64,000 nucleotides of DNA from assembly GCA_031290985.1 (NCBI GenBank), contig JARLJW010000034.1:1-64000 (forward strand). Direction: 5' to 3'. Of the stretch, positions 1 through 64,000 are shown one piece after another; positions within the stretch are counted from its first letter, which is position 1, and every line of letters begins with the position of its first letter. A model generated the notes under the pieces. That model worked only from the letters and a program-made list of their open reading frames with translations. It was not told the DNA's origin and did no database searches. This DNA is from Verrucomicrobiia bacterium (lineage in GTDB: Bacteria > Verrucomicrobiota > Verrucomicrobiia > Limisphaerales > UBA11358). The translations under genes and the position numbers were made by a program.

Positions 1-114
1 GTTCAAGAGGATTGAGAGAAAAGGCAGGACGGCGCTGACGGCACTTCAGCCACACTGAGATCATAATCTCACCCAACTTTAGGACGCCAATTCGGCCAGA
101 ACACGGCACTTTTT

Positions 115-708
115 ATGACGGCACTGCGGCACTTAACAGGTTATATTCTGGCAAAACACCTGATCAAGCTGGGCTGCCGGCGGATTGGATTCGTGGCGGT
201 TCCGTTTTCGGCCCCGACCATCAAATCGCGCCTGGCGGGAGCCCGGGAAGCCATACTGGAAGCCGGCATGGAACTGTCGCATGACTTTTTTCAGGTGGGA
301 AATCCCGAGGACCCGAAATTTGTGCGGATGGTTGCGGCGGGTCGCATGAAGGACGCCATCATTTGCGGCAATGACTACACCGCGGCCGTGTTGATCCGGT
401 CGTTGCATAACATCGGCGTCAATGTTCCGCGGGGGCTGCGCGTCGTGGGCTTTGATGATGTGCATTATGCCACCCTGGTTTCTCCGCCGCTGACGACCAT
501 GCATCAGCCCTGCCGGGAAATCGCGACGCTGGCTTTCAAATCCATGCTGAGCCGCATTTCCGATCCCACCAATACGCCGCGAACCATCATGCTGACACCC
601 AATCTCGTGGTGCGCGAATCCTGCGGGGCTTATTTGGAGCGGCCGGACGTTGAACCGGTAAAGAAGAAGGCCGCCAAGAAAAAGGCCGGCAAAGGGCGGT
701 CGGCCTGA
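115..708 (+). CDS. Truncated LacI/GalR-type regulator (ligand-binding half only)
   Basis: The 197 residues match the C-terminal part of a LacI/GalR-family periplasmic-binding-like domain: a segment of the type HLIKLGCRRIGFV near residues 16-28, then RGLRVVGFDDVHYATLVSPPL near 105-125, where the family has its G(F/Y)DD..(A)....PPLT motif. The usual length is about 340 residues, and the helix-turn-helix plus the first sugar-binding lobe are absent. All three forward frames upstream (bases 1-114) contain stops, so no N-terminus is continuous with it here. The tail is a lysine/alanine-rich stretch (KKKAAKKKAGKGRSA), unusual for the family. It could be a decayed regulator or a free-standing ligand-binding domain. 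The neighbouring epimerase gene suggests sugar metabolism as the original context. Family assignment is fairly sure; functionality is doubtful. Confidence 0.6.
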   Translation: MTALRHLTGYILAKHLIKLGCRRIGFVAVPFSAPTIKSRLAGAREAILEAGMELSHDFFQVGNPEDPKFVRMVAAGRMKDAIICGNDYTAAVLIRSLHNIGVNVPRGLRVVGFDDVHYATLVSPPLTTMHQPCREIATLAFKSMLSRISDPTNTPRTIMLTPNLVVRESCGAYLERPDVEPVKKKAAKKKAGKGRSA

Positions 709-738
709 GTTGTTACGGGCCGCGGGTGGGCCGACGGT

Positions 739-1584
739 TTATTTCAGCGTTTTCCTTAAAAACTTTAATCCCTCGACGGCGATTTCGTCCTGGGTTTTTT
801 CCATGCGCCGCCAGATGGCGGCGCTGCGGGCGATCCGGGGGACATCGAGCGTCACCGCTTCGATCGCCACATCACCTTGGTATCCGATGGCCTTGAGGGC
901 GGCGGCGATCTTTTTCCAGTCGATATGGTCGTTGCCGGGAGTGCCGCGATCGGCACCACAGGCATGAATATGCCCCAGATGCTTGCCGGCCCGGCGGATG
1001 GCTGCGTCCTGATATTTCTCCTCGATGTTCGCGTGGAACGTATCCAGGTGCAGCTTCAGGGCCGGGGAATGCACATCGCGGATCAGCTTGAGCCCCTGAT
1101 CAAAAGTGTTGATGAAGTCGGTTTCAAAACGGTTGAGCGGTTCCAGGCAAACCACCTTGCCGAGGGATTCGGCGTACCGGGTGACGGTTTTGAGGTTTTT
1201 TACCACGGCTTTCCATTGCCGCTGGTATTCCGCCGGAGCAACGGAATCCGCCCGGCCAACGTAAGAATAGACTGGACCGCCGAGCACCGGACAATCGAGT
1301 GTCTGCATTTGATCCAAAAGAGCGCTGAGATATTTCACCCCGGTTATTTGGCTTTTACGGGAGCCACGCAGGTCACGGTCTCGGTTCATCGCCGCGCAAA
1401 TCGAGCCACAGGCGAGTCCATATTTGTCCAACTCGGACTTCACATAGGCGGGATCAATGTGTGAAGGATCCTCAATGAGCAATTCCACCGCCTCGAACCC
1501 CCATCGTTTGAAGCGCCGGAACAGGCGGGTGTCCTTATTCGTGAAGGGAGAAACAAACAAAACGGTGTTGATGCTAAATCTCAT
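739..1584 (-). CDS. Ketose 3-epimerase-like sugar isomerase (AP endonuclease-2 TIM barrel)
   Basis: A 281-residue protein of the xylose-isomerase-like TIM barrel superfamily, closest in motif layout to D-psicose/D-tagatose 3-epimerases, which epimerise C3 of ketohexoses with a divalent metal. The four metal/catalytic positions are all visible: E148 in CLEPLNRFETDF, D181 in LHLDTFHANIEE, H207 in HIHACGADRG and E242 in VAIEAV. Their spacing matches the known Glu-Asp-His-Glu set of that family. R213 and the GNDHIDW segment that usually closes the active site are also present. There is no signal peptide, so it is cytosolic. It ends about 30 bp from the truncated LacI-like gene in convergent orientation. 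The exact sugar cannot be read from the sequence; hydroxypyruvate isomerase-like or inosose-related relatives are alternatives. Confidence 0.85.
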   Translation of the reverse strand: MRFSINTVLFVSPFTNKDTRLFRRFKRWGFEAVELLIEDPSHIDPAYVKSELDKYGLACGSICAAMNRDRDLRGSRKSQITGVKYLSALLDQMQTLDCPVLGGPVYSYVGRADSVAPAEYQRQWKAVVKNLKTVTRYAESLGKVVCLEPLNRFETDFINTFDQGLKLIRDVHSPALKLHLDTFHANIEEKYQDAAIRRAGKHLGHIHACGADRGTPGNDHIDWKKIAAALKAIGYQGDVAIEAVTLDVPRIARSAAIWRRMEKTQDEIAVEGLKFLRKTLK

Positions 1585-1911
1585 GGCGTCTTTTTAGCAG
1601 GTTGGATGCGGGGTCGAAACCTGTTTTTAAAGCATAATGCCCACCGCCGGAAGCGCAAGAAATACACAGTTGTCGAATAAGCTTTGGCCCACGGTAAACC
1701 GGATCGAAAGAAGGCATATCTAATTACGCTTGCTCAAATCATTTGAAATTTTGTTTGATCGCATTGCACAGCCTGCCGCCCGTGGCGCTGATGCTGGCGC
1801 GACCTTCTGGATCGGGCTGGGAATTTTAAGCGTGGGCAAGCGGCGCATTCCGGCGGTGAGGTTTGTGGAGCAGCGGGACGCGCACATTTTGCCGCACTGA
1901 AAACGCGGATC
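1585..1911. other. Intergenic region, no supported gene
   Basis: About 330 bases between the starts/ends of two minus-strand genes. The part just upstream of the epimerase start is AT-richer and probably carries its promoter, but no clear -35/-10 pair stands out. Around 1750-1900 the plus strand has a short open stretch with coding-like codon use that ends in TGA near 1900. It has no start and no recognisable domain, so it may be a gene remnant. Confidence 0.4.
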
Positions 1912-2280
1912 TCAATGCGGGCTTTTAAAGGTGCGCACATACGCCCCCAGCGACTCGATCTCGGCAACGGATAATTTTTTCTCGAAAGCGGGCATCGCCC
2001 AGGGTCCGGTTTTGATGGCGTCGATTATTTCTATATCCGTGGCGTGCCAGCGGGGATCGGTCAAATTTTGGGCGAACAAAATCCGGCCATGAAACGTCCG
2101 GGCGCGTCCGTCTTTGCCATGGCAGGTGGCGCAGTTTTCCACGAACAACGCCGGGGCGTCCACCTTGTCCTTCGGCAATGCGGCCGGTTGCGCGGCGAGA
2201 GGGCTGGTGGAAGCGCAGCCGGCGCCCAGCCAGGCGAGCCCGGAAAGGGCAATCATGGACCGGGCGATTTGTTTGTTCAT
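1912..2280 (-). CDS. Small lipoprotein cytochrome c (monoheme, class I)
   Basis: A 122-residue protein with a hydrophobic leader and a lipobox (LGAGC, Cys about residue 22), so a likely membrane-anchored periplasmic lipoprotein. One CXXCH heme-binding motif (CATCHGKDGRA) starts near residue 54. A likely distal Met ligand lies in the WAMPAF segment near residue 95, and the C-terminus has the class I helix ending (ESLGAYVRTF). It probably serves as a small electron shuttle. It lies 10 bp downstream of the zinc alcohol dehydrogenase gene on the same strand, so the two are probably cotranscribed and the cytochrome may be a respiratory partner, though that is inference. A second, secreted cytochrome with a related C-terminus lies at 9643-9972. 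Confidence 0.88.
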   Translation of the reverse strand: MNKQIARSMIALSGLAWLGAGCASTSPLAAQPAALPKDKVDAPALFVENCATCHGKDGRARTFHGRILFAQNLTDPRWHATDIEIIDAIKTGPWAMPAFEKKLSVAEIESLGAYVRTFKSPH

Positions 2281-2290
2281 AGGTGTTTTG

Positions 2291-3310
2291 TCAGTGCCCC
2301 GTGGTCAGCACGACGCGAAACCGCGCCTTGCCGCTTTCCATGCGTTCGTAGGCTTCGGCGACTTGGTCGAGCGGATAGACCTCGTTCATGGAACGGACGC
2401 CGGTGAGGACGCTGAATTTGAGGGTGTCCTGCGAGTCGGCGGCGGTGCCGGAATACCAGCCTTTCACGGAGCGCCGTCCGGAGAGCAAGAACAGGGGCGA
2501 TACGGTCATGGATTGCGCCGCGCCGATGACCAGGAAGGTGCCATTGATGGCCAGTCCGCCGGTGACGGCAGACATGGCATCGCCATTGGTAACGGTGGCG
2601 ATGATGACCTTGGCGCCGCCGAGCTTTTGGAGTTCCGCCGAAGGGTCTTGCGTCTGGCTGTCGATGTATTGGTGTGCACCGAGCCTGTGCGCGAGCGCGG
2701 CCTTGTCCGCGCCGCGGGCAATGGCAATGGTTTTAAAGCCCATTTTCACCGCGTATTGGACGCCGAGATGGCCAAGGCCGCCGAGGCCGAGCACGCCCAC
2801 GACATCGCCGCCGCGCGCACCGCTGTTGCGAAGGGCGTTGTAGGTGGTGATGCCCGCGCACATGAGCGGGGCGGCTTCCACGGGCGACAAATCATCGGGC
2901 ACATGCGCCAGGGCGAGAGTCGGTGCAATCATGTATTCACCGTAGCCACCATCGAAGGAAATGCCGGTGATCTGCAGGTTGGTGGTGCAGCCGAAGAAAT
3001 CGCCGTTGCGGCACGGGTCGCACTGGCCGCAGTGGCCGCCATGCCAGCCGACGCCGACGCGCTGGCCGGGTTTCCACTGCGTGACGCCCGCCCCGAGGGC
3101 ATCCACGATGCCGACGACCTCGTGGCCGGGGACGCGGGGGAATTGGAGGCCGGGCCAGTGGCCTTCCTTGATGAGGGAATCGCTGTGGCAGATGCCGCAG
3201 GCTTGGACTTTGATGCGCACCCAGCCGGGACCGGGTGAAGGGATTTCGCGTTCAACGATTTCAAAGGCACCGCCGGGTTTGGAGATTTGGGCAACGCGCA
3301 TTTTGGGCAT
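2291..3310 (-). CDS. Zinc-dependent alcohol dehydrogenase (MDR family)
   Basis: A medium-chain NAD(P)-dependent alcohol/aldehyde dehydrogenase of about 339 residues. Visible motifs are the catalytic zinc site CGICHSD, the GHE motif in VPGHEVVG, the structural-zinc lobe with four cysteines (HCGQCDPCRNGDFFGC), and the Rossmann GLGGLGHLGVQYA. I chose the ATG at 3310 because homologous sequence starts there (MPKMRVAQI). An in-frame ATG at 3403 would add 31 residues of AT-rich, low-complexity sequence. A third ATG at 3301 is also possible. The overall pattern (WHGG, GISFDGGYGEYM) resembles the AdhA/AdhP-like ethanol and broad-range dehydrogenases. It is probably cotranscribed with the cytochrome c gene 10 bp downstream. 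Substrate unknown. Confidence 0.92.
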   Translation of the reverse strand: MPKMRVAQISKPGGAFEIVEREIPSPGPGWVRIKVQACGICHSDSLIKEGHWPGLQFPRVPGHEVVGIVDALGAGVTQWKPGQRVGVGWHGGHCGQCDPCRNGDFFGCTTNLQITGISFDGGYGEYMIAPTLALAHVPDDLSPVEAAPLMCAGITTYNALRNSGARGGDVVGVLGLGGLGHLGVQYAVKMGFKTIAIARGADKAALAHRLGAHQYIDSQTQDPSAELQKLGGAKVIIATVTNGDAMSAVTGGLAINGTFLVIGAAQSMTVSPLFLLSGRRSVKGWYSGTAADSQDTLKFSVLTGVRSMNEVYPLDQVAEAYERMESGKARFRVVLTTGH

Positions 3311-3492
3311 AAATAAATTTGGTTGTGGTTTTAGTTCCTCAAAAAAGCGAACGAGGGGGAACTTAACACGGTTTTTTGGGTTGGCAAATGGGTTGGCAAA
3401 CAAAATGACCAGGTGCCACCGACGAATGACTAAATTAGTTCCAACACCGACTGGCCGGGGCGGTGCCCGGCGTTCCGCGAGGCGCGGACTCC

Positions 3493-4347
3493 ATGCTTTT
3501 CATTCTGGTGCCATCACGGTTTAATTCGGGCGTGCCAATTTCACACATCGAACCGGTCCAATCGCTGGAGGCGCCGGAGCTGAAATATTACCTGACGCTG
3601 AAGCGGGTGGAGGAGCATGAACAGGCGGGCATTCTGGTGGCGGCGAACATCAAGGTGGTGAAGCGCCTGCTTGCGAGCCGGTTCACGGTGGTATCCGCGC
3701 TGGTGACGCCGGAGTGGCTGGAAAAACTGGAACCGCAGTTGCGCGCCCGGCCGGAGGCGATCCGCGTTTATGTGGCTGGCCGATCATTGCTGGAAACGAT
3801 CACGGGCTACAAGATGCATCAGGGGGCGCTGGCGGTGGCGAAGATTCCGCCGCCGCCGGATTTGGAATCGCTGCTGAAAGCTTCACCGCGTCCGCTGCTG
3901 CTGGCGGCGGTGGAGGGGATTGCGAGCGCGGAAAATCTCGGGGCGGTGGTGCGGGGCTGCGCGGCGTTTGGCGCGCATATTCTCATCGTGGGGGAGACGT
4001 GCGGCAGTCCGTATCAACGTCGCGCGGTGGCCGGTTCGATGGGGACGATTTTTGAACAGCCGGTGGTGCAGGTGGAAAATCTCGTCACCACGCTGGCGGC
4101 GTTGCGGGTGCGGGGGGTGCGCTGTCTGGCGGCGCATCCGCGGGCGGATGCCAAAAAGCTCTTCGCGGTGGATCTGCGGGGTGATTGCTGCCTGGTTTTC
4201 GGCGCGGAAGGGCCGGGGCTGACGCCGGCCGCGCTGGCGGCGTGCAATGACATGGTGGAGATTCCGATGCCCTCGCATATGAATTCCCTGAACGTCGCCG
4301 TCGCGGCCGGCATCTTTCTGTACGAAGCAACCCGGCAACGGAGTTGA
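3493..4347 (+). CDS. SpoU/TrmH-family 2'-O-ribose RNA methyltransferase
   Basis: A SPOUT-class (SpoU/TrmH) methyltransferase transferring methyl from S-adenosylmethionine to a ribose 2'-OH in rRNA or tRNA. All three family motifs are visible: motif 1 ENLGAVVRGCAAFGA, motif 2 CCLVFGAEGPGL and motif 3 IPMPSHMNSLNVAVAAGIF, which together form the trefoil knot that binds cofactor. The N-terminal ~130 residues resemble the substrate-binding extension of rRNA Gm2251/TrmH-group proteins. I favour the ATG at 3493. A GTG at 3463 would extend it by 10 residues, and a GTG near 3532 is also possible. It is followed by a palindromic repeat element rather than another gene. The modified nucleotide cannot be predicted. 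Confidence 0.9.
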   Translation: MLFILVPSRFNSGVPISHIEPVQSLEAPELKYYLTLKRVEEHEQAGILVAANIKVVKRLLASRFTVVSALVTPEWLEKLEPQLRARPEAIRVYVAGRSLLETITGYKMHQGALAVAKIPPPPDLESLLKASPRPLLLAAVEGIASAENLGAVVRGCAAFGAHILIVGETCGSPYQRRAVAGSMGTIFEQPVVQVENLVTTLAALRVRGVRCLAAHPRADAKKLFAVDLRGDCCLVFGAEGPGLTPAALAACNDMVEIPMPSHMNSLNVAVAAGIFLYEATRQRS

Positions 4348-4361
4348 GTTGGGGTGTGGCG

Positions 4362-4518
4362 CCTCCCCCGCACGGGGCGTATCTTGACACTGTCCTTGTT
4401 CGGAGTTCCGCCTTTAGTCGGTTCAGGTAAAATGACGCGCCTGACCGCCTGAAGGCGGAACTCCAAACGGGCAGGCACCCCGCGTTTAAGGACAGTGTTG
4501 AGCTGCGCCTCCCCGCAC
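4362..4518. repeat. MITE-like palindromic element flanked by short direct repeats
   Basis: A long imperfect inverted repeat: the outer arms ACACTGTCCTT (4387-4397) and AAGGACAGTGT (4488-4498) are exact complements. Inner arms GGAGTTCCGCCTT (4402-4414) and AAGGCGGAACTCC (4452-4464) are also exact complements, and a small CCGCCT-GA-AGGCGG hairpin lies at 4445-4458. Near-identical sequence GCGCCTCCC(C)CGCAC occurs on both sides, near 4360-4373 and 4505-4517, as expected for a target duplication or element ends. No coding potential. It resembles a small non-autonomous palindromic element. Confidence 0.6.
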
Positions 4519-4624
4519 GTGAGGCCGGACTCCGAGTTGGACATGCGGTGGAAAATTCGCCACCATGCGGCTGTTATTGTATGTATAAGACGCGCTGGCT
4601 GGAGGCGTAAATTGGCCGGTAACA

Positions 4625-5518
4625 ATGAAACTTTTAGCGAAATTCAGCATAATCTTTGTCGTCGTCTTCGGCCTGGGGCTGTCGGCCGCGGGTTACTTTT
4701 CCTACTCGCTGTTGCAGAGCCACGCGCGCGAGATGGTGGAGGATCGCGCGAAGATCATGATGGAAACGGCCCTGGCGATGCGGCGCTACACGATCGAACA
4801 GGTCAAGCCGGCGATCGGGAAGCCGGTCTTCAGCAAGTCGGACATGACGCAGGAGACATTTCATCCGGAGACGGTGCCGGCGTATGCGGCCACGGAAATG
4901 TTCAATTATCTGCACGAAAAATTTCCGGACTATTTCTACAAGGAGGCGGCGCTCAACCCCACGAACCCGCGTGACCGGGCGGTCGACTGGGAGGAGGACA
5001 TCATCAATAATTTCCGCAACCAGCCTAAGCTGGACATGTTCGCGGGCGAGCGGATGACCCCGACGGGGAAGTCGTTGTACCTGGCGCGGCCGTTGCGCGC
5101 GGGGGCGTCCTGCCTGGAATGTCATTCCACGCCGGCGGCGGCCCCGGCGGAGATGATCGAGCGGTACGGGACGGCCAACGGTTTTGGCTGGAAGGAGGAC
5201 GAGGTCATCGCGGCCCAGATTGTTTCGGTGCCGGCGTCGCTGCCGGTAGAGATGGCGAATCGTGAATTCCGCCAGTTGATGACGTTGCTGCTGTCGGTTG
5301 GCGCGGTGACGCTGGTGTTTCTGAACGTGGTGCTGGTCGTGCTGGTGATCCGCCCGGTGAGCCAGCTTGCCCACAGCGCGGAAGAGATCAGCGAAGGCCG
5401 GATGGACATCCCCGAACTGCCGTGCCGCGGCAAATGTGAAATCTCCATGCTGGTGGCGGCGTTCAACCGGATGCACCGCAGCCTGCTGGCGGCGATGAAG
5501 ATGCTGGACAAGCAATGA
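4625..5518 (+). CDS. DUF3365-type heme sensor with HAMP domain
   Basis: A 297-residue inner-membrane protein. A transmembrane helix spans residues 8-30, a periplasmic region of about 185 residues resembles the Tll0287-like DUF3365 sensor domain, a second helix lies at about 219-242, and a cytoplasmic HAMP linker runs from 243 to the end. The sensor domain contains a single c-type heme motif CLECH at 163-167, placed at its C-terminal end as is usual for this family. The protein stops right after HAMP with no output domain. The output is instead encoded by the next gene, whose ATG overlaps this stop codon (ATGA at 5515-5518). Inference: the pair forms a split transmembrane redox- or ligand-sensing cyclase. 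Family assignment is good; the signal sensed is unknown. Confidence 0.85.
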   Translation: MKLLAKFSIIFVVVFGLGLSAAGYFSYSLLQSHAREMVEDRAKIMMETALAMRRYTIEQVKPAIGKPVFSKSDMTQETFHPETVPAYAATEMFNYLHEKFPDYFYKEAALNPTNPRDRAVDWEEDIINNFRNQPKLDMFAGERMTPTGKSLYLARPLRAGASCLECHSTPAAAPAEMIERYGTANGFGWKEDEVIAAQIVSVPASLPVEMANREFRQLMTLLLSVGAVTLVFLNVVLVVLVIRPVSQLAHSAEEISEGRMDIPELPCRGKCEISMLVAAFNRMHRSLLAAMKMLDKQ

Positions 5519-6582
5519 GCAACCCGGAACGCACGGCGGAAAGCTTCGACCTCGAACGCACCTGGCTGGTGAGCGTGCTGTTCGTGGACATGGTCCGGTA
5601 CAGCACGCAGTCGCAGGAGGTCCAGGCGCAGTGGCGCACCCGGTTCAAACAATATCTCAACGAGGGACTCAAAGACCTGACGGAACATGACCGGGTGATC
5701 CTGGATTGCGGCGACGGCGCGGCGATCGTTTTTCTTGGCGAACCGGAGGCGGCGATGACGTGCGCCTTGAGCGTGCTGGGCAACATTGTCCTCGAAAAAG
5801 GGCCGCTGCCAAAACCGCTGCATGTGCGCATCGGCATCAACCTCGGCTCGGTGAGGCTGGTCCGCGACATCAACGGCAACCTGGCGGCGGCGGGCGACGG
5901 CATCAACGTGGGCCAGCGCATCATGAGCTTTGCGGGGGATAATCAAATTTTGGTATCGCGCTCGTTTTACGAAGTTGCGAGCCTGCTCACGGATGGCTAC
6001 GCGGCGTTATTTCGCGCGGACGGCGTGCGGAAGGACAAGCATCAGCGCGAGCACCGGGTTTATGAACTGCACCTGCCGAACGCGGCGCACCCGGCACCCG
6101 CGACGAACACGCAGATCATCCGCAAGATCGCCCCGCAGTTCGCGGCGAACATCAAGACAGTGGAGCATCACCTGGCGCTGATCGTCGGGCCCATCGCCCG
6201 GCGGATCGTGCAAAGCGCCGGCCAGCGCGCGGGTTCGGCGACGGAATTGCGGGACAACCTGCTGGCGTTCATCCCGGAGAAGATTGACCAGGAAAGATTT
6301 CTCACGGCGTGCGGCGATATTTTCCCGGCCACGTCCACCGAATCGTTTGATACGGCGCAGACCTCCGTGCCCAAACCAAAGCCGTTGCCGCCACTGGAAC
6401 CCGCCATCTTGGAGCGCGCGCGGAAGGATCTGGCGCTGTATGTCGGCCCGATGGCGAAGGTGCTGGTGAACCGCGCCGCGGCCAAGGTTTCAACGCGCAT
6501 GGAACTGTATCAGGCGCTGGCGCCGGAAATCCCCTCGGCCAAAGATCGTGAAGCTTTTCTGAAACTGGCCGCCGTGCCATGA
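5515..6582 (+). CDS. Class III adenylate/guanylate cyclase with two C-terminal helical repeats
   Basis: The N-terminal ~185 residues are a class III nucleotide cyclase domain. Metal-binding aspartates are seen at D25 (FVDMVRYS) and D67 (CGDGAAIVF), and the transition-state Asn/Arg pair at N131 and R135 (GINVGQRI), so the catalytic set looks intact. After it come two copies of a small helical module, around residues 205-265 and 296-352, each with the pattern L..(I/Y)VGP(I/M)A(R/K).(I/L)V and a later FL. This module is best known from the C-termini of bacterial Ser/Thr kinases and cyclases. The protein is soluble and translationally coupled (ATGA overlap) to the upstream heme/HAMP protein, which probably supplies the membrane sensor half. 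Whether it makes cAMP or cGMP is not evident. Confidence 0.87.
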   Translation: MSNPERTAESFDLERTWLVSVLFVDMVRYSTQSQEVQAQWRTRFKQYLNEGLKDLTEHDRVILDCGDGAAIVFLGEPEAAMTCALSVLGNIVLEKGPLPKPLHVRIGINLGSVRLVRDINGNLAAAGDGINVGQRIMSFAGDNQILVSRSFYEVASLLTDGYAALFRADGVRKDKHQREHRVYELHLPNAAHPAPATNTQIIRKIAPQFAANIKTVEHHLALIVGPIARRIVQSAGQRAGSATELRDNLLAFIPEKIDQERFLTACGDIFPATSTESFDTAQTSVPKPKPLPPLEPAILERARKDLALYVGPMAKVLVNRAAAKVSTRMELYQALAPEIPSAKDREAFLKLAAVP

Positions 6583-6755
6583 CCGGTGGGGGCTGGACAG
6601 GCAACGTGCCCGGCCTGAATTATTTGTGAACCACATTATCCCGCATTGTAGCTTGGCGCGTTCCTATGATTCAGCCGGAACTGTGCTATGGTGAATCAGG
6701 GAATCCTGCCGGAGGATTCACGAATTGCAACCGGATCCGCCGGTGAAAGGATTGG

Positions 6756-7652
6756 ATGTCGCCGATGGCTGAAAATGCGGGATCAGTTGGCCGCCGCAAG
6801 ACCGCTTTGATTGTGGAAGGCGGAGCGATGCGCGGTGCGTGGGCGGCCGGGGTGCTGGCTTATCTTCAGGAATGCGGACGGCGCGAGTATGATTTTGTTT
6901 ATGCGGCGTCTTCAGGTGCGTGTTCGGCGGCGTATTTCGTGGCGGACATGTGGGGGCCGGGATTGACGATCTGGCGTGAAATGGCCAGCCGGGTGGTGCG
7001 TAAAACCAACTTTCTCCGGCGCAAACCCATCATCGACCTGGCCTATCTGGTGGATCATATCATCCGGACGCGGGTGCCGCTTTCCGTGGCGGCGCTGCAA
7101 CGGGCGCCCACAAAATTCTTCATCGTGCTGACCGATTGTCAAACGGGGGAACCGGTCTATTTCCATGTCGTGGATGACCGGGTGTTTGCCGCGCTGCAGG
7201 CGACGTCCTCCATGCCGCTGGCGACGAGCGGCTTTCATCATGTGGACGGCCGGCCGTATGCCGACGGCGGGGTGTCGGATCCCATTCCCATCCGCAAGGC
7301 GATCGCGGATGGCGCCACGGACATCACCGTGGTGCTCACGCACAATCCGGCTTTCCGGCTCAAGCCCGTGCCCCGCTGGATGGGGAAATTTGCCTACCCG
7401 GATTTTCCGGCCGTGGCCCGGGTATGGACCGCGCAACAAAACGTCCACTACAACGCCGCCCTGGATCTGATGAAAGAACCGCCGCCGGGTGTCCGGATCC
7501 GCGTATTCCGGCCGCTCCGGAAATTGCCGGTGGGTTCCTTCAGCGTGGAACCGAAGCTGATCGCCGCCGCCCTGGCCTTGGGACATGACGAGGCGCTGGA
7601 GCAGATGGAGGTCATGGAAGGGAAGCCATTGGTCGCGCCGGTTTCCGGCTAG
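6756..7652 (+). CDS. Patatin-like phospholipase (YjjU/RssA type)
   Basis: A 298-residue patatin-family acyl hydrolase with a Ser-Asp dyad. The oxyanion loop is GGAMRGAWAAGVL (22-34), the nucleophile is S52 in AASSGAC, and the catalytic Asp is D170 in YADGGVSDP. The nucleophile elbow is normally G-x-S-x-G; here the first Gly is Ala (A50), a conservative but notable change. There is no signal peptide, so it probably acts on phospholipids at the inner face of the membrane. An AAAGGA ribosome-binding site lies 4 bp upstream of the ATG. A second ATG three codons in is an alternative start. It converges on the small zinc-finger membrane gene next door. The substrate is unknown. Confidence 0.88.
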   Translation: MSPMAENAGSVGRRKTALIVEGGAMRGAWAAGVLAYLQECGRREYDFVYAASSGACSAAYFVADMWGPGLTIWREMASRVVRKTNFLRRKPIIDLAYLVDHIIRTRVPLSVAALQRAPTKFFIVLTDCQTGEPVYFHVVDDRVFAALQATSSMPLATSGFHHVDGRPYADGGVSDPIPIRKAIADGATDITVVLTHNPAFRLKPVPRWMGKFAYPDFPAVARVWTAQQNVHYNAALDLMKEPPPGVRIRVFRPLRKLPVGSFSVEPKLIAAALALGHDEALEQMEVMEGKPLVAPVSG

Positions 7653-7665
7653 CGGGACGACCGTG

Positions 7666-8031
7666 CTAACCGCCGGAATTTTTCTTCCGGGCGGCGAGCC
7701 ATTGCCAGAGGCCGGAGGCGAGGAAAACAAAACCGCAGCCGGCGCAGAACCAGATGAGAAACGGCGACGGCAGATAGTAGTATGCGCCCACCGCACCGGC
7801 CACGGACAACGCCCCGCACAGCAGATAAAAGATGGCGTTGATGCGCGCGCCTTGGACATGCTTTTGCAGCAAAATCTGCAGCGCCTGGTCATTGCGCATG
7901 AGGGCGGCGGCGCAATCTGCGGAGCAGGTCAGGCGCGGGGACGCGGCCGGTTTGGCGCAGTCGGGGCATAGCGCGCGCCCGCAATAGGCGCAGATGGCGA
8001 CGGCTTCGGCCTGGTGAGCGGAACACTTCAT
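7666..8031 (-). CDS. Small zinc-finger membrane protein
   Basis: A 121-residue protein with an N-terminal Cys/His cluster (CSAHQAEAVAICAYCGRALCPDCA, split here as C3, H6, C14, C17, C22, C25 and a later C36/C40) resembling a B-box-type zinc-binding module. It is followed by two predicted transmembrane helices at about 65-85 and 90-112 and a short basic tail. The start codon overlaps the stop of the upstream glycosyltransferase gene by one base (TAATG), which implies translational coupling and a joint function at the membrane. Such B-box/TM proteins are common in this type of genome but their role is not established. No function assigned. Confidence 0.7.
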   Translation of the reverse strand: MKCSAHQAEAVAICAYCGRALCPDCAKPAASPRLTCSADCAAALMRNDQALQILLQKHVQGARINAIFYLLCGALSVAGAVGAYYYLPSPFLIWFCAGCGFVFLASGLWQWLAARKKNSGG

Positions 8032-9152
8032 TATTTATTCGTCGTGCGGCCAAGGACTTCCTTACACACGGCGGCGGCGGAGTGTGGGCGGCCCAGCGAT
8101 TTTGCGGCCTTGGCCATTTCCCCCAGTTTCCTGGAGCCGAGCAGTTGTTCGACGCGGAAGGGCAGGTCTTCGATGCGGTTGGCCTTGGTGGCTGCGCCGT
8201 GTTCGAGGAGGAAATCGCTGTTGGCGGCTTCCTGTCCGGGAATCGGGTTCAAGATGAACAACGGCCTGCCCATCGCGAGCGCCTCGGAGGAGGTGAGGCC
8301 GCCGGGCTTGGTGATGATGAGGTCGGCGACGGCCATCAGCTCATGCATGTTCGTGGCGAAGCCGAGGACGTGCGTGGGGTGCTGGCGGTTATGCGTGGCG
8401 AGTTCGCGGCAGAGCTTTTCATTGCGGCCGGCGACGACGATGGTCTGGAACTGGCCGGCGACCTTGTCGAGTTCGTGCAGGATTTCCGCGACCGGGCCCA
8501 TGCCGAAACCGCCGCCGAGCACGAGGAGCACGGGCTGGTCATCGCGCAGGCCGTAGTGTTTGCGGACCGCCTTGGGATCGGGCTTGGATAAAAATTTTGC
8601 GGCGATGGGGATGCCCGTGGGCACGATGTTTTCCGCCCGCGCCCCGCGCGCGACGAGCCGGGCCTTGGTGCCTTCGGTGGCGACGCAGTAGAGGTCCACG
8701 CAGTCATCCATCCACAGCGCATGCGCTTCAAAATCGGTGACGATGCTGACGATGAGCGGCGGCGGCGTCTTTTCCTTCAGGCGCAACAGGCCGAGGGTTT
8801 CCAGCGGGAGATAATGCGTGCACAACACCACGTCGGGTTGGAACTGCTGGAGATGCTTGAGGAACTTGTGGCGCGAGTTGCTGGGGAAGGCGCGGCGCAG
8901 CTTGCTCATCGCGCGGGCGACCTTCGGGTTGTCCGTCTTGCCGAAGATCATGCCCCAGAGTTCCGGCGCGAGCTCGATCAATTTAACGTAGCCGTCCGCG
9001 TGCACTTTTTTGTGGATCGGGGAGAAAAACTTGATGAGGTCGAGGCGTTCGATGACGTCGTCCGGGCGCAGGGCGCGCCAAGCCTCCTCGAGCGCGGCCG
9101 CAGCGGCGATGTGGCCGCCGCCGGCGGTGACGGTTGCAATCAAGATGCGCAT
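8031..9152 (-). CDS. MGDG synthase-like glycosyltransferase (GT28)
   Basis: A 373-residue glycosyltransferase of the GT28/MurG-like GT-B fold, closest to monogalactosyl-diacylglycerol synthases and processive diacylglycerol glucosyltransferases. The N-terminus (ATVTAGGGHIAAAAAL) is the glycine-rich acceptor-side loop. The MGDG-synthase N domain is present (HYLPLETLGLL...VTDFEAHALWM), and the C-terminal half has GGGFGMGP and the donor-binding KPGGLTSSEALAMGRP. It likely adds a sugar from a UDP-sugar to diacylglycerol on the inner leaflet, making membrane glycolipid. It is translationally coupled to the small zinc-finger membrane protein. Confidence in the family is high, in the exact lipid product moderate. 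Confidence 0.88.
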   Translation of the reverse strand: MRILIATVTAGGGHIAAAAALEEAWRALRPDDVIERLDLIKFFSPIHKKVHADGYVKLIELAPELWGMIFGKTDNPKVARAMSKLRRAFPSNSRHKFLKHLQQFQPDVVLCTHYLPLETLGLLRLKEKTPPPLIVSIVTDFEAHALWMDDCVDLYCVATEGTKARLVARGARAENIVPTGIPIAAKFLSKPDPKAVRKHYGLRDDQPVLLVLGGGFGMGPVAEILHELDKVAGQFQTIVVAGRNEKLCRELATHNRQHPTHVLGFATNMHELMAVADLIITKPGGLTSSEALAMGRPLFILNPIPGQEAANSDFLLEHGAATKANRIEDLPFRVEQLLGSRKLGEMAKAAKSLGRPHSAAAVCKEVLGRTTNK

Positions 9153-9642
9153 GACGGGAGGCAGGGCGAAGGGGCCAAAGGATTGGCTTGCCCAACGTTC
9201 CTGCCCCGGCGCAAGCAGTGGATCGGCTGAAATAAATTAAGTCAGAAAATAGCACATACCGCATTGTTGCCGCGCAATGCGGTATGTGAGTTTAAAGCTT
9301 CCACCCGTCTTGTCCAGCCCAATATCGACTGCGTCATTCGGAAAAATACTTCGGAGGCAGGCAGCAAGTGCTGCCACCTCACTCAAAACGTTCTGTGAAC
9401 AACATCATTCCACCGAAAATAGCGAAACCCTGCTCCGCAGGTAAACCGGGTCGCCGCGCGTCCTGACCACCTTTCGCGGGAAATTGGGGCGGCTAACAAT
9501 GCATGCTCCTGACATCGCCTTTTTTATGGAGGCGAGTGCGTCCGATGGCCGTAAGCAGCCATCGTCGTGGCAAAACATGACTAGGATTTGCCAATGGTAG
9601 TTTGGCTAAAATTTTACTTTGGGCCGAAGGTAAGTCATCAAT
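9153..9642. other. Intergenic region with two inverted repeats, no supported gene
   Basis: About 490 bases between the divergent starts of the MGDG-synthase-like gene and the cytochrome c gene. It contains the perfect 14-bp inverted repeat at 9253-9288 and a second hairpin at 9360-9375, GGCAGCA-AG-TGCTGCC, within a GAGG...CCTC frame. The promoter of the cytochrome gene should lie in the AT-richer part just before 9643. No ORF here looks real. Confidence 0.6.
9253..9288. repeat. Perfect 14-bp inverted repeat
   Basis: CACATACCGCATTG (9253-9266) and CAATGCGGTATGTG (9275-9288) are exact complements around an 8-base loop, TTGCCGCG. There is no T-run on either side, so it is not a typical intrinsic terminator. 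It sits 100 bp upstream of the start of the MGDG-synthase-like gene. It could be an operator, an mRNA hairpin in that gene's leader or a mobile-element remnant. Confidence 0.85.
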
Positions 9643-9972
9643 ATGAAAAAGCTTCTCTGTATCGCGATTCCGGCGGCATTTATGCTCGCCTTGACCACCA
9701 ATGCGTTCGCCGCCGACGGCAAGGCGGTTTATGCCGACAACTGCGCCAAGTGCCACGGTGACGATGGCAAGGGCCAGACCAAGATGGGGCAGAAGCTCGG
9801 CGCACGTGATTATACCGATGCCAAGGTGCAGGATGACCTGAAGGATGCCGACGCCATCAAGTCCATCAAGGAAGGCATGAAGAAGGACGAGAAGACGCTC
9901 ATGAAGCCGTCCGAACTTTCGGATGAGGATATCAAGGCGTCACTCGCCTACCTGCGGACGTTCAAGAAGTAA
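9643..9972 (+). CDS. Secreted small cytochrome c (class I)
   Basis: A 109-residue periplasmic c-type cytochrome. It has a Sec signal peptide with likely cleavage after AFA (about residue 24), one heme motif CAKCH at 34-38, and a class I C-terminal helix (ASLAYLRTFKK). A Met in the TLMKP segment near residue 86 is the likely distal ligand. The lysine- and aspartate-rich middle (KDADAIKSIKEGMKKDEKT) is typical of small soluble c551/c553-like carriers. Start chosen at the only ATG fitting the signal peptide; a purine-rich GAAGGT precedes it. It shares its short C-terminal RTFK ending with the lipoprotein cytochrome at 1912-2280, so they may be paralogues. No redox enzyme is adjacent, so the partner is unknown. 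Confidence 0.92.
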   Translation: MKKLLCIAIPAAFMLALTTNAFAADGKAVYADNCAKCHGDDGKGQTKMGQKLGARDYTDAKVQDDLKDADAIKSIKEGMKKDEKTLMKPSELSDEDIKASLAYLRTFKK

Positions 9973-10175
9973 CGGCCGGTGGTTCAAGCAGGATTTTGGT
10001 GCCTCATCGCCGGGCTTGGTTTGTGGTTTGGTTCTTGGTTGGGCCGGCGGTGGGGCACCGTTCTTTTTTGGGTTCACCGTTTGCGGGGCGGTGGGGGGGC
10101 GGTACGGGCAGGCGCTTCGCCAGCACGAAATTTCTTTTGCCTTGGGCCTGACTTCGGCAAGCTGGCGTTAACGGC

Positions 10176-11519
10176 ATGAACATCGCCATCATCGGACTCG
10201 GCTACGTCGGGCTGCCCCTGTGCCTGCAATTCGCGCGCAGCGGCGTGCACGTGCTGGGTTTGGACATCGATTCCAAAAAGGTCCGCGCCCTCAATGCCGG
10301 GCGCAGTTACATCAAGCACATTGATGCCGGGGAGATCAAACGGCTCGTTCGCGCGGGGAAGTTTTGCGCGGCTTCGGATTTTTCCATGATTTCGGTCGGG
10401 TCACACACCCGGACAATTGCAAAGCCGCCTTACGTTGGCTGCTACGGGGAACGAGTTCAGGCCATCCTCATCTGTGTCCCCACGCCGCTGAAGAAAAATC
10501 GCGTGCCGGATTTGTCCTTTGTGCTGGAGACGGGACGGAGCATCGCGCCACACCTGCAACGCGGGCAGCTCGTCGTGCTGGAATCCACGACGTATCCGGG
10601 CACGACGGAGAATGAGTTGCGGGAAGTTTTGGAACGCGGTTCGGGATTGAAGGCGGGGGCAGATTTCCACCTGGCGTTCTCGCCGGAGCGGGAAGACCCG
10701 GGCAATCCCCGGAGCAAGGTGGCGGAGATCCCCAAGGTCATCGGCGGGTACACGCCGGCGTGTCTGGCGGCGGCGGTGAAGGTGTATTCGCAGGCCATCC
10801 GCATTTTGATTCCCGTGGCGAACTGCCGCACGGCGGAGGCGGCGAAGCTGCTGGAGAATGTTTTTCGCGGCGTGAACATCGCGCTGGTCAACGAACTCAA
10901 GGGCGTTTATGCGGCGATGGACATTGATATTTGGGACGTGATTGCGGCGGCGCGGACGAAGCCGTTCGGGTTCATGCCGTTTTATCCCGGCCCCGGCCTC
11001 GGGGGACATTGCATCCCGATTGATCCCTTTTACCTGGCGTGGAAGGCGAAGCAGGTGGGGCAGGAGACGCGCTTCGTGGAACTGGCCGGCGAGATCAACC
11101 GGTCGATGCCGGAGAAAGTCGTCGCGCGCGTGGGCCGGGCGCTGGCGGCGCAAAAGAAAAAATTGCGGGGGGCGCGGGTGCTGGTGCTGGGCCTGGCGTA
11201 CAAGGCGAACGTGGAAGACGACCGGGAATCGCCGAGCTACCGGCTGCTGGACCTGCTGGCGGCGCGCGGCGCGCAGGTGGCTTACCACGATCCGTACGTG
11301 CCGGTCATCAAGCCGACGCGGGAACATCCGCATTGGGCGGGGACGAAGTCGGTGAAGTGGAGCCGGGGAGTGATTGCTAAATTTGACGCCGTGCTGATTT
11401 CCACGGCGCACGCGGCGGTGGCTTACCAGGAACTGGCGGATTGGGCGCGGGTGATCGTGGATACGCGGAATGTGATGGCGGGATTCAAGACGGGGGCGGG
11501 GAAGGTTTGGAAGGCTTAA
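10176..11519 (+). CDS. UDP-N-acetylglucosamine/UDP-glucose 6-dehydrogenase family (WbpA-like), with an insertion
   Basis: A 447-residue nucleotide-sugar dehydrogenase that oxidises C6 of a UDP-sugar to the uronate with NAD. The Rossmann motif is GLGYVGLPL (7-15). The catalytic cysteine segment GPGLGGHCIPIDPFYL has the His-Cys-Ile-Pro form typical of WbpA-type UDP-GlcNAc/UDP-ManNAc dehydrogenases, and the C-terminal UDP-binding domain carries GLAYKANVEDDRESPS. Between ASDFS and AILICVPTPL there are about 25 residues where relatives have 5-6. This extra ~20-residue piece (about codons 71-91) is encoded by DNA with small inverted repeats and looks inserted in frame. The last 120 bp of the gene are duplicated 1,533 bp downstream. 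Role: polysaccharide or O-antigen precursor synthesis. Confidence 0.88.
   Translation: MNIAIIGLGYVGLPLCLQFARSGVHVLGLDIDSKKVRALNAGRSYIKHIDAGEIKRLVRAGKFCAASDFSMISVGSHTRTIAKPPYVGCYGERVQAILICVPTPLKKNRVPDLSFVLETGRSIAPHLQRGQLVVLESTTYPGTTENELREVLERGSGLKAGADFHLAFSPEREDPGNPRSKVAEIPKVIGGYTPACLAAAVKVYSQAIRILIPVANCRTAEAAKLLENVFRGVNIALVNELKGVYAAMDIDIWDVIAAARTKPFGFMPFYPGPGLGGHCIPIDPFYLAWKAKQVGQETRFVELAGEINRSMPEKVVARVGRALAAQKKKLRGARVLVLGLAYKANVEDDRESPSYRLLDLLAARGAQVAYHDPYVPVIKPTREHPHWAGTKSVKWSRGVIAKFDAVLISTAHAAVAYQELADWARVIVDTRNVMAGFKTGAGKVWKA
11396..11515 (+). repeat. 120-bp direct repeat, copy 1 (3' end of the dehydrogenase gene)
   Basis: Identical over 120 bases to 12929-13048. This copy encodes the last 40 residues of the functional dehydrogenase. 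Beyond it the sequences diverge: here the gene ends AAGGCTTAA, the other copy continues AAGGCGTGA. The FG-GAP gene lies between the copies. Confidence 0.97.
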
Positions 11520-11569
11520 CGGCAAAAATATTGTTCTCATCAAGTATTCTGTATATTTTAGAAAATATT

Positions 11570-12925
11570 ATGAGGTATGTTTTTGGGTTATGGCTGGCTG
11601 GGATCGCTTTTCTGGCTCCAAATTTTCAGCTTCACGCACAGAGTTTTTCCCTTTCCGCATTGCCCGTGGTGGGCACCAATCCAGTGCAGGTCGTGGTGGC
11701 GGATGTGAACATGGACGGGAAGATGGACCTGCTCAGCGTGAGCGGCATCACCAACCTGATAACGGTGCTGACCAACAGTGGCAATGGCAGTTTTGGTTTC
11801 GACACCACAATCAAGGCCGGCGTCACCGGCTTCTACGCCAATGCCTTCACAACTGCGGACGTCAATGGTGATGGCAAGCCTGATTTGACTTGTGCGCTGT
11901 CCACCGGCAATCCGAATTATATCGGCCGGCTGCTGGTGTTCACGAACGACGGCGGCGGCATCTTTGTTTCCAACACCATGCTGGCGGTCGGCACGAACCC
12001 GGTTTCGGTGGTGGCGGCCGACCTCAATGGCGACGGCCTGATGGATCTGGTTACGGCCAATGCCGGGGCATTGCCGAACTATCATACGGTGTCCATTTTG
12101 ACCAACAACGGCGACGGCAACTTCGTTTCCAATGCTACGATCAATGTCGGCAGCGGGCCGCTGTGCGTCATTGCGGCGGATGTCAATGGCGACGGCAAGG
12201 TGGATTTGATTACCGCCAATTTTTATGATGGGAAGCTTTCGGTGTTGCTGAACAATGGTGCCGGCCGTTTTACCCTCGCCGCTTCGCCAGGCGTTGGCAG
12301 TTATCCCATGATGGTCTTGGCTGCCGATGTAAACGGGGACGGCAAGGTGGACCTGGTCAGCGCCAATTCCGGTGATGATACGCTTTCAATCCTGACCAAT
12401 AATGGCAGCGGAACTTTCACCTTGTCCTCCTCGCCGGGTGTGGGCTTCACGCCCTATTCGGTCATCGCTGCGGATGTGAATGGGGATGGCTGGGTTGATC
12501 TGGTGAGCGTCAATAAAAATGGCGGGACATTGACGGTGCTGACCAACAACGGGAGCGGTGGTTTTGTCGTGGCCGGCTCGCCGGTCACCGGTAACCGGCC
12601 GTTTTCGGTTGCGGCAGCGGATGTGAGCGGTGATGGGCGGCTGGATTTGATCAGTGCGAACACCGGGACCAATTCGCTTTCCGTATTGACGAACTCGTTG
12701 AATTTCCTGCCGCGACTGGTGTTCAAACGGTCCGGCAACAACCTGATCGTGTCCTGGCCTTCGTCGTGGACCGGGTGGGCGGGTTGGACGTTACAGCAAA
12801 ACACCACCGTGAACGGCGCTGGCTGGACCGGCTTCAGCGGTGGCATCGGAGACAACGGCACCACGAAAGCAGTGACGAATTCGTTGGCGGCGGGCAATGC
12901 ATTTTTTCGTCTGTGGCATCCTTGA
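11570..12925 (+). CDS. Secreted FG-GAP/VCBS-repeat protein
   Basis: A 451-residue secreted protein. The first 25 residues are a Sec signal peptide (cleavage likely after LHAQ). I placed the start at the ATG at 11570 because it begins the signal peptide; the open frame runs further upstream inside the dehydrogenase gene. Seven repeats of about 60 residues each carry a calcium-loop motif of the form AADVNGDGKVDL (AADVNMDG, TADVNGDG, AADLNGDG and so on), the FG-GAP/VCBS beta-propeller signature. The C-terminal ~65 residues (from LVFKRSGNNL, ending FFRLWHP) form the short tail domain seen on many verrucomicrobial exported proteins. Probable cell-surface or extracellular beta-propeller, ligand unknown. 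The gene is AT-richer at its 5' end and lies exactly between two 120-bp direct repeats, so it looks inserted. Confidence 0.85.
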   Translation: MRYVFGLWLAGIAFLAPNFQLHAQSFSLSALPVVGTNPVQVVVADVNMDGKMDLLSVSGITNLITVLTNSGNGSFGFDTTIKAGVTGFYANAFTTADVNGDGKPDLTCALSTGNPNYIGRLLVFTNDGGGIFVSNTMLAVGTNPVSVVAADLNGDGLMDLVTANAGALPNYHTVSILTNNGDGNFVSNATINVGSGPLCVIAADVNGDGKVDLITANFYDGKLSVLLNNGAGRFTLAASPGVGSYPMMVLAADVNGDGKVDLVSANSGDDTLSILTNNGSGTFTLSSSPGVGFTPYSVIAADVNGDGWVDLVSVNKNGGTLTVLTNNGSGGFVVAGSPVTGNRPFSVAAADVSGDGRLDLISANTGTNSLSVLTNSLNFLPRLVFKRSGNNLIVSWPSSWTGWAGWTLQQNTTVNGAGWTGFSGGIGDNGTTKAVTNSLAAGNAFFRLWHP

Positions 12926-12928
12926 GCC

Positions 12929-13052
12929 GATTTCCACGGCGCACGCGGCGGTGGCTTACCAGGAACTGGCGGATTGGGCGCGGGTGATCGTGGATACGCG
13001 GAATGTGATGGCGGGATTCAAGACGGGGGCGGGGAAGGTTTGGAAGGCGTGA
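12929..13052 (+). pseudogene. Orphan duplicate of the dehydrogenase 3' end (direct repeat copy 2)
   Basis: Bases 12929-13048 are identical to 11396-11515 and would encode the last 40 residues of the UDP-sugar dehydrogenase followed by TGA. No start codon or upstream coding sequence exists in this frame. The different stop context suggests this could be the original gene end, displaced when the FG-GAP cassette entered. An assembly artefact must also be considered. Confidence 0.9.
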
Positions 13053-13169
13053 ACGGGCGGGTTCGCTTCGATATTTGATTGCATTCTGGCGTGCAGCTTT
13101 GAACAATCAGCGTGGCGATGGTAAAAATACGGGATAAAATGAAATTTCAGACAAGATTTTAGACGAGTT

Positions 13170-14189
13170 ATGGATTCCAACGAATGGGGTACACCCTTGA
13201 ATCGTCCGGCTTATTCCCCGCCCCAGATGCGGTCACCCGAATATAACCTCGGGCACGGGCAAGTCAGGGATCTGCACCGGAGTTTTTTGCTTGTGCTCAA
13301 GGAAAACGCGCGCGGGCGATTTCTACGCATCACCGAGAAGACGCGGGAATACACCTTCGGCATCAGCATCCCGGCCAGCGGGCTGGAGACGTTTCTAAAG
13401 GTATTTGATGACCTGGCCCGGGTGGCCAATGAGCCGTTGTCATCGGCGGTCACCCCGGCGGCAGCGGCCGGGGAATCCACCATCCAAGCAGAAGAACTGC
13501 AGGTTGAAAACCGGAGTTTTCGATTCATGGTGGATGAATATGCCCACGGCCGGTTTTTGCGGATCGTTGAAACCAGCTCCGGTCGCCCCGGTGGACTCAA
13601 CATCCCGGCGGGTGGACTCCCGGCCTTCCAAGAGGTGCTGGTTCGCCTGGTGAGGGTTGCGCACGAAGCGCCCTTGATCTTCCCCCCGGCGCCGCCCGTG
13701 CCAGCCCGGCTGGCGGCCAATGAAAATGTCATCAAATCTGTCGTGGTGCCGATTGAACGCAAGAGCTTCATGCTGGCGCTGAGGGAAAACCACCGCGGCC
13801 GGTACCTGCGGATCACGGAAAAGGGCACGGAGTGTTTTGCCTGCTTCATTGTTGCCGCCGAGGGGCTGGCGCAGTTCAAAGAGCTGGTGGATGAAATGAC
13901 AACCACCGCGAACCAGGTGCCCTATCCCTTCAGTCCGCCCAACCCGGACCGGCCTTGGGCCACTGAGCAGACGATTGATTCGGGGCAGATGCAGGTCCAA
14001 AACCGGATCATCGTGTTCCTGCTTCAAGAAAACCAGATGGGCCGTTATCTGCGCTTGGTGGAGGGGGAGCCGGGGCACCAGACCAACAGCCTGATCGTTC
14101 CGGCCTCCGGGCTGGACGTCTTCCGGCAACTGGTGGACGACATGGTCAAGACCTCGAACGAACAGCCGCTGGAAAATTTGCCGCCGTGA
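13170..14189 (+). CDS. Protein with four tandem PUR (Pur-alpha-like) nucleic-acid-binding repeats
   Basis: A 339-residue soluble protein built from four copies of a 50-55 residue module, near residues 36-88, 113-166, 193-246 and 274-328. Each begins F.(L/F).(L/V).E(N/Y)..GR(F/Y)LR(I/L).E, followed by an (I/N)(I/V)PA.GL..F segment and a helix ending (A/S)(N/H)E or NQ. This is the PUR-repeat pattern: a four-stranded sheet plus a helix that binds single-stranded DNA/RNA. Bacterial PUR proteins are usually one short repeat and eukaryotic Pur-alpha has three, so four is unusual. Linkers are Pro/Ala-rich. There is no signal peptide. It lies alone, downstream of the duplicated repeat. Likely role: ssDNA or RNA binding. 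The repeat count is seen directly; the function is inferred from the family. Confidence 0.75.
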   Translation: MDSNEWGTPLNRPAYSPPQMRSPEYNLGHGQVRDLHRSFLLVLKENARGRFLRITEKTREYTFGISIPASGLETFLKVFDDLARVANEPLSSAVTPAAAAGESTIQAEELQVENRSFRFMVDEYAHGRFLRIVETSSGRPGGLNIPAGGLPAFQEVLVRLVRVAHEAPLIFPPAPPVPARLAANENVIKSVVVPIERKSFMLALRENHRGRYLRITEKGTECFACFIVAAEGLAQFKELVDEMTTTANQVPYPFSPPNPDRPWATEQTIDSGQMQVQNRIIVFLLQENQMGRYLRLVEGEPGHQTNSLIVPASGLDVFRQLVDDMVKTSNEQPLENLPP

Positions 14190-14356
14190 AGCCGTTTCGA
14201 CGGCGCGCACGGGGAGGGGTATCTGAGATTCGCGGAAAGCGAAGCAAGGGCTGAACGATGCGGGAAATTCCGGATGAACTTAACTCGCTGCCGGGTGCAG
14301 GAGTTTTGCGGACGGAAAGGGGAGGGACTTCAGAGCGGCAAAAAAGGCCGCACCTG

Positions 14357-14569
14357 TCACCGAATGCGCCAGGTGATGCGGGCCTTGTCCAAATCGTACG
14401 GGGAAATTTCCATTTTGACGCGGTCGCCGACGGTCAGGCGCACCCAGCGTTTGCGCATTTTGCCACAGATGGTGGCGAGGACGAGGTGCTTGTTGTCGAG
14501 CTCGACCCGGAACATGGTGCCGGGGAGGACGACTTTCACGCAACCTTCAACTTCGATGTGTTCTTTCAT
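14357..14569 (-). CDS. infA: Translation initiation factor IF-1
   Basis: A 70-residue S1-like OB-fold protein, the normal length for IF-1, which binds the ribosomal A site during initiation. The recognisable features are MKEHIEVEGCVKVVLPGTMFRVELDN, shortened here to its ends (MKEHIEVEG... TMFRVELDN), the GKMRK basic segment, and GDRVKMEISPYDLDKARI near the C-terminus. The ATG at 14569 gives the canonical N-terminus; an upstream in-frame ATG at 14623 would run through the preceding terminator hairpin and is rejected. The last residues are TWRIR, where many IF-1 proteins have TYR. It is separated from the RRM gene upstream by a strong terminator, so it probably has its own promoter or relies on read-through. 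Confidence 0.97.
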   Translation of the reverse strand: MKEHIEVEGCVKVVLPGTMFRVELDNKHLVLATICGKMRKRWVRLTVGDRVKMEISPYDLDKARITWRIR

Positions 14570-14573
14570 TAAG

Positions 14574-14613
14574 AAAAATAAAACGGCGGGGTCCGGTTCA
14601 CCCGAACCCCGCC
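14574..14613 (-). terminator. Intrinsic terminator of the RRM-protein gene
   Basis: On the minus strand the sequence forms a 12-pair stem (arms 14602-14613 and 14585-14596, including one G-U pair) with a 5-base loop. It is followed by a T-rich run (complement of AATAAAAC near 14576-14583). It lies about 30 bp downstream of the RRM gene stop and just upstream of infA. Confidence 0.85.
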
Positions 14614-14644
14614 AAACTTTCAATTGGTGTCAGCCGGGCTGCGA

Positions 14645-14998
14645 TCAGTAACGACCGCGACCGCCGCCGCCGCCGCCTTCGCGACGACCACCACCACCGC
14701 CGCCGCCGCCGAAGTCACGGCGACCGCCGCCGCCGCCGGCCGGACGCTCTTCGCGCGGACGGGCAACGTTGACGGTGAGGGCGCGACCACCCAATTGCTG
14801 GCCGTTCAGACCGTCGATGGCCTTTTGGGCTTCTTCGGCGGAGGCCATGGTCACAAAACCGAAACCGCGGGGGCGGTTGGTCATGCGATCCATCATCAGG
14901 TTGGTTTCAGTGACGGTGCCGAACGCGGCAAACGCGTCCTGCAAATCGTTTTCAGAGGTGTCGAAGGAAAGATTCCCGACGAATAGTTTGTTGCTCAT
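14645..14998 (-). CDS. Gly-rich RRM RNA-binding protein
   Basis: A 117-residue protein with one RNA-recognition motif at residues 1-80: RNP2 is LFVGNL (5-10) and RNP1 is RGFGFVTM (44-51). It is followed by an Arg/Gly-rich tail ([12 protein letters not shown]... ending GRGRY). This is the bacterial small RRM type known from cyanobacteria and Verrucomicrobia, often cold- or stress-induced. It probably binds RNA as a chaperone or stability factor. It is preceded by a long (>250 bp) AT-richer leader with no gene, and followed by a strong terminator, so it is monocistronic. A regulated 5' leader would fit the family but is inference. Confidence 0.95.
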
Positions 14999-15303
14999 GT
15001 GATGTTTTACTGTCCTAGACTGTTCTTGGCTACTACCAGACTGTTTCCGTTATTTCGGATTTCAAATCATCACTGAAACTAGTTCACTTGAAGATTCACC
15101 ATGTCTTAGAGAGATAAGCTATCTATCAGACACCGCAACCCTGACAGGTTTCGGGAGAATAGCAACAACTATCGCATTGCCAATTTTGCAACAAGCTGTG
15201 GATGAGCTTGTTGGAGAATGAATGATTTGGCGGAAAATGCAGCAGGGAAGGATGAAATTAGCCGCACGGACGGCAAGGGCGCCAGTTTTTATTTTAAAGA
15301 AAG
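14999..15303. other. AT-rich leader/intergenic region upstream of the RRM gene
   Basis: About 300 bases without a credible ORF. It is noticeably AT-richer than its surroundings. A perfect 9-bp inverted repeat, CAACAAGCT and AGCTTGTTG around GTGGATG, lies at 15189-15213. It could end the upstream minus-strand gene or be part of the RRM gene's leader. No good terminator T-run follows it. Confidence 0.55.
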
Positions 15304-15654
15304 TTAATGTTGCCGCGAAAGGCCGACAAAGATGCAGGCGACGCAGAGCACCGTGATCAAGGCGAGGACGACGATCACGAAGATCGCGCAGGAGGTCAGA
15401 AACAGACAGGCCAGACGTTTGAGGCCGGAAAGTTCATGCCGGGCGCCGCAGCCATAGAGGATGGTCAGCGCGGCCAGAATCGGACCGGAGGCGAAGGCGA
15501 GCATTTCCGCCCAACCGACCTGGAGCCATTCAAGCATCGGCCGGGCGGCGGCTCCGAGGAGGATGCAGGCAATGCACCCCAGCGCCGCATTGCCGATCAC
15601 ACTTTGCAATGGCGTCTGAACTTCAGAATGATGCCGGGCCAGATGCATGGTCAT
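15304..15654 (-). CDS. Hypothetical membrane protein
   Basis: A 116-residue protein with three predicted hydrophobic segments, at about 20-40, 46-68 and 80-112, and a short charged loop (RHELSGLKR) between the second and third. No recognised domain. The ATG at 15654 gives an N-terminus rich in His and charged residues. It lies about 160 bp downstream of the ribosomal operon terminator on the same strand, so it needs its own promoter. Real gene judged likely from the coherent membrane topology, function unknown. Confidence 0.5.
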   Translation of the reverse strand: MTMHLARHHSEVQTPLQSVIGNAALGCIACILLGAAARPMLEWLQVGWAEMLAFASGPILAALTILYGCGARHELSGLKRLACLFLTSCAIFVIVVLALITVLCVACIFVGLSRQH

Positions 15655-15812
15655 TCCGCAGCCGATTTAAACCGGCCGCAAGCTGAACCCTTGAGGCGAC
15701 TTTACGCCCGGTTGTAATAGCTGTCCACTGGTTTTTAGCCCTCTCCGGGGGGAGGGGACTTGTCGCCGGCTTTATAACATCGTCAACATCGTGGAGGCAG
15801 CTTCCGGCAAAT

Positions 15813-15842
15813 AAAAAAGGCGAGGCTTGCGCCCCGCCTTTT
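15813..15842 (-). terminator. Intrinsic terminator of the rpsP-khpA-trmD-rplS operon
   Basis: On the minus strand an 11-pair stem (one G-U pair) with a GCAA tetraloop (complement of TTGC, 15827-15830) is followed by a T-run (complement of AAAAAA at 15813-15818). It starts 16 bp after the rplS stop. Confidence 0.92.
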
Positions 15843-15857
15843 GAAGATGATTGAGAA

Positions 15858-16232
15858 TTACTTGGCCGCGACTTCGGCTTTTTCCTTCTTTTCGTTGACG
15901 AGCGTGGCGCCCTTGCCGAGGCGTTTGCGCAGGTAGGTGAGCTTGGCGCGGCGGACCTGGCCCTGGCGCTCGACTTCGATCTTGTCCACGCGGGGCGAGT
16001 GGAGGGGGAACACGCGTTCGACGCCTTCGCCGTAGCTGACGCGGCGCACGGTGAAGGTCTCATTGAGACCGCCGCCGCGCTTGCCCATGACGACGCCCGC
16101 GAAAATCTGGATGCGTTCCTTGTCGCCTTCGACGACCTTGGTGTGCACTTTCACAGAATCGCCGACGTTGAATTTTGCGTCGTCTTTGCGAAACTGTTCC
16201 GATTCAATTTTTTTCAACAATGCCTGGTTCAT
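15858..16232 (-). CDS. rplS: 50S ribosomal protein L19
   Basis: A 124-residue L19 with the family features: [22 protein letters not shown] in the first half (quoted in part: [19 protein letters not shown]), then [37 protein letters not shown] and the C-terminal [13 protein letters not shown]. It sits at the 30S-50S interface. Last gene of the four-gene operon, 15 bp after trmD, followed by a strong terminator. The extra C-terminal KEKAEVAAK tail is slightly longer than in E. coli. Confidence 0.98.
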
Positions 16233-16247
16233 AACTTTATAAATTTT

Positions 16248-16922
16248 CTATTTCAACAAATCCGGTCTCTGTTCTTTCGTCCGCAACTTGGCCTGTTCAG
16301 CCCGCCATTTTTCGATCTCGGCGTGGTGGCCGTTCATCAGCACTTCCGGGACCTTCATCCCGCGAAAATCGGCCGGCCGCGTGTATTGCGGATACTCCAG
16401 TCCCGGCAAACCGGGACTGAACGACTCATCACGCGAACTGTCGTCATCGCCCAGGACCCCGGGCAGCAACCGTGTGACCGCATCAATCACCACCATCGCG
16501 GGCAGCGCGCCGTTCGTGAGAACGTAGTCGCCGATGGACAATTCATCGTCCGCCAAACCTGCCCGCACCCGCTCGTCGAATCCCTCGTAATGACCCGTGA
16601 CGAGCAGCAAATCTTTTTGTTCCGCCAGTTCGCGCGCGACGGCCTGGGTGAACTTCCGGCCCGAGGGCGAAAGCAAAATCACCTTCGTCGATGCGCGCTT
16701 CAAACTTTCCACCGCTTCAAAGAGCGGTTCCGGCTTCATCAGCATCCCGGGGCCGCCGCCGAACGGACGGTCATCCACGGTCTTGTGCCGGTCGTGCGTC
16801 CAGTCGCGCAACTGGTGGATCTTGAGATCCAGCAAACCGGCCTTGCGTGCCCGCATGATGATGCTTTCATCAAGCGGCCCGGCGAACATCGCCGGGAACA
16901 GCGTGAGCACGTCAATCTTCAT
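16248..16922 (-). CDS. trmD: tRNA (guanine-N1-)-methyltransferase
   Basis: A 224-residue TrmD, which makes m1G37 in tRNAs reading CNN/GG codons and so prevents frameshifting. It is a SPOUT methyltransferase. Visible motifs are [13 protein letters not shown] at the start, [15 protein letters not shown] (residues 52-66), [10 protein letters not shown] (about 110-119), the knot segment [20 protein letters not shown], and the C-terminal [25 protein letters not shown], each in its usual place. Third gene of the operon, 18 bp after khpA. Normal length. Confidence 0.98.
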
Positions 16923-16940
16923 ACGCGCTCCAAAATCTAA

Positions 16941-17186
16941 TCACTGGGCCGGCTTGTCTTCCACGATCTCGACCGAGCACCGCAGGCCTTTGCGCGCGCT
17001 GCCGGCCAGGAGCAGGGAGCGAATGGCGTTGATGGTGACGCCCTGCCGGCCAATGATCTTGCCGACATCCGCCGGGGCCAGGCGCAACTCGTAAACGGTC
17101 GCCCCGGCGCGGTCCACGGGCGTAATGGTCACCGCGCCGGGATTCTCCACGAGTCCTTTGACAACGTATTCGAGGAACTCCTGCAT
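16941..17186 (-). CDS. khpA: KH-domain RNA-binding protein KhpA
   Basis: An 81-residue single KH-domain protein with the GXXG loop IIGRQG near residues 43-48. It belongs to the YlqC/KhpA family of small RNA-binding proteins linked to cell-division and envelope gene control. It lies between rpsP and trmD, where Gram-positive and several other phyla also place it; rimM, which often follows rpsP, is missing from this operon. 17 bp after rpsP and 18 bp before trmD, so clearly cotranscribed. Confidence 0.93.
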   Translation of the reverse strand: MQEFLEYVVKGLVENPGAVTITPVDRAGATVYELRLAPADVGKIIGRQGVTINAIRSLLLAGSARKGLRCSVEIVEDKPAQ

Positions 17187-17203
17187 GGCGCGGAAAAGTT
17201 AAA

Positions 17204-17461
17204 TCAGGCCGCTGCGGGAGCCGCCTTGCCGAGCTTCTTGATGAAGCTGGCCACGGTATCGCTGGGTTTGGCACCCTTGCTGATCCAGTATTGGGCGCGA
17301 TCGAGCTTGAGCGAATAGTTTTCGCCGGGCTTGAGCGGCTGATAGGTGCCGATCTCCTCGATGAACTTGCCATCGCGGGGACTGCGGCTGTCGGCGACCA
17401 CGATGCGATACACCGGGGTGTTTTTCGTGCCGACGCGTTTCATGCGGATTTTGACTGACAT
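17204..17461 (-). CDS. rpsP: 30S ribosomal protein S16
   Basis: An 85-residue S16 with the standard N-terminus [20 protein letters not shown], the [15 protein letters not shown] segment and [19 protein letters not shown] near the end. First gene of the rpsP-khpA-trmD-rplS operon. The promoter should lie in the AT-rich 60 bp upstream; a TTGCAA and TAGTCT pair about 16 bp apart on the minus strand near 17489-17517 is a weak candidate. Confidence 0.98.
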
Positions 17462-17701
17462 ATAAATGTATTAAAAGGACGTGGAGACTAGCAGTTAAGC
17501 TTTGTTTTGCAAGCGTTGTTTTTGAAAAAACTTGCTTGCGGGGGCGCGGGAAACCGGGGTTTTGCTGTGCCACGGGCTCGAGGGTGAAGAAATCCTTCGG
17601 GGACTATTTGAAAATGGCGCTTATTGTGATGCTGAATCGCCCTTGTTTGCGATTTACGATTTACCCGGCACAACGAGGACGAGGACGAGAACGAGGAGGA
17701 T

Positions 17702-18256
17702 TTACTGCGGCAGGTAGCGCGCCCGGTAGAAACATTGCGGCAGGGCGGGTGCGGCGGCGGACGTGAAGGTGAACGGGGCGGCGTTCGTCTGCACGGCGGA
17801 CCAGTCCGTCAGGTTGGTCGAGGACTCGACGACATATTGATAGCCGTCCACGCCTTCGACATCGAAGCTGAACTGGCCGGCGGTTCCGGGGAGGACGGTC
17901 AATGTGGCCGCGGCGGAGGGCGTGGTGTAAACCAGCTCATCCGAGAAGGGGCTTTCCAGGCCGGCGCCATCGATGGCCGTGGCATTCAGATAATAGGTGA
18001 CGCCGTCCGCCAGGCCGGAGAGGGTGACAACGTTGGTGTTGTCGACCGCGACCTGGTTGACGTAGCTGTGACTGACCGTTCCGTAATAGATGCAATAGCG
18101 AACGACATTGGGATCGCTGCTGGGCATCCAGGTGAGCATGATGCTTTGGGAGGCAATGACGGGAAGTTGAAACAACCACACCGAAAAACTGCACAAAATT
18201 AACTGCCAAACAATCTGCTGGGACCGGCGTCGCACTGCACTGAGCGTACGAACCAT
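17702..18256 (-). CDS. Exported fibronectin type III domain protein
   Basis: A 184-residue protein. A basic N-terminus is followed by a hydrophobic segment at about 15-37 (signal peptide or anchor). Residues 38-112 form one FN3 domain: LTWMPSSDPNVVRYCIYYG, split here (LTWMPSSDPNV, YCIYYG), then GLADGVTYYLNATAIDGAGLESPFS. The C-terminal ~65 residues are the short verrucomicrobial tail domain (YQYVVESSTNLTDWSAV... ending FYRARYLPQ). It is probably secreted or surface-located. The same tail type occurs in the FG-GAP protein and the giant Ig protein in this window. No enzyme domain. Isolated gene. Confidence 0.78.
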   Translation of the reverse strand: MVRTLSAVRRRSQQIVWQLILCSFSVWLFQLPVIASQSIMLTWMPSSDPNVVRYCIYYGTVSHSYVNQVAVDNTNVVTLSGLADGVTYYLNATAIDGAGLESPFSDELVYTTPSAAATLTVLPGTAGQFSFDVEGVDGYQYVVESSTNLTDWSAVQTNAAPFTFTSAAAPALPQCFYRARYLPQ

Positions 18257-18892
18257 TGACTTAATCTATCATCAGTTTCTGCGGCCGCTTTACGATAATT
18301 GTGAACAATGCAACATCGGTTGCCGGAGGGAGGGCAAGATGTGGTCGGGTATGGCAGTTTTGGGCAAGGCAGGGCGCGTCAATTCGGCGTGGCGTCGCGG
18401 TGAATCAGTGCGCGTTGGTTGGCAATCGCGGCGCGCGGTCCGAGCCGGACTGGCAGGAGCGACGCGCCCTACCTGCCGCTGTGCTAATATTTGGTTTAAC
18501 TCCTATAAAATAGTTTGTGCGGAAATCTGTCGGCGACCAAGTTTTGCCGTTCGGGTTTCGCCTGCTGAAGCAAAAGCGATTGACGAGGCAATACGGGTTG
18601 GTTGGGCAAGTCAGGCCCGAGTGGTTGCGGAACGAGGTTCTGGAAAGCGTTGCTCTCCGCTGCGGGGACTGATAAAACAGTACCATAGTTTTTGGCGGAT
18701 ACGACGAGCCTCTGACTCGTAATCTGCAATTGAAAGGAACGCCAGGTTTGCCAGTAATTATGCACCCGAATTAGTTTTAAATTTGCCCGGATTTGAGGGG
18801 ACGTAAATTATTTTTTTAGCAGTCCCCAGATGCCTAATACAACAGCATGGCAGCCGATAAAAAAGCAAATAGCTACGACATAATTGGAACGC
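18257..18892. other. Gene-poor, AT-richer stretch with a dispersed repeat
   Basis: About 640 bases with no gene I can support. It holds one copy of an 18-bp sequence that recurs in opposite orientation at 58026-58043 (here 18456-18473), within a GC-rich block. A short inverted repeat ACGAG...CTCGT near 18703-18719 superficially resembles a tRNA anticodon arm but lacks the other arms. Confidence 0.5.
18456..18473 (-). repeat. Dispersed 18-bp repeat, copy A
   Basis: Read on the minus strand this is GGTAGGGCGCGTCGCTCC, identical to 58026-58043 on the plus strand. Both lie between genes in GC-rich surroundings, suggesting a dispersed intergenic element. Confidence 0.75.
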
Positions 18893-19561
18893 ATGATTGC
18901 ATCGATATTATCTTCTCTGGCGGATCCGGCTTCGCTTTGGATTTGGGAGTTGGTGGAAGCAACCAGCATAATCATTGTTGGCGTGGGGTGCTGGGGTGAG
19001 GTTTGGGCGGAACACCATAAATTTTCCGATAATCCCAACGACATCTTACCAACCTCCAGATTAAACAAGTTGTGGGAGCGACGGTTTTGGCTAATGGTGG
19101 TTTGGGGTCTAGGAATCGAATTGTTTGCATTTTGCTTCACGCTGCTTGCCTCAAATCGTGAAATTCAAAGTTTGACACGGGATAATTTGGCGCTGCAAAC
19201 AAAAATGGCATCCATGAATGTCACCTTGATACAACTTGCGAATCAATACGACATGTCCACAAATGCGCTTGCAGAAGCAAAAGCACGGCTTGAATCTGTT
19301 AAGCCATTAAAATCCAGACTCGCCGATTGGCTGAATGGCTGCGCCCCAAAAATTCTTGAAGAATTAAAATCAGGACAAACCCATTTCATTTTAAACAATG
19401 TACCAGAGTATAAATTTACACAATTGGACGCTTTGCTCAGTGAAAAAGGGGCCAAAGATTTTTGCAGTTCCGTCGAACGTGGCGGAAACACAGTTTTTGA
19501 GGCCGGAATAGGGCAAGTCGAAAATTTAATCATTGAGCTAAAACCAGCACTAGCACAATAA
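18893..19561 (+). CDS. Hypothetical membrane protein with coiled coil
   Basis: About 222 residues. Two predicted transmembrane helices lie at about 15-37 and 66-88, followed by a predicted coiled coil (heptad-like from about 90 to 140, REIQSLTRDNLALQTKM... AEAKARLESV). A soluble C-terminal domain of about 80 residues has no recognised family. I prefer the ATG at 18893; a TTG at 18884 would add three residues. The gene is clearly AT-richer than its neighbours and lies in a gene-poor stretch, both suggesting horizontal acquisition. Function unknown. Confidence 0.7.
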   Translation: MIASILSSLADPASLWIWELVEATSIIIVGVGCWGEVWAEHHKFSDNPNDILPTSRLNKLWERRFWLMVVWGLGIELFAFCFTLLASNREIQSLTRDNLALQTKMASMNVTLIQLANQYDMSTNALAEAKARLESVKPLKSRLADWLNGCAPKILEELKSGQTHFILNNVPEYKFTQLDALLSEKGAKDFCSSVERGGNTVFEAGIGQVENLIIELKPALAQ

Positions 19562-19845
19562 GCGCAAGGAAAGCCCAAGCAACAGTTTTACACTTCCATA
19601 CCCCAATCTCGTATAAACCCTATTGGATGCCAAGGGAAATTGAATCAGGGGACTACGGCTCCTTCCAAGCCATTGACGCAGCGTGGTTTTCGGCGCAGAA
19701 TCGCTTCAGTATGGCAGCCGGGATTCATGCCGCAGACCGCGTGGTGCAGTTTTACGCGGCAATGGTGCAGCATGATTTTTGGGCCGGCAAAAACTCCGCC
19801 CGGCGATTTTGGATAACACGGGAAACCTTCTTACGGCATTGAATC

Positions 19846-21072
19846 ATGAAAACGCGCACCCAAGCATTTACCTTGATCGAACTGTTGGTGGTCATTGCCA
19901 TCATCGCTGTCATTGCGGCATTGTTGCTGCCGGCCTTGTCTTCCGCCAAGAAACGCGCCTTGAGCCGCAGCATGAGTTCGGTTGTCCCGGCGGCCGCCAT
20001 GGGGATGGATTCCGCCGCGTCGGCCGGGGCCGCGCCCCGGCGTTCGCTCGCCAACATCAAGACTTTTACCGCGACGGTCTCGCTCAAGCCGGAGTTGAGC
20101 GTCGGCACGGTCCAGCCGGAGTCCATTTATACGGCGCAGTTCAAGACGGTTTTTGAGGCTTCGAATCCGTCCCTGGACAGCAGCGGGTGTGAGGTGCTGC
20201 TGCCGTTGCCGCCGCAGATCATCTCGCTGGCCGACTTGGACGTGACGGTGAACGGCCAGCCGAGCGAGTCGGTGGAAATCCGCGGGGACAAGCTGGTTTG
20301 GTTTGGGGCGCTCCCGGCCAAACCCACGCCGATCAGCATCGCTTACTCGGCGGTGGGCAAGGGGGTTTACTATTTGCAGACACCCCCCGGAAATATTCTG
20401 GACACCTTTCACATCGACCTGACGGCGGTGGGTTCCGACGTGCGGATGTTGGAGTTGTCGTTGCAGCCGACCAAGTATGCGCGCGGCAACGGCCAGACGG
20501 TTTATACCTGGGATTACAAACGGCTGCTCTTCGGGCGGCCCATCGCCTTGGATGTGCTGGGAGTGGCACCCATCGACCGGTTGGGCGAATTGACGTGGCT
20601 GGGGCCGGCGAGCGTCGTGGTGTTCGGGTTTTTGCTGGGATTGGTCGCGAACGCTTTTTACATCCGCAACTTCGACCGCTGGATGCTGCTGCTGTTGCTG
20701 GGCACGTTCACGGGAGCTTATCCGCTGATGTATTTTGCGCAGGAATTCATCCCGATCAATGCGGCGATCTTCATTTCGTCGACGGTGGTGATCGTGATCA
20801 TCGCCATCCGGGCACTGACGATGATGAGTCCGCGCCTTGCGGTGCTGGGCGTGGTGCTGCCGGCGGCGGCGGTGCTGGCGGTCACCATTTTGGCGGCGAT
20901 CCAGACGCGGTTGCAGGGTCTGATCATCACCGGCACCGGGCTGTTGTTCTTCATCGTGGCGATGCTGCTGATTCCCCGGCTGAAAACGGAAAGCAAACCG
21001 GTGGCGGCGGGCAGGCCGTCAGCGGAGAAGGCGGGTCCGCCGGGCGCGCCGATGCCGCCGGCGGCGGGGTAG
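19846..21072 (+). CDS. Prepilin-leader fused to a polytopic membrane protein
   Basis: A 408-residue protein with an N-terminal type IV prepilin/pseudopilin signal: a short basic leader (MKTRTQA), then FTLIELLVVIAIIAVIAALL with Glu at mature position 5, as processed by prepilin peptidase between Ala and Phe. Instead of a pilin globular domain, residues 65-255 form an extracytosolic domain and residues 260-390 contain five predicted transmembrane helices (for example VVVFGFLLGLVANAF and AAIFISSTVVIVIIAI). The extracytosolic and first helical part recalls CreD-like inner-membrane proteins, but that is tentative. The C-terminus is Pro/Ala/Gly-rich. Pilins do not normally have later membrane helices, so this is an odd fusion. 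There is no frame disruption in the sequence. Function unknown. Confidence 0.7.
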   Translation: MKTRTQAFTLIELLVVIAIIAVIAALLLPALSSAKKRALSRSMSSVVPAAAMGMDSAASAGAAPRRSLANIKTFTATVSLKPELSVGTVQPESIYTAQFKTVFEASNPSLDSSGCEVLLPLPPQIISLADLDVTVNGQPSESVEIRGDKLVWFGALPAKPTPISIAYSAVGKGVYYLQTPPGNILDTFHIDLTAVGSDVRMLELSLQPTKYARGNGQTVYTWDYKRLLFGRPIALDVLGVAPIDRLGELTWLGPASVVVFGFLLGLVANAFYIRNFDRWMLLLLLGTFTGAYPLMYFAQEFIPINAAIFISSTVVIVIIAIRALTMMSPRLAVLGVVLPAAAVLAVTILAAIQTRLQGLIITGTGLLFFIVAMLLIPRLKTESKPVAAGRPSAEKAGPPGAPMPPAAG

Positions 21073-21092
21073 AATCCAAAACTTGCAAGTTT
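21073..21092. repeat. 20-bp repeat with palindromic core, copy 1
   Basis: AATCCAAAACTTGCAAGTTT, containing the perfect 14-bp palindrome AAACTTGCAAGTTT. It begins directly after the stop codon of the preceding gene. An exact second copy lies at 21569-21588, so the two flank the small membrane-protein gene. Confidence 0.9.
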
Positions 21093-21102
21093 TAGACTGC
21101 CG

Positions 21103-21543
21103 ATGCTTATACGCAGCGATATAGACCAAGCAAAGCCCCGTATCAAAGTTTACTGGTATGTGTGGCTGAGCATCGTCGGGCTTACGCTTGCCTTGCGGTT
21201 CACATTTTTTCTGGGTGCCACGAGCGAGGCGCGCTTCCAAGTGGGCCTTGCCTACATGCTCGGCACCTGGTTGCCCATCATGATGCTCAATTTAGTCGAA
21301 GGTCGCAGATTGCTGCAATATCTGAAGATTCATCATTACCAGAAGTGGGAGGAACTGACTTACATCCCGGGCTTTGGTCCTGGTGGCCGGAATAGTTTTC
21401 GAGTGTATCGGTGGCTTCGCTCGCCAGAAGATTTTGGTGATCCAGTGGTTGCGATAAAGAAGTCAGAACACCGACAGTTCATTCGCTTCGTTATGACAGT
21501 GTTTTTCAGCTATCTCATACTGCTTCCACTCCTGAGTGTGTGA
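21103..21543 (+). CDS. Hypothetical membrane protein flanked by palindromic repeats
   Basis: A 146-residue protein with three predicted transmembrane segments: about 18-38, 44-64 and 124-145. The hydrophilic loop between the last two contains YIPGFGPGGRNSFRVYRWL. No recognised domain. ATG start at 21103, ten bases after the first 20-bp palindromic repeat; the second copy begins 26 bases after its stop. This arrangement makes the gene look like a small cassette between two repeats. Function unknown. Confidence 0.6.
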   Translation: MLIRSDIDQAKPRIKVYWYVWLSIVGLTLALRFTFFLGATSEARFQVGLAYMLGTWLPIMMLNLVEGRRLLQYLKIHHYQKWEELTYIPGFGPGGRNSFRVYRWLRSPEDFGDPVVAIKKSEHRQFIRFVMTVFFSYLILLPLLSV

Positions 21544-21568
21544 CGGCACAACGGCCCAAGTCCGGGCA

Positions 21569-21588
21569 AATCCAAAACTTGCAAGTTT
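21569..21588. repeat. 20-bp repeat with palindromic core, copy 2
   Basis: Exact copy of 21073-21092, 496 bp downstream in the same orientation, again just after a stop codon and before the Uma2 gene. It may act as a weak hairpin terminator or as a recombination site. Confidence 0.9.
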
Positions 21589-21613
21589 CAAACTTCCGGC
21601 GGAAACTGCAACC

Positions 21614-22084
21614 GTGAGCCGGGCTTACGAAGAAATTCTTGAAGGTGCGACGCTGCCGCGTTCGGCGCCGGGGGAGAGGCATGAAAAAATTTTGCAGCGG
21701 CTGCATCGCGAGATGGCGGTGAGCGTCAACGGCCTGGCGGTGACGCAGTTGCTGCCGCCGCGGGCGCAGGTGCAGGTTTCCCGCCTGACGCTGCTTTGTC
21801 CCGACCTGGCGCTGGTGACGGCGGCTTCCGGCAAGCTGGTGCTGGCGGTGGAGGTGGTCAGCCGCGATGATCATCATTTTGACACGGTGACGAAGAAGGA
21901 GATCTACGAGCAACTGCGGGTGCCGCGGCTGTGGATGGTGGATCCGCGCTATGACAATGTGGAGGTGTACCATAGTTTCGAATTTGGGCTGCAACTGAAG
22001 GGGATTCTGGCGGGCAAGGAAATCTTGGAGGAGAAGCTGGTGCCGCAGTTTAAGATGACCATCGCGGATCTGTTTGGGGCGTGA
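21614..22084 (+). CDS. Uma2-family (DUF820) PD-(D/E)XK nuclease-fold protein
   Basis: About 156 residues from a GTG start at 21614, chosen because family members begin (M)SRAYEEI. An upstream GTG at 21536 overlapping the previous stop codon is possible but adds unrelated sequence. Visible family features are the catalytic-type Asp in PDLALVTA and the Glu in LVLAVEVVSRDD with the following basic KKEIYEQLRVPRLWMVDP. The fold belongs to restriction-endonuclease-like enzymes, abundant in Verrucomicrobia and Cyanobacteria; substrate and role are not established, and many are linked to mobile DNA. It adjoins a repeat-rich, gene-poor region. Confidence 0.82.
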   Translation: MSRAYEEILEGATLPRSAPGERHEKILQRLHREMAVSVNGLAVTQLLPPRAQVQVSRLTLLCPDLALVTAASGKLVLAVEVVSRDDHHFDTVTKKEIYEQLRVPRLWMVDPRYDNVEVYHSFEFGLQLKGILAGKEILEEKLVPQFKMTIADLFGA

Positions 22085-22499
22085 AGGCAGTTGAAGAGGT
22101 GGTGAGTTTAGGAGTTTATGAAGGGGTGGACGATTGCGTCCGGGCGGATGCGGCTGATGGCTAACGGGTTTTCTGTGCGGGCGAAAGCGGTGTCGCGGCT
22201 GCGCCTTGCCACCGCAGTCCAAAATCGCGTTGGGCAAGGCCAAATCTTTGGGGCAATGCGTAAAAAATATTTTTTCAGTTGGACAGCCTTTGTCCAACTG
22301 GTCGTGGCAGGATGGCGGGCGTGAGCATGGAAAATGACGAATTTGGAATGACGAATGGACCGGACCGGGATGTGGAGCAAGGATGCTTGGCGCCAAGCCT
22401 CCGCGCTTGGAATTTTGAATTTATCCGACTGAATCCGACTGAATCCGACTGTTAATTTTTTCAAACCCAATCCGAAGCCAAAGGAGACCTGAGCCATAT

Positions 22500-22930
22500 A
22501 TGAGACGCGAATTTCACGAAGCCGGCGACCGGCACCAGTTACGAATGGGGAATGACTCGCGCCAAGGCCACGAAGGACGCGACGGGCTTCAAAAACCCAG
22601 CAAATCCGACCGAATCCAGGTAAATCCAACTAAATCCAAGTAATTTTTTAATGAGACACGAATTTACACGAATGGGGAATGACTCACGCCAAGGCGGCGA
22701 AGGGCGCAATGGGCTTCAAAAGCCTGGCAAAACCCAGCAAATTTGGCCGAATCCAGGTAAATCCAACTAAATCCAACCATTTTTTTATGAGACACGATTT
22801 TACATGAATTGGGAAATGGGTGAGGCACACGGGTGATCGCATTGCTCACGCAAAGGACGCAAAGGCGAAAACCCCAGCAAATCCGACCGAATCCAAGTAA
22901 ATCCAACTAAATCCAACCAAAAAAAATCGC
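22500..22930. repeat. Three degenerate tandem copies of a ~140-bp unit
   Basis: Units start at about 22500, 22651 and 22787, each with ATGAGAC(A/G)CGA. The first two share ACGAATGGGGAATGACTC near 22541 and 22668. All end in a block of CCGAATCCA(G/A)GTAAATCC followed by AACTAAATCCAA and a poly-A/T stretch. Inside are variants of CGC(C/A)AAGG.(C/A)GCGAAGG, the same word family as the palindrome inserted in mutY. Confidence 0.8.
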
Positions 22931-22934
22931 CACA

Positions 22935-23002
22935 GGTCGATGATCGACGCCGGTCGATGATCGACGTCGGTCGATGATCGACGGCGGCCGATGATCGACA
23001 AC
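22935..23002. repeat. Four tandem 17-bp palindromic repeats
   Basis: Four consecutive 17-bp units, GGTCGATGATCGACGCC with variants GTC, GGC and AAC at the end. Each contains the near-perfect palindrome GTCGAT-G-ATCGAC (the fourth begins GGCCGAT). They lie about 370 bp upstream of the symporter start. The regular spacing could suit a protein-binding array, or they may simply be a minisatellite. Confidence 0.92.
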
Positions 23003-23332
23003 AATGGGCACAGATGAAACACGGGATGATTTGGCGTGCCGGCGGCGGTGGCGGGCGAAAGTGGCAGAGGGCTGCCGCATTCCAAGACGCTGGCGCGTTC
23101 GCCTGGGGCCACGCGAATTCACCCAAAATGGCGGGTGATTGAAATTTGAGAAAAGGCCAATGAAGTGCGGCCCGGCCCGGGGGCCGTGCCGGACTGGCCA
23201 TCAAATTAAGCTGAATTAAAGTAAAATGAACCCAACCATGATAATAACGGCGGTGCAGCGATCTGGAGCCGGGTTGTTTCAAGGATGTGTCAAGTCCGGC
23301 AAAATAGGGTCATGGTTTTTCCGCCAATGGGT

Positions 23333-23361
23333 TTGACACCGCTTGCGAAAATCGCTAAATC
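23333..23361 (+). promoter_or_regulatory. Candidate sigma-70-type promoter of the symporter gene
   Basis: TTGACA at 23333-23338, then 16-17 bp to CTAAAT/TAAATC at 23355-23361, ending 15 bp before the ATG. The -35 is a perfect consensus; the -10 is weak. Confidence 0.45.
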
Positions 23362-23375
23362 CTTCAGGATACCTT

Positions 23376-25316
23376 ATGGAACCGATCCATCTCCACAAAA
23401 TTGACTACACCATCCTGCTGGCCTACGTGGCCTTTGTCATAGGCATCGGCTGGATGCTGGCGCGCTACATGAAAACCTCGGCGGACTTTTTGACGTCCGC
23501 CCGTTCAATCCCGACCTGGGTGACGGGTCTGGCGTTCATCTCGGCCAATCTTGGCGCGTTGGAACTGGTGGGCATGGCGGCGAGCGGTGCGAAGTACGGC
23601 ATCGCCACGGCGCACTTCTACTGGGTGGGGGCGATTCCGGCGATGATCTTCCTGGCGGTGTTCATGATGCCGTTTTATTACGGGTCGAAGGCGCGTTCGG
23701 TGCCGGAATACTTGAAGATGCGTTTTGATGAACGGGTGCGGGCGCTGAACTCGGTGGCCTTCGCGGTGATGACCATTTTTGCATCCGGCATCTCGATGAA
23801 TGCACTGGCGAAGCTGCTGAATCAGTTGCTGGGTTGGGATTACAACATTGCCCTGTTTGTCTGCTCCGGCGTGGTGTTGCTGTATGTTTTGAAAGGCGGA
23901 TTGACCTCGGCGATTTACACCGAGGTTTTGCAGTTCTTCATGATTGTCCTGGGTTTTGCGCCCGTGGTTTATCTCGGCATGAAAGATGTCGGCGGCTGGG
24001 GGGCGATGAATCATCAGTTGCAGGCCGTGGCGGTGAATCCTTCGGTGCTGAACCTGAAAGACGCGGGCATCACATACGCGCCCAATGCGTGGACGAGCGC
24101 GTGGACGCCGGTGCTGGCCGGTCCGGCGCACAATCCGATGGGCGTGGACTGGTTTGCGATGATTTTCGGCCTCGGCTTCGTTTTGAGCTTCGGTTACTGG
24201 TGCACCAACTTCCTGGTGGTGCAACGGGCGATGGCGGCAAAGAACATGACCGCCGCCCGCAACACGCCGCTGGTGGCGGCGGTGCCGAAGATGTTCTTCC
24301 CGTTCCTGGTCATTGTCCCGGGCATGATCGCGGTGGCGCTGACCGCGATGCCGGACAAGAACTATCGCATTCCGCCACCGATCCTTTCCGAGGCGGCTTA
24401 CGCGAAGGCGGTTGACGCGGTGAAGAGCGCCAGCCCGGCGGATTCCGTGGCCGCCGTGAAGGCCGTGGGCGACGCGCTGGGCAAAAAAGTGGCGCCGGAT
24501 AAAATCGCCTCGCTGGTGGCCGCGAATGCCGCGAGCAAATTGTCCGACACCCAAATCAAACAGGGGCTTTACAACAGCATCGCGGAAAATTATTACGACG
24601 GCGTCATCCTGTCGCTGGTGAAGAAATACTGTCCGCCCGGCCTGATGGGGCTGGCGCTGACCGCGCTGCTGGCGTCCTTCATGTCCGGCATGGCCGGCAA
24701 CGTGACGGCGTTCAACACGGTGTTCACGTATGACCTCTATCAGGCCTATTTTGCGAAGGGCAAGAGCGACCATCATTATTTCCTGGCGGGCAAGGCGGTG
24801 ACGGTGGCCGGCATCATATTAAGCATCGGCGCGGCCTATTTCGCGTCGATGTATGACAACGCGATGGACATCATCCAGCTTGTATTTGGTTTTGTGAACG
24901 CGCCGCTGTTTGCGACGTTCCTGCTGGGCATGTTCTGGAAACGCACCACGGGCACGGGCGCATTCCTGGGACTGTTCGGCGGCATCGGTGGCTCGGCGAT
25001 TTTTCATGCGCTGACCATTGCGGGCAGCAATGCGCCGGGGGTCAAAGGCGGGTATATTAAAGTGGTGGAGACGTTTCCGAGCGAAATGGCACAAAACTTC
25101 TGGCTCGCCGCGTTTGCCTTCATCGTCTGCTTTGTGCTCACGGTGGTGATTTCCCTGGCCACCAAGTCGCAAAAGACGGATGCCGAATTGAAAGGCCTGG
25201 TCTACTCGCTTACGCCCAAGATCGTGGACAACAACATCCCGATCTATCAGAAACCCGCCGTGGTCGGCATGGCGCTGCTCATCGTGTGCGTCATCCTGAA
25301 CTTCATTTTCTGGTGA
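23376..25316 (+). CDS. Sodium:solute symporter (SSS/SGLT family)
   Basis: A 646-residue polytopic inner-membrane transporter of the SSS family, which couples Na+ influx to uptake of sugars or other organic solutes. It has the family's many hydrophobic helices and characteristic segments such as DFLTSARSIPTWVTGLAFISANLG near the N-terminus (quoted in parts: FLTSARSIP, AFISANLGALELVGMA), GGLTSAIYTEVLQFF and GLMGLALTALLASFMSGMAG. A hydrophilic, Ala/Lys-rich insertion of roughly 70 residues (about residues 345-415) lies between helices and is longer than usual. I chose the ATG at 23376. The gene is followed by a small membrane protein and galactokinase, so a hexose such as galactose or glucose is a reasonable substrate guess. 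Confidence 0.92.
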   Translation: MEPIHLHKIDYTILLAYVAFVIGIGWMLARYMKTSADFLTSARSIPTWVTGLAFISANLGALELVGMAASGAKYGIATAHFYWVGAIPAMIFLAVFMMPFYYGSKARSVPEYLKMRFDERVRALNSVAFAVMTIFASGISMNALAKLLNQLLGWDYNIALFVCSGVVLLYVLKGGLTSAIYTEVLQFFMIVLGFAPVVYLGMKDVGGWGAMNHQLQAVAVNPSVLNLKDAGITYAPNAWTSAWTPVLAGPAHNPMGVDWFAMIFGLGFVLSFGYWCTNFLVVQRAMAAKNMTAARNTPLVAAVPKMFFPFLVIVPGMIAVALTAMPDKNYRIPPPILSEAAYAKAVDAVKSASPADSVAAVKAVGDALGKKVAPDKIASLVAANAASKLSDTQIKQGLYNSIAENYYDGVILSLVKKYCPPGLMGLALTALLASFMSGMAGNVTAFNTVFTYDLYQAYFAKGKSDHHYFLAGKAVTVAGIILSIGAAYFASMYDNAMDIIQLVFGFVNAPLFATFLLGMFWKRTTGTGAFLGLFGGIGGSAIFHALTIAGSNAPGVKGGYIKVVETFPSEMAQNFWLAAFAFIVCFVLTVVISLATKSQKTDAELKGLVYSLTPKIVDNNIPIYQKPAVVGMALLIVCVILNFIFW

Positions 25317-25349
25317 ATCTAAACCAACCCAAACTGAAAGACTAAATAT

Positions 25350-25556
25350 ATGGGACTCGATATCCGCTGGCCAATTGGCCTCATGTTCACACTCATCGGC
25401 TTGCTGCTTGTGGCTTTTGGGCTCACGAAAGCCGACCAGTCCGTCGTGCTCGGCAATAACATCAACTTGATCTGGGGCATTGTGCTCCTGGTGTTCGGCG
25501 CACTGATGCTGCTCGGCGCGATCAAGGGCAGCAAAAAGAATCCGCCGTCCGCCTGA
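25350..25556 (+). CDS. Small two-helix membrane protein
   Basis: A 68-residue protein with two predicted transmembrane helices (about 7-26 and 38-60) and a lysine-rich C-terminus (GSKKNPPSA). It lies 33 bp after the symporter and ends at a strong terminator, so it is in the symporter transcript and may be an accessory subunit. A similar small protein often accompanies SSS transporters in these genomes, to my recollection; function not established. Confidence 0.75.
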   Translation: MGLDIRWPIGLMFTLIGLLLVAFGLTKADQSVVLGNNINLIWGIVLLVFGALMLLGAIKGSKKNPPSA

Positions 25557-25580
25557 TTTGGCGGCGGGCGAAAAATTAAC

Positions 25581-25614
25581 AAAAGGCGGCTGGCCCTTGG
25601 CCGCCGCCTTTTTT
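25581..25614 (+). terminator. Intrinsic terminator after the symporter operon
   Basis: A 10-bp perfect stem AAAAGGCGGC (25581-25590) and GCCGCCTTTT (25603-25612) with a 12-base loop, continuing into T residues to 25614. It separates the symporter pair from galK, which therefore needs its own start or read-through. Confidence 0.92.
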
Positions 25615-25636
25615 AATCTGTCTGCCGAATTTATTT

Positions 25637-26806
25637 ATGACGCTCAAAGAACTCGCCGCGCAGGTGGCCGCTGATTTTCAAAAACATTACGGCCGCGCCC
25701 CGCGCTGGATCGTGGCCGCGCCCGGCCGCGTGAACGTGATCGGGGAACATACGGATTACAACGACGGTTTTGTGCTGCCGATGGCCATCGAACGCTATGC
25801 GATCATGGCGGCGGATGCGGGGGCCGCGCCGGGGAAGATTTCCATCTATGACACGCATTTCAAAGAGAGCGCGACGGTGGATGTCTCGGCGCCGGTGACG
25901 AAGGGGCAGCCGAAATGGTCCAATTACATCCGCGGCGTGCTGGCGGGTTTTCAGCAGCGCGGCGTGAAGATTCCGGCGCTGGATGTGGCGTTCATGTCCA
26001 CCGTGCCGCTGGGCGGCGGGCTGAGCAGCAGCGCGGCGCTGGAGGTCTGCACGGCCACGCTCATGGAGGCGGCGACGGGCAAGGCGATTGATCCGATCGA
26101 GAAGGCGCTGCTGGCGCAGAAGGCCGAGCATGACTTTGCCGGGGTGCCTTGCGGCATCATGGACCAGTTCATTTCCGCGCTGGGGCGGGAGGGGCATCTG
26201 CTGCTGCTGGACTGCCGCACGCGCAAGACGGAACTGGTGCCGATGAGCGATCCGTCCGTGGCGTTGCTGGTCATCAACACGAACGTGAAGCATGAATTGA
26301 GCGGCGGCGAGTATGCCGAACGCCGGGCGCAATGCGAAGAGGCCGCCAAAAATATCGGGGTGAAGTCGCTGCGCGATGTCACGCCGGACCAGTTGGAAAA
26401 GGCGAAGGGCAAGCTGACGGAGGTGGTTTACCGCCGGGCGCGCCACGTGATCGGTGAAATCGAACGCACCACGCACGCCGCCGAAGGGATCCGGGCCTCG
26501 AACTGGCCGAGCGTGGGCAACCTGATGTATGCGAGCCATGCGTCGTTGCGTGATGATTATGAAGTGAGCTGCAAGGAATTGGATGACGTGGTGGCGATTG
26601 CCGAGGACATCGGCTACAAGGGCGGTGTTTATGGCTGCCGCATGACGGGCGGCGGTTTTGGCGGCTGCTGTGTGGCGCTGGTGAAAGCCAATGCGGTTGA
26701 GAGCATTAGCAAGAAGATTGCCGCGGATTACAAGGCGAAGACGGGGATTGAGGCCAGCATCTTTAGTTCGCGTCCGGCGGCGGGAGCGACGATAATCAAA
26801 GGGTGA
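25637..26806 (+). CDS. galK: Galactokinase
   Basis: A 389-residue GHMP-family sugar kinase that phosphorylates galactose at C1 with ATP, the first step of the Leloir pathway. Motifs are the galactokinase signature APGRVNVIGEHTDYNDGFVLP (quoted as GRVNVIGEHTDYNDG), the ATP-binding PLGGGLSSSAALEV, and GGGFGGCCVALV near the C-terminus. The length is typical. It starts 23 bp after the terminator of the symporter operon, which fits uptake and phosphorylation of galactose as neighbouring functions. No galT or galE is in the window. Confidence 0.96.
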   Translation: MTLKELAAQVAADFQKHYGRAPRWIVAAPGRVNVIGEHTDYNDGFVLPMAIERYAIMAADAGAAPGKISIYDTHFKESATVDVSAPVTKGQPKWSNYIRGVLAGFQQRGVKIPALDVAFMSTVPLGGGLSSSAALEVCTATLMEAATGKAIDPIEKALLAQKAEHDFAGVPCGIMDQFISALGREGHLLLLDCRTRKTELVPMSDPSVALLVINTNVKHELSGGEYAERRAQCEEAAKNIGVKSLRDVTPDQLEKAKGKLTEVVYRRARHVIGEIERTTHAAEGIRASNWPSVGNLMYASHASLRDDYEVSCKELDDVVAIAEDIGYKGGVYGCRMTGGGFGGCCVALVKANAVESISKKIAADYKAKTGIEASIFSSRPAAGATIIKG

Positions 26807-26846
26807 AGAATGGTTGTCATAGGTTCAATTTCACCCCTCACCCTAA

Positions 26847-26871
26847 CCCTCTCCCCTCCGAGGGGAGAGGG
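26847..26871. repeat. Intergenic palindrome CCCTCTCCCC-TCCGA-GGGGAGAGGG
   Basis: A perfect 10-bp inverted repeat with a 5-base loop, preceded by CACCCCTCACCCTAACC. A related shorter form, CCCTCTCC-GGGGGGAGGGG, lies near 15739-15757. This resembles a dispersed REP-like family found in many bacteria; no T-run follows, so terminator activity is uncertain. Confidence 0.8.
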
Positions 26872-26970
26872 GACCGCGTTCAGGCGCAAGACGGATTCGG
26901 TCATGTTCGGTTGAATAAACTTGCGTTTGATGGCACGTATGTGAAAAATTTCACAATCAATTTATAATTT

Positions 26971-28059
26971 ATGGCACATGTAAAATTACACATCCCGGGT
27001 CCGGTCGAGGTCAGCGAAAAGACGTTCAAGGCGCTTTGCACGCCGATGATTGGTCATCGCGGCCAAGGTTTCAAGGACCTGTACGCGAAGATCCAACCGC
27101 AGCTCCAGCAACTGCTGTACACGAAGCAACTGGCTTATCTGTCCACCTCCTCGGCGTGGGGCGTGATGGAAGGGGCGGTGCGGAACCTGGTGCAGAAGAA
27201 GGTGCTGAACTGCATGTGCGGGGCGTTTTCGGACAAGTGGTTCGATGTCTCGAAGAAGTGCGGCAAGCAGGCGGAGGCGTTGCAGGTGGACTGGGGTTCG
27301 CCGATCCGCGCCGAGGCGGTCGACAAGAAGCTGGCGACGGGCGGGTTCGACGCGCTGACGCTGATCCACAATGAGACCTCGACGGGCACGATGTCGCCGC
27401 TGGCGGAGATCGCCGCGCTGAAGCGAAAATATCCGGACGTGACTTTCATCGTGGACGCGGTGAGCTCGATGTCGGCGGTGCCGATCAAATTTGACGAGCT
27501 GGGCATCGACGTGTTGCTGGCGGGCACGCAGAAGGCGTTCGCGCTGCCGCCGGGCCTGGCGGTGTTCGTGGCCTCGCCCGCCGCGCTGGCGAAGGCGGCG
27601 ACGGCGAAGGACCGCGGGTATTATTTCGACTTCGTGGAGTTCCAGAAGAACGCGGAGCAGAGCATGACGCCGAGCACGCCGAGCATCCCGCACGTCTACG
27701 CGCTGTCCTCCAAGCTCGATGAGTTTTTTGCGGAAGGCCTGGAGAACCGTTTTGCGCGGCACAAGAAGACGAACCAGCTGACGCGCGACTGGGCGGCGAA
27801 GCACGGCTTCACGCTGTATCCGGAAAAAGGTTTTGAATCCATCACGCTGACGTGCGTGAACAACGGCGCGAAGCCGGGCGGCCGCACGATGGACGTGGCG
27901 AAGCTGCAGAAGCTGGTGAAGGACCAGGGCTTCCTGATCGACGGCGGCTACGGCAAGATCAAGGGCCTGACGTTCCGTCTCTCGAACATGGGCGACGAAA
28001 CGGAAGCGACGATGAACCAGCTTTACGCGGCGCTGGACAAGGCGATGACATCGCTCTGA
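26971..28059 (+). CDS. Class V PLP aminotransferase (serine-glyoxylate/phosphoserine type)
   Basis: A 362-residue class V aminotransferase. The PLP lysine is K188 in AGTQKAFALPPG, with the pyridine-N Asp at D162 in FIVDAVSSMSA, and HNETSTGTMSPL precedes them. The N-terminus (HIPGPVEVSEKT...MIGHRGQGF) is that of the alanine-glyoxylate/serine-pyruvate and SerC-like group. It probably acts in serine/glycine metabolism, but the substrate pair cannot be decided from motifs. The preceding 160 bp contain an AT-rich stretch (near 26935-26968) likely to hold its promoter. It is followed by a strong terminator. Confidence 0.9.
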   Translation: MAHVKLHIPGPVEVSEKTFKALCTPMIGHRGQGFKDLYAKIQPQLQQLLYTKQLAYLSTSSAWGVMEGAVRNLVQKKVLNCMCGAFSDKWFDVSKKCGKQAEALQVDWGSPIRAEAVDKKLATGGFDALTLIHNETSTGTMSPLAEIAALKRKYPDVTFIVDAVSSMSAVPIKFDELGIDVLLAGTQKAFALPPGLAVFVASPAALAKAATAKDRGYYFDFVEFQKNAEQSMTPSTPSIPHVYALSSKLDEFFAEGLENRFARHKKTNQLTRDWAAKHGFTLYPEKGFESITLTCVNNGAKPGGRTMDVAKLQKLVKDQGFLIDGGYGKIKGLTFRLSNMGDETEATMNQLYAALDKAMTSL

Positions 28060-28086
28060 GCGCGGGGTTCGATGGCTGCGGATTTC

Positions 28087-28121
28087 AACCGGCAACTGTG
28101 AAGGCAGTTGCCGGTTTTTTT
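28087..28121 (+). terminator. Intrinsic terminator after the aminotransferase gene
   Basis: A 12-bp perfect stem AACCGGCAACTG (28087-28098) and CAGTTGCCGGTT (28105-28116) with a 6-base loop and a T-run to 28121. Confidence 0.95.
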
Positions 28122-28148
28122 CGCTTTCTGGGCTGGGCCCATTTCGGC

Positions 28149-28910
28149 ATGATGCGTGGAATGTATCAAGGCAAGAAAATCGTCGTTGTCATGCCGGCTT
28201 ACAAGGCGGCCCAGACCGTCACCATGACGGTGGATGAGGTGCTGCAGCAGGGCATCGTGGATGAGATCATCCTGGTGGATGACCACAGCCCCGATGACAC
28301 GGTGAAGGTGGCGTCGCAGTTGCTGGGCGTGCGCGTGCATGTGCATGAAGTGAACAAGGGTTACGGCGGCAACCAGAAGACGTGCTACCGGCTGGCGCTG
28401 GAGGCCGGCGCGGACATCGTGATCATGGTGCATCCGGATTACCAGTACACGCCGAAGCTGATCCCGGCGATGGCCTCGATGATCGCCAACGGGCTGCATC
28501 CGTGCATCCTGGCGAGCCGCATTCTGGGGAATTATTCCCTGCGGGGCGGGATGCCGTTGTGGAAATACATCGCCAACCGCGGCCTGACGGCGGTGGAGAA
28601 CGTGTTGCTGGGCGCCAAGCTGTCCGAGTATCACACGGGTTACCGGGCGTTTTCGCGCGAGCTGCTGGAGAAGATCGACATCTCGGTCAACTCGGACGAC
28701 TTCGTGTTCGACAACCAGATGCTGGCGCAGATTTTCTGGCATGGCTTCACCATCGGCGAGGTGAGCTGCCCGACGAAGTATTTCAAGGAGGCGTCCTCCA
28801 TCAATTTCCGGCGCAGTTGCAAATACGGCTTCGGCTGCCTGTGGGTCGGCACCAAATACCGGCTGTCGAAGATGGGCCTGTGGCGGTCGAAGCTGTTTCC
28901 GAAGATTTGA
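28149..28910 (+). CDS. Family 2 glycosyltransferase (dolichol-phosphate-mannose-synthase-like)
   Basis: A ~253-residue GT-A fold glycosyltransferase. Features in order: VVMPAYKAAQTVTMTVDEV at the N-terminus, the nucleotide-binding IILVDDHSPDDT, NKGYGGNQKTCYRLALEAGAD and the DXD-like HPDYQYTP. A C-terminal stretch, HTGYRAFSRELLEKI, is typical of the GT2 subgroup that transfers sugars to polyprenyl phosphate. No C-terminal membrane helices are visible, so it is probably peripheral. Two adjacent ATGs (28149, 28152) and a third at 28161 are possible starts. It lies just after a terminator, so has a separate transcript, and is followed by another terminator. Confidence 0.9.
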   Translation: MMRGMYQGKKIVVVMPAYKAAQTVTMTVDEVLQQGIVDEIILVDDHSPDDTVKVASQLLGVRVHVHEVNKGYGGNQKTCYRLALEAGADIVIMVHPDYQYTPKLIPAMASMIANGLHPCILASRILGNYSLRGGMPLWKYIANRGLTAVENVLLGAKLSEYHTGYRAFSRELLEKIDISVNSDDFVFDNQMLAQIFWHGFTIGEVSCPTKYFKEASSINFRRSCKYGFGCLWVGTKYRLSKMGLWRSKLFPKI

Positions 28911-28921
28911 ACGGATAGAAC

Positions 28922-28961
28922 AACTCCGCAGCCGGACAGGGATCCAACTGCGGAGTTTGTT
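28922..28961. terminator. Terminator hairpin between convergent genes
   Basis: A 10-bp perfect stem AACTCCGCAG (28922-28931) and CTGCGGAGTT (28948-28957) with a 16-base loop. The T-rich sequence TTTGTTTGTT follows on the plus side, and it sits 12 bp after the GT2 stop and 18 bp from the end of the convergent flavodoxin gene. Confidence 0.75.
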
Positions 28962-28974
28962 TGTTGGGCTGATA

Positions 28975-29547
28975 TTATTTCTTCAATCTTACGGCATATT
29001 CGGCGACGCGCTTGCCGAGCAGTTCGCCGGTGAGCTTGTCCTGGGCGTTGGGGGCGACGTCGGTCGCTTCCTGGCCGGCCTGGGCCATCACGCCGCTGTA
29101 GCTGCTCAGGCGGTTGATGCCCTTGTCGTTCATTGGCAATTCCGGCAGGCCAATCCAGATCATGCCGAGCTGCATGGCCAGCGTGAAGAAGTAGTGCAGC
29201 GTGCTCAGCTTGTCGCCGCTGGGTCCGCTGGAGACGGTGAAACCGGCCGAGAGCTTGTCGCGCCAGGCGCTGGTGTACCATTTGGCACCGGTGGCATCGG
29301 CGAAGGCCTTGAACTGCGCGGCCGGACCGCCCATGTAGGTGGGGCTGCCGAAGATGATCGCATCGCTCGCATCGAGCTGGGCGAAGACTTCGTCGTTGCT
29401 GGAGCGGCCCTTGATGATGTCATCGCCGTTGATGGCGATGAGGTTGGTTTTGACGCCGGCGACGGACGCCGCGCCCTTTTGAACGGCTTCAGCCAGTTTG
29501 GTGGTGTGGCCGGAGCCGGAGAAGTAGATGACGGATACAGTAGGCAT
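28975..29547 (-). CDS. Flavodoxin/WrbA-like NAD(P)H:quinone oxidoreductase
   Basis: A 190-residue flavodoxin-fold protein. The FMN phosphate loop is YFSGSGHTTKLAEAV (8-22). The second FMN loop is FGSPTYMGGPAAQFKAF (about 66-82), and a third contact region is SSGPSGDKLSTL, as in WrbA. WrbA-type enzymes reduce quinones by two electrons and protect against redox stress. Last gene of the pirin-membrane protein-YceI-flavodoxin set on the minus strand (48 bp after yceI). Confidence 0.88.
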   Translation of the reverse strand: MPTVSVIYFSGSGHTTKLAEAVQKGAASVAGVKTNLIAINGDDIIKGRSSNDEVFAQLDASDAIIFGSPTYMGGPAAQFKAFADATGAKWYTSAWRDKLSAGFTVSSGPSGDKLSTLHYFFTLAMQLGMIWIGLPELPMNDKGINRLSSYSGVMAQAGQEATDVAPNAQDKLTGELLGKRVAEYAVRLKK

Positions 29548-29595
29548 AGGAAATTTAGTTAATAGTTTTTAGTTGATGGTTGATAGCTGGATGGA

Positions 29596-30204
29596 TTATT
29601 TGGTGACGGATGCGCCGGCGATGCTTAAAGACAGGTCGATGGTCGGGGAAACCTTGTCTTCATACTGGCCTTTTTGGATGTTGAAGTCTTCGCGATTGAT
29701 CGTGAAGTTGGCGCGGATGACGAGCAGGTCGCCCTTGAGGTTGGGCACGCGGGCGCTCAGCTTGTCCTTGAGATAGGTCAGCTTGATGGGCACGGTGATG
29801 TCCTTGGAGACGCCGTGCAGGGTGAAGGTGCCGGTGGCGTCGGCGGTGGTGCTGTTGGCATCGGTCTTCACATTGGCGAGCGACTTGGCCTCGAAGGTGA
29901 TTTCGGGATACTTGGCCACGTCCAGCCAGTTGGCGCCGTGCAGATGCTCTTTCTGCATGGGATTGGGGACGGTCAAGGATTCGGCGGCGACGACAATTTT
30001 GCCGGTGGTGGCGGCCGGGTTTTCCGGGTCGAAGGAAACGGTGCCGGTGATGCTGCTGGCGCTGCCGTTGATGGATTCCAGCGGGGCATCGAGCTTGAAG
30101 ATGGCGTTGTTGACGCCCTTGGGGTCCTTGAAGTCGAAGGACTGGGGCGCGGCATAAACCGCCGTGGCCAGGGAGACGAGAGGGATGAGGTGTGTTAGTT
30201 TCAT
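29596..30204 (-). CDS. YceI-family periplasmic protein
   Basis: A 202-residue protein with a Sec signal peptide (cleavage likely after VYA, residue 18) and a YceI-like lipocalin fold: SITGTVSFDPENPAATTGKIVV, FEAKSLANVK, GTFTLHGVSKDITVPIKLTY and NREDFNIQKG are typical segments (last in the form IQKGQYEDKVSPTIDL). YceI proteins bind isoprenoid/quinone-like lipids in the periplasm and often belong to redox-stress regulons. Here it stands between a small membrane protein (4 bp upstream) and the flavodoxin. Confidence 0.92.
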   Translation of the reverse strand: MKLTHLIPLVSLATAVYAAPQSFDFKDPKGVNNAIFKLDAPLESINGSASSITGTVSFDPENPAATTGKIVVAAESLTVPNPMQKEHLHGANWLDVAKYPEITFEAKSLANVKTDANSTTADATGTFTLHGVSKDITVPIKLTYLKDKLSARVPNLKGDLLVIRANFTINREDFNIQKGQYEDKVSPTIDLSLSIAGASVTK

Positions 30205-30208
30205 GGTA

Positions 30209-30502
30209 TTATTTTAGTTCAGTTGTTGGTTTGGTTTGGTTTGCGTTTTGTTGGTTGGATGGTTTACGAAAAATGAACGAGGCGCCGAGCAGCACGGCTG
30301 CGCCGCCGAAGGCGACCGCGAGAAAATCCACCCCGGGGAGGAATTTCTTGTGGTAGGTGATGCCTTCGATGCCGGTGACTTCGTCGAGAGTTTTCACGGG
30401 GACGCTCGTTTTGGTCCAGCCGCGGTTCGCGCCGGTGGCGAGCCAGGTGAGGCCCGCCACCAGAGCGACCAGCAGTGCCAATGATTGCAGGATACGTTTC
30501 AT
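30209..30502 (-). CDS. Small membrane protein in the pirin/YceI set
   Basis: A 97-residue protein with a hydrophobic segment near residues 4-24 and another near 58-78. Between them is a ~30-residue extracytosolic part (TSVPVKTLDEVTGIEGITYH), and the polar tail is Gln/Asn/Lys-rich. No recognised family. It lies 5 bp after the pirin gene and 4 bp before yceI, so is certainly in the same transcript. Function unknown. Confidence 0.75.
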   Translation of the reverse strand: MKRILQSLALLVALVAGLTWLATGANRGWTKTSVPVKTLDEVTGIEGITYHKKFLPGVDFLAVAFGGAAVLLGASFIFRKPSNQQNANQTKPTTELK

Positions 30503-30507
30503 ATCCG

Positions 30508-31203
30508 TTAGTTCAGGTCGAACAGGAGCACCTGCGACGGTTTGGTCGCGGCGATCTCCAGCGCACTTTCGTCGCTCACGGCGATGGCGTCGCCGCCGGC
30601 AAGTTTTTTGCCATTGATGTTCACTTCACCCTCGGCGACGTGGGCCCAGGCGTGACGGCTTTTGGCGAGCGGATGCTTCACGCTCTGGCCGGCGTCCAGT
30701 TTGGCGAGGAGCAGGTCGGCGTCCTGATGGATCTCCATCGAGCCATCGCGGCCGGTCTTGCTGGCGACGAGGTGCAGCTTGCCGGTCTCCGCCGCGGCGA
30801 GATTGCGCTCGGCATAACGGGGCTTCACGCTCTTCGTATCCGGCTGGATCCAGATCTGCAACAGCCGGAGCGGATCCGTCTTGGACGGATTGAACTCGCT
30901 GTGCTGCACGCCGGTGCCGGCGGCCATGTATTGGAATTCACCGGCGCGGATGACCTTGCCGTTGCCCATGGAGTCTTTGTGCTCGATGGCGCCGCTCAGG
31001 ACGTAGGAGATGATCTCCATGTCGCGGTGCGGATGCGTGCCGAAACCCATGCCCGGCATCACGAGGTCGTCGTTGATGACGCGCAGGCTGCGGTAGCCCA
31101 TCCATTGCGGATCGTAGTAATCCGCGAAGCTGAAGGTGTGGTAGCTGTCCAGCCAGCCGTGGTTGGCGTGGCCCCGATCATTTGATTTACGTATCGTTTT
31201 CAT
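30508..31203 (-). CDS. Pirin-family protein (YhhW-like quercetinase fold)
   Basis: About 231 residues of a bicupin. The N-terminal metal-binding set is visible in FGTHPHRDMEIISYV (two His, then Glu) and VQHSEF (His), the same set used by YhhW quercetin 2,3-dioxygenase. The start at 31203 (MKTIRKSNDRGHANHGWLDS) is the family N-terminus; an upstream ATG at 31275 would run across the divergent promoter region. Pirins act as dioxygenases or redox-responsive regulators. It is the first gene of the pirin-membrane protein-YceI-flavodoxin operon, and its divergent neighbour is a LysR regulator, the likely controller. Confidence 0.92.
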   Translation of the reverse strand: MKTIRKSNDRGHANHGWLDSYHTFSFADYYDPQWMGYRSLRVINDDLVMPGMGFGTHPHRDMEIISYVLSGAIEHKDSMGNGKVIRAGEFQYMAAGTGVQHSEFNPSKTDPLRLLQIWIQPDTKSVKPRYAERNLAAAETGKLHLVASKTGRDGSMEIHQDADLLLAKLDAGQSVKHPLAKSRHAWAHVAEGEVNINGKKLAGGDAIAVSDESALEIAATKPSQVLLFDLN

Positions 31204-31251
31204 GAGAGCACTATGGGCCCGGTTGGCGGTTTGGGGAAATATCATGTTTCT

Positions 31252-31274
31252 TGCCTGAGCATAACTATTAGGCA
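31252..31274. promoter_or_regulatory. Candidate LysR operator between pirin and lysR
   Basis: TGCCT (31252-31256) and AGGCA (31270-31274) form an inverted repeat around an AT-rich centre containing ATAACTAT, in the 84-bp divergent region. The spacing fits a T-N11-A LysR-type box (inside the arms). Position and symmetry are the only evidence. Confidence 0.45.
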
Positions 31275-31287
31275 TACTTGGTTTCGC

Positions 31288-32172
31288 ATGGAATTACGCC
31301 ATCTCCGTTACTTTGTGGCCGTGGCCGAGGAGGAAAATGTCTCCAAGGCCGCGCTGAAGCTGCATGTCTCGCAGCCGGGCATCAGCCGGCAAATGCGCGA
31401 TCTCGAAGATGAAATTGGCTTTCCGCTGTTTGAGCGGAGCGCCAAATCCGTGCGGTTGACGGCAGCGGGAAAGGTTTTTCTCAGCGGAGCATGTGAAGTT
31501 TTGGAACAGACCGAAGCGGTCGTGAAAAAAGCCCGCGCCGCGGCGGGCGGCACCACGGGGGAGATCAACGTGGGTTATGCGCCGTCGTTGACGGTGCAGA
31601 TACTGCCGCAGGTGTTGCGGGCGTTTCAGGAACAATTTCCGCAGGTGCGCGTGGCGTTGCATGATCTGTCTTCTGAAGAAATGTTGATGCAGCTCGGCAC
31701 GAAGAGATTGCAGGTCGCGCTAACTGTGCGGCCGACCGGGAAGATGATGCGTGGGCTTTCTTTTTTGGAACTGGCCCGCTACGCAATGATGGTGGCGGTT
31801 GCCCCCGGCCATCCGCTGGCGAAGCTGAAAGCCATCACCCTCCAGCAGGTGGCACCAGAGCCGTTGATCGGCCTGAGCCGGAAGGATTATCCGGAATATC
31901 ACGTCGAGACCAGAAAGCTGTTTGCCGCCGTCGGGCGCAAGCCGAACTTTGCCGAGGAACACGAAGGCGGCACCAGCATCATCGCCGCAGTGGAAGCCGG
32001 GCGGGGCATCGCACTGGTGCCGAGCAGCCAGGCGTGCATCGTGGGGACGCGGGTGAAGCTGCTGCCGCTGAAACCCGCCTTGCCACCGATTCTCGTGGGC
32101 GCGGTATGGCTCAAGGAAAATGAATCAGAACTGGTAAAACGATTTATCGCGGCGGCATCACCGGTAAAGTAG
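31288..32172 (+). CDS. LysR-family transcriptional regulator
   Basis: A 294-residue LTTR. The N-terminal winged helix-turn-helix is plain (MELRHLRYFVAVAEEENVSK, AALKLHVSQPGISRQ, RDLEDEIGFPLFERS). The remaining ~200 residues are the periplasmic-binding-like effector domain (GEINVGYAPSLTVQILPQVL...). The start at 31288 matches family N-termini. It is divergent from the pirin operon and, by LTTR convention, probably regulates it and itself in response to a redox or phenolic effector. Its last 29 bp overlap the convergent small membrane gene. Confidence 0.93.
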   Translation: MELRHLRYFVAVAEEENVSKAALKLHVSQPGISRQMRDLEDEIGFPLFERSAKSVRLTAAGKVFLSGACEVLEQTEAVVKKARAAAGGTTGEINVGYAPSLTVQILPQVLRAFQEQFPQVRVALHDLSSEEMLMQLGTKRLQVALTVRPTGKMMRGLSFLELARYAMMVAVAPGHPLAKLKAITLQQVAPEPLIGLSRKDYPEYHVETRKLFAAVGRKPNFAEEHEGGTSIIAAVEAGRGIALVPSSQACIVGTRVKLLPLKPALPPILVGAVWLKENESELVKRFIAAASPVK

Positions 32173-32287
32173 AAGCGGCGTTATCCGGGTCTTTGCCGAA
32201 ATACCAGAAGAGCGCCATCACGATGACGGGAAAGAGCAGAATGGCGAGCAGCAGCAGGCGGGTGCGGGTGACGGGTTTCATCGTCAT
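32144..32287 (-). CDS. Small single-pass membrane protein coupled to the desulfurase
   Basis: A 47-residue protein with one transmembrane helix (LLLLAILLFPVIVMALFWYF) and a polar C-terminus. Its ATG overlaps the stop of the cysteine desulfurase gene (ATGA at 32284-32287), which strongly suggests that it is translated. The 3' end overlaps the convergent lysR gene by 29 bp. No family recognised. Confidence 0.55.
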   Translation of the reverse strand: MTMKPVTRTRLLLLAILLFPVIVMALFWYFGKDPDNAASTLPVMPPR

Positions 32288-33420
32288 GCCTTGTGCTGCA
32301 TTTCCCCATGCACTTTTACGATGGCTTTGAGCAGGGCCTCCCATTCAGGTTCGGTCGTTTCCCAGCCGGCGCTCATGCGGACGGCGCGCTGGGCGTGGGC
32401 GGATTTGAAACCCATCGCGGACAGGACGTGTGACGGTTCCTCTTTGCCCGTGGTGCAGGCGGACCCGGTGCTGACGGCGAAGCCGGCCTTGTCCAGGCGG
32501 ATGACCCATTGCGATTTGCGGTCGCCTTCGGGCATGAGGGCGGAAACTGTGTTCCACAGGCGCGGTTGGTTGTGACCGAGAATGGTCGCACCGGGCATGG
32601 CGCGGAGAAACTGGGCTTCAAAATTGTCGCGCCAGACCTTGCGCAGGAGATGTTCGCTGCGGGAGATCTGTTTCTCGCGCACTTCCAGCGCGGCCATCAT
32701 CGCGGCGATGATGGCGACGTTTTCCGTGCCCGCGCGCCGTCCGCCTTCCTGTTTGCCGCCGTGGAGCAGGGGAGTGAGTTGGCTGCGATGCGGAATCTTC
32801 AAGAAACCCACGCCGCGAGGTCCACCGAACTTGTGGGCCGCACCGCTGACGTAGTCACAATCGCCGAGGCCCTTGCAGGGCATCTTGCCGATGAATTGGA
32901 CGGCGTCGGTGAAGAACGGCACTTCGTAAGCCTGGCACATGGCGAGGATTTCCTGCCAAGGTTGGATGATGCCGGTCTCGTTGTTCGCGGCCATTACGGC
33001 GACGAGGCCGGGGCGTTCATCCGCGAATTCCGCCGTGAGCCATTCCATGTCGATCACGCCGTCGTGGGTGACGGGGATGTTTTTCACACGCTTGCCGAAA
33101 TAATGCTTCGAGGAATCATCGACGCAGGGATGTTCGATGGAAGAAACGAAAATCTTGTCCGTCGGTGCCAGCTTCTTGGCGAAATGGTGCATCACCGTGT
33201 TGTTGGCCTCGGTGGCACCGCTGGTCCAGACGAGGTCGAGCGGATGGCAGCCGAGATAGGCAGCGAGTTTTTCCCGCGCTTCGGCGAGGACGATGGCGGC
33301 CTTGGTGCCGGCCTGGTGCATGGACGACGGGTTGCCGCCGAGTTTCTCGGTGACATGCAACCACGCTTCGCGCGCCTCGCGCATCACGGGCGCCGTGGCG
33401 TTGTAATCGAAGTAAATCAT
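32284..33420 (-). CDS. Cysteine desulfurase (NifS/IscS type)
   Basis: A 378-residue class V PLP enzyme that removes sulfur from cysteine for Fe-S cluster or thionucleoside synthesis. Motifs are MIYFDYNATAPV at the N-terminus, the SGATEANN segment, HPCVDD with the cofactor-stacking His at 97, and K197 as the PLP Schiff base in SGAAHKFGGPRGVGF. The active-site cysteine is C322 in STGSACTTGKEEPSHVL. The ATG overlaps the mutY stop (ATGA, 33417-33420), so the two are translationally coupled; MutY itself is an Fe-S protein, a sensible pairing. No IscU or NifU scaffold gene is next to it. Confidence 0.94.
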   Translation of the reverse strand: MIYFDYNATAPVMREAREAWLHVTEKLGGNPSSMHQAGTKAAIVLAEAREKLAAYLGCHPLDLVWTSGATEANNTVMHHFAKKLAPTDKIFVSSIEHPCVDDSSKHYFGKRVKNIPVTHDGVIDMEWLTAEFADERPGLVAVMAANNETGIIQPWQEILAMCQAYEVPFFTDAVQFIGKMPCKGLGDCDYVSGAAHKFGGPRGVGFLKIPHRSQLTPLLHGGKQEGGRRAGTENVAIIAAMMAALEVREKQISRSEHLLRKVWRDNFEAQFLRAMPGATILGHNQPRLWNTVSALMPEGDRKSQWVIRLDKAGFAVSTGSACTTGKEEPSHVLSAMGFKSAHAQRAVRMSAGWETTEPEWEALLKAIVKVHGEMQHKA

Positions 33421-34559
33421 CGGTCTGACAGGATACTTTTCGCGGCGGCGCTGGCGAGTTTTTTATGGGCGCTGGAGAAGGCGAGCGCATCCAGCTCAGC
33501 CGGGGAAAACCAGGTGCCGGTTGTTTTAAGTGCGGTATTTTTAACGCGTAAATGAAACGCCTGTAAGGTGATGCGATAGCGGGTAATGGAATGTTTTACG
33601 GTGCAAAGCGGAACCAGTTCAGGGGCCGATGCTTTGAACTGGGCCTTGAAAAGGTCGCCCGGTTTCATGGGTGAGCCGTTGGTTTCAAAATTGGGAAACT
33701 CCCAGAGATGGGCGTTGACCACCCCAGCGGGGCGCTGTTGTACGAGGAATTTGCCGTTATGTTCGATCACAAAGGCGGTGAAATGTCGGGCGGTGGCCGC
33801 TTCGCGTTTACCGAGGTTGGGCAGTTCTTCCGTGCGGTTTTCTTTGAAGGCGACGCAGAGTTTTTTGACGGGGCAGACCAGACATTGCGGGCTGCGGGGG
33901 GTGCAAATGAGCGCGCCCAGTTCCATCAGCGATTGATTCAGAAACGAGCAGGCATTTTCCTCACGCAAAGAGCGCCAAGGACGCGAAGGGGAGAAGGCCT
34001 TTGCGGTCTTTGCGTCCTTGGCATGAGTCACGAGTTCTTCCGCCAGTTGCCAGAGCCATGCATTGGTTGCTTTCTCCTTCGGGTTTTCGGCGATGCCGAA
34101 GATGCGGGTCAGCACGCGGATGACGTTGCCATCAAGAATGGGCGCGGGGTGATTGAAGGCGATGCTGCAAATGGCCCCGGCGGTGTAACGGCCGATACCG
34201 GTCAACGCGAGCACGTCATCGAAGGATTCCGGGAATTTACCATCATGCTGAGCGACGATGGCTTGGGCGGCCTTTTGCAGATTGCGGACGCGGGTGTAAT
34301 AACCCAGCCCCTCCCAAAGTTTATGGAGCTTGTCGGGACTGGCGTTGGCGGCGTCGGCAATGGTCGGCAGCTCGGTCATCCAACGATTCCAGAAGGGGAT
34401 GACGGTCTTCACCTGTGTCTGTTGCAGCATAATCTCAGAGACCCAGATGGCGTAAGGATCGTGGGTGCGCCGCCACGGCAGGTCGCGGGCGTTGATGGCG
34501 AACCAGTCCAGCAGCAGCGGGACCAGTTTTCGCGGTTTGGATTTGTCGGCGGCAGGCAT
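33417..34559 (-). CDS. mutY: A/G-specific adenine DNA glycosylase with palindromic-repeat insertion
   Basis: About 380 residues. MutY removes adenine mispaired with 8-oxoguanine or guanine. Visible are the catalytic Glu in SEIMLQQTQV, the helix-hairpin-helix LTGIGRYTAGAI with Asp in ILDGNVIRVL, the four Fe-S cysteines in CTPRSPQCLVCPVKKLC (C-x6-C-x2-C-x5-C), and a C-terminal NUDIX-like 8-oxoG-recognition domain (KFLVQQRPAGVVNAHLWEFP). The ATG at 34559 is preferred over one at 34622. Between EELV and FLNQSLMELGA there are 28 extra residues (178-205; THAKDAKTAKAF...), encoded by an imperfect palindrome at 33945-34028. The reading frame is kept and the functional motifs are intact, so the enzyme may still be active. 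Confidence 0.93.
   Translation of the reverse strand: MPAADKSKPRKLVPLLLDWFAINARDLPWRRTHDPYAIWVSEIMLQQTQVKTVIPFWNRWMTELPTIADAANASPDKLHKLWEGLGYYTRVRNLQKAAQAIVAQHDGKFPESFDDVLALTGIGRYTAGAICSIAFNHPAPILDGNVIRVLTRIFGIAENPKEKATNAWLWQLAEELVTHAKDAKTAKAFSPSRPWRSLREENACSFLNQSLMELGALICTPRSPQCLVCPVKKLCVAFKENRTEELPNLGKREAATARHFTAFVIEHNGKFLVQQRPAGVVNAHLWEFPNFETNGSPMKPGDLFKAQFKASAPELVPLCTVKHSITRYRITLQAFHLRVKNTALKTTGTWFSPAELDALAFSSAHKKLASAAAKSILSDR
33974..34022. repeat. Palindromic element inserted in frame within mutY
   Basis: GCCAAGGACGCGAAG (33974-33988) pairs with CTTTGCGTCCTTGGC (34008-34022) with one mismatch. The flanking CGCAAAG words lie at 33964-33970 and, inverted, 33999-34005. The whole inserted block is about 33945-34028 (28 codons). 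Related words (CACGCAAAGGACGCAAAGG, 22849-22867; ACGCCAAGG, 22685 and nearby) occur in the repeat field upstream of the symporter. Confidence 0.8.
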
Positions 34560-34755
34560 TTGCTGACACACGAGATACACCAAAGACGTGAAAAATGAAC
34601 GGAGAAAGATTGAGCGAACCAATGTCGCGCGAAGAATGCGAGGTCGGCGAAGGGGATTTCACTTCGTCCGCTTCCCGGACTTCGCACGACATCTTTGTCG
34701 GTCATGCAGTAAAACCTTTGTGTCCTTTGGGGTTTTGTGGTTATGATTTTTCGCA

Positions 34756-35718
34756 GTGAAGCCGCTCACCATCCATACGTGCAAGCTGACCACTGATCAG
34801 GCGTCGGCGCTGGAGGCCGCGTTGCGCGCGCGGAACTGGAAACCGCGCACGGTGCCGTATGCGCGCTTTGCGTTTGAATCCGACAAGACGAACATCGTTT
34901 TTTATGAAAGCGGCAAGCTGGTGGTGCAGGGGAAGGGAACGCAGGAGTTCGTGGAATTCCTGCTGGAGCCGGAAATTCTCAAGGCCGTGAAGCTGGGCTA
35001 TGAAACGGTTTTGAATCCCGAGTTGCTGTTGCCACGGTTAGGGGTGGATGAAAGCGGCAAGGGCGATTTCTTCGGCCCGCTATGCATCGCGGGCGTTTAT
35101 GTGAACGAAGCGGTCATCACGGCGTGGAAGGACGTGGGCATCCGCGATTCCAAGAACATTTCCAGCGACAAGAGAATCCACGAGCTGGCCGATGTCATCC
35201 GCCACACGCCCGGGTGCGTGACGGATTCCGTGGTGGTGGGCAATGAGGCATACAACCGGCTCTACTCGAAGATGAAGAGCGTGAACACGCTGCTGGCGTG
35301 GGGCCATGCGCGCGTCATCGAGAACCTGATGGGCAAGCGTTACCAAATGAACCCGCCGCCGGTGAAGGCCATCAGCGACCAGTTTGCCGCGAGCAAGACG
35401 GTGATTGAAAAAGCATTGATGACCGCCGGGCGCGAGATTGAACTGGTGCAGCGGCACAAGGCAGAAGAGGACATTGCTGTGGCGGCGGCCTCCATCCTGG
35501 CGCGCGATGAATTTGTGAAGGGGCTGTCGAAGTTGGAGCACCAATTTCAGACGAAATTTCCCAAGGGCGCCGGCGCGTTAGTGGATGCGGCGGCGAAGCA
35601 ATTTGTCGAGGCGCGCGGGGCGGAGGAACTGGCGAAGATTTCCAAGCTGCATTTCCGGACGGCATTGCGGGCGCAAGGGCTGCCAGAACCGCCGAAGACG
35701 GAATGGCGGAAAAGGTGA
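34756..35718 (+). CDS. rnhC: Ribonuclease HIII
   Basis: A 320-residue RNase HIII that cleaves the RNA strand of RNA-DNA hybrids. It has the N-terminal TBP-like domain (about residues 1-85) and the type 2 RNase H core starting LGVDESGKGDFFGPL, where D98 and E99 are the first catalytic acids. IRDSKNIS and the later HKAEEDIAVAAASILARDEF supply the other parts of the site. GTG start at 34756, chosen because the protein then has the normal N-terminus; no ATG fits. Followed 10 bp later by the dehydrogenase gene. Confidence 0.94.
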   Translation: MKPLTIHTCKLTTDQASALEAALRARNWKPRTVPYARFAFESDKTNIVFYESGKLVVQGKGTQEFVEFLLEPEILKAVKLGYETVLNPELLLPRLGVDESGKGDFFGPLCIAGVYVNEAVITAWKDVGIRDSKNISSDKRIHELADVIRHTPGCVTDSVVVGNEAYNRLYSKMKSVNTLLAWGHARVIENLMGKRYQMNPPPVKAISDQFAASKTVIEKALMTAGREIELVQRHKAEEDIAVAAASILARDEFVKGLSKLEHQFQTKFPKGAGALVDAAAKQFVEARGAEELAKISKLHFRTALRAQGLPEPPKTEWRKR

Positions 35719-35727
35719 TCCTTTGTC

Positions 35728-36792
35728 ATGGGCAAGGAATTTAAAATCAGTCACGCGGAATTGGTCCGGATAATCTCAAAAGCATTGGCGGATGCTGGCA
35801 TGTCCGCGTCCGTCAATGCGATTGAAGCCGGGGTGATGGCGGAGGCGGATTTGCTTGGCGTGCCGTCGCATGGTGTCCGGATGTTGCCCGCGCTGATTGA
35901 GGGGATTCGCGATGGTCGCGTAAACGCCAACCCGCAGCTTAAAATCGTCCGTGAACGGCTGGCGACGTGTGTGCTAGATGGCGATAACGGGCCGGGCCGT
36001 TTTGTTTCGGTGCAGGCGATGCAGCACGCCATCGAGCGGGCGAAACACGCCGGCATTGGTGCCTGTCTCGCGACGCGCGTGTCGCATTGGGGGCGGGCTC
36101 ATGCCTATGCGTACCGGGCCGCGCAGGCGGGGATGATCGGTATCTGCACCACGAATGCCATTCCGAACATGCTGGCGTGGGGCTCCACGAAGCCGTTGCT
36201 GGGCAACAATCCGCTGGCCATTGCGGTGCCGCGCGGGCGCGGCCAGGAGCCCATCGTGCTGGACATGGCAATGAGCCAGGCGGCCATCGGCAAGATCAGA
36301 ACTTATTTGCGGGAGGGCAAAAGCGTGCCGGATGGTTGGGGTTTGGATTCGGCCGGCCGGCTCACCAATGATCCGGCGGCAATTCTTGGAGGCGGAAGAG
36401 TGCTGCCCTTTGGTGATCACAAAGGAGCCGGGTTGGCGCTGTTCATGGAACTGCTGACGGCGGCGCTGTCGGGCGGATTGTTCTCTTATGAGATTGCGCA
36501 GGCGGATGCGACGGGGTTGGACCCCGGTTCTTCCAAGCTGTTTCTCGCCCTAAATATCGAGGCGTTCGTGGATGCAGGGCGGTTTGGTGAACGGGTTCAG
36601 GACCTGGTCGCGTGGTTGCGCCAAGTTGAGCCCGGTCTGGAGATCACGCTGCCAGGCGAACGCGGGTGGCAGATGCGCGATCAATATTTAGCTGACGGCA
36701 TTCCCATCCACCCGGAGATTGTTGCGCAACTGGAGGCGATCGGGGTTTGCTTGGGTGAAGCTCTGGGCGTGAAATTCCCGCTTAAGGCGTGA
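35728..36792 (+). CDS. Malate/L-lactate/ureidoglycolate dehydrogenase family oxidoreductase
   Basis: A 354-residue member of the LDH2/MDG2 family (YlbC/ComC/YiaK-like), NAD(P)H-dependent reductases or dehydrogenases of 2-hydroxy- or 2-keto-acids, unrelated to classical Rossmann LDH. Family segments: EADLLGVPSHGVRMLP with the catalytic His, VSHWGRAHAYAYRAAQAGMIG, TTNAIPNMLAWGSTKPLLGNNPLAIAVP (in parts), and LPFGDHKGAGLALFMELL. Start at the ATG at 35728, 10 bp after rnhC, so probably cotranscribed. The substrate cannot be named. Confidence 0.9.
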   Translation: MGKEFKISHAELVRIISKALADAGMSASVNAIEAGVMAEADLLGVPSHGVRMLPALIEGIRDGRVNANPQLKIVRERLATCVLDGDNGPGRFVSVQAMQHAIERAKHAGIGACLATRVSHWGRAHAYAYRAAQAGMIGICTTNAIPNMLAWGSTKPLLGNNPLAIAVPRGRGQEPIVLDMAMSQAAIGKIRTYLREGKSVPDGWGLDSAGRLTNDPAAILGGGRVLPFGDHKGAGLALFMELLTAALSGGLFSYEIAQADATGLDPGSSKLFLALNIEAFVDAGRFGERVQDLVAWLRQVEPGLEITLPGERGWQMRDQYLADGIPIHPEIVAQLEAIGVCLGEALGVKFPLKA

Positions 36793-36897
36793 ACCTCACG
36801 CGCAGGTTTTGGTTTATTTGCTTCAAAACCGGTTTTTGTTGGGAAATTTCATTTGGCATGAGCCATGCAATCAAAACAGCGTCAACCCATGATGCTT

Positions 36898-37242
36898 ATG
36901 ATTCCGATCAAGATTCAATGTGGGTGCGGGCAGCGGTATGCGTTCAACGTGGAACCGATCTGTGGACGAATGCCTTCGCAGATAGCTTGTCCGGTGTGCG
37001 GCAGCGATGGCACCATTGCCGCCAACGAGGTCATCGCTTACGACCTGGCGGCCAGGCAATCGACGCATGACGACGGGAGAACGGGGGTGATGGTCTTTGC
37101 AGTGATGGGCTGCATGATCGCAGGGTTGGTCGGGGTGCTCAAGGCGTTCACCATGTCGGGCGGGGTTGATGTGTTGCTGTGCCTGCTGGGCGCGACAACC
37201 GCTTTCGGCATGGCGTTGTGCGTGTATTTTTGGAAACGGTGA
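36898..37242 (+). CDS. Zinc-ribbon membrane protein
   Basis: About 114 residues from the ATG at 36898 (MIPIKIQCGCGQRYAFNVEP), where I think the conserved part begins; an upstream ATG at 36865 adds 11 residues. Four cysteines (CGC near 8-10 and CPVC about 31-34) form a zinc-ribbon-like pair. They are followed by two predicted transmembrane helices (about 65-85 and 90-110). Many verrucomicrobial genomes encode short proteins of this design. Function unknown. Confidence 0.65.
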   Translation: MIPIKIQCGCGQRYAFNVEPICGRMPSQIACPVCGSDGTIAANEVIAYDLAARQSTHDDGRTGVMVFAVMGCMIAGLVGVLKAFTMSGGVDVLLCLLGATTAFGMALCVYFWKR

Positions 37243-37314
37243 ATGGGAAGAGCCGGTGCCTGTCGACCGGGTTTTAATTGTCTGTTTGGCGGAAATGCTT
37301 CACAGTGACTTTTT

Positions 37315-37518
37315 ATGAATGAAACGATCCAGTGGCCGGACGGTGCTTTTACAATCCAACAAGCGGTGGATTTGAATCCGGCGGTTCCCCAGCCGGTGAT
37401 CCGGAAAAAATTGGCGGAGGCGATGGCGGCCAAAACCATCATCCAGACGAAAAAGGGGGATGGGAAAGTTAAAGGCCAGTTTCAGGTGGTGAAACCCGGG
37501 GATGCGGTGGGAGCGTAA
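37315..37518 (+). CDS. Small hypothetical protein (possible winged-helix fold)
   Basis: A 67-residue basic protein. The pattern FTIQQAVDLNPAVPQPVIRKKLAEAM followed by KGDGKVKGQFQVV (given in pieces) looks like a helix-turn-helix/winged-helix hairpin, with an N-terminal helix-loop-helix and a C-terminal beta wing. I recall similar short proteins in related genomes, but they are uncharacterised. No operon partner is clear: it lies 72 bp after the zinc-ribbon gene and 68 bp before the pseudouridine synthase. Confidence 0.6.
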   Translation: MNETIQWPDGAFTIQQAVDLNPAVPQPVIRKKLAEAMAAKTIIQTKKGDGKVKGQFQVVKPGDAVGA

Positions 37519-37586
37519 CGGCGCAGCCCGTGGGGAATTATACAACAGGCTTTGCGGGAAGATTCACAATGCACTAACCTTGGGAA

Positions 37587-38402
37587 ATGGCGAAAACGAA
37601 ATTCATCGAACTGCCGGGCTGTGATTTGATTCTCATCATCTATGAGGATCGCTCGGTGCTGGCGATTGACAAGCCGCGCGGCTGGATGCTGGTGCCGGAT
37701 TCCTGGCGCAAGACGAACTGGAACCTGCAGACGGCGATCGATTCGTCGATCCGGGCGGATGATTTCTGGGCGCGCTCGCGCAACCTGACCTACCTGCGGC
37801 ATGTTCACCGGCTGGATGCGGACACGAGCGGCGTGATGCTTTTCGCCAAAAGCGAAGGGGCGATGCGGGCGATGGGCGACATGTTTGAATCGCGTCGGAT
37901 GGAGAAAACCTATCTGGCGGTGGTCGCGGGCGCGCCGAAAGCAACGGAATGGGTCTGTGACCTGCCGATCGGGCCGGATCCGGAAAAGTTCGGCAAGATG
38001 AAGGTGGATCGCGGCGAGGAGGGAAAGGAAGCGGAGACGTATTTTCGCGTGCTGACCGGCAATGAACGGTTCACGTTGATCGAGGCGAGTCCGTTGACGG
38101 GACGCACGCATCAAATCCGCCTGCACCTGGCGGAATCCGGCAGCCCCATCATGTGCGACGAAATTTATGGCCGGGTCGAAAAGGGATTTCGCCTCGGCCT
38201 GCGCGCGGTGCGGCTGGCTTACAAGGATACGTTCACGCGGCGGCCGGTGAACATCGTTGCGCCGGCGGAAAATTTCCTGAAGGAATTCGGGTTTAAACTG
38301 GGGCCGGAATTGCAATCGGCGAAATGGGTGCGTCCCCGGTTTGTGCCCAAGGAGGAAAAGGGGCAGGGCGGAAAGCCGCCGCTGCCCCAAGATAAAAAGT
38401 GA
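37587..38402 (+). CDS. RluA-family RNA pseudouridine synthase
   Basis: A 271-residue pseudouridine synthase. The catalytic Asp is D77 in HRLDADTSGVMLFAKS, preceded by the RluA/RsuA-type N-terminal LAIDKPRGWMLVP. Later motifs are EKTYLAVVAG and SPLTGRTHQIRLHLAESG. There is no S4 domain. It isomerises uridine in rRNA or tRNA; the target position is unknown. It converges on the thioredoxin-fold gene, with 9 bp between the stops and no obvious terminator. Confidence 0.93.
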   Translation: MAKTKFIELPGCDLILIIYEDRSVLAIDKPRGWMLVPDSWRKTNWNLQTAIDSSIRADDFWARSRNLTYLRHVHRLDADTSGVMLFAKSEGAMRAMGDMFESRRMEKTYLAVVAGAPKATEWVCDLPIGPDPEKFGKMKVDRGEEGKEAETYFRVLTGNERFTLIEASPLTGRTHQIRLHLAESGSPIMCDEIYGRVEKGFRLGLRAVRLAYKDTFTRRPVNIVAPAENFLKEFGFKLGPELQSAKWVRPRFVPKEEKGQGGKPPLPQDKK

Positions 38403-38411
38403 GCACCCAGT

Positions 38412-39002
38412 TTAGTAGTGGACGCTGCAGCCGTACGGCTTGGTTTGGGTGATGGTGACGGGTTTGCCGGCGAGCAGTTCGTCCACAGCCGCACGGACAT
38501 AATTTTTGGCGGTGCGTGGATCACCGAACGGTTCCGGGCGATTATCCATCGCGCCGTTGTAAGCGAGGTTGCCGTCCGCGGCTATGACAAAGACATGGGG
38601 AGTGGTTCGCATGTCGTAGAGGTAGCCGATGGTTCCGGCGGTGTCATCGATCCAAGCGGTCGCGTTGATCTTCAGGTCGGTCCATTCCTGCTGTGCCTGG
38701 GCGGTGGTACGGTGGCTGGAATTTTTGACATTAACGGAATTCACAAGGAGCCAGACGACGCCCTTTCCGGCAAGGTCCTTCTGCAACTCCTGCGCTGCGC
38801 CGCTGTTGTACTGGTTGTGGCAGAAGGGGCAGTCCGAGTTATAGGACTCGATGACAACGATCTTCCCCTTGTAGTCGGAGAGTTTGACGGTTTTGCCGTT
38901 GATGTCCGTGCCGGTGAAATCGGGCGCGGGTTTGCCGATCTCCACGGCGAACAAGGACGTCGCCAGAGTCAGCGCGGCCAGTAATGCGAAGGTTTTTTTC
39001 AT
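38412..39002 (-). CDS. Exported thioredoxin-fold (AhpC/TSA-like) protein
   Basis: A 196-residue periplasmic protein with a Sec signal peptide (cleavage near residue 19, SLFA|V) and a peroxiredoxin/thioredoxin fold. The redox motif is CPFC at 58-61 in YNSDCPFCHNQYN. Later features are the cis-Pro loop TTPHVFVI and a conserved C-terminal GCSVHY with a further cysteine. It is the last gene of a minus-strand run and lies 64 bp downstream of the DsbD/ScsB-like gene, its likely electron donor. The role, peroxide removal or disulfide reduction in the envelope, is inferred. Confidence 0.85.
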   Translation of the reverse strand: MKKTFALLAALTLATSLFAVEIGKPAPDFTGTDINGKTVKLSDYKGKIVVIESYNSDCPFCHNQYNSGAAQELQKDLAGKGVVWLLVNSVNVKNSSHRTTAQAQQEWTDLKINATAWIDDTAGTIGYLYDMRTTPHVFVIAADGNLAYNGAMDNRPEPFGDPRTAKNYVRAAVDELLAGKPVTITQTKPYGCSVHY

Positions 39003-39066
39003 GGTTTTGAATGGTTCAGGTTCAAAGCATCAGACGGAAAACAGTGTCTTATGGTTCAAATAAAAC

Positions 39067-41217
39067 TCACTTGGTCACTTTATTCAAGGCTTCCATGACG
39101 ATTCCCGGGGTAAGAACTTCTGGCAGGACGATGGGGGGGGCGTTGGTATCTGCGGGATAGACCAGGACGAGCGGCACCCCGGCACGGTTGTAACGGTTGA
39201 GTTCGGCGGTGATGCTGTCCGGGAAATGCGTGTAATCACCATTGAAGGCAACGGCACCAATGGCTTTGAGTTTGTTGCTGACCGAATCGATATCAATGCT
39301 CGTTTGCTTGTTGACGCGGCAGGTGAGGCACCAATCAGCGGTAAAATCCACGATGACGGGTTTTCCGCTGACGCGGGCGGCGGTCACGGCTTCGGGCGAC
39401 CAAGCCGCCCACAGGCCGTTGCTCGTGGCGGTGTTTTCAATGCCGGCCTCGCCGCTGACTTCCGGTTTGCGCCAATGGAGCTGGTTTTCCAAGGCAAAGA
39501 CATATCCGCAAATAAAAATTCCCAAGGCGACCAGCGCTGCAATCCCTTTGTTTTTGCGGCCGCGCTGGGCAAATTCACCGAACACCCACATGGCGGTGGC
39601 CACGAATACGAGGAACACACCCAGCCAGACGACGTTTTTGCCATAGCTGCTGGAGGCGATGCTCAGTAACCACACCACGGTGGCAAGCATCGGGAAGCCC
39701 ATGGCTATCTTGAATTTCTCCATCCACACGCCCGGCTTGGGTAGAAATTTTAACCAGGCGGGATTCAAGCTTAACAGGAGATATGGCGCGGCGAGCCCGG
39801 TGCCGACCGCGAGAAACATCAAAACCAGGATGCTGGAGGGTTGCGTGAACGCGAAGCCAAGGGCGACGCCCAGGAACGGCGCGGTGCAGGGAGTGGCAAG
39901 AATGGTGGCGAGGATTCCATTAAAGAAAGCACCGGCCGCGCCGGGCCGCGAGGCCAGGTCACCGGCCTTGTCCAAGGTGCCACCGCCGAGGGTGACCTCA
40001 AACACGCCGAACAGGTTCAGCGCCACGAGCGTGACCAGCGTGGTCAGGCAGACCAGAAAAATGGGGCTGCCAAATTGCATCCCCCAGCCGGCCTTGTGTC
40101 CGGCCAGCTTCACCGAGATAACCAGGGCCGCCAGCGCAAGGAATGACAACAGGACGCCCGCCGTGTAAATCAAACCCAATTTACGAACATGTGCGGCATT
40201 ATTTTTGGCTTCGCTGACAAAACCAAGGATTTTCAAGGCGATGACCGGCAGCACGCAGGGCATGATGTTCAAAATCAATCCGCCGATGAACGCATAGAGC
40301 AGCATTTGCCAGAGCGAGACCGGCGGAGGGGGAGGCGTGGCGGCAATGGTTCCGCCCGGCACGACCGCGGACATGTCGGTGACGGGCATTTCTAATTCAT
40401 AGGCTTTGTCATCCAACACCAGCACGCCGGAGACTTCCTTGGGCCAGTCACCGGAAAATTTTTTCACCGGCTTGGTGAACTCAATTTCGTTCGCCGAATT
40501 GAGGACATTAGTGACGTCGGCTTCAATTTCAAAACTGTCGCTGGCGGCGGGGAAAAAATCCGCCGTTGTATGCGTGGGGGTGTCGCCGGGTGCGGGCCAG
40601 TCCAGTTCGAAGAGCAGGGGGCGGTCATCGCCCCCGGCCGGCTTCTGCCAAAGAGCCTGGGCGTTGAAGGTTTTTGCCGTTACTGGCACCTTCGCTTGCC
40701 AGGCTTCCAAAGTTATGGCGTCGCTGGACGCTTTTGTTTCCGGGCCAATGTCCAAGGATGCCTGCGCGTCCCCGGCCGCCGGGATGCACGAATCCTTGCA
40801 CTCCAGCCAGGAAACTTTCGCGGCCAGATTCAACGGGCCCGGGGACAGGCTGGAGTCAAGCTTCAGGGGTACGAGCAATACGACCTCCTCTTCGTAGGCA
40901 TAGGTCGTCACTTCCAAGGGAGGCAGTTTTTTAGGCAACGGCCACTGGATATCCCCGGCAGTGACGCCCGGGGGCAGTTGCCATTTTATCTCTGTTGCCT
41001 TGCCGGCGGCGCCCGGGTTTTTCCAGTAAGTGTGCCAGCCGGGCGCCATGGTCAGTCGCACGCCTGCCAGCACCGTGTCGCCCGCCTTGGCGGTGCCGGC
41101 GGATAACAACAGTTGCACCTGCGTGTTGGCCGCCTGCGCCACGGCCGTGGCCAGGCAGAAAACCAGCGCCGTTAATGTCAGTAATTTTCGCACAAGCAAA
41201 GTCAGATGTTCCCCCAC
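39067..41217 (-). CDS. DsbD/ScsB-like thiol:disulfide interchange protein
   Basis: A 716-residue inner-membrane protein that moves reducing power from cytoplasmic thioredoxin to the periplasm. Order: signal peptide (1-29, cleavage near AQA); an N-terminal DsbD alpha-type domain with the cysteine pair in LECKDSCIPA (about 135-143); an eight-helix DsbD beta core with the two buried cysteines in NIMPCVLPV and ILATPCTAPFLG; a C-terminal thioredoxin domain with CLTC in FTADWCLTCRVN. All three cysteine pairs are present, so it looks functional. It lies 36 bp after the giant Ig gene and before the thioredoxin-fold protein, and a TlpA thioredoxin is encoded 6.5 kb upstream on the same strand, so the region contains a complete periplasmic reducing chain. 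Confidence 0.92.
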   Translation of the reverse strand: MGEHLTLLVRKLLTLTALVFCLATAVAQAANTQVQLLLSAGTAKAGDTVLAGVRLTMAPGWHTYWKNPGAAGKATEIKWQLPPGVTAGDIQWPLPKKLPPLEVTTYAYEEEVVLLVPLKLDSSLSPGPLNLAAKVSWLECKDSCIPAAGDAQASLDIGPETKASSDAITLEAWQAKVPVTAKTFNAQALWQKPAGGDDRPLLFELDWPAPGDTPTHTTADFFPAASDSFEIEADVTNVLNSANEIEFTKPVKKFSGDWPKEVSGVLVLDDKAYELEMPVTDMSAVVPGGTIAATPPPPPVSLWQMLLYAFIGGLILNIMPCVLPVIALKILGFVSEAKNNAAHVRKLGLIYTAGVLLSFLALAALVISVKLAGHKAGWGMQFGSPIFLVCLTTLVTLVALNLFGVFEVTLGGGTLDKAGDLASRPGAAGAFFNGILATILATPCTAPFLGVALGFAFTQPSSILVLMFLAVGTGLAAPYLLLSLNPAWLKFLPKPGVWMEKFKIAMGFPMLATVVWLLSIASSSYGKNVVWLGVFLVFVATAMWVFGEFAQRGRKNKGIAALVALGIFICGYVFALENQLHWRKPEVSGEAGIENTATSNGLWAAWSPEAVTAARVSGKPVIVDFTADWCLTCRVNKQTSIDIDSVSNKLKAIGAVAFNGDYTHFPDSITAELNRYNRAGVPLVLVYPADTNAPPIVLPEVLTPGIVMEALNKVTK

Positions 41218-41253
41218 GTAAAATGTTTCAGCAAATCTTCGTTTCCCGCCCGT

Positions 41254-44200
41254 TCACCTGGCCGTCAGGATCCGGTAAAATTTCACCGGCGCATCCATGG
41301 GGTCGGTCACTTGCCAGGTGCCGGTGGCGTCAGCGGTGTTCGTCGCGATGCCTGTCCATTGGGCGAAATCAGAAGTGCTTTGTAAAACATAATCCGTTTT
41401 CGCCACGCCACTACAATGGAGCGTGATACTGCCGTTCCCGTTCAAACTGATTTGTGCGATTATCAGTGGCGGCGGGGTGGTGACCAGGCTTGCGGCCGGT
41501 GCCTTGATCAGGACGCTGGCGTTGGCGGAACGATCATCAGTTTCTCCTCCGCCATCACCGGACCGGCCTCGGATGCTCAAAGTGGCGTTGGAACTGGTGA
41601 TCCCACCGGCGATATTGGTCACGGACAATGAGTAGGCACCGGCGCGGGTCTGGGTCAGGCTGGTGAGGGTCAGGATATTTGATTGTGACCCGAATGTGTT
41701 GGCATCGTCTGCCAATGGCGCGCCGTTCTTGAACCATTGGAACGAGAACGGGGCGGTGCCGTTGACCGCCGCGCGGAATACCGTTGCCGAATTCAGCCTG
41801 GCCGTGCGGTTGGAGGCCTGGAGCGTGAATGTCGGTGGAACCAGCACCGTCAGCACGCCGTTGGAGCTGAGAACGGTGCCGGCGAGATTTGTTACCAGGA
41901 CGGAATAAGCGGCGGCGTCATTGGTTTTGACGTGCGCGATGACATAGCTTGCATTCGTCGCACCGGCGATGGCCGTGCCTGCCTTGCGCCATTGATAGTG
42001 CATGGGGGCGGTGCCGATTGCGGCGATGGTCATGGTCGCGGAGTTGCTGATGACGGCAAAAGAATCCCCGATCTGTTTCACAATGACCGGCGGTGACAGT
42101 ATTTTTAACAACGCATTGCTGCTGGTGGCCACGCCCGCCAGGTTGCTGGCGGTCAGGAAATAGGCCCCGCCATCGTTGGTTGTGACATTTGCGATCGTGA
42201 GGACATTCGAGAACGAACCGGAAATATTTCCGCCATCCGTCAACGCAACGCCATTTTTTGACCACTGGAAAACCACCGGCGCGGTGCCGGAAACCGAGGC
42301 CTTGAAAATGGTGGTGGTGGCCACCTTGGCCGCGCGGTTGGTCGCCTGCAAGGTGAAGCGCGGGCCGACCAGGACCGTGAGCTGCGCCTTGGAACTGGTG
42401 ATGCTGCCGGCAAGATTTGTCACCACGACCGAATAGGCCGCCGCATCATTCGTTTTGACGCCGCCAATGGCGAAGCTGGCATTGGTTGCGCCGGGTATGG
42501 GCGTGCCCGCCTTGCGCCACTGGAAGCGCAGCGCTGCGGAACCGGTTGCGCCCGCGGTGAAAGTCACGGCGTTGCTCAGAATAACCGTCTGGCTGGCGGG
42601 CTGGGTTACGATGGCTGGCGGCACCAGCACCGTAAGCGTGGCCCCGGCGCTGGTTGCGCTCCCAATCAGATTGGAAACCGTCACGGAATAACTCGCGGCA
42701 TCAGCGGTGGTGATCGGGGAAATCTTCAAAACGTTGGAGGCGGCGCCGGAAATGTTGCCACTGTTCACGAGCGGAATGCCATTCTTCAACCACTGGTAAA
42801 TTAGCGGGGCGGTCCCTTTCACATTGGCGGCAAACGACACGTTCGTCCCCAGAATCGCCGTGTGGTTTGTTGGCGACGCAATGATCTGTGGCGGTGCGAA
42901 GATCGCAAGCGAAGCGTTTGAGCTGAGGGTGCTGCCGAAAACATTGGTCACCCGCACGGAGTAATTTCCGTTCTGGTTCGTCGTAACGTTGATGAGGGTA
43001 AGCGTGGCGGCGGTCGCGCCGGAAATGTTGGTGCCGTTTTTGCGCCACTGGTAGGCGAGCGGACCGGTGCCCGTGGCGGTGACGCTGAAGGCCACCGCAT
43101 TGCTCCGGGCGGCAATCTGGCTGGCAGGCTGCACGGTGATCATCGGCGCGACATTTACGGCGATGCTCGCATTGCTGCTCGTGACACTGCCGAGGAAATT
43201 GCTGATGACGACAAAATAAACATCCACTTCATTCGTGGTCAGCGTCGCCATGGTCAGCACGTTGGAGAGTGCCCCGGAAAAATTTCCTCCGTCGGGCAGG
43301 GCGATGCCGCCTTTGAACCATTGGTAACTCAACGGGCCAGTGCCGCCGGCGACGACTGACAGGCTCACGGAATTACCCAGCGCACTGACCTGGTTCACGG
43401 GTTGCGAGATGATGCCCGGGGGCGCCAGCACAGTGAGCGCGGCATCCGTGCTGGTGACGTTGCCGGCGGAATTGCCGACGACCACGGAATAATTTCCCGC
43501 ACTGGCCGCCGTGACACTGGTGAGCGTCAAGGTGGCGGTGTTTGCCCCGGCAATGTTGGTGCCGTTCTTACGCCATTGATAAGTGAAGGGAGCGGTACCG
43601 TCGACCATGACGCTGAACGTGGCGTTGCTGGTGGTTATCACCGTCGTCGGCATGGGCGGCGTGATGATGGATGGCGGCACAATTACGGTCAGGGTGGCGG
43701 CGAGACTGTTCGTGTTGCCGGCGCTGTTCGAGATGGTGACGGAGTAGCTGGCCGCATCGTTGGTCGTGACCCCGGTGAGGGTCAAAATATTTGAACTGGA
43801 GCCGGAGAGATTGCCACCGTCAACCAGGGCGGAGCCGTTCTTGTACCATTGAAGACTCAACGGGGCGGTGCCGGAGACACTCACGGTAAACACCGCGTTT
43901 GCGCCCGACGATGCAGTGGAATTCTGCGGCTGAGAATTGATGGTCGGTGGAATTAGAACAGTCAGGTTCGCGGCGGAACTGACCGCCCCGCCGACGGCGT
44001 TGGAGACGGCAACGGAATAATTTCCCGCGTCGCTTGCAGTTACGTTGGCGAGGGAGAGGGTGGCGGTATCTGCACCGGAAATGTTGCCGCCATTCGCGAG
44101 GGGGCTTCCATTTTTGCGCCAGGCAAAGGTCAGGGGCGCAGTACCGCTGGCAGTGACGGTGAAGGAAATGTTGCTGGCCGCAACTGCTGTCACGCTGGCC

Positions 44201-46122
44201 GGCGAGGTGACGATGCTGGCTGGCACAAGCACGGTGAGCAAGGCGTTGGAACTGACGACGCTGCCAAGCGAGTTTGAGACGATGACGGAATAGGCAGCCG
44301 CGTCGTTGGTTGTGACACTTGTTAGGGTCAAGATGTTTGAGCCGGAGCCGGAAAGATTGCCGCCGTCTGCCAAGGCGGAGCCGTTCTTGGACCATTGAAG
44401 GTTGAGTGGGGCGGTGCCGGAAATATTCACGCTAAACGTTACCGTTGCACCCGACGAGACGGTGGAATTGATTGGCTGTGTATTGATGGTCGGGGGAATG
44501 AGAACGGTCAGGCTCGCGGCGGAACTGACAGCCCCGCCGACGGCGTTGGAGACTGTAACAGAATAATTTCCCGCATCGTTCATAGTAACATTGGCGAGGG
44601 CAAGAGTGGTTGTATTTGCGCCGGAAATATTGCCGCCATTCGCGAGGGGGCTTCCATTTTTGCGCCAGGTGAAAGTCAGTGGCGCACTGCCATCGGCAGT
44701 AACGGTAAATGTGATGTTGCTACCTGCAGGTGTTATCACGCCGGCCGGCGAGGTAACGATGCCCGCTGGCACCAGTACGGCGAGCGTGGCGTTGGAACTG
44801 ACGACGCTGCCGAGCGAGTTCGAGACGATGACGGAATAGGCTGCTGCGTCGGTCGTCGTGACGTTGGAAAGGTTCAGCGTAGCGGTCGTGGTTCCGGAAA
44901 TATTGCCGCCGTCCGTCAGTGGGCCTCCGTTTTTTTGCCAGAAGAAATAGAGCGGAGAGGAGCCCGCCGCGGTCACGGTGAAGGAAACGCCGGTGCCGGC
45001 CGCCACCGAGCGGTTTATCGGCTGCGCAGAAATCGTGGGTGAGGTGACGACGGCCAGCGTGGCATTGGAACTCGTCACGGTGCCGGCGAGGTTGCTGACG
45101 ATGACCGAGTAGTTTCCTGCGTCCGCAGTGGCGATGCTGCTGATGGCCAGCGCGCTGGTATTGACGCCGGAATATTTTGCGCCGTTTGCGAGGGCGGCCC
45201 CGTTCTTGAGCCAGAAATAACCCAGTGTTCCCGTGCCGGTGGCGGTGACGGTGAAGCTGGCGGTGCCGGTGGCGGCGGCGGTCTGACCTTGTGGCTGGGC
45301 GATGATGGCGGGCGGCAGGATGACGGCCAGGCTGGCATTGGAACTGGTTGCGCTGCCAACGGTGTTTGCGACCGTGACAGAATAATTTCCGGCATCACCG
45401 GCCGAGACATTGGCGACGGTCAGCGTGGCCGATCCGGAGCCGGACAGGTTGCCGCCATCCGTCAGTGCGGAATTGTTTTTTGACCAGGCATAGCTTAACG
45501 GCGCGGTTCCGCTGGCGGCGACGGTGAACACCGCGTTTCTGCCTACGATTACATTTGTGCCGGAGGGTTGGGTAGTGATGCCGGGAACTGTGGGGGTTAC
45601 GGTGCCGGTGATATTGATGGTGATGGCCTGGGAGAGCGACGCATTCCCCGGGCTGACAATGGTGACCGTGGTCGGATAGCTTCCGGGCGTGGCGGGCGTG
45701 CCGTAGATGCTCCCGCCAATGGTCTTGGAACCGTTTACTGAGGAGGCCTTGAACGTCAGGCCGGGAGGCATCGTGATGGTGGTGGTTTGATTGTTATAGA
45801 GCAGGGGCGAACTTGTGCTGCCGGAACTGACAAACACGTAATCACTGGAGGAGGCGTTGTTTCCGCCGCCGATGGACACCACGACATTGTTCGAGAAATA
45901 AGTCCCAACGGAACCATTGAACGTGGACGGCGAGGTGAATACGGACGTGGCGCCGGAGACCGAGTCAAATGCGCCCAGCGCCGCCGTGCCGCCGATGGCC
46001 CAGCGAAAGATGATCGCGAAGGCCGAGACCGCCGAGGGTTGCGTGCAGACTGTCCGCACCATGGGCAGCACTTGCAACAGCGCGGCGAGGAGGAGTGAGT
46101 GGTTTTTTAGCCGGTACGACAT
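41254..46122 (-). CDS. Giant 15-Ig-domain surface protein with N-terminal flavinylation-type anchor
   Basis: 1,622 residues. An N-terminal anchor (1-65) has two hydrophobic segments (LLLAALLQVLPMV and FAIIFRWAIGGTAALGAF), then D53-S-V-S-G-A-T59, matching the D-x-x-S-G-A-T signature at which ApbE links FMN to Thr. A ~120-residue domain follows. Fifteen Ig-like modules of about 87-91 residues each have a GNYSV(T/V)VSN-type end. A Ser/Thr/Pro linker and a final domain (LHCSGVAKTDYVLQSTS... FYRILTAR) close it. Adjacent modules are very alike: a 546-bp tandem duplication covers two Ig modules (compare 43985 and 44531). The same N-terminal anchor occurs in the next gene upstream. It probably projects from the cell envelope. 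Its position 20 bp from the smaller Ig gene and in the same run as apbE supports shared function. FMN attachment is inferred from motif and context, not shown. Confidence 0.85.
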   Translation of the reverse strand: MSYRLKNHSLLLAALLQVLPMVRTVCTQPSAVSAFAIIFRWAIGGTAALGAFDSVSGATSVFTSPSTFNGSVGTYFSNNVVVSIGGGNNASSSDYVFVSSGSTSSPLLYNNQTTTITMPPGLTFKASSVNGSKTIGGSIYGTPATPGSYPTTVTIVSPGNASLSQAITINITGTVTPTVPGITTQPSGTNVIVGRNAVFTVAASGTAPLSYAWSKNNSALTDGGNLSGSGSATLTVANVSAGDAGNYSVTVANTVGSATSSNASLAVILPPAIIAQPQGQTAAATGTASFTVTATGTGTLGYFWLKNGAALANGAKYSGVNTSALAISSIATADAGNYSVIVSNLAGTVTSSNATLAVVTSPTISAQPINRSVAAGTGVSFTVTAAGSSPLYFFWQKNGGPLTDGGNISGTTTATLNLSNVTTTDAAAYSVIVSNSLGSVVSSNATLAVLVPAGIVTSPAGVITPAGSNITFTVTADGSAPLTFTWRKNGSPLANGGNISGANTTTLALANVTMNDAGNYSVTVSNAVGGAVSSAASLTVLIPPTINTQPINSTVSSGATVTFSVNISGTAPLNLQWSKNGSALADGGNLSGSGSNILTLTSVTTNDAAAYSVIVSNSLGSVVSSNALLTVLVPASIVTSPASVTAVAASNISFTVTASGTAPLTFAWRKNGSPLANGGNISGADTATLSLANVTASDAGNYSVAVSNAVGGAVSSAANLTVLIPPTINSQPQNSTASSGANAVFTVSVSGTAPLSLQWYKNGSALVDGGNLSGSSSNILTLTGVTTNDAASYSVTISNSAGNTNSLAATLTVIVPPSIITPPMPTTVITTSNATFSVMVDGTAPFTYQWRKNGTNIAGANTATLTLTSVTAASAGNYSVVVGNSAGNVTSTDAALTVLAPPGIISQPVNQVSALGNSVSLSVVAGGTGPLSYQWFKGGIALPDGGNFSGALSNVLTMATLTTNEVDVYFVVISNFLGSVTSSNASIAVNVAPMITVQPASQIAARSNAVAFSVTATGTGPLAYQWRKNGTNISGATAATLTLINVTTNQNGNYSVRVTNVFGSTLSSNASLAIFAPPQIIASPTNHTAILGTNVSFAANVKGTAPLIYQWLKNGIPLVNSGNISGAASNVLKISPITTADAASYSVTVSNLIGSATSAGATLTVLVPPAIVTQPASQTVILSNAVTFTAGATGSAALRFQWRKAGTPIPGATNASFAIGGVKTNDAAAYSVVVTNLAGSITSSKAQLTVLVGPRFTLQATNRAAKVATTTIFKASVSGTAPVVFQWSKNGVALTDGGNISGSFSNVLTIANVTTNDGGAYFLTASNLAGVATSSNALLKILSPPVIVKQIGDSFAVISNSATMTIAAIGTAPMHYQWRKAGTAIAGATNASYVIAHVKTNDAAAYSVLVTNLAGTVLSSNGVLTVLVPPTFTLQASNRTARLNSATVFRAAVNGTAPFSFQWFKNGAPLADDANTFGSQSNILTLTSLTQTRAGAYSLSVTNIAGGITSSNATLSIRGRSGDGGGETDDRSANASVLIKAPAASLVTTPPPLIIAQISLNGNGSITLHCSGVAKTDYVLQSTSDFAQWTGIATNTADATGTWQVTDPMDAPVKFYRILTAR

Positions 46123-46141
46123 GGCTTTATTGAGTTAATGA

Positions 46142-47428
46142 TCAGGGCATCACCATCAGGCGGTAGAACAGGTTTGGCAGATTGAACGTATTGCTGAGGG
46201 TGATGGGATTATTGTTGGCGGGTGGCGGGAGGTTGGTCCACACCCCCCAGTTGCCGCCGATGAGATTGCCGTTGGTGAGCACGGTATTGGTCAGTCCAAT
46301 CACGGGCGTGAAGGTGAAATTAAACCTGCCCCCGGCAGTGCCACCACTGGAAACCGGCGGGACCAGTGGATTGGTGACGATCAGCGTGGCCGGGGAACTG
46401 GTGATGGCACCGGCAGAATTCGTGATGACGACAGAATAACTTCCCGTCTGGCTGGCGCGGAGGTTCGCCAGATTATAAGTGGAACCCGTGGCCCCCGAAA
46501 TCGCGGTGGTGATGTTATATTTCCACTGGTAGTTTAACGTGGGCACACCGCCGGCCAGGACGGTGAAGCTGGCGCCGCCGCCGGCAACATTCGTGAAATT
46601 GGCGGGCTGATTGGTGATGACAGGAGGCTGCCAGACGGTCAGGAGGGCGTTCGCGCTATTGGTTGCGCCCGCGGAGTTGGTGATGGTGCAGCGGTAATAG
46701 CCGCTGTTAGTCAACTGGATGTTGGTGAGCGTGAGTGATGAGTTCGTTGCTCCGGACACGGCGGTGTTGGTGTTGAAATACCATTGATAATTCAATGGGG
46801 CCGTGCCGCCGGCCGTGACGCTAAAAGAATTGTTGGTGGTCCCGACAAGATTCGTTGCTCCTGCGACGGGTTGGCTGGTAATGACTGGGGCAGAGCTTGC
46901 GGCCGCGACAACCGCTATTCGGAAAAAGCTTTCCACCGGGGTGACGCCTGACTGGTAAAACAAATAAACGTGAAATGTATTCGTCACAACTTGTGTCGGG
47001 GTGCCGGAAATTTGACAATAAACGTTTGAAAAGCTTGAGCTTCCCGAGTTCACATCAATGAATTTGAAGCTTATCCCGGCAGGCATGCCGTTAGTTGTGG
47101 ACTGGCCATTCATAAGAATGTTAGTCGAGGATGAATTCGTGATGGTGCAAAGCGCCCCTCCATCTCCTGATGTCTTTGTAAACAAAATCGCGTTTGTGGT
47201 ATAGGGCGTGTTGATTGTGATGGTAACGTTTGTGCCGCCGGCGAAGCCATTAGTCGCGCCAGATGCTGCATCATACGCCCCCACAACGGCTGCGGTTCCC
47301 ATGCCCCATTTGAGGATGAAGGCAAAGCTGGAGGTGGCTGCCGGGTTGACAAAGAAGTTGCGGACGATCGGCAACACCTGCAGCAGCGCGGCCAGCAGGA
47401 TGGCGTGACGTTGGACGGTGTTTTTCAT
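46142..47428 (-). CDS. Two-Ig-domain surface protein with the same N-terminal flavinylation-type anchor
   Basis: 428 residues from the ATG at 47428; an upstream ATG at 47629 would run through the DUF4266 gene. Residues 1-59 match the giant protein's N-terminus: HAILLAALLQVLPIVRNFF, then FAFILKWGMGTAAVVGAY, then D53-A-A-S-G-A-T59, again the ApbE-type FMN-Thr motif at identical positions. Residues ~60-180 form a poorly conserved domain, then two Ig-like modules (ends YYRCTITNSAGA and GSYSVVITNSAGA) and a short C-terminal domain ending in FNLPNLFYRLMVMP. Directly downstream of DUF4266 (46 bp) and upstream of the giant Ig gene (20 bp). Confidence 0.82.
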   Translation of the reverse strand: MKNTVQRHAILLAALLQVLPIVRNFFVNPAATSSFAFILKWGMGTAAVVGAYDAASGATNGFAGGTNVTITINTPYTTNAILFTKTSGDGGALCTITNSSSTNILMNGQSTTNGMPAGISFKFIDVNSGSSSFSNVYCQISGTPTQVVTNTFHVYLFYQSGVTPVESFFRIAVVAAASSAPVITSQPVAGATNLVGTTNNSFSVTAGGTAPLNYQWYFNTNTAVSGATNSSLTLTNIQLTNSGYYRCTITNSAGATNSANALLTVWQPPVITNQPANFTNVAGGGASFTVLAGGVPTLNYQWKYNITTAISGATGSTYNLANLRASQTGSYSVVITNSAGAITSSPATLIVTNPLVPPVSSGGTAGGRFNFTFTPVIGLTNTVLTNGNLIGGNWGVWTNLPPPANNNPITLSNTFNLPNLFYRLMVMP

Positions 47429-47474
47429 ATGTGACTTGAGTGAGTGGATTGGTTTGAATTTATCCGGATGATGT

Positions 47475-47693
47475 TCAATTGCAGCCGCAACCGCCGCCGC
47501 CGACTCCGCTGCCGCCACTGGCCTCTTCGCGCGAGAACCAGATATGTTCCTTTTGCGCGATGCCCAGCGGGTCGCGGTCGGGTCGCATCGTGTAATCGGC
47601 GAGATGCTCGCGCTGCCACGGTTTGACATTGGCGCAGCCGGTGGCCCCTAAAAGCACAACCGATGCCAGCAGGAAAAAGACCTTGGTTTTCAT
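47475..47693 (-). CDS. DUF4266 lipoprotein with C-terminal GGCGCN
   Basis: A 72-residue lipoprotein: the signal peptide ends in the lipobox LGATGC (lipidated C20). A short conserved part, VKPWQREHLADYTM and DPLGIAQKEHIWFSREE, follows. The C-terminus is SGGSGVGGGGCGCN with cysteines at 69 and 71. This layout is that of DUF4266, which I recall occurring beside DUF3570, ApbE and thioredoxin genes, exactly as here. The flexible Gly-rich end with C-G-C could bind metal, a cofactor or be modified. Role not established. Confidence 0.9.
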   Translation of the reverse strand: MKTKVFFLLASVVLLGATGCANVKPWQREHLADYTMRPDRDPLGIAQKEHIWFSREEASGGSGVGGGGCGCN

Positions 47694-47700
47694 GGAAGGA

Positions 47701-48192
47701 TCATTTCAAAATGGATTCAATTTCACTGAGGTACTCTTTACGGGTGGTTTCGCCGTGGAATCCGTTGTGCAGGAAGCGCACCTTGCCGGTGCCATCCAAA
47801 ATGAATGACGTGGGCATGGTTTCCGGCGAGACAGTGGCGACCAGTTTTTGGCCGGCATCACGGACGACGGCGAAAGTCACGGCATGCTTCTTCAAGAATT
47901 TGTCCATGTTTGAGGCTTTTTCATCGACGTTTACGGCAATGACGACGAGGCGGTCCCCATACTTCTTTTGCAACTCGTCCATCACGGGAAAAGATTCGGC
48001 GCAGGGCAGGCACCACGAGGCCCAGAAATCCACGATGACGACTTTTCCCCTGGTGTCCGGCAATTTTCCTTCGAGCGAATAGCTTGCGAGCTCGGGCAGG
48101 GTGTCGCCGACCTTCAAGGCGGCGCCGGCCGTGAGCCAGGCGCCGGCGAGCAGGGCGGCCAGAACGGCTTTTTTAAGCAGGGATGTATTCAT
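47701..48192 (-). CDS. TlpA-like periplasmic thioredoxin
   Basis: About 163 residues from the ATG at 48192: signal peptide 1-24 (AAWLTAGA-type cleavage), then a thioredoxin/TlpA domain with the active site CLPC in VIVDFWASWCLPCAESFP, and the cis-Pro loop in MPTSFILDGTGKV. It probably keeps a periplasmic target thiol reduced, or makes a disulfide. The start lies 20 bp inside the apbE 3' end, showing tight coupling, and the gene is 7 bp before the DUF4266 gene. Confidence 0.9.
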   Translation of the reverse strand: MNTSLLKKAVLAALLAGAWLTAGAALKVGDTLPELASYSLEGKLPDTRGKVVIVDFWASWCLPCAESFPVMDELQKKYGDRLVVIAVNVDEKASNMDKFLKKHAVTFAVVRDAGQKLVATVSPETMPTSFILDGTGKVRFLHNGFHGETTRKEYLSEIESILK

Positions 48193-49165
48193 GGAATTTT
48201 CGGGAATAGATTTTGGTGTGGTTGGTGGTGATGGCGCCGGCCGCGCCGGGGTGAAGCTCGATGAGTTCCATGCCTTCCTTGGCGCCCAGGATACAGATGC
48301 TGGTGGAAAGCAGGCCGGCAATTGTGCAACTGGGGGCGATGACGGAGGCGGCGCGGCAATCGTTCAACGCCGGATAGCCGGTGCGCGGATCCAGGATGTG
48401 CCCGTAGCGGACGCCGTTGATCTCAAAGTGACGGAGGTAGTCGCCGGAGGTCGCCACGGCGTGGTCATTGACCGCCACGCCCGCCCAGCACTTGCCGGGC
48501 TGCTGGGCATCATCCAGGCCGATCCACCAGAATTTTTTATCCTTGGCGTGGCCGCGCACGCGCACATCCTGGCCAAAATCCACAAGCACGTTCTGGATGC
48601 CGCGCTCGATGGCCATGCCCATGACATAATCCACGGCATATTCCTTGCCGATGCCGCCGAGGTCGAGGGCCATGCCCCGTTGGGGCAGAAAGATTCCGCC
48701 TGGACGCCGTTGGAGCTTGTTCCAGCCGACCAGATCGCGCGCCGCACGGATGGCCTCCTCGGCGGGCAGTGCTGGCGGCCGCTGTTTCCAATTCCAGAGC
48801 TTGATGAGCGGCAGGGCGGTCGGATCGAATGAGCCGCGCGTGAAGAAAAACAGTTCGTGGCACAACGCGAACAGACGGTCGGTTTCCGGATCGGTTTCGA
48901 CCCAATATTCGCCGGCGGCGGCGTTGATCTTGCCGATGAGGCTGTCGGGTATGAACCGCGAGTAGCGCGCCTCGAACCGGGCAACCCAGGCGACGACATC
49001 GCGTTGAAAATCCCGGGCGACATCGGGGGCGACCCCGTGGAAATTGACGCGGCACGGCGTGCTCATGGCGCGGAACTCCAGCTTGGACAGCCCGTGCTCA
49101 ACCGTTGCCTGCGCAGATTGCGTGACGCGGGCGACGGCTTCGGCGGCGGATTTGGGGCTGTTCAT
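48173..49165 (-). CDS. apbE: ApbE-family FAD:protein FMN transferase
   Basis: About 330 residues. ApbE uses FAD and Mg2+ to attach FMN through a phosphoester to Thr/Ser in a target motif. Visible family segments are AMSTPCRVNFHG near 34-45, the FAD-binding GMALDLGGIGKEYAVD (about 162-177), VDFGQDVRV, and ATSGDYLRHFEINGVRYGHILDPRTGYPA (given in parts). In the C-terminal metal site the usual A-D-A-L-(S/T)-T appears as AGLLSTS, so the common Asp ligand is Gly. No signal peptide or lipobox is visible, unlike most periplasmic ApbE. Either it acts in the cytoplasm or the start is misjudged. The stop of DUF3570 overlaps the ATG at 49165 (TAATG); an ATG at 49171 is also possible. Confidence 0.9.
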   Translation of the reverse strand: MNSPKSAAEAVARVTQSAQATVEHGLSKLEFRAMSTPCRVNFHGVAPDVARDFQRDVVAWVARFEARYSRFIPDSLIGKINAAAGEYWVETDPETDRLFALCHELFFFTRGSFDPTALPLIKLWNWKQRPPALPAEEAIRAARDLVGWNKLQRRPGGIFLPQRGMALDLGGIGKEYAVDYVMGMAIERGIQNVLVDFGQDVRVRGHAKDKKFWWIGLDDAQQPGKCWAGVAVNDHAVATSGDYLRHFEINGVRYGHILDPRTGYPALNDCRAASVIAPSCTIAGLLSTSICILGAKEGMELIELHPGAAGAITTNHTKIYSRKFHEYIPA

Positions 49166-50343
49166 TACCATAGAATGGAGAAGCCAATCGTAAACACGTT
49201 GGCTTGGGGATACATGTCGGCGGACGTATGGTCCAAGCCGCGCATTTCATAACGGTGGTAACCGGCGACGAGGTGCACGTGGTCGTTGATGATGGCCGTG
49301 GCCTGCAAGCCAAAATCAAGCGAGTAAAATTCCGAGAGCCGGTAGTCGGATGAGTGCAAGCCGGCCGGGTCGGTGGAGAAGGTTCCGGGCGCTCCATAAA
49401 AGGCCGTGGCGTAGAAACTGGCGGCGCTTTGTTCGTAAAAGCGGAACATGGGCTCGACGATGAAATGTTTGCCCAGGTGCTGGTGCCAAGTCAGCCCGAG
49501 CGTGTGGCTGAAAACATCATATGAATCGTGGTGGAAACGGTAGGACGCCTCGAGGCTCGCATCGACGGACGTAAAATAATGCGTCGCCGAGGTGAATAAA
49601 ACTTCTTTGCTGCGGTACCCCGGGCGATGTTCCGGCACGCCAATATTGAAGCCCGTAGGAAAAATTCCGGGATGATATTCGGCGAGCCGGTAGGGATCGT
49701 TCAAATACCCGTCGTCATAGCCAAAGGTGAACGCGACATTCAAAATATCCGCCGGGGACAATATTTGGGACAAGCCAATGATGACGTCGGTCGAATCTTT
49801 GCCGCTCCAATTGACCCGGTCAGAGTGACGCACCGAGTCAAAGTTATGATCCGCGCCGAATTGGAGGATGGTGTTTTTGTCATTGAAAGCAATCGCGTCA
49901 CTCAGCGAGATGCCGCGGGATTCATAATCAGTTTCACGGCTGTCGGCAAAGCCGGCGCTGAGCGTATGCCGGCCAAGCTGCCAGTCCAGGTCCAGGTTTC
50001 CGGCCTGGCGGGTGTCCTCCACCCGGGTGGTGATGATTTTCCCCGACAGGTCATGGGTTCCATAGGGCGTCGCCCCGGAAATGCTGTCGTAAACGAATTC
50101 CCCCTTGGCCGTCAGGGAGTCCAGGAGTTTCTGCTCGAAGTACACCGAGTGCGTCTCGATGGTCATCCGGTTGTTGTCCTCTTTGTAATACTCGTAGCGA
50201 TAGTCGACGTGGTTTTCGCCGCGCAAGATCTGTGGCACGCTGCAGGCCATGCCGAGAGGCAGGAACCGCCGCCACTGGCCGGCGGCGCGCGCGATTTTGT
50301 CCGCCTGGCTGGCGAACCCGGAGAAGGTGGGTTTTTTGATCAT
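49165..50343 (-). CDS. DUF3570 outer-membrane-type protein with DSISGAT motif
   Basis: A 392-residue protein with many alternating hydrophobic/polar beta strands, aromatic-rich, ending FTIGFSILW with a terminal aromatic as in outer-membrane barrels. It fits DUF3570 (HVDYRYEYYKEDNNRM and GISLSDAIAFNDKNT are typical segments). Near the N-terminus D86-S-I-S-G-A-T92 followed by PYG matches the FMN-Thr signature, and the gene precedes apbE with a one-base overlap. The first ~40 residues lack a clear Sec signal (only a weak hydrophobic patch, FLPLGMACSV), so export is puzzling or the true start differs. First gene of the DUF3570-apbE-tlpA-DUF4266 set. Confidence 0.85.
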   Translation of the reverse strand: MIKKPTFSGFASQADKIARAAGQWRRFLPLGMACSVPQILRGENHVDYRYEYYKEDNNRMTIETHSVYFEQKLLDSLTAKGEFVYDSISGATPYGTHDLSGKIITTRVEDTRQAGNLDLDWQLGRHTLSAGFADSRETDYESRGISLSDAIAFNDKNTILQFGADHNFDSVRHSDRVNWSGKDSTDVIIGLSQILSPADILNVAFTFGYDDGYLNDPYRLAEYHPGIFPTGFNIGVPEHRPGYRSKEVLFTSATHYFTSVDASLEASYRFHHDSYDVFSHTLGLTWHQHLGKHFIVEPMFRFYEQSAASFYATAFYGAPGTFSTDPAGLHSSDYRLSEFYSLDFGLQATAIINDHVHLVAGYHRYEMRGLDHTSADMYPQANVFTIGFSILW

Positions 50344-50474
50344 GTCGTCTGAGCTTATCTTCTAAATCAGCAGAGAGCATACCTGACCAGGATAAATTCC
50401 GCATGTTTAGCAGATTAAATTTTCTTTATGTTCGCAGACCGGTACATCCTTGGGTCGGGGTGCCATTTAAACCC

Positions 50475-51515
50475 TTACGTTTGAAAGGAGGGCGTTTGTT
50501 CGACCAGCGGGATGCGGAGCAGGGTGGCGTGATAATCACTCCCGTAGCGCCGTTGCAGCCGGACTTGCGGTTCGAGCCGGAGCAATGCCGCCACGACCCG
50601 CAGGCCGAGACCCAAGGTGGACTCAGGATGCGCGGTATGGGTGATGCGGTTCGAGACCAGCAGCACGACGCTGTGCGGATGGCGCTTCAAACGCACGGTC
50701 AGGTCCCCGCTGCCGTGCTTAAGCGCGTTGGTCAGCAGCGTGTGGGCGATCTGACGGAGATGTCGTGGATCGGCGGAAACCCAGCAGCCGGCATCTGATT
50801 TCAGGGTGAATTTGCGGTCCTGTCCGGCGGCGAGCAGTTGGAAATCAGCGACCACCTCGGTGATGGCCGATGAAAAATCAAACACCGAGCGCCGCGGCAG
50901 GATGCGGCCCTGCTCGGCGCGCGCGATGAGCAGCGACTGGTCCACGACGTGCGTAAGGCGGTGCAGTTCGTTTTCCAGTTCCTCCGCCAGCTCCGGCGCG
51001 ATCCGTTCGCCGGCCTGTTCCACCTTGAGGCGCATGATGGACAACGGCGTGCGCAGTTCGTGGGCCACCTTCGCGGCGTAGTTGTTCATTTCGGCGAAAG
51101 ATGAATCAAGGCGTGACAACAGGTCGTTCAACTGCCGCAGCAGGTCGCGGAATTCCAGATCCACCTCCGGGAGCGAGATAGGCTGGCCGAGGTTGCCGGG
51201 GTTCTTGGACTGGAGCTGCCGGTTTACGTTGGCAATCGGCCGCAGCGACTGGCGCGCCAGCCAGTAGCCGCCCGCAATCGCCACCAGCACCACCGGCGAC
51301 ACCCACAGCAACGCCGAACGAACCAGGCTGGCGGCGACCTCGTGGACTTCCGCCGTCGTGAGGCTGGTATTGGCCGGGCCGGGATGCCGCCGGCCGTCAT
51401 ACTTTTGCAACAGCGCCGTCTCCACGGTGAAATACAACAGGAAAATATAGGCGGCACTGACGGCGATGAAACCGATGCCATACCACAACGTCAGGCGCAA
51501 CCGCATCGACCTCAT
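50475..51515 (-). CDS. Sensor histidine kinase with degenerate G1 box
   Basis: About 346 residues. The TM helix at 7-29 and second at 68-88 enclose a short periplasmic loop. A HAMP-like linker, then a DHp domain with phospho-acceptor H152 in VAHELRTPLSI and the HATPase N-box LRQIAHTLLTNALKHG follow. In the ATP lid the usual D-x-G-x-G is missing (VVLLVSNRITHT...), though a GLGL G2-like element remains in STLGLGLRVV. The start at 51515 overlaps the regulator's stop (ATGA), so it is coupled to the response regulator. It lies 131 bp upstream of the DUF3570 set and is the likely controller of those genes. Kinase activity may be weak or altered. Confidence 0.88.
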   Translation of the reverse strand: MRSMRLRLTLWYGIGFIAVSAAYIFLLYFTVETALLQKYDGRRHPGPANTSLTTAEVHEVAASLVRSALLWVSPVVLVAIAGGYWLARQSLRPIANVNRQLQSKNPGNLGQPISLPEVDLEFRDLLRQLNDLLSRLDSSFAEMNNYAAKVAHELRTPLSIMRLKVEQAGERIAPELAEELENELHRLTHVVDQSLLIARAEQGRILPRRSVFDFSSAITEVVADFQLLAAGQDRKFTLKSDAGCWVSADPRHLRQIAHTLLTNALKHGSGDLTVRLKRHPHSVVLLVSNRITHTAHPESTLGLGLRVVAALLRLEPQVRLQRRYGSDYHATLLRIPLVEQTPSFQT

Positions 51516-52189
51516 GGCGGCCCCTCCCGCAATGCGAAGCCCACCCCGCGCACCGTGTGGATCAACGGCGGCAGTTCCGGCCGGTCGATTTTTTTTCGCA
51601 ACAGGTTGACATAGACGTTCACGACGTTCGTTTCGGAATCGAAGTGCTGGTCCCAAACATGTTCCACGATGGCCGTCTTGCTCACGGGCTTCGGTGAGTT
51701 GGCGATGAGGAATTCGAGCAACGCGAATTCCCGCGGCGTCAGGGGAATTTGCGCGCCCGCCCGCCGCGCCTCATGCGAAACCAGGTCGAGTTCCAGGTCG
51801 CCGACGCGCATGACCGTGGCGGATTGCGGACGTTGCCGCCGCAGGACAGCGCGCAGACGGGCCAGCAATTCAGAGATGGAAAAGGGTTTGGTCAGATAAT
51901 CATCCGCCCCGGCATCCAGACCGCGAACCTTGTCCTCCACATCATCGCGCGCCGTCAAAAATATCACCGGGGTGGTGATTTGCCGGCGGCGCAGATGGCG
52001 CACCACGGTGAAGCCGTCCTTATGGGGCATGGTGACATCCAGCAGCAGGGCGTCGTAGGCATTTTCCTGGGCCAGCCAGAGGGCCTCGTCGCCATCCACG
52101 GCGACGTCCACCGCGTAGCCTTCCGCCACCAGACCCAGGCGGACATGTTCGGCCACCTTCGGCTCGTCTTCGGCTAGCAGGATGCGCAT
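51512..52189 (-). CDS. OmpR-family response regulator
   Basis: A 225-residue regulator: receiver domain with phosphorylation site D51 (LLLDVTMPHKDG), acidic pair E7-D8 and K101 (LTKPFSISELLARL). The OmpR/PhoB winged helix runs from about 130 to the end, with TPREFALLEFLIANSPKPVS and VVNVYVNLLRKKIDRP in the recognition region. The start at 52189 gives the family N-terminus MRILLAEDEP. First gene of the two-component pair and of the 14-kb minus-strand run. Confidence 0.95.
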   Translation of the reverse strand: MRILLAEDEPKVAEHVRLGLVAEGYAVDVAVDGDEALWLAQENAYDALLLDVTMPHKDGFTVVRHLRRRQITTPVIFLTARDDVEDKVRGLDAGADDYLTKPFSISELLARLRAVLRRQRPQSATVMRVGDLELDLVSHEARRAGAQIPLTPREFALLEFLIANSPKPVSKTAIVEHVWDQHFDSETNVVNVYVNLLRKKIDRPELPPLIHTVRGVGFALREGPP

Positions 52190-52356
52190 GATAGTTTTAC
52201 AAGAGTTTTCGCCATCTGATGATCCGTCTGTGGAATTCAACACGGAATTTAACCGGTGTCAATTTCCCGTTTTCTAAAAAAGGTGCAGTAGGCAGGACGC
52301 TGGCGTGACCGGGAGCGATGACGAGGCGGATAATGTTCTGCTCAGGATATGCTTAT

Positions 52357-52387
52357 ATGGCAAAAAGCCATTTGCCGATTTGGCAAA
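52357..52387. promoter_or_regulatory. Two adjacent inverted repeats in a divergent promoter region
   Basis: ATGGC-AAAAA-GCCAT (52357-52371) followed directly by TTTGCC-GATTT-GGCAAA (52371-52387). They lie between the divergent response-regulator gene and the TPR-protein gene, 20 bp before the latter's start. The repeated GGCAAA/TTTGCC half-sites suggest a regulator-binding site. Confidence 0.55.
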
Positions 52388-52406
52388 ACCGGCCTAGCAT
52401 AAAATC

Positions 52407-53825
52407 ATGGCTGAAAAAACTATGAATGAGATTGCACCGGACATGCGCCGGTTGCACACGAAGGCGGTGGAAGCAGCGCAGCGGGATAACACGGACTACG
52501 CCATCGCGTTGTTCTGCCAGATCCTTGAAAAGGAACCGGGCTTTTTTGAATGCCGCAAGGCGTTGCGCGCGGAACAGATCAAAAAGGCGGGCGCGGCCAG
52601 CACCGGGTTTTTCAAGAAGATGATGAGCAGCGCCGGTTCGTCGCCGCAGATCGCGAAGGCGAAAATGGCGTTGAACAAGAACCCGGTCGAGGCGATGGCC
52701 GTGGCGGAGCAGGTTTTGAGCAGCGACCCGACGAACGCCTCCGCGCACCGGATCATCGCGGACGCGGCGGTGGCGCTGGAGATGACGAAGACGCGCATCC
52801 TGGCGCTGGAGATGATGGCGAAGAATGCGCCGAAGGACAAAGCGGTGATCATCGAGTTCGCGCAGGCGGTCAGCGAGACCGGGAGCAATGCGGATGTGGC
52901 GGAGAAGATTTTGAACGACCTGATCAAGAGTTCGCCGTATGACACGGACTTGCTGCAGGTGCAGAAAAACCTTTCCGCGACCAAGACGATGGACGAGGGC
53001 GGCTACAGTGCGCTCGAGGGTGGCGGGGGTTCCTATCGCGACATTTTGCGGAACAAGGACGAGGCGGTTTCGCTGGAGCAGGAAAACCGGGTGCAGAAGA
53101 GCGAGGACGTGGCCGAGCGGCTGATCGGCGAATATGAAACGCGGCTGCAGACGGAGACGGACAACCAGAAGCTGATGCGTTCGCTGGCGGAACTTTATAC
53201 GCAGAAAAACCGGTTCGACGAAGCGTTGGAGGTTTATACGCGCATCAAGAATTCCGGGATGACCACGGAATCATCGCTCGACCAGGCGATGGCGGAAACG
53301 GTCGTGCGCAAGTTTGATCACGCGATCGCGGCGCTGAACCCATTTGCACCGGATCATGCGGAGCAACTGGCGAAGTATCAGGCGGAGAAATTGAATTTTC
53401 AACTGGCGGAATGCCAGAAGCGGGTGGAGAAGTACCCGACTGACCTGGCCTTCCGGTTTGAACTGGGCGTGCTGTATTTCCAAATGGGCAAGATCAGCGA
53501 GGCGATCGCCGAATTTCAGAAGGCGCAGCAGAACGCGCACAAGCACTTCGCGGCGATGAGCTATCTGGCGCAGTGTTTTGCGAAGCGGGGCATGAATGAT
53601 TCCGCGGTGCGCACGTTGCAGAACGCCATCAAGGAAAAGCCCGCGTTCGACGAGGAGAAGAAGGACCTGATGTACAATCTGGGCTGCGTGTTCGAAAAAG
53701 TGGGCAAGAAGGCCGAGGCCATGGAGCAATTCCTTGTCCTCTATGAGTCAGATGTGACGTATCGCGATGTGGGGGCGAAGGTGGATGCGCATTATGCAAG
53801 CCAGGAGGGGCAGGCACCGTCGTAG
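52407..53825 (+). CDS. TPR-repeat protein
   Basis: A 472-residue protein made of tetratricopeptide-like helix pairs, with units seen near residues 17-50 (DNTDYAIALFCQILEKEPGF), 252-300 (AELYTQKNRFDEALEVYTRI) and 345-450 (LGVLYFQMGKISEAIAEFQKA; LAQCFAKRGMNDSAVRTLQNA). There is no signal peptide or TM helix, so it is cytoplasmic. A central linker (GYSALEGGGGSYRDILRNKDEA) is flexible. Such proteins scaffold complexes, but no partner is adjacent. Family clear, function unknown. Confidence 0.85.
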   Translation: MAEKTMNEIAPDMRRLHTKAVEAAQRDNTDYAIALFCQILEKEPGFFECRKALRAEQIKKAGAASTGFFKKMMSSAGSSPQIAKAKMALNKNPVEAMAVAEQVLSSDPTNASAHRIIADAAVALEMTKTRILALEMMAKNAPKDKAVIIEFAQAVSETGSNADVAEKILNDLIKSSPYDTDLLQVQKNLSATKTMDEGGYSALEGGGGSYRDILRNKDEAVSLEQENRVQKSEDVAERLIGEYETRLQTETDNQKLMRSLAELYTQKNRFDEALEVYTRIKNSGMTTESSLDQAMAETVVRKFDHAIAALNPFAPDHAEQLAKYQAEKLNFQLAECQKRVEKYPTDLAFRFELGVLYFQMGKISEAIAEFQKAQQNAHKHFAAMSYLAQCFAKRGMNDSAVRTLQNAIKEKPAFDEEKKDLMYNLGCVFEKVGKKAEAMEQFLVLYESDVTYRDVGAKVDAHYASQEGQAPS

Positions 53826-53920
53826 CTGGGATGGTTTTTTGGGGCCGGATTGGGACTTTGGCAAATATCGAACCAAGGCATGGCTGTCTCCATCCCGTTC
53901 GCGATTCGACATTTACCGTC

Positions 53921-54787
53921 CTACGTTGCCGGAATGAACTTCTGAAACCATTTCGTCAGCCCGAACAGGCCCACGAAAACCACCGCGCTCAACCCGGGTG
54001 CAAGCTGCGGCGCCACCGCCAGCCAGTCCACCAGGGTGATGCCGGCCAGCAGGTTGGTGACGATCCAACCCACATTGGGTTCGCCGCCGGTGAAAACGCC
54101 CTTCACACATCGGGCCACCCACAAGGCCAGCACGGCCGAGATCCACAACGCCGCCGTGCGGTAAGCCCCCACATTCATTACCAAGCCCAAGCCAATCGGC
54201 GCCGCCAGCAGCAGCAACGGCCAGTGCGGCACCCGCCCGCGAAAACTCTCCCGCCGCGCCACATAGCTCAGGCCCACGACAAACAACGCCAGCGCCAGCC
54301 CGCAAAATACTGCCCAGCCGTTCAGTCCGCCCGCGCCGGTACCGCCCGCGATCACATACACCCAAAACCGACAAGCTCCCATGATCCACGGCGACGCCGT
54401 AAAAATTTTATGCGTGAAATCGTACAGTATGATCGTCAATGCCAGCAGCACCGCGCACACGCCGGCCACCTTTCCGCAAAACAGCAGGAGAAAAATGCCC
54501 GCCGCAAGCTGGCAGAAACCGAGTTGCCAGACCTCTGCCGCGGTGATTTTTCCCGCCGGTATTGGCCGTTCGGCTCGGCGCTGCCGGTCGAACTCCTCGT
54601 CGAACGCATCGTTCAAAAACATGCCGCCCGTGTATAGCACACTCAGGCCCAGCAGCAGGAACGGCAGTTTCCAATAATTGCCGCCCCCGCCCAGCCACCA
54701 GCCCGCCAAGCAGTTCGACCACACCGTCGGCAAATTCGACATCCGCCCGAGAACGAGCAGGGTGCGGAGTTGTGGCGACAGGTGCAT
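53921..54787 (-). CDS. eboC: UbiA-family prenyltransferase, EboC-like
   Basis: A 288-residue integral-membrane prenyltransferase with about eight helices. The Mg-binding motif NDAFDEEFDRQRRAERPIPAG (59-79, N59, D60, D63, D67) and a second acidic motif (LYDFTHK) are seen. It probably joins a prenyl chain to an acceptor. It lies 120 bp downstream of a gene resembling eboE on the same strand; in ebo clusters, known from cyanobacteria and other phyla for exporting metabolites such as scytonemin precursors, eboC is a UbiA-type enzyme, so I use that name. Homology to menaquinone or heme prenyltransferases is an alternative. Confidence 0.75.
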   Translation of the reverse strand: MHLSPQLRTLLVLGRMSNLPTVWSNCLAGWWLGGGGNYWKLPFLLLGLSVLYTGGMFLNDAFDEEFDRQRRAERPIPAGKITAAEVWQLGFCQLAAGIFLLLFCGKVAGVCAVLLALTIILYDFTHKIFTASPWIMGACRFWVYVIAGGTGAGGLNGWAVFCGLALALFVVGLSYVARRESFRGRVPHWPLLLLAAPIGLGLVMNVGAYRTAALWISAVLALWVARCVKGVFTGGEPNVGWIVTNLLAGITLVDWLAVAPQLAPGLSAVVFVGLFGLTKWFQKFIPAT

Positions 54788-54907
54788 AGCGGGCGAAGGA
54801 AACCAAATATTTCAGCCGATGGCGAGCAGCTTTGATGGAGGGAGCGCGGGCGGCCCGCCTGCGAGTTGCAGTTTAAAATGTTTTCGCGCCGGCGCGTTTG
54901 GCCGCCT

Positions 54908-56065
54908 TCACCCCGCCAGCCCGCGCTTGCCGAGCTCCGCCAGCGTCCACTGATATTCCTGCGCCAGTTGCTCCACCACGCTCTGCGATTTCAATTCCGG
55001 CGGCAGCACCTCCCAGGTGTACGTTTCCATCTCCAGATGGGAGCACATCTGCGGGTTCAATTGCAGCAGATCCAAAACGCCCAGCAGATGGTCGTTGGTG
55101 TTCTCAAACGGCGGCGCGGCCGGCGCGTGGAGCGGCACATGGAAATGGATGCGCCACTCTTCCGCCGGCGCATCGGCCGCGAGCGCATCGGGCAGGTCCC
55201 GGAAGATGGTGCGGTTGCCGGCGGCATCGCGGGCCACGACCTGGTGCAGGTAAACATCATCGGAAAATCGTTTCAATTCCGCGCGGGCTGCCGGCGTGGG
55301 CGGAACCTTCAGCGCAGAGCTCAGATGGAGTTTGCTGATCTTGATGCCGTGGTTGACCAGGCAGGGCAGGGCGTTGTGCGCCTCTTCAAACTCCACGGCA
55401 AAATGGCAGGTGTCATAATTCACCCCCAGATGTTCCGCGAGCCGTTCATCGCGGGGATGCTCGGCGCGGAGGTGGTCGAAGAGATGGATGGTCTCCGCGC
55501 TGCTCTCCAGCAGGCAGAGCGGTTCGGGTTCGAGGCCCAGGTGCAGCTTGCGCCCGGTTCGCGCGCTGATGCGCGCGATGTGCTCGACGCTCCGCCAGAG
55601 GTTTTGACGCATGGCCTTCAGGGCCTCCAAGGAAGGGTGGAATTCCTTGAATGAGCCGGGCAGGGTGCTGACGCTGCCTTCCACGCCGGCCGGCAACAGT
55701 TCCGAGAGCAGGTTGAACAGCAAGTTCGTGTACGCCAGCCGTTCGGGCGAAGTCCAGTCCGGCATGTAAACCCGCTGCTTGACCCGCACCCCGTGAAACT
55801 GCCCGTAGGGAAACCCGTTGATTGTGAAAACGTAGCAGGAGTTTTTTTCCAGCCAGCGGCGGAATTCCAGCAGCGTGTCGCGGTTGCTCAATTCCACCGC
55901 CGCCGGCTCGCTCAGGCGCAGACCGATGGCGAAGGGGCGGCCCGCACAGACCTTGTCCCGCACGGCCAGGGCGTAAGTTTGCAGTGAATGAAATGTTTCG
56001 CCCCAAGTCTCGCCCCGGTGGATGTTCGTGCAGTAGGCGAGATGCAGGCCGTGATTCAATTTCAT
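54908..56065 (-). CDS. eboE: EboE-like metabolite-traffic protein (TIM-barrel)
   Basis: About 385 residues from the ATG at 56065 (MKLNHGLHLAYCTNIHRGETW); an ATG at 56110 adds 15 residues of poor quality. It has the sugar-phosphate-isomerase-like TIM barrel seen in EboE: HLAYCTNIHRGETW, LRLSEPAAVELS, TINGFPYGQFHG, LEPEPLCLLES and GVNYDTCHFAVEFEE, ending in a helix-rich tail. EboE works with EboA-F in moving precursors to the periplasm, in systems known from cyanobacteria. Only C and E are present here; eboA, B, D and F are not in the window. Confidence 0.82.
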   Translation of the reverse strand: MKLNHGLHLAYCTNIHRGETWGETFHSLQTYALAVRDKVCAGRPFAIGLRLSEPAAVELSNRDTLLEFRRWLEKNSCYVFTINGFPYGQFHGVRVKQRVYMPDWTSPERLAYTNLLFNLLSELLPAGVEGSVSTLPGSFKEFHPSLEALKAMRQNLWRSVEHIARISARTGRKLHLGLEPEPLCLLESSAETIHLFDHLRAEHPRDERLAEHLGVNYDTCHFAVEFEEAHNALPCLVNHGIKISKLHLSSALKVPPTPAARAELKRFSDDVYLHQVVARDAAGNRTIFRDLPDALAADAPAEEWRIHFHVPLHAPAAPPFENTNDHLLGVLDLLQLNPQMCSHLEMETYTWEVLPPELKSQSVVEQLAQEYQWTLAELGKRGLAG

Positions 56066-56241
56066 GGACAAGGCAAAGTTGCGCGGAAACCGGCTTTTGG
56101 CAAGGCCCAATCGCTTTGCACGACTTCTGTTCTTCGGGCGATGGCTTCTCTATGGACTTCGGAATGGGTGCTTGGAGATTCTTCCACCCATCCGCCTATT
56201 GCCGGCTCCAAAAACAGGACACAAACAATCACAAAGCTCAG

Positions 56242-56270
56242 TTGACAGGTCTGCGGGTGCGGATTAATCT
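56242..56270 (+). promoter_or_regulatory. Candidate sigma-70-type promoter for the coiled-coil gene
   Basis: TTGACA (56242-56247), a 17-bp spacer and TAATCT (56265-56270), ending 21 bp before the ATG. The -35 is perfect and the spacing ideal; the -10 matches at its three most conserved positions. Confidence 0.55.
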
Positions 56271-56291
56271 AAAACAAAACTGCACTAGAAA

Positions 56292-57059
56292 ATGTTACTC
56301 CGCATCAGTTTAATTGTGGCCATCCTGGCCGGCCTCGGTGCCGGCGGCTTGGGTTATTACGAAGCTACCAACCAGATTCCCGCCCTCACCAAGCAGCGCG
56401 ATGACGAAAACACCGCCAAGAAGTCCGCGCTGACCGAGCTGGCCAGCACCAAGACCAATCTCAAGAAGACCCAGGGTGAACTGGCCAGCACCCAGCAGGA
56501 ACTTTCTGATACCAAAGACCAGCGCGACAAGGCCATCGCCCGCGCCGAAGCCCAGAGCAAACGCGCCGATGAGCTTTCCGACAAGCTCGCCAAGGCCGTT
56601 CAGGAACGGGACGACGCCCAAAACAGCCTCGCGCAATATCAAGCCACCGGCCTGAAACCGGAAGAAATCGTCAGGCTGAACAAAACCTTGAAGGATGCGA
56701 ACGCGCAAATCGTGGTTCTCACACATGATATGGGCGTGGTGCAGCGTGAGCGTTCTCGCCTTCAGGCTAAACTGGATTCAATCACTGGGCCTGATCCCAC
56801 CATCAAGCTCCGCCCTGATTTGATGGGCAAGATCGTAGTCGTGGATCCCAAATGGGATTTTGTCGTCCTCAACGTTGGTGAAGAACAAGGCGCGATTCAA
56901 GACGGCGAGCTGCTGGTCAGTCGCAACGGCAAGCTGGTGGCCAAGGTCGTCATCCGCAGCGTGCAAAAGGATCGTTGCGTGGCTAACATCGTCCCCGGCT
57001 GGAAGCTGGGTGAGATGATCGAAGGCGATGACGTCACCCCCGCGCATCCCGCCACCTAA
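56292..57059 (+). CDS. Membrane-anchored coiled-coil protein
   Basis: A 255-residue protein. An N-terminal hydrophobic helix (4-22) anchors it. Residues ~30-170 are a long predicted coiled coil (repeats of K/E/A/L heptads: TELASTKTNLKKTQGELAST, KRADELSDKLAKAVQERDDA). A C-terminal ~75-residue beta-rich domain (GKIVVVDPKWDFVVLNVGEEQG, GKLVAKVVIRSVQKDR) recalls the MreC-like or outer-envelope stalk domains. It probably spans from the inner membrane into the periplasm. Followed by a small lipoprotein gene, one base after the stop. Function unknown. Confidence 0.8.
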   Translation: MLLRISLIVAILAGLGAGGLGYYEATNQIPALTKQRDDENTAKKSALTELASTKTNLKKTQGELASTQQELSDTKDQRDKAIARAEAQSKRADELSDKLAKAVQERDDAQNSLAQYQATGLKPEEIVRLNKTLKDANAQIVVLTHDMGVVQRERSRLQAKLDSITGPDPTIKLRPDLMGKIVVVDPKWDFVVLNVGEEQGAIQDGELLVSRNGKLVAKVVIRSVQKDRCVANIVPGWKLGEMIEGDDVTPAHPAT

Positions 57060-57060
57060 A

Positions 57061-57234
57061 ATGAAGATTCGCGTCGCGCAACTCATTCTCTTCCTCGCGG
57101 TGGCATCCCTTGCGGCCTTTGTGTCCGGCTGCGCCTCCACTGAATCCGACAACGCCTCCGTCCGCCCTTGGAACACCCCCCAAGGCTGGGAAGGTGGCGC
57201 CCTCAACGGCATGGACGGCATGCAGCATCGCTGA
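57061..57234 (+). CDS. Small lipoprotein
   Basis: A 57-residue lipoprotein with a lipobox (VSGC) after a hydrophobic stretch, and a short tail (NTPQGWEGGALNGMDGMQHR). ATG at 57061, one base after the upstream stop, so it is translationally linked with the coiled-coil protein and probably works with it at the envelope. I recall similar short lipoproteins with a PWNTPQGWE-like tail in related genomes; function unknown. Confidence 0.75.
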   Translation: MKIRVAQLILFLAVASLAAFVSGCASTESDNASVRPWNTPQGWEGGALNGMDGMQHR

Positions 57235-57400
57235 GTTGATTCTCAAACGCCCCCTTGGGCGAAGCACATTCAAACCGCGCGCCAACTGTCTTGGAGTGCT
57301 GGTAGTCGCCTACCGCTTTCCCATCGCCAACCCACGACAGACTTCTACTTCCCGGCTCACGAATTTAAAACGCGTTTGGAGCCGTTCTCAATTCTCGCCC

Positions 57401-57973
57401 TTACCGCTTCCGCCTCACACACCGGTTCGGTGTCAGGATGAAATCCACCTTCGCATCATGCGGCTCCGTGGGAATCTGCTCCCGCAACTGGAAATCATAT
57501 GCCACGCCGCATTTCACCCCGCTCGCCTCCGCCAGCAGCCGGTCATAAAATCCCAGTCCTCGACCCAGCCGGCTGCCGTTGAGATCAAACGCCACCCCCG
57601 GCACCAGCACCAGGTCGAACCGGTTCAACGGCATCTCCGCGCAATGTGCCGCTGGCTCGCGCACGCCAAATTTCCCGGTCACGACATCCGTCGCTAGTTT
57701 ATCGAGCAGGCGGGCGTGGTAAGTTTTTGTCTCCGGCTCATAGCAGGGCAGGGCGCAGTTCGTGCCCAGCGCCAGGGAAAGCTCCAGCACCGGCCAGACA
57801 TCCAGTTCATCGGCCAGCGGCGCGTAAAACAGGATCGTATGCGCGCTCTGGATCTGCACCTTCAACCGCTCGCACAAATCGATGGACTCCACCGCCCGCA
57901 CCGCCGGCGAAATCCGCTCCAATCGCTCGCGGATCATCTGCCGCAGCTCCGGCTTGGTCTCAATGTTCATCAT
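57401..57973 (-). CDS. 5-formyltetrahydrofolate cyclo-ligase
   Basis: A 190-residue MTHFS that converts 5-formyl-THF to 5,10-methenyl-THF using ATP. The ATP-binding motif is GSRLGRGLGFYDRLLAEA (about 131-148), with the usual N-terminal RQMIRERLERISP and YAPLADELDVWPVL, and the CALPCYEP segment. Normal length for the family. Two adjacent ATGs at the start (57973, 57970). Convergent with the small lipoprotein gene. Confidence 0.93.
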   Translation of the reverse strand: MMNIETKPELRQMIRERLERISPAVRAVESIDLCERLKVQIQSAHTILFYAPLADELDVWPVLELSLALGTNCALPCYEPETKTYHARLLDKLATDVVTGKFGVREPAAHCAEMPLNRFDLVLVPGVAFDLNGSRLGRGLGFYDRLLAEASGVKCGVAYDFQLREQIPTEPHDAKVDFILTPNRCVRRKR

Positions 57974-58025
57974 GCAAAATTAAAATTCGCGTTCAATCGT
58001 CTTCGGCATTCGTTCGCCCGCTTCT

Positions 58026-58043
58026 GGTAGGGCGCGTCGCTCC
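58026..58043 (+). repeat. Dispersed 18-bp repeat, copy B
   Basis: GGTAGGGCGCGTCGCTCC, identical to the complement of 18456-18473. It lies in the 170-bp gap between the cyclo-ligase and rarA genes, within GC-rich palindromic-looking sequence (followed by GCGCGC). Likely a dispersed intergenic element. Confidence 0.75.
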
Positions 58044-58143
58044 GCGCGCACCGTCTATTGCCAGCCACCGCACCCTATTTCACCATTGCACCTATTTCTT
58101 GCAGCCGCCGACGTAAGGAGGCGTTGACTTTCTGCCTCAATTT

Positions 58144-59541
58144 TCATCTATGTCCATCCGCGTCCGCCCTGACCTTAGCAAACTCCACCCGCCACTTCTC
58201 CAGCCGTTCCTTGATCTTCTTTTCCACGCCTTGCTCCGTCGGCTCGTAATATTTCTTGGTCGCGCCCAAGTAATCTTGCGCCACGAAATGCTCCTTGCCG
58301 TCATGCGCATACGCGTACCCCTTGCCATGCCCCAGCCGCTCGGCGCCCTTGTAATGGCTGTCGCGCAGATGTTCCGGCACTGCGAGCGTGCGGCCGGATT
58401 TTACATCCGCCAGTGCCGCCGCAATCGCCATCACCGCGCTGTTGCTTTTGTTCGCCGTGGCGATATAGATCGTCGCCTCCGCCAGCGGGATTTGCGCCTC
58501 CGGCCAGCCGACAAATTCCGCCGCCTCCAGCGCCGAGGTGGCCAGCACCAGCGCCATCGGGTCCGCCAGCCCCACGTCCTCCGCCGCGCAGATCACAATC
58601 CGCCGCGCGATGAACCGCGGATCCTCACCCGCGACGATCATCTTTGCCAGCCAGTACAGCGCCGCATCCGGGTCGCTGCCGCGCATGGACTTGATGAACG
58701 CCGAGATCGTGTCGTAATGCGCATCCCCATCGCCGTCATAGACGATGGCCTTTTTCTGGATGCTCTGCTCCGCCACCTCCAGCGTGATGCGGATGATGCC
58801 GTCCGTCTCCGGCGCCGTCGTCAGCGCCGCGATCTCCAGCGAATTCAAAACCTTCCGTGCGTCGCCATCGGCGATCCGGGCCAGGTGCCGCAGCGCATTT
58901 TCATCGGCTGAAATTTTCAGGTAACCCAGCCCGCGCTCCGCATCCTGCAACGCCCGTTGCAACAGCGCATACAAATCCTCCTCCGTCAGCGGGCGCAGTT
59001 CAAAGATCTGCGACCGGGAGACCAACGGTGAATTGACGAAGAAAAACGGATTGTGCGTGGTTGCCCCGATAAGCTTAATGACGCCGCTCTCCACATCGGG
59101 CAGCAAAACATCCTGCTGCGATTTGTTGAAGCGGTGGATTTCGTCGATGAACAGAATCGTGGAGGCGCCCGTGTTTTCCAACCGGTTCGCCGCGCCGGAC
59201 AAGACCCGCCGCATGTCCGCCACATTGGATTCCACGCCGCTCAAACGCTCGAACTTGCTTTTGGTCTGCCGCGCGATGATCTGCGCCAGCGACGTCTTGC
59301 CCGTGCCTGGCGGCCCGTAAAATATCAGCGATTGTATGCGATCCGCCTCGATCGCCCGCCGCAGCAACTGCCCGGGGCCGAGGATATGCGACTGCCCCGC
59401 ATATTCATCCAGATTGCGCGGCCGCATCCGTGCCGCCAGGGGCTGCGTACGAAAAGTATCACGCGGACCATCCGATGCGGGCATGGCATTGTTTTCCGGC
59501 TGGCCTGCAGCCGGAATCGCAAACAAATCATCACGCGCCAT
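58144..59541 (-). CDS. rarA: Replication-associated recombination ATPase RarA
   Basis: About 465 residues of the RarA/MgsA/WRNIP1 AAA+ family. Features in order: RPRNLDEYAGQSHILGPGQL, Walker A GPPGTGKTS (about 74-82), Walker B ILFIDEIHRFNKSQQD, sensor GATTHNPFFFVNSPLVSRS, and the C-terminal domains with KSMRGSDPDAALYWLAKM and HLRDSHYKGAERLGHGKGYAY. RarA acts at stalled replication forks. The ATG at 59541 is preferred to an upstream TTG (59577) because it matches the family start. Confidence 0.95.
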   Translation of the reverse strand: MARDDLFAIPAAGQPENNAMPASDGPRDTFRTQPLAARMRPRNLDEYAGQSHILGPGQLLRRAIEADRIQSLIFYGPPGTGKTSLAQIIARQTKSKFERLSGVESNVADMRRVLSGAANRLENTGASTILFIDEIHRFNKSQQDVLLPDVESGVIKLIGATTHNPFFFVNSPLVSRSQIFELRPLTEEDLYALLQRALQDAERGLGYLKISADENALRHLARIADGDARKVLNSLEIAALTTAPETDGIIRITLEVAEQSIQKKAIVYDGDGDAHYDTISAFIKSMRGSDPDAALYWLAKMIVAGEDPRFIARRIVICAAEDVGLADPMALVLATSALEAAEFVGWPEAQIPLAEATIYIATANKSNSAVMAIAAALADVKSGRTLAVPEHLRDSHYKGAERLGHGKGYAYAHDGKEHFVAQDYLGATKKYYEPTEQGVEKKIKERLEKWRVEFAKVRADADGHR

Positions 59542-59702
59542 GGCTCCAAGATAGCAGCACCTAGAACACTTGCCCAAAAAAAAGTTTGGATCATCCGTGA
59601 AGTTTGACTTAAAAGCGGTGGTAAACCCGCGGTATGGCCATGAGTAATGCCCGTCACGCCAGCCATGATCTCATTTGTTTGTCATTTGGGTCACCTCAAA
59701 AT

Positions 59703-59730
59703 AAAAAAGCCCGCACGGGTGGCGGGCTTT
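59703..59730 (-). terminator. Intrinsic terminator of the small RNA
   Basis: A 9-bp perfect stem AAAGCCCGC (59706-59714) and GCGGGCTTT (59722-59730) with a 7-base loop. On the minus strand it is followed by a T-run (complement of AAAAAA, 59703-59708). Confidence 0.9.
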
Positions 59731-59900
59731 GATTGCCGGCGTGGCTTGCACCAAGCCGGTAATCTTGAAAAAACCCCCGCCATTGCCGTGTCGAACTCGA
59801 TCCTTAGAACATGTATTGCTACATGTGGAACTTGCGCGTCTGCTTTCGGCTTCCATTAAAGGCGTGCCGGCCACAATCTTACTCATTCCAGAACTGGTTT
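59706..59900 (-). ncRNA. Probable structured small RNA
   Basis: Read on the minus strand, three stems occur in order: ACATGTA-GCAA-TACATGT (59826-59809), with a GNRA tetraloop; GGCTTG-GTG-CAAGCC (59757-59743), inside a CCGGC...GCCGG outer pairing; and the terminator stem (59730-59706). A GNRA-capped stem plus an intrinsic terminator with no sensible ORF indicates a transcript. The upstream end and the class are unknown; I could not match it to a known RNA family. Confidence 0.45.
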
Positions 59901-60104
59901 AATTACGGTTCAAGGACTGTTGCGAATCACGAACAGGGCAGGGAAAACTGGTATTTTTAAAAGAACGATTACGATATATACATCGTCCGCCTGCGCATTT
60001 TTCTCAAGGATTTTTTTGAAAAAAATTTTCTGTTCTGCATCAACTAAAACTTGCGAAATGAAAATGGCAAGGGTGTAATTAAACTCGCGTCTCGTGTCCG
60101 ACCG

Positions 60105-63100
60105 TCATCGGTCGTCTTCGCCCGCCGCGCCAATTAATTTTCGACGGATGATTTCGGCGAGGGCCTCGGGGTCGAACGGCTTGCGGATGAAGTTTTCCCC
60201 CTCGTTGAGCGGTTCGCCCATGGCGGTTGGGGTGCCGGTGTAGCCGCTGGTGAAAATGATCTTGAGGCCGGGTTCCTCGGCGGTCAATTGCGCGGCCAGC
60301 TGGTGGCCGGTCATGCCGCCGGGCATGATGATATCGGTCAGCACCAGTGAAATTTTCCCGTGCTGCTGCCGCCACAATTCCAAGGCCTCGGCTCCGTTTG
60401 CCGCCGGAATGACTTCGTAGCCGAGCCGTTTCAAAAATTGACAGACGAAGGTGCGGACGGGCGGCTCGTCTTCGATCACCAGAATGGTTCCTGTGCCGCG
60501 CGGCGGCCTGGCGGCCGCCGGGGGGACGGGCTGGCGCGAGGCGGCGCTGGCGATCGCTGGCAGATAGATCTGAAAAATGGTGCCCTGGCCGGGTTCGCTG
60601 CTGACGGTGATCCAGCCGCTGTGCTGGCGGATGATTCCATAGACCGTGGCGAGGCCGAGGCCGGTGCCCTTACCGACTTCCTTGGTGGTGAAGAACGGCG
60701 CGAAGATGTGCGGCAGGACTTCGGCCGGAATGCCGGTGCCGGTGTCGGCGACTGTGAGACATAGATGCGTGTCCGCTTTGATCTCTTCCGGAGCTTCCGG
60801 ATTTTTGACCACTTCGGCGCTGGTCCGGATTTTGAGCTGGCCGCCGCGCGGCATGGCGTCACGGGCGTTGACGGCAAGGTTTAAGATGACCTGCTGGATC
60901 ATGCTGCTGTCGGCCAGGCACGCCGGGAGGCTGGGCGCGTATTCCGAATGGAGGGTGACATCCTCGCCGAGGATGCGTTGCAGGAGTTTGATGGACTGGG
61001 TGACGATCAGGTTTAAGTCCACGGCGGTGGCGCGCATGGCCTGCTTGCGGCTGAAGAGCAGCAGTTGCCGCGTGAGGTCGGCGGCGCGGTGCGTGGCGCG
61101 GACGATTTCCTGGATGGCCTCATGGACCTCCCCGGGCTCGAGTTCGGGCTCTGACAACAGGGTCGCATTACCGAGGATGGCGGTGAGGAGATTGTTGAAA
61201 TCATGTGCGATGCCGCCGGATAACTGGCCGATCGCCTCCATCTTTTGCGACTGGCGCAATTGCGCCTCCAGTTTCCGGTGTTCGCTGATGTCGCGAAAAA
61301 CCCAGATGCGCCCATAATATTTCCCCGCCTTGTTCTTGACCGGGGCCGAGTAGCGGTCCAGCACGGTGCCGTCCACCAGCTCAATTTCGTCGCGGCTGAC
61401 CTCATCCGGGTGCGAATTAAGCTCGAAGACCTTGGCGGCGAACTGCTGCGGATTTTTCGTGCGGCCCGTGCAGTATTGGAGCTGTGCGGTGTCATCCTTG
61501 TCCTCCGCGATGGAACCCGGAATTTTCCACAATTCTTCCATCCGCCGGTTCTGGATGATTTTTTTTCCATTGCCATCCACCACCAATATGCCGTCGAGGG
61601 TGGAATCCGCCTGCGCCTCGAACAGCGTGGTTTTCCAGCGCAGTTCAGCCTCGGTTTGCCGGCGTTCCGTGATGTCCATCACCGTGGTCAACTCTTCCAC
61701 CGTGCCATCCAGATACTTTTCCCGCTGGTATGAAAAATTCACCCAGACGACCTTGCCATCCAGGCGGACATAACGTTTCTCCAGCGAAAATTGTTTACTA
61801 AGCCCCGCATCAACTTCTTGTTTGAGCCGTGCTTGGGGTGCCCGGTCGTCAGGATGAGTGATCCGGTCGTAGATTCCGGGTTCGTCGTGCTGCTCGCGGG
61901 TCAGTCCGCAAATGCGCAGATGCGCATCGTTAATGAGGCGCGTGACGTGTCCATCCGGATGGATCGTGTGCAATGCGATGCCAACCGGAACCGTGTCAAA
62001 AACCAATTTGAAGCGCGCCTGTTCGCGGGCGGTCCGCTCCTCCAACCGTTTCTTTTCGGTAATGTCGCGGACAATCTTGGAAACGCCGATGATCTTGCCG
62101 CTGGCGTCCTTGACCGGAGAGATGGTCGCTGAAAGGTCAACCGGCCTGCCATCTTTCCGGATCCGCGCCATTTCCACACGCTCAAACGTTTCACCCTGCG
62201 CGACGCGGGCGAAGATCAACTCCTCCTCGTGTTCGCGCCTTGGCGGCAGCAGCCCCGGTAACTTCTGGCCGATGGCTTCCGCCGCCGTGTAGCCGAAGAT
62301 ATGTTCCGCGCCGTGGTTCCAACTGGTGATGATTCCGTCCAGCGTTTTGCCGATGATCGCGTCGCTGGAGAACTCCACGAGCGCCGCCAACTGGGCGCGC
62401 GATTGGTCGGCCTGTTTGCGTTCGGTGACGTCAAACAGGACCCCCTCCGAGCCCGAAATTTTTCCGTCGGCGTCGAATACCGGGGATTTGACGACCTGAA
62501 AATAAAGCACCCGGCCATCCGGGCGGTGATATTCATCCAGCACCTCAATGGAGCGGCCGGTCTGCATGATCTGGACATGGTGTTCGGCCGCCTCGATTTT
62601 AAACCGATCCTCGCTGGCCGGGAGTTCCGCCGGCAACTTGCCGAGAAACTGTTCCGGCGTCGCGTTTCGGAGGCGGCAAAAATATGAATTAACAAACACA
62701 TACCGGCCCGCCGCGTCCTTGCGGAAAATCCCGGCGGGCATCTGGTCCACCAGCGAATGGTAGAGCGCCTGGGATTCGCGGACCTGCGCCTCGGCCTTTT
62801 TCTTTTCCGTGTTGTCGCGGAACACCAGCACCACGCCGATGAGCGTCCCGTCCGGCTGCCGGATGGGGGCGGCGCTGTCATCGATGATGATCTCCCGCCC
62901 GTTGCGGGCGATCAGGGCGGTGTGGTTCGCCAGGCTCACGGCTGCGCCGGTGCGGAAGACCCGTTTCACCGGATCCTCGACCACCTCCCGCGTCTGGTCG
63001 TTGATGATGCGGAACACCAGATGCAACGGTTGTCCGGCCGCCTCGGCATTGGTCCAGCCGGTCAACCGCTCCGCCTCCACGTTCAGAAAAGTCACCCGGC

Positions 63101-63563
63101 CTTTGTCGTCCGTGCTGATCACCCCGTCGCCGATGCTGGCCAGCGTGACTTGATTCAATTGCTGGCTCACGTTGGCATGCCGGCGCGCCCGGTGCAGGGC
63201 CTCGTTCAAGATGCTGGCCAGCACGCCGCTGGCGACCAGGAACAACCATTGGACGAAATCCATCACGTTCGCGAACAAAAAACTGTGCGTCGGCGGGATC
63301 AGGTAATACTGCGCGCCGATGGTGGCAATGGCCGTTGCCACCAGGCCCGGACCCAGGCCGCCCAGATAGGCACTGCAGATGATCGGTATGAAAAAAATGA
63401 CGAGCAACGGACGGTTGCCGCCGATCCAGCCGGAACAGCCCAGCCGCGCCAGCAAGGTCAGCCCCGTTACCGCCACCGCGAACGTGTAAAAGAATGCCGG
63501 CGAGCGCCAGACCGTGCCCGTTTTTGGCGCTTCGAGGCTGGCTGGCTGGCGGTGGTTGGTCAT
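60105..63563 (-). CDS. Five-PAS hybrid sensor histidine kinase with receiver
   Basis: A 1,152-residue membrane kinase. In order: four hydrophobic segments in residues 23-117 (DUF4118/KdpD-like membrane part, [21 protein letters not shown]); five PAS domains at about 136-255, 262-381, 388-502, 510-634 and 643-763; a DHp domain with H787 in [19 protein letters not shown]; an HATPase domain with [20 protein letters not shown] and [14 protein letters not shown]; a C-terminal receiver (about 1029-1145) with phosphorylatable Asp in [11 protein letters not shown]. All key residues are present. It probably senses small ligands or redox state via PAS modules. Divergent from alaS. No cognate regulator gene is next to it; the phosphorelay partner is unknown. 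Confidence 0.95.
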
Positions 63564-63778
63564 TGGGCTGGTGTCAACGCAGGGCTTTCTCTGAGGTGGA
63601 TTACATTAATAGATAGCTCCGCCGGCGGCATCTGGCAAAGGAATTTCCCCCGGACGCTGTCACCAGAATTGGCGCGTGCCGGCTTGGTTTTGCGCCGAAT
63701 CGGGGCCGGAAGCCTTCCGGCCAAATTCCAACTCGCTTTCATTCGCCCATTTCTGCTAATTTCTTCATCCAATTTGCC

Positions 63779-64000
63779 ATGATGACATCGTCAGCAATCC
63801 GCCAATCCTTTATGGATTTTTTCAGGTCGAAGCAGCACACCATTGTGCCTTCTTCCTCGCTCATGCCCGACAGCCCCAACCTGCTGTTCACCAACGCCGG
63901 CATGAATCAGTTCGTGCCCATCTTCCTGGGGCAGACCAAATGCCCGTATACGCCTGGCCGGGCGGCAGATACGCAGAAATGCATCCGCGCCGGTGGCAAG
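63779..64000 (+). CDS. alaS: Alanyl-tRNA synthetase, N-terminal part (continues beyond window)
   Basis: The first 74 codons of alaS, running off the window end. The N-terminus has the class II AlaRS start: [20 protein letters not shown], then [20 protein letters not shown] and the [23 protein letters not shown] segment (in parts). Two adjacent ATGs (63779, 63782) are equally plausible. About 215 bp separate it from the divergent kinase gene. Confidence 0.97.

Follow-up and report, generated by a model that had tools for sequence, protein, structure and literature searches.

Ig-repeat proteins as components, and candidate flavinylated substrates, of an ApbE/DUF3570 electron-transfer operon in Verrucomicrobia

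The known substrates of the FMN transferase ApbE comprise FMN_bind proteins (NqrC/RnfG), DUF2271, DUF3570, and extensions of the Flavodoxin_4 and FMN_red type (PMC8238504, PMC11334425). The ApbE of Chlorobium luteolum flavinylates the DUF3570 protein of that species at two motifs, and the published clusters around such proteins combine ApbE, DUF3570, a Trx-like protein and DUF4266, often together with DsbD (Meheust et al. 2021, PMC8238504). The sequence analysed here, referred to as the window, is a stretch of 64,000 nucleotides from a Verrucomicrobiia bacterium (contig JARLJW010000034.1, positions 1 to 64,000), and it holds a complete extracytosolic electron-transfer operon of this kind (ApbE, DUF3570, DUF4266, Trx and DsbD) with Ig-repeat proteins in addition. 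The cluster consists of eight genes on the minus strand, listed below in the order of transcription, from DUF3570 to the second Trx/AhpC protein, together with the gene pair upstream and the three copies of the sequence motif D-x-x-S-G-A-T.

50475..52243, minus strand: two-component pair (CusS/CopS-like kinase, CopR-like regulator), upstream of the cluster
49165..50343, minus strand: DUF3570 protein, 392 aa (Pfam PF12094, E 2e-59)
50068..50088, minus strand: motif DSISGAT of DUF3570, D86-T92, acceptor Thr92 codon 50068-50070
48173..49171, minus strand: ApbE FMN transferase (Pfam PF02424, E 4e-69)
47701..48234, minus strand: secreted thioredoxin-like protein of ResA/TlpA type (Pfam Redoxin, E 4e-17; NCBIfam ResA-like)
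47478..47693, minus strand: DUF4266 small lipoprotein, C-terminal end ...GGGGCGCN (CXC) (PF14086, E 8e-20)
46142..47428, minus strand: two-Ig protein, 428 aa, N-terminal anchor followed by motif and Ig domains
47252..47272, minus strand: motif DAASGAT of the two-Ig protein, D53-T59 counted from the ATG at 47428, acceptor Thr59 codon 47252-47254
41254..46122, minus strand: 15-Ig protein, 1622 aa, anchor and motif as in the two-Ig protein (15 I-set stretches; anchor alignment)
45946..45966, minus strand: motif DSVSGAT of the 15-Ig protein, D53-T59, acceptor Thr59 codon 45946-45948
39067..41217, minus strand: DsbD-type transmembrane thiol reductase with C-terminal Trx domain (NCBIfam PRK00293 DsbD, E 1e-39)
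38412..39002, minus strand: further secreted Trx/AhpC-TSA protein, 3'-terminal gene of the cluster (Pfam AhpC-TSA, E 7e-18)

A preliminary description of this DNA had proposed an ApbE flavinylation system with Ig proteins among its substrates, and the gene set bears out the first part of that proposal, with apbE, a motif-bearing DUF3570, a Trx-like protein, a DUF4266 with C-terminal CXC and DsbD all present. Because the window matches the published clusters, what had been noted about DUF3570 is already known (PMC8238504); what is new concerns the Ig anchor. DUF4266, DsbD (39067-41217) and the second Trx/AhpC protein (38412-39002) had been absent from that description; a Trx gene 3' of DsbD is also found at the same-genus loci L055, L056 and L057. 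The two-component pair at 50475..52243 is a possible regulator of the cluster. Such control is not a conserved trait, as a pair lies upstream of only 20-24 of 115 DUF3570 genes (about 20%).

Each of the three motifs was confirmed, on the minus strand and at the residues originally given for it, and their restriction to these three proteins stands, no further long ORF of the window containing even the wider pattern D-x-x-[ST]-G-A-[ST]. When the 56 non-overlapping ORFs of the window were shuffled, the mean was 0.11 motifs and three were never reached in 2000 trials; the chance of finding a motif in both Ig proteins was about 2e-4. The first ~60 residues of the two Ig proteins are homologous to each other (50% identity), and in both a hydrophobic segment immediately precedes the motif, as the preliminary description had said. 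In the AlphaFold model of the two-Ig protein this region forms two helices (residues 4-27 and 34-57, low confidence), and the motif falls where the second one ends, ahead of the Ig domains; the N-terminus is charged, and the charges do not settle the topology. The anchor matched no Pfam or NCBIfam family, Foldseek with the two-Ig model returned Ig domains only, and no known flavin-binding fold was recognised in the anchor by Pfam, NCBIfam or the structure model. Across 37 members, none of the known flavinylated domains (FMN_bind, DUF2271, DUF3570, Flavodoxin_4, FMN_red) was found, only Ig, PKD and similar domains.

A third copy of the anchor, with the motif DAVSQAS, is encoded on contig C77 of the same genome, in a second cluster of DUF3570, Trx, DUF4266, DsbD and an Ig protein that has no local apbE. 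Since a single-sequence search with the anchor across the phylum reached only two other genomes, a profile built from the three anchors of this genome was used instead. Of the 196 genomes of the order, 53 gave a match to it and 53 have DUF3570, with 51 in both sets. One of the two genomes with DUF3570 only is a fragment and the other is 76% complete, and no confident anchor without DUF3570 was found among the 196: of two anchor-only candidates, G295 fails the refined model and G347 is weak (E 0.006). The Fisher test for this co-occurrence gives P ~3e-45, a value that overstates the case because related species are not independent. Within the genus, five genomes have both anchor and DUF3570 and four have neither, a pattern that is independent of deep ancestry. 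The association with apbE that had been anticipated holds for gene linkage, but at genome level it is uninformative, since 190 of these 196 genomes have an ApbE; the informative partner is DUF3570 (51 genomes with both against 2 with DUF3570 alone).

Gene order points the same way. ApbE or DUF3570 lies within 9 kb of 68 of 83 anchors, and at most loci the anchor gene sits just downstream of DUF3570-ApbE-Trx(-DsbD) on the same strand. For several of the 15 anchors without ApbE or DUF3570 nearby, the contig extends less than 3 kb upstream. The named loci of the anchor family belong to Limisphaerales/subdivision 3 and to Opitutaceae relatives, where most intact DUF3570 loci carry one to three anchors. 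In the phylum sample DUF3570 is present in 15 of 15 anchor genomes, whereas the anchor is absent from one DUF3570 genome of the same class and from 14 of other classes, so the anchor is a class-specific addition to the system. On plasmids, only three Vibrio relatives were found. Linkage and near-perfect co-occurrence show that the Ig-anchor proteins are components of the DUF3570/ApbE system, as had been claimed for those of the window. One could object that these are ordinary adhesins that happen to lie beside a flavinylation operon, the three motifs being coincidental. The genome does encode at least one Ig protein (contig C94) with an ordinary signal peptide and with neither anchor nor ApbE context; the Ig proteins of this genome therefore do not generally carry the anchor, and an Ig array alone does not link a protein to the system. 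Given a chance expectation of 0.11 motifs, the strength of the co-occurrence and the dozens of loci with the same gene order, we nevertheless regard coincidence as highly improbable.

To describe the conservation of the motif, 84 non-redundant operon-linked anchors were mapped on the tree of their partner DUF3570s. The acceptor position is Ser in 44 and Thr in 40, with no other residue at all, and the tree requires at least 13 changes at this position, every one of them between Ser and Thr. Even granting each change a 30% chance of staying Ser/Thr, this gives 0.3^13, or about 2e-7, and no other equally changeable column of the anchor stays so confined. The remaining positions are looser. The first Ser is kept in 77 of 84 anchors (Ala in the remainder) and the Ala in 79, whereas Gly is kept in 65, being replaced by Ala in 14 and by Ser, Gln, Lys or Arg in 5; on the same tree the Gly column changes 14 times, to these same five residues. 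At the Asp position His (42/84) outnumbers Asp (35/84), and His, Gln, Asn and Ala together make up more than half. A Gly-replaced form, SQAS, occurs in the source genome itself, where ApbE is present. All anchors read from the other orders of the class have an invariant G-A-T core. The DUF3570s of the same operons retain Asp and Gly almost without exception, which makes the anchor motif a relaxed version of theirs.

By published mutagenesis, Asp-to-Ala has a minor effect, Gly-to-Ala and Ala-to-Val leave ~50% flavinylation, and Thr-to-Ala abolishes it (PMC12052999). This tolerance fits most of the variation among anchors, with the exception of Gln, Arg or Lys at the Gly position, for which we found no precedent in the literature. 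The preliminary description had expected an invariant heptapeptide and had counted a motif not conserved among homologues against flavinylation. Taken literally this rule tells against flavinylation, with Asp changed to His in about half of the anchors and Gly replaced in about a quarter, but Asp-to-Ala is well tolerated and Gly-to-Ala partly so (PMC12052999), and the acceptor is never lost (84/84). Decay of the motif does not track loss of ApbE, as anchors with SRAS, SKAS or SSAS still adjoin ApbE.

These same data allow another reading, in which the role of the anchor is structural, as an obligatory partner of DUF3570 or DsbD (for example a hairpin for docking or for membrane insertion), and its motif a mere small-residue helix end that looks like an ApbE site but bears no flavin. 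The first segment of the anchor, L-Q-x-x-P-[L]-x-[RK], is conserved as strongly as the motif (Pro 83/84, Gln 71/84), which indicates a function of the anchor beyond flavin; the Asp is not retained; and one clade (L007, L058, L059, L060, L069) keeps the anchor with Gln, Arg, Lys or Ser in place of Gly. A site selected only for small size would, however, be expected to drift to Ala, Gly or Cys, and the acceptor never does so over 84 sequences and at least 13 changes, while the neighbouring Gly column drifts to five other residues. We therefore consider a purely structural role unlikely, if worth keeping in mind, and prefer to see in the anchor hydroxyl a probable site of modification.

The ApbE of the operon calls for caution in this respect. 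An alignment of active sites shows that its catalytic Ser (ATSG) and His (GHI) are retained and that Gly replaces the metal-site Asp, within C-T-I-A-G-L-L-S-T. The window copy is one of 51 among 55 aligned ApbEs with Gly at this position, in the form C-x-x-A-G-x-L-[ST]-T against the usual A-D-x-L-x-T. The missing Asp aligns with D284 of T. pallidum Ftp. The corresponding D285 of Vibrio cholerae ApbE is part of a proposed catalytic triad (PMC12052999). The activity of the operon ApbE is thus uncertain in the absence of this Asp, strong though its Pfam ApbE match is. Because the ApbE of a Vibrio DUF3570 operon that has no Ig anchor carries the same change, Asp-to-Gly seems to be a trait of DUF3570-linked ApbE and not a sign of decay, and the idea of a verrucomicrobial pseudo-enzyme is weakened. 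A second, canonical ApbE is encoded on contig C88 of the genome. One could also speculate that the invariant hydroxyl serves O-acylation, glycosylation or phosphorylation in membrane tethering, given that what the data show is a conserved hydroxyl and not a flavin. An ApbE in the same operon, a motif shared with the neighbouring DUF3570 and a cluster in which every other gene is assigned and no further modifying enzyme was recognised make this improbable. On the reading that we favour, the Ig proteins are components dedicated to the system, and they are probably a new kind of ApbE substrate, covalent FMN on them being likely.

The DUF3570 proteins themselves offer a hint as to what the anchor may be for. 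The model of the window protein (AlphaFold, pLDDT 89) is a predicted 16-strand beta-barrel of outer-membrane type, with Foldseek matches to FadL, porins, BcsC and PelB. Its motif sits in strand 3, where residue alternation suggests a position of Thr92 on the same face as Asp86, towards the lumen. DUF3570s of related operons keep the motif position as D..[SA]G[AS][ST]P. There is one motif in the window protein, and two are common, though not required, in the published set. In other classes the first motif is followed by a stretch of 125-160 residues that usually bears a second motif, of [KR]-A-G-A-T-P type in 6 clear cases of 10, whereas in the anchor class this stretch is ~40 residues in most sequences read. 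A second motif was found in 3 of 141 anchor-class sequences and none in 135 (a redundant set); two of the three (L190, with the loop motif DAVSGASP, and L193) come from loci that yielded no anchor, and a contig end truncates the third. This suggests that the second flavin may be carried either by DUF3570 or by the Ig protein. As the class difference in the second site is a single phylogenetic event, we put forward such a swap of flavin sites as a hypothesis.

In the mechanism that we propose, FMN would be moved from FAD to the Ser or Thr of the anchor, as for DUF3570, either by the operon ApbE or by the one encoded on C88. Electrons from the cytosol would pass from DsbD to the thiols of Trx and DUF4266 and on to protein-bound FMN on the anchor and the DUF3570 barrel, with the barrel in the outer membrane and the Ig array tethering or presenting the redox site. 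We infer this electron path, the topology and the biological role. More speculatively, the anchor flavin could substitute for the loop-borne second flavin of DUF3570s from other lineages. We find it fairly probable that the locus is a DUF3570-type electron-transfer operon with added Ig-anchor proteins that bear FMN on the anchor Ser/Thr and are fed by DsbD. The fuller proposal, that in one verrucomicrobial class the Ig proteins bear covalent FMN on the anchor, that this FMN replaces the DUF3570 loop flavin and that the Ig array is tied to a DsbD-fed outer-membrane relay, we would give an even chance. If true, a membrane-anchor hairpin before Ig repeats would be a structurally new class of ApbE substrate, gained by a widespread and poorly understood periplasmic electron-transfer system, and the large, uncharacterised family of verrucomicrobial Ig proteins would have its first role. 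The placement of the second flavin on DUF3570 or on a separate protein would then constitute a natural experiment on the role of the DUF3570 system.

A term search of the main text of PMC8238504 gave no mention of immunoglobulin or Verrucomicrobia; we found no report in the literature of Ig proteins or Verrucomicrobia in the context of flavinylation, and a full-text search for DUF3570 gave that paper alone. Compared with the DsbD-type flavinylation clusters described there (Meheust et al. 2021, PMC8238504), all five components are common to the window, including the DUF3570 motif; the window differs in having two Ig-anchor proteins between DUF4266 and DsbD, and one DUF3570 motif where two conserved ones are described. 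With known ApbE substrates the Ig proteins of the window share the [ST]GA[ST] motif, an acceptor Ser/Thr and a nearby apbE, whereas their site ends a hydrophobic helix before Ig domains, with no flavin-binding fold recognised. NqrB and RnfD carry a flavin on a membrane subunit, at a site beside a hydrophobic segment. The likeness to them drawn in the preliminary description is reduced to an analogy, since the anchor has only two predicted helices, without a multi-helix core, and no similarity was found with Pfam or NCBIfam. Like the Ig proteins, the multi-flavinylated proteins (PMC8238504, PMC11334425) are long, extracytosolic and equipped with ApbE sites, but there it is the FMN_bind domains that are repeated, whereas each Ig protein combines a single candidate site with an array of Ig repeats.

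The control of the operon may lie directly in front of it: since a CopRS/CusRS-like two-component pair is found upstream of about one fifth of DUF3570 genes, metal or redox control is hinted at. The features concerned are as follows.

Window 50475-52243: CopRS/CusRS-like two-component pair, immediately upstream of the operon
Window 41254-41290 and 46142-46170: C-terminal tails of anchor Ig proteins
C77:158000-177000 (another contig of the same genome, locus L007): second DUF3570-Trx-DUF4266-DsbD-Ig cluster

The second cluster has no apbE of its own, and its Ig protein carries a divergent anchor motif, DAVSQAS. Nor is apbE near the DUF3570 genes of two further loci, L135 and L143, where a sensor kinase gene precedes DUF3570 (together with a response regulator gene in L143) and genes that by eye resemble recC/recB/recD follow it. 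At L190 (9719-11260), an anchor-class DUF3570 bears a second flavinylation motif, DAVSGASP, in its loop, and no anchor gene was found downstream. At L115 (9812-10942) a stop codon lies in frame within the stretch matched by DUF3570, which may reflect a frameshift or a pseudogene in that metagenome-assembled genome. Many anchor Ig proteins, whatever their length, end in a common ...FYR[VL]xxxP tail, a possible sorting or folding signal.

In the DUF3570-linked ApbEs (window 48173-49171 and loci L042-L113, L114-L193 and L198), Gly replaces the metal-site Asp (D284 of T. pallidum Ftp) within AGxLST, and in those of Verrucomicrobiota the position four residues before this Gly is almost always Cys (C-T-x-A-G). 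Their metal site is possibly altered or redox-sensitive. The identical Asp-to-Gly replacement occurs in the DUF3570-linked ApbE of a Vibrio.
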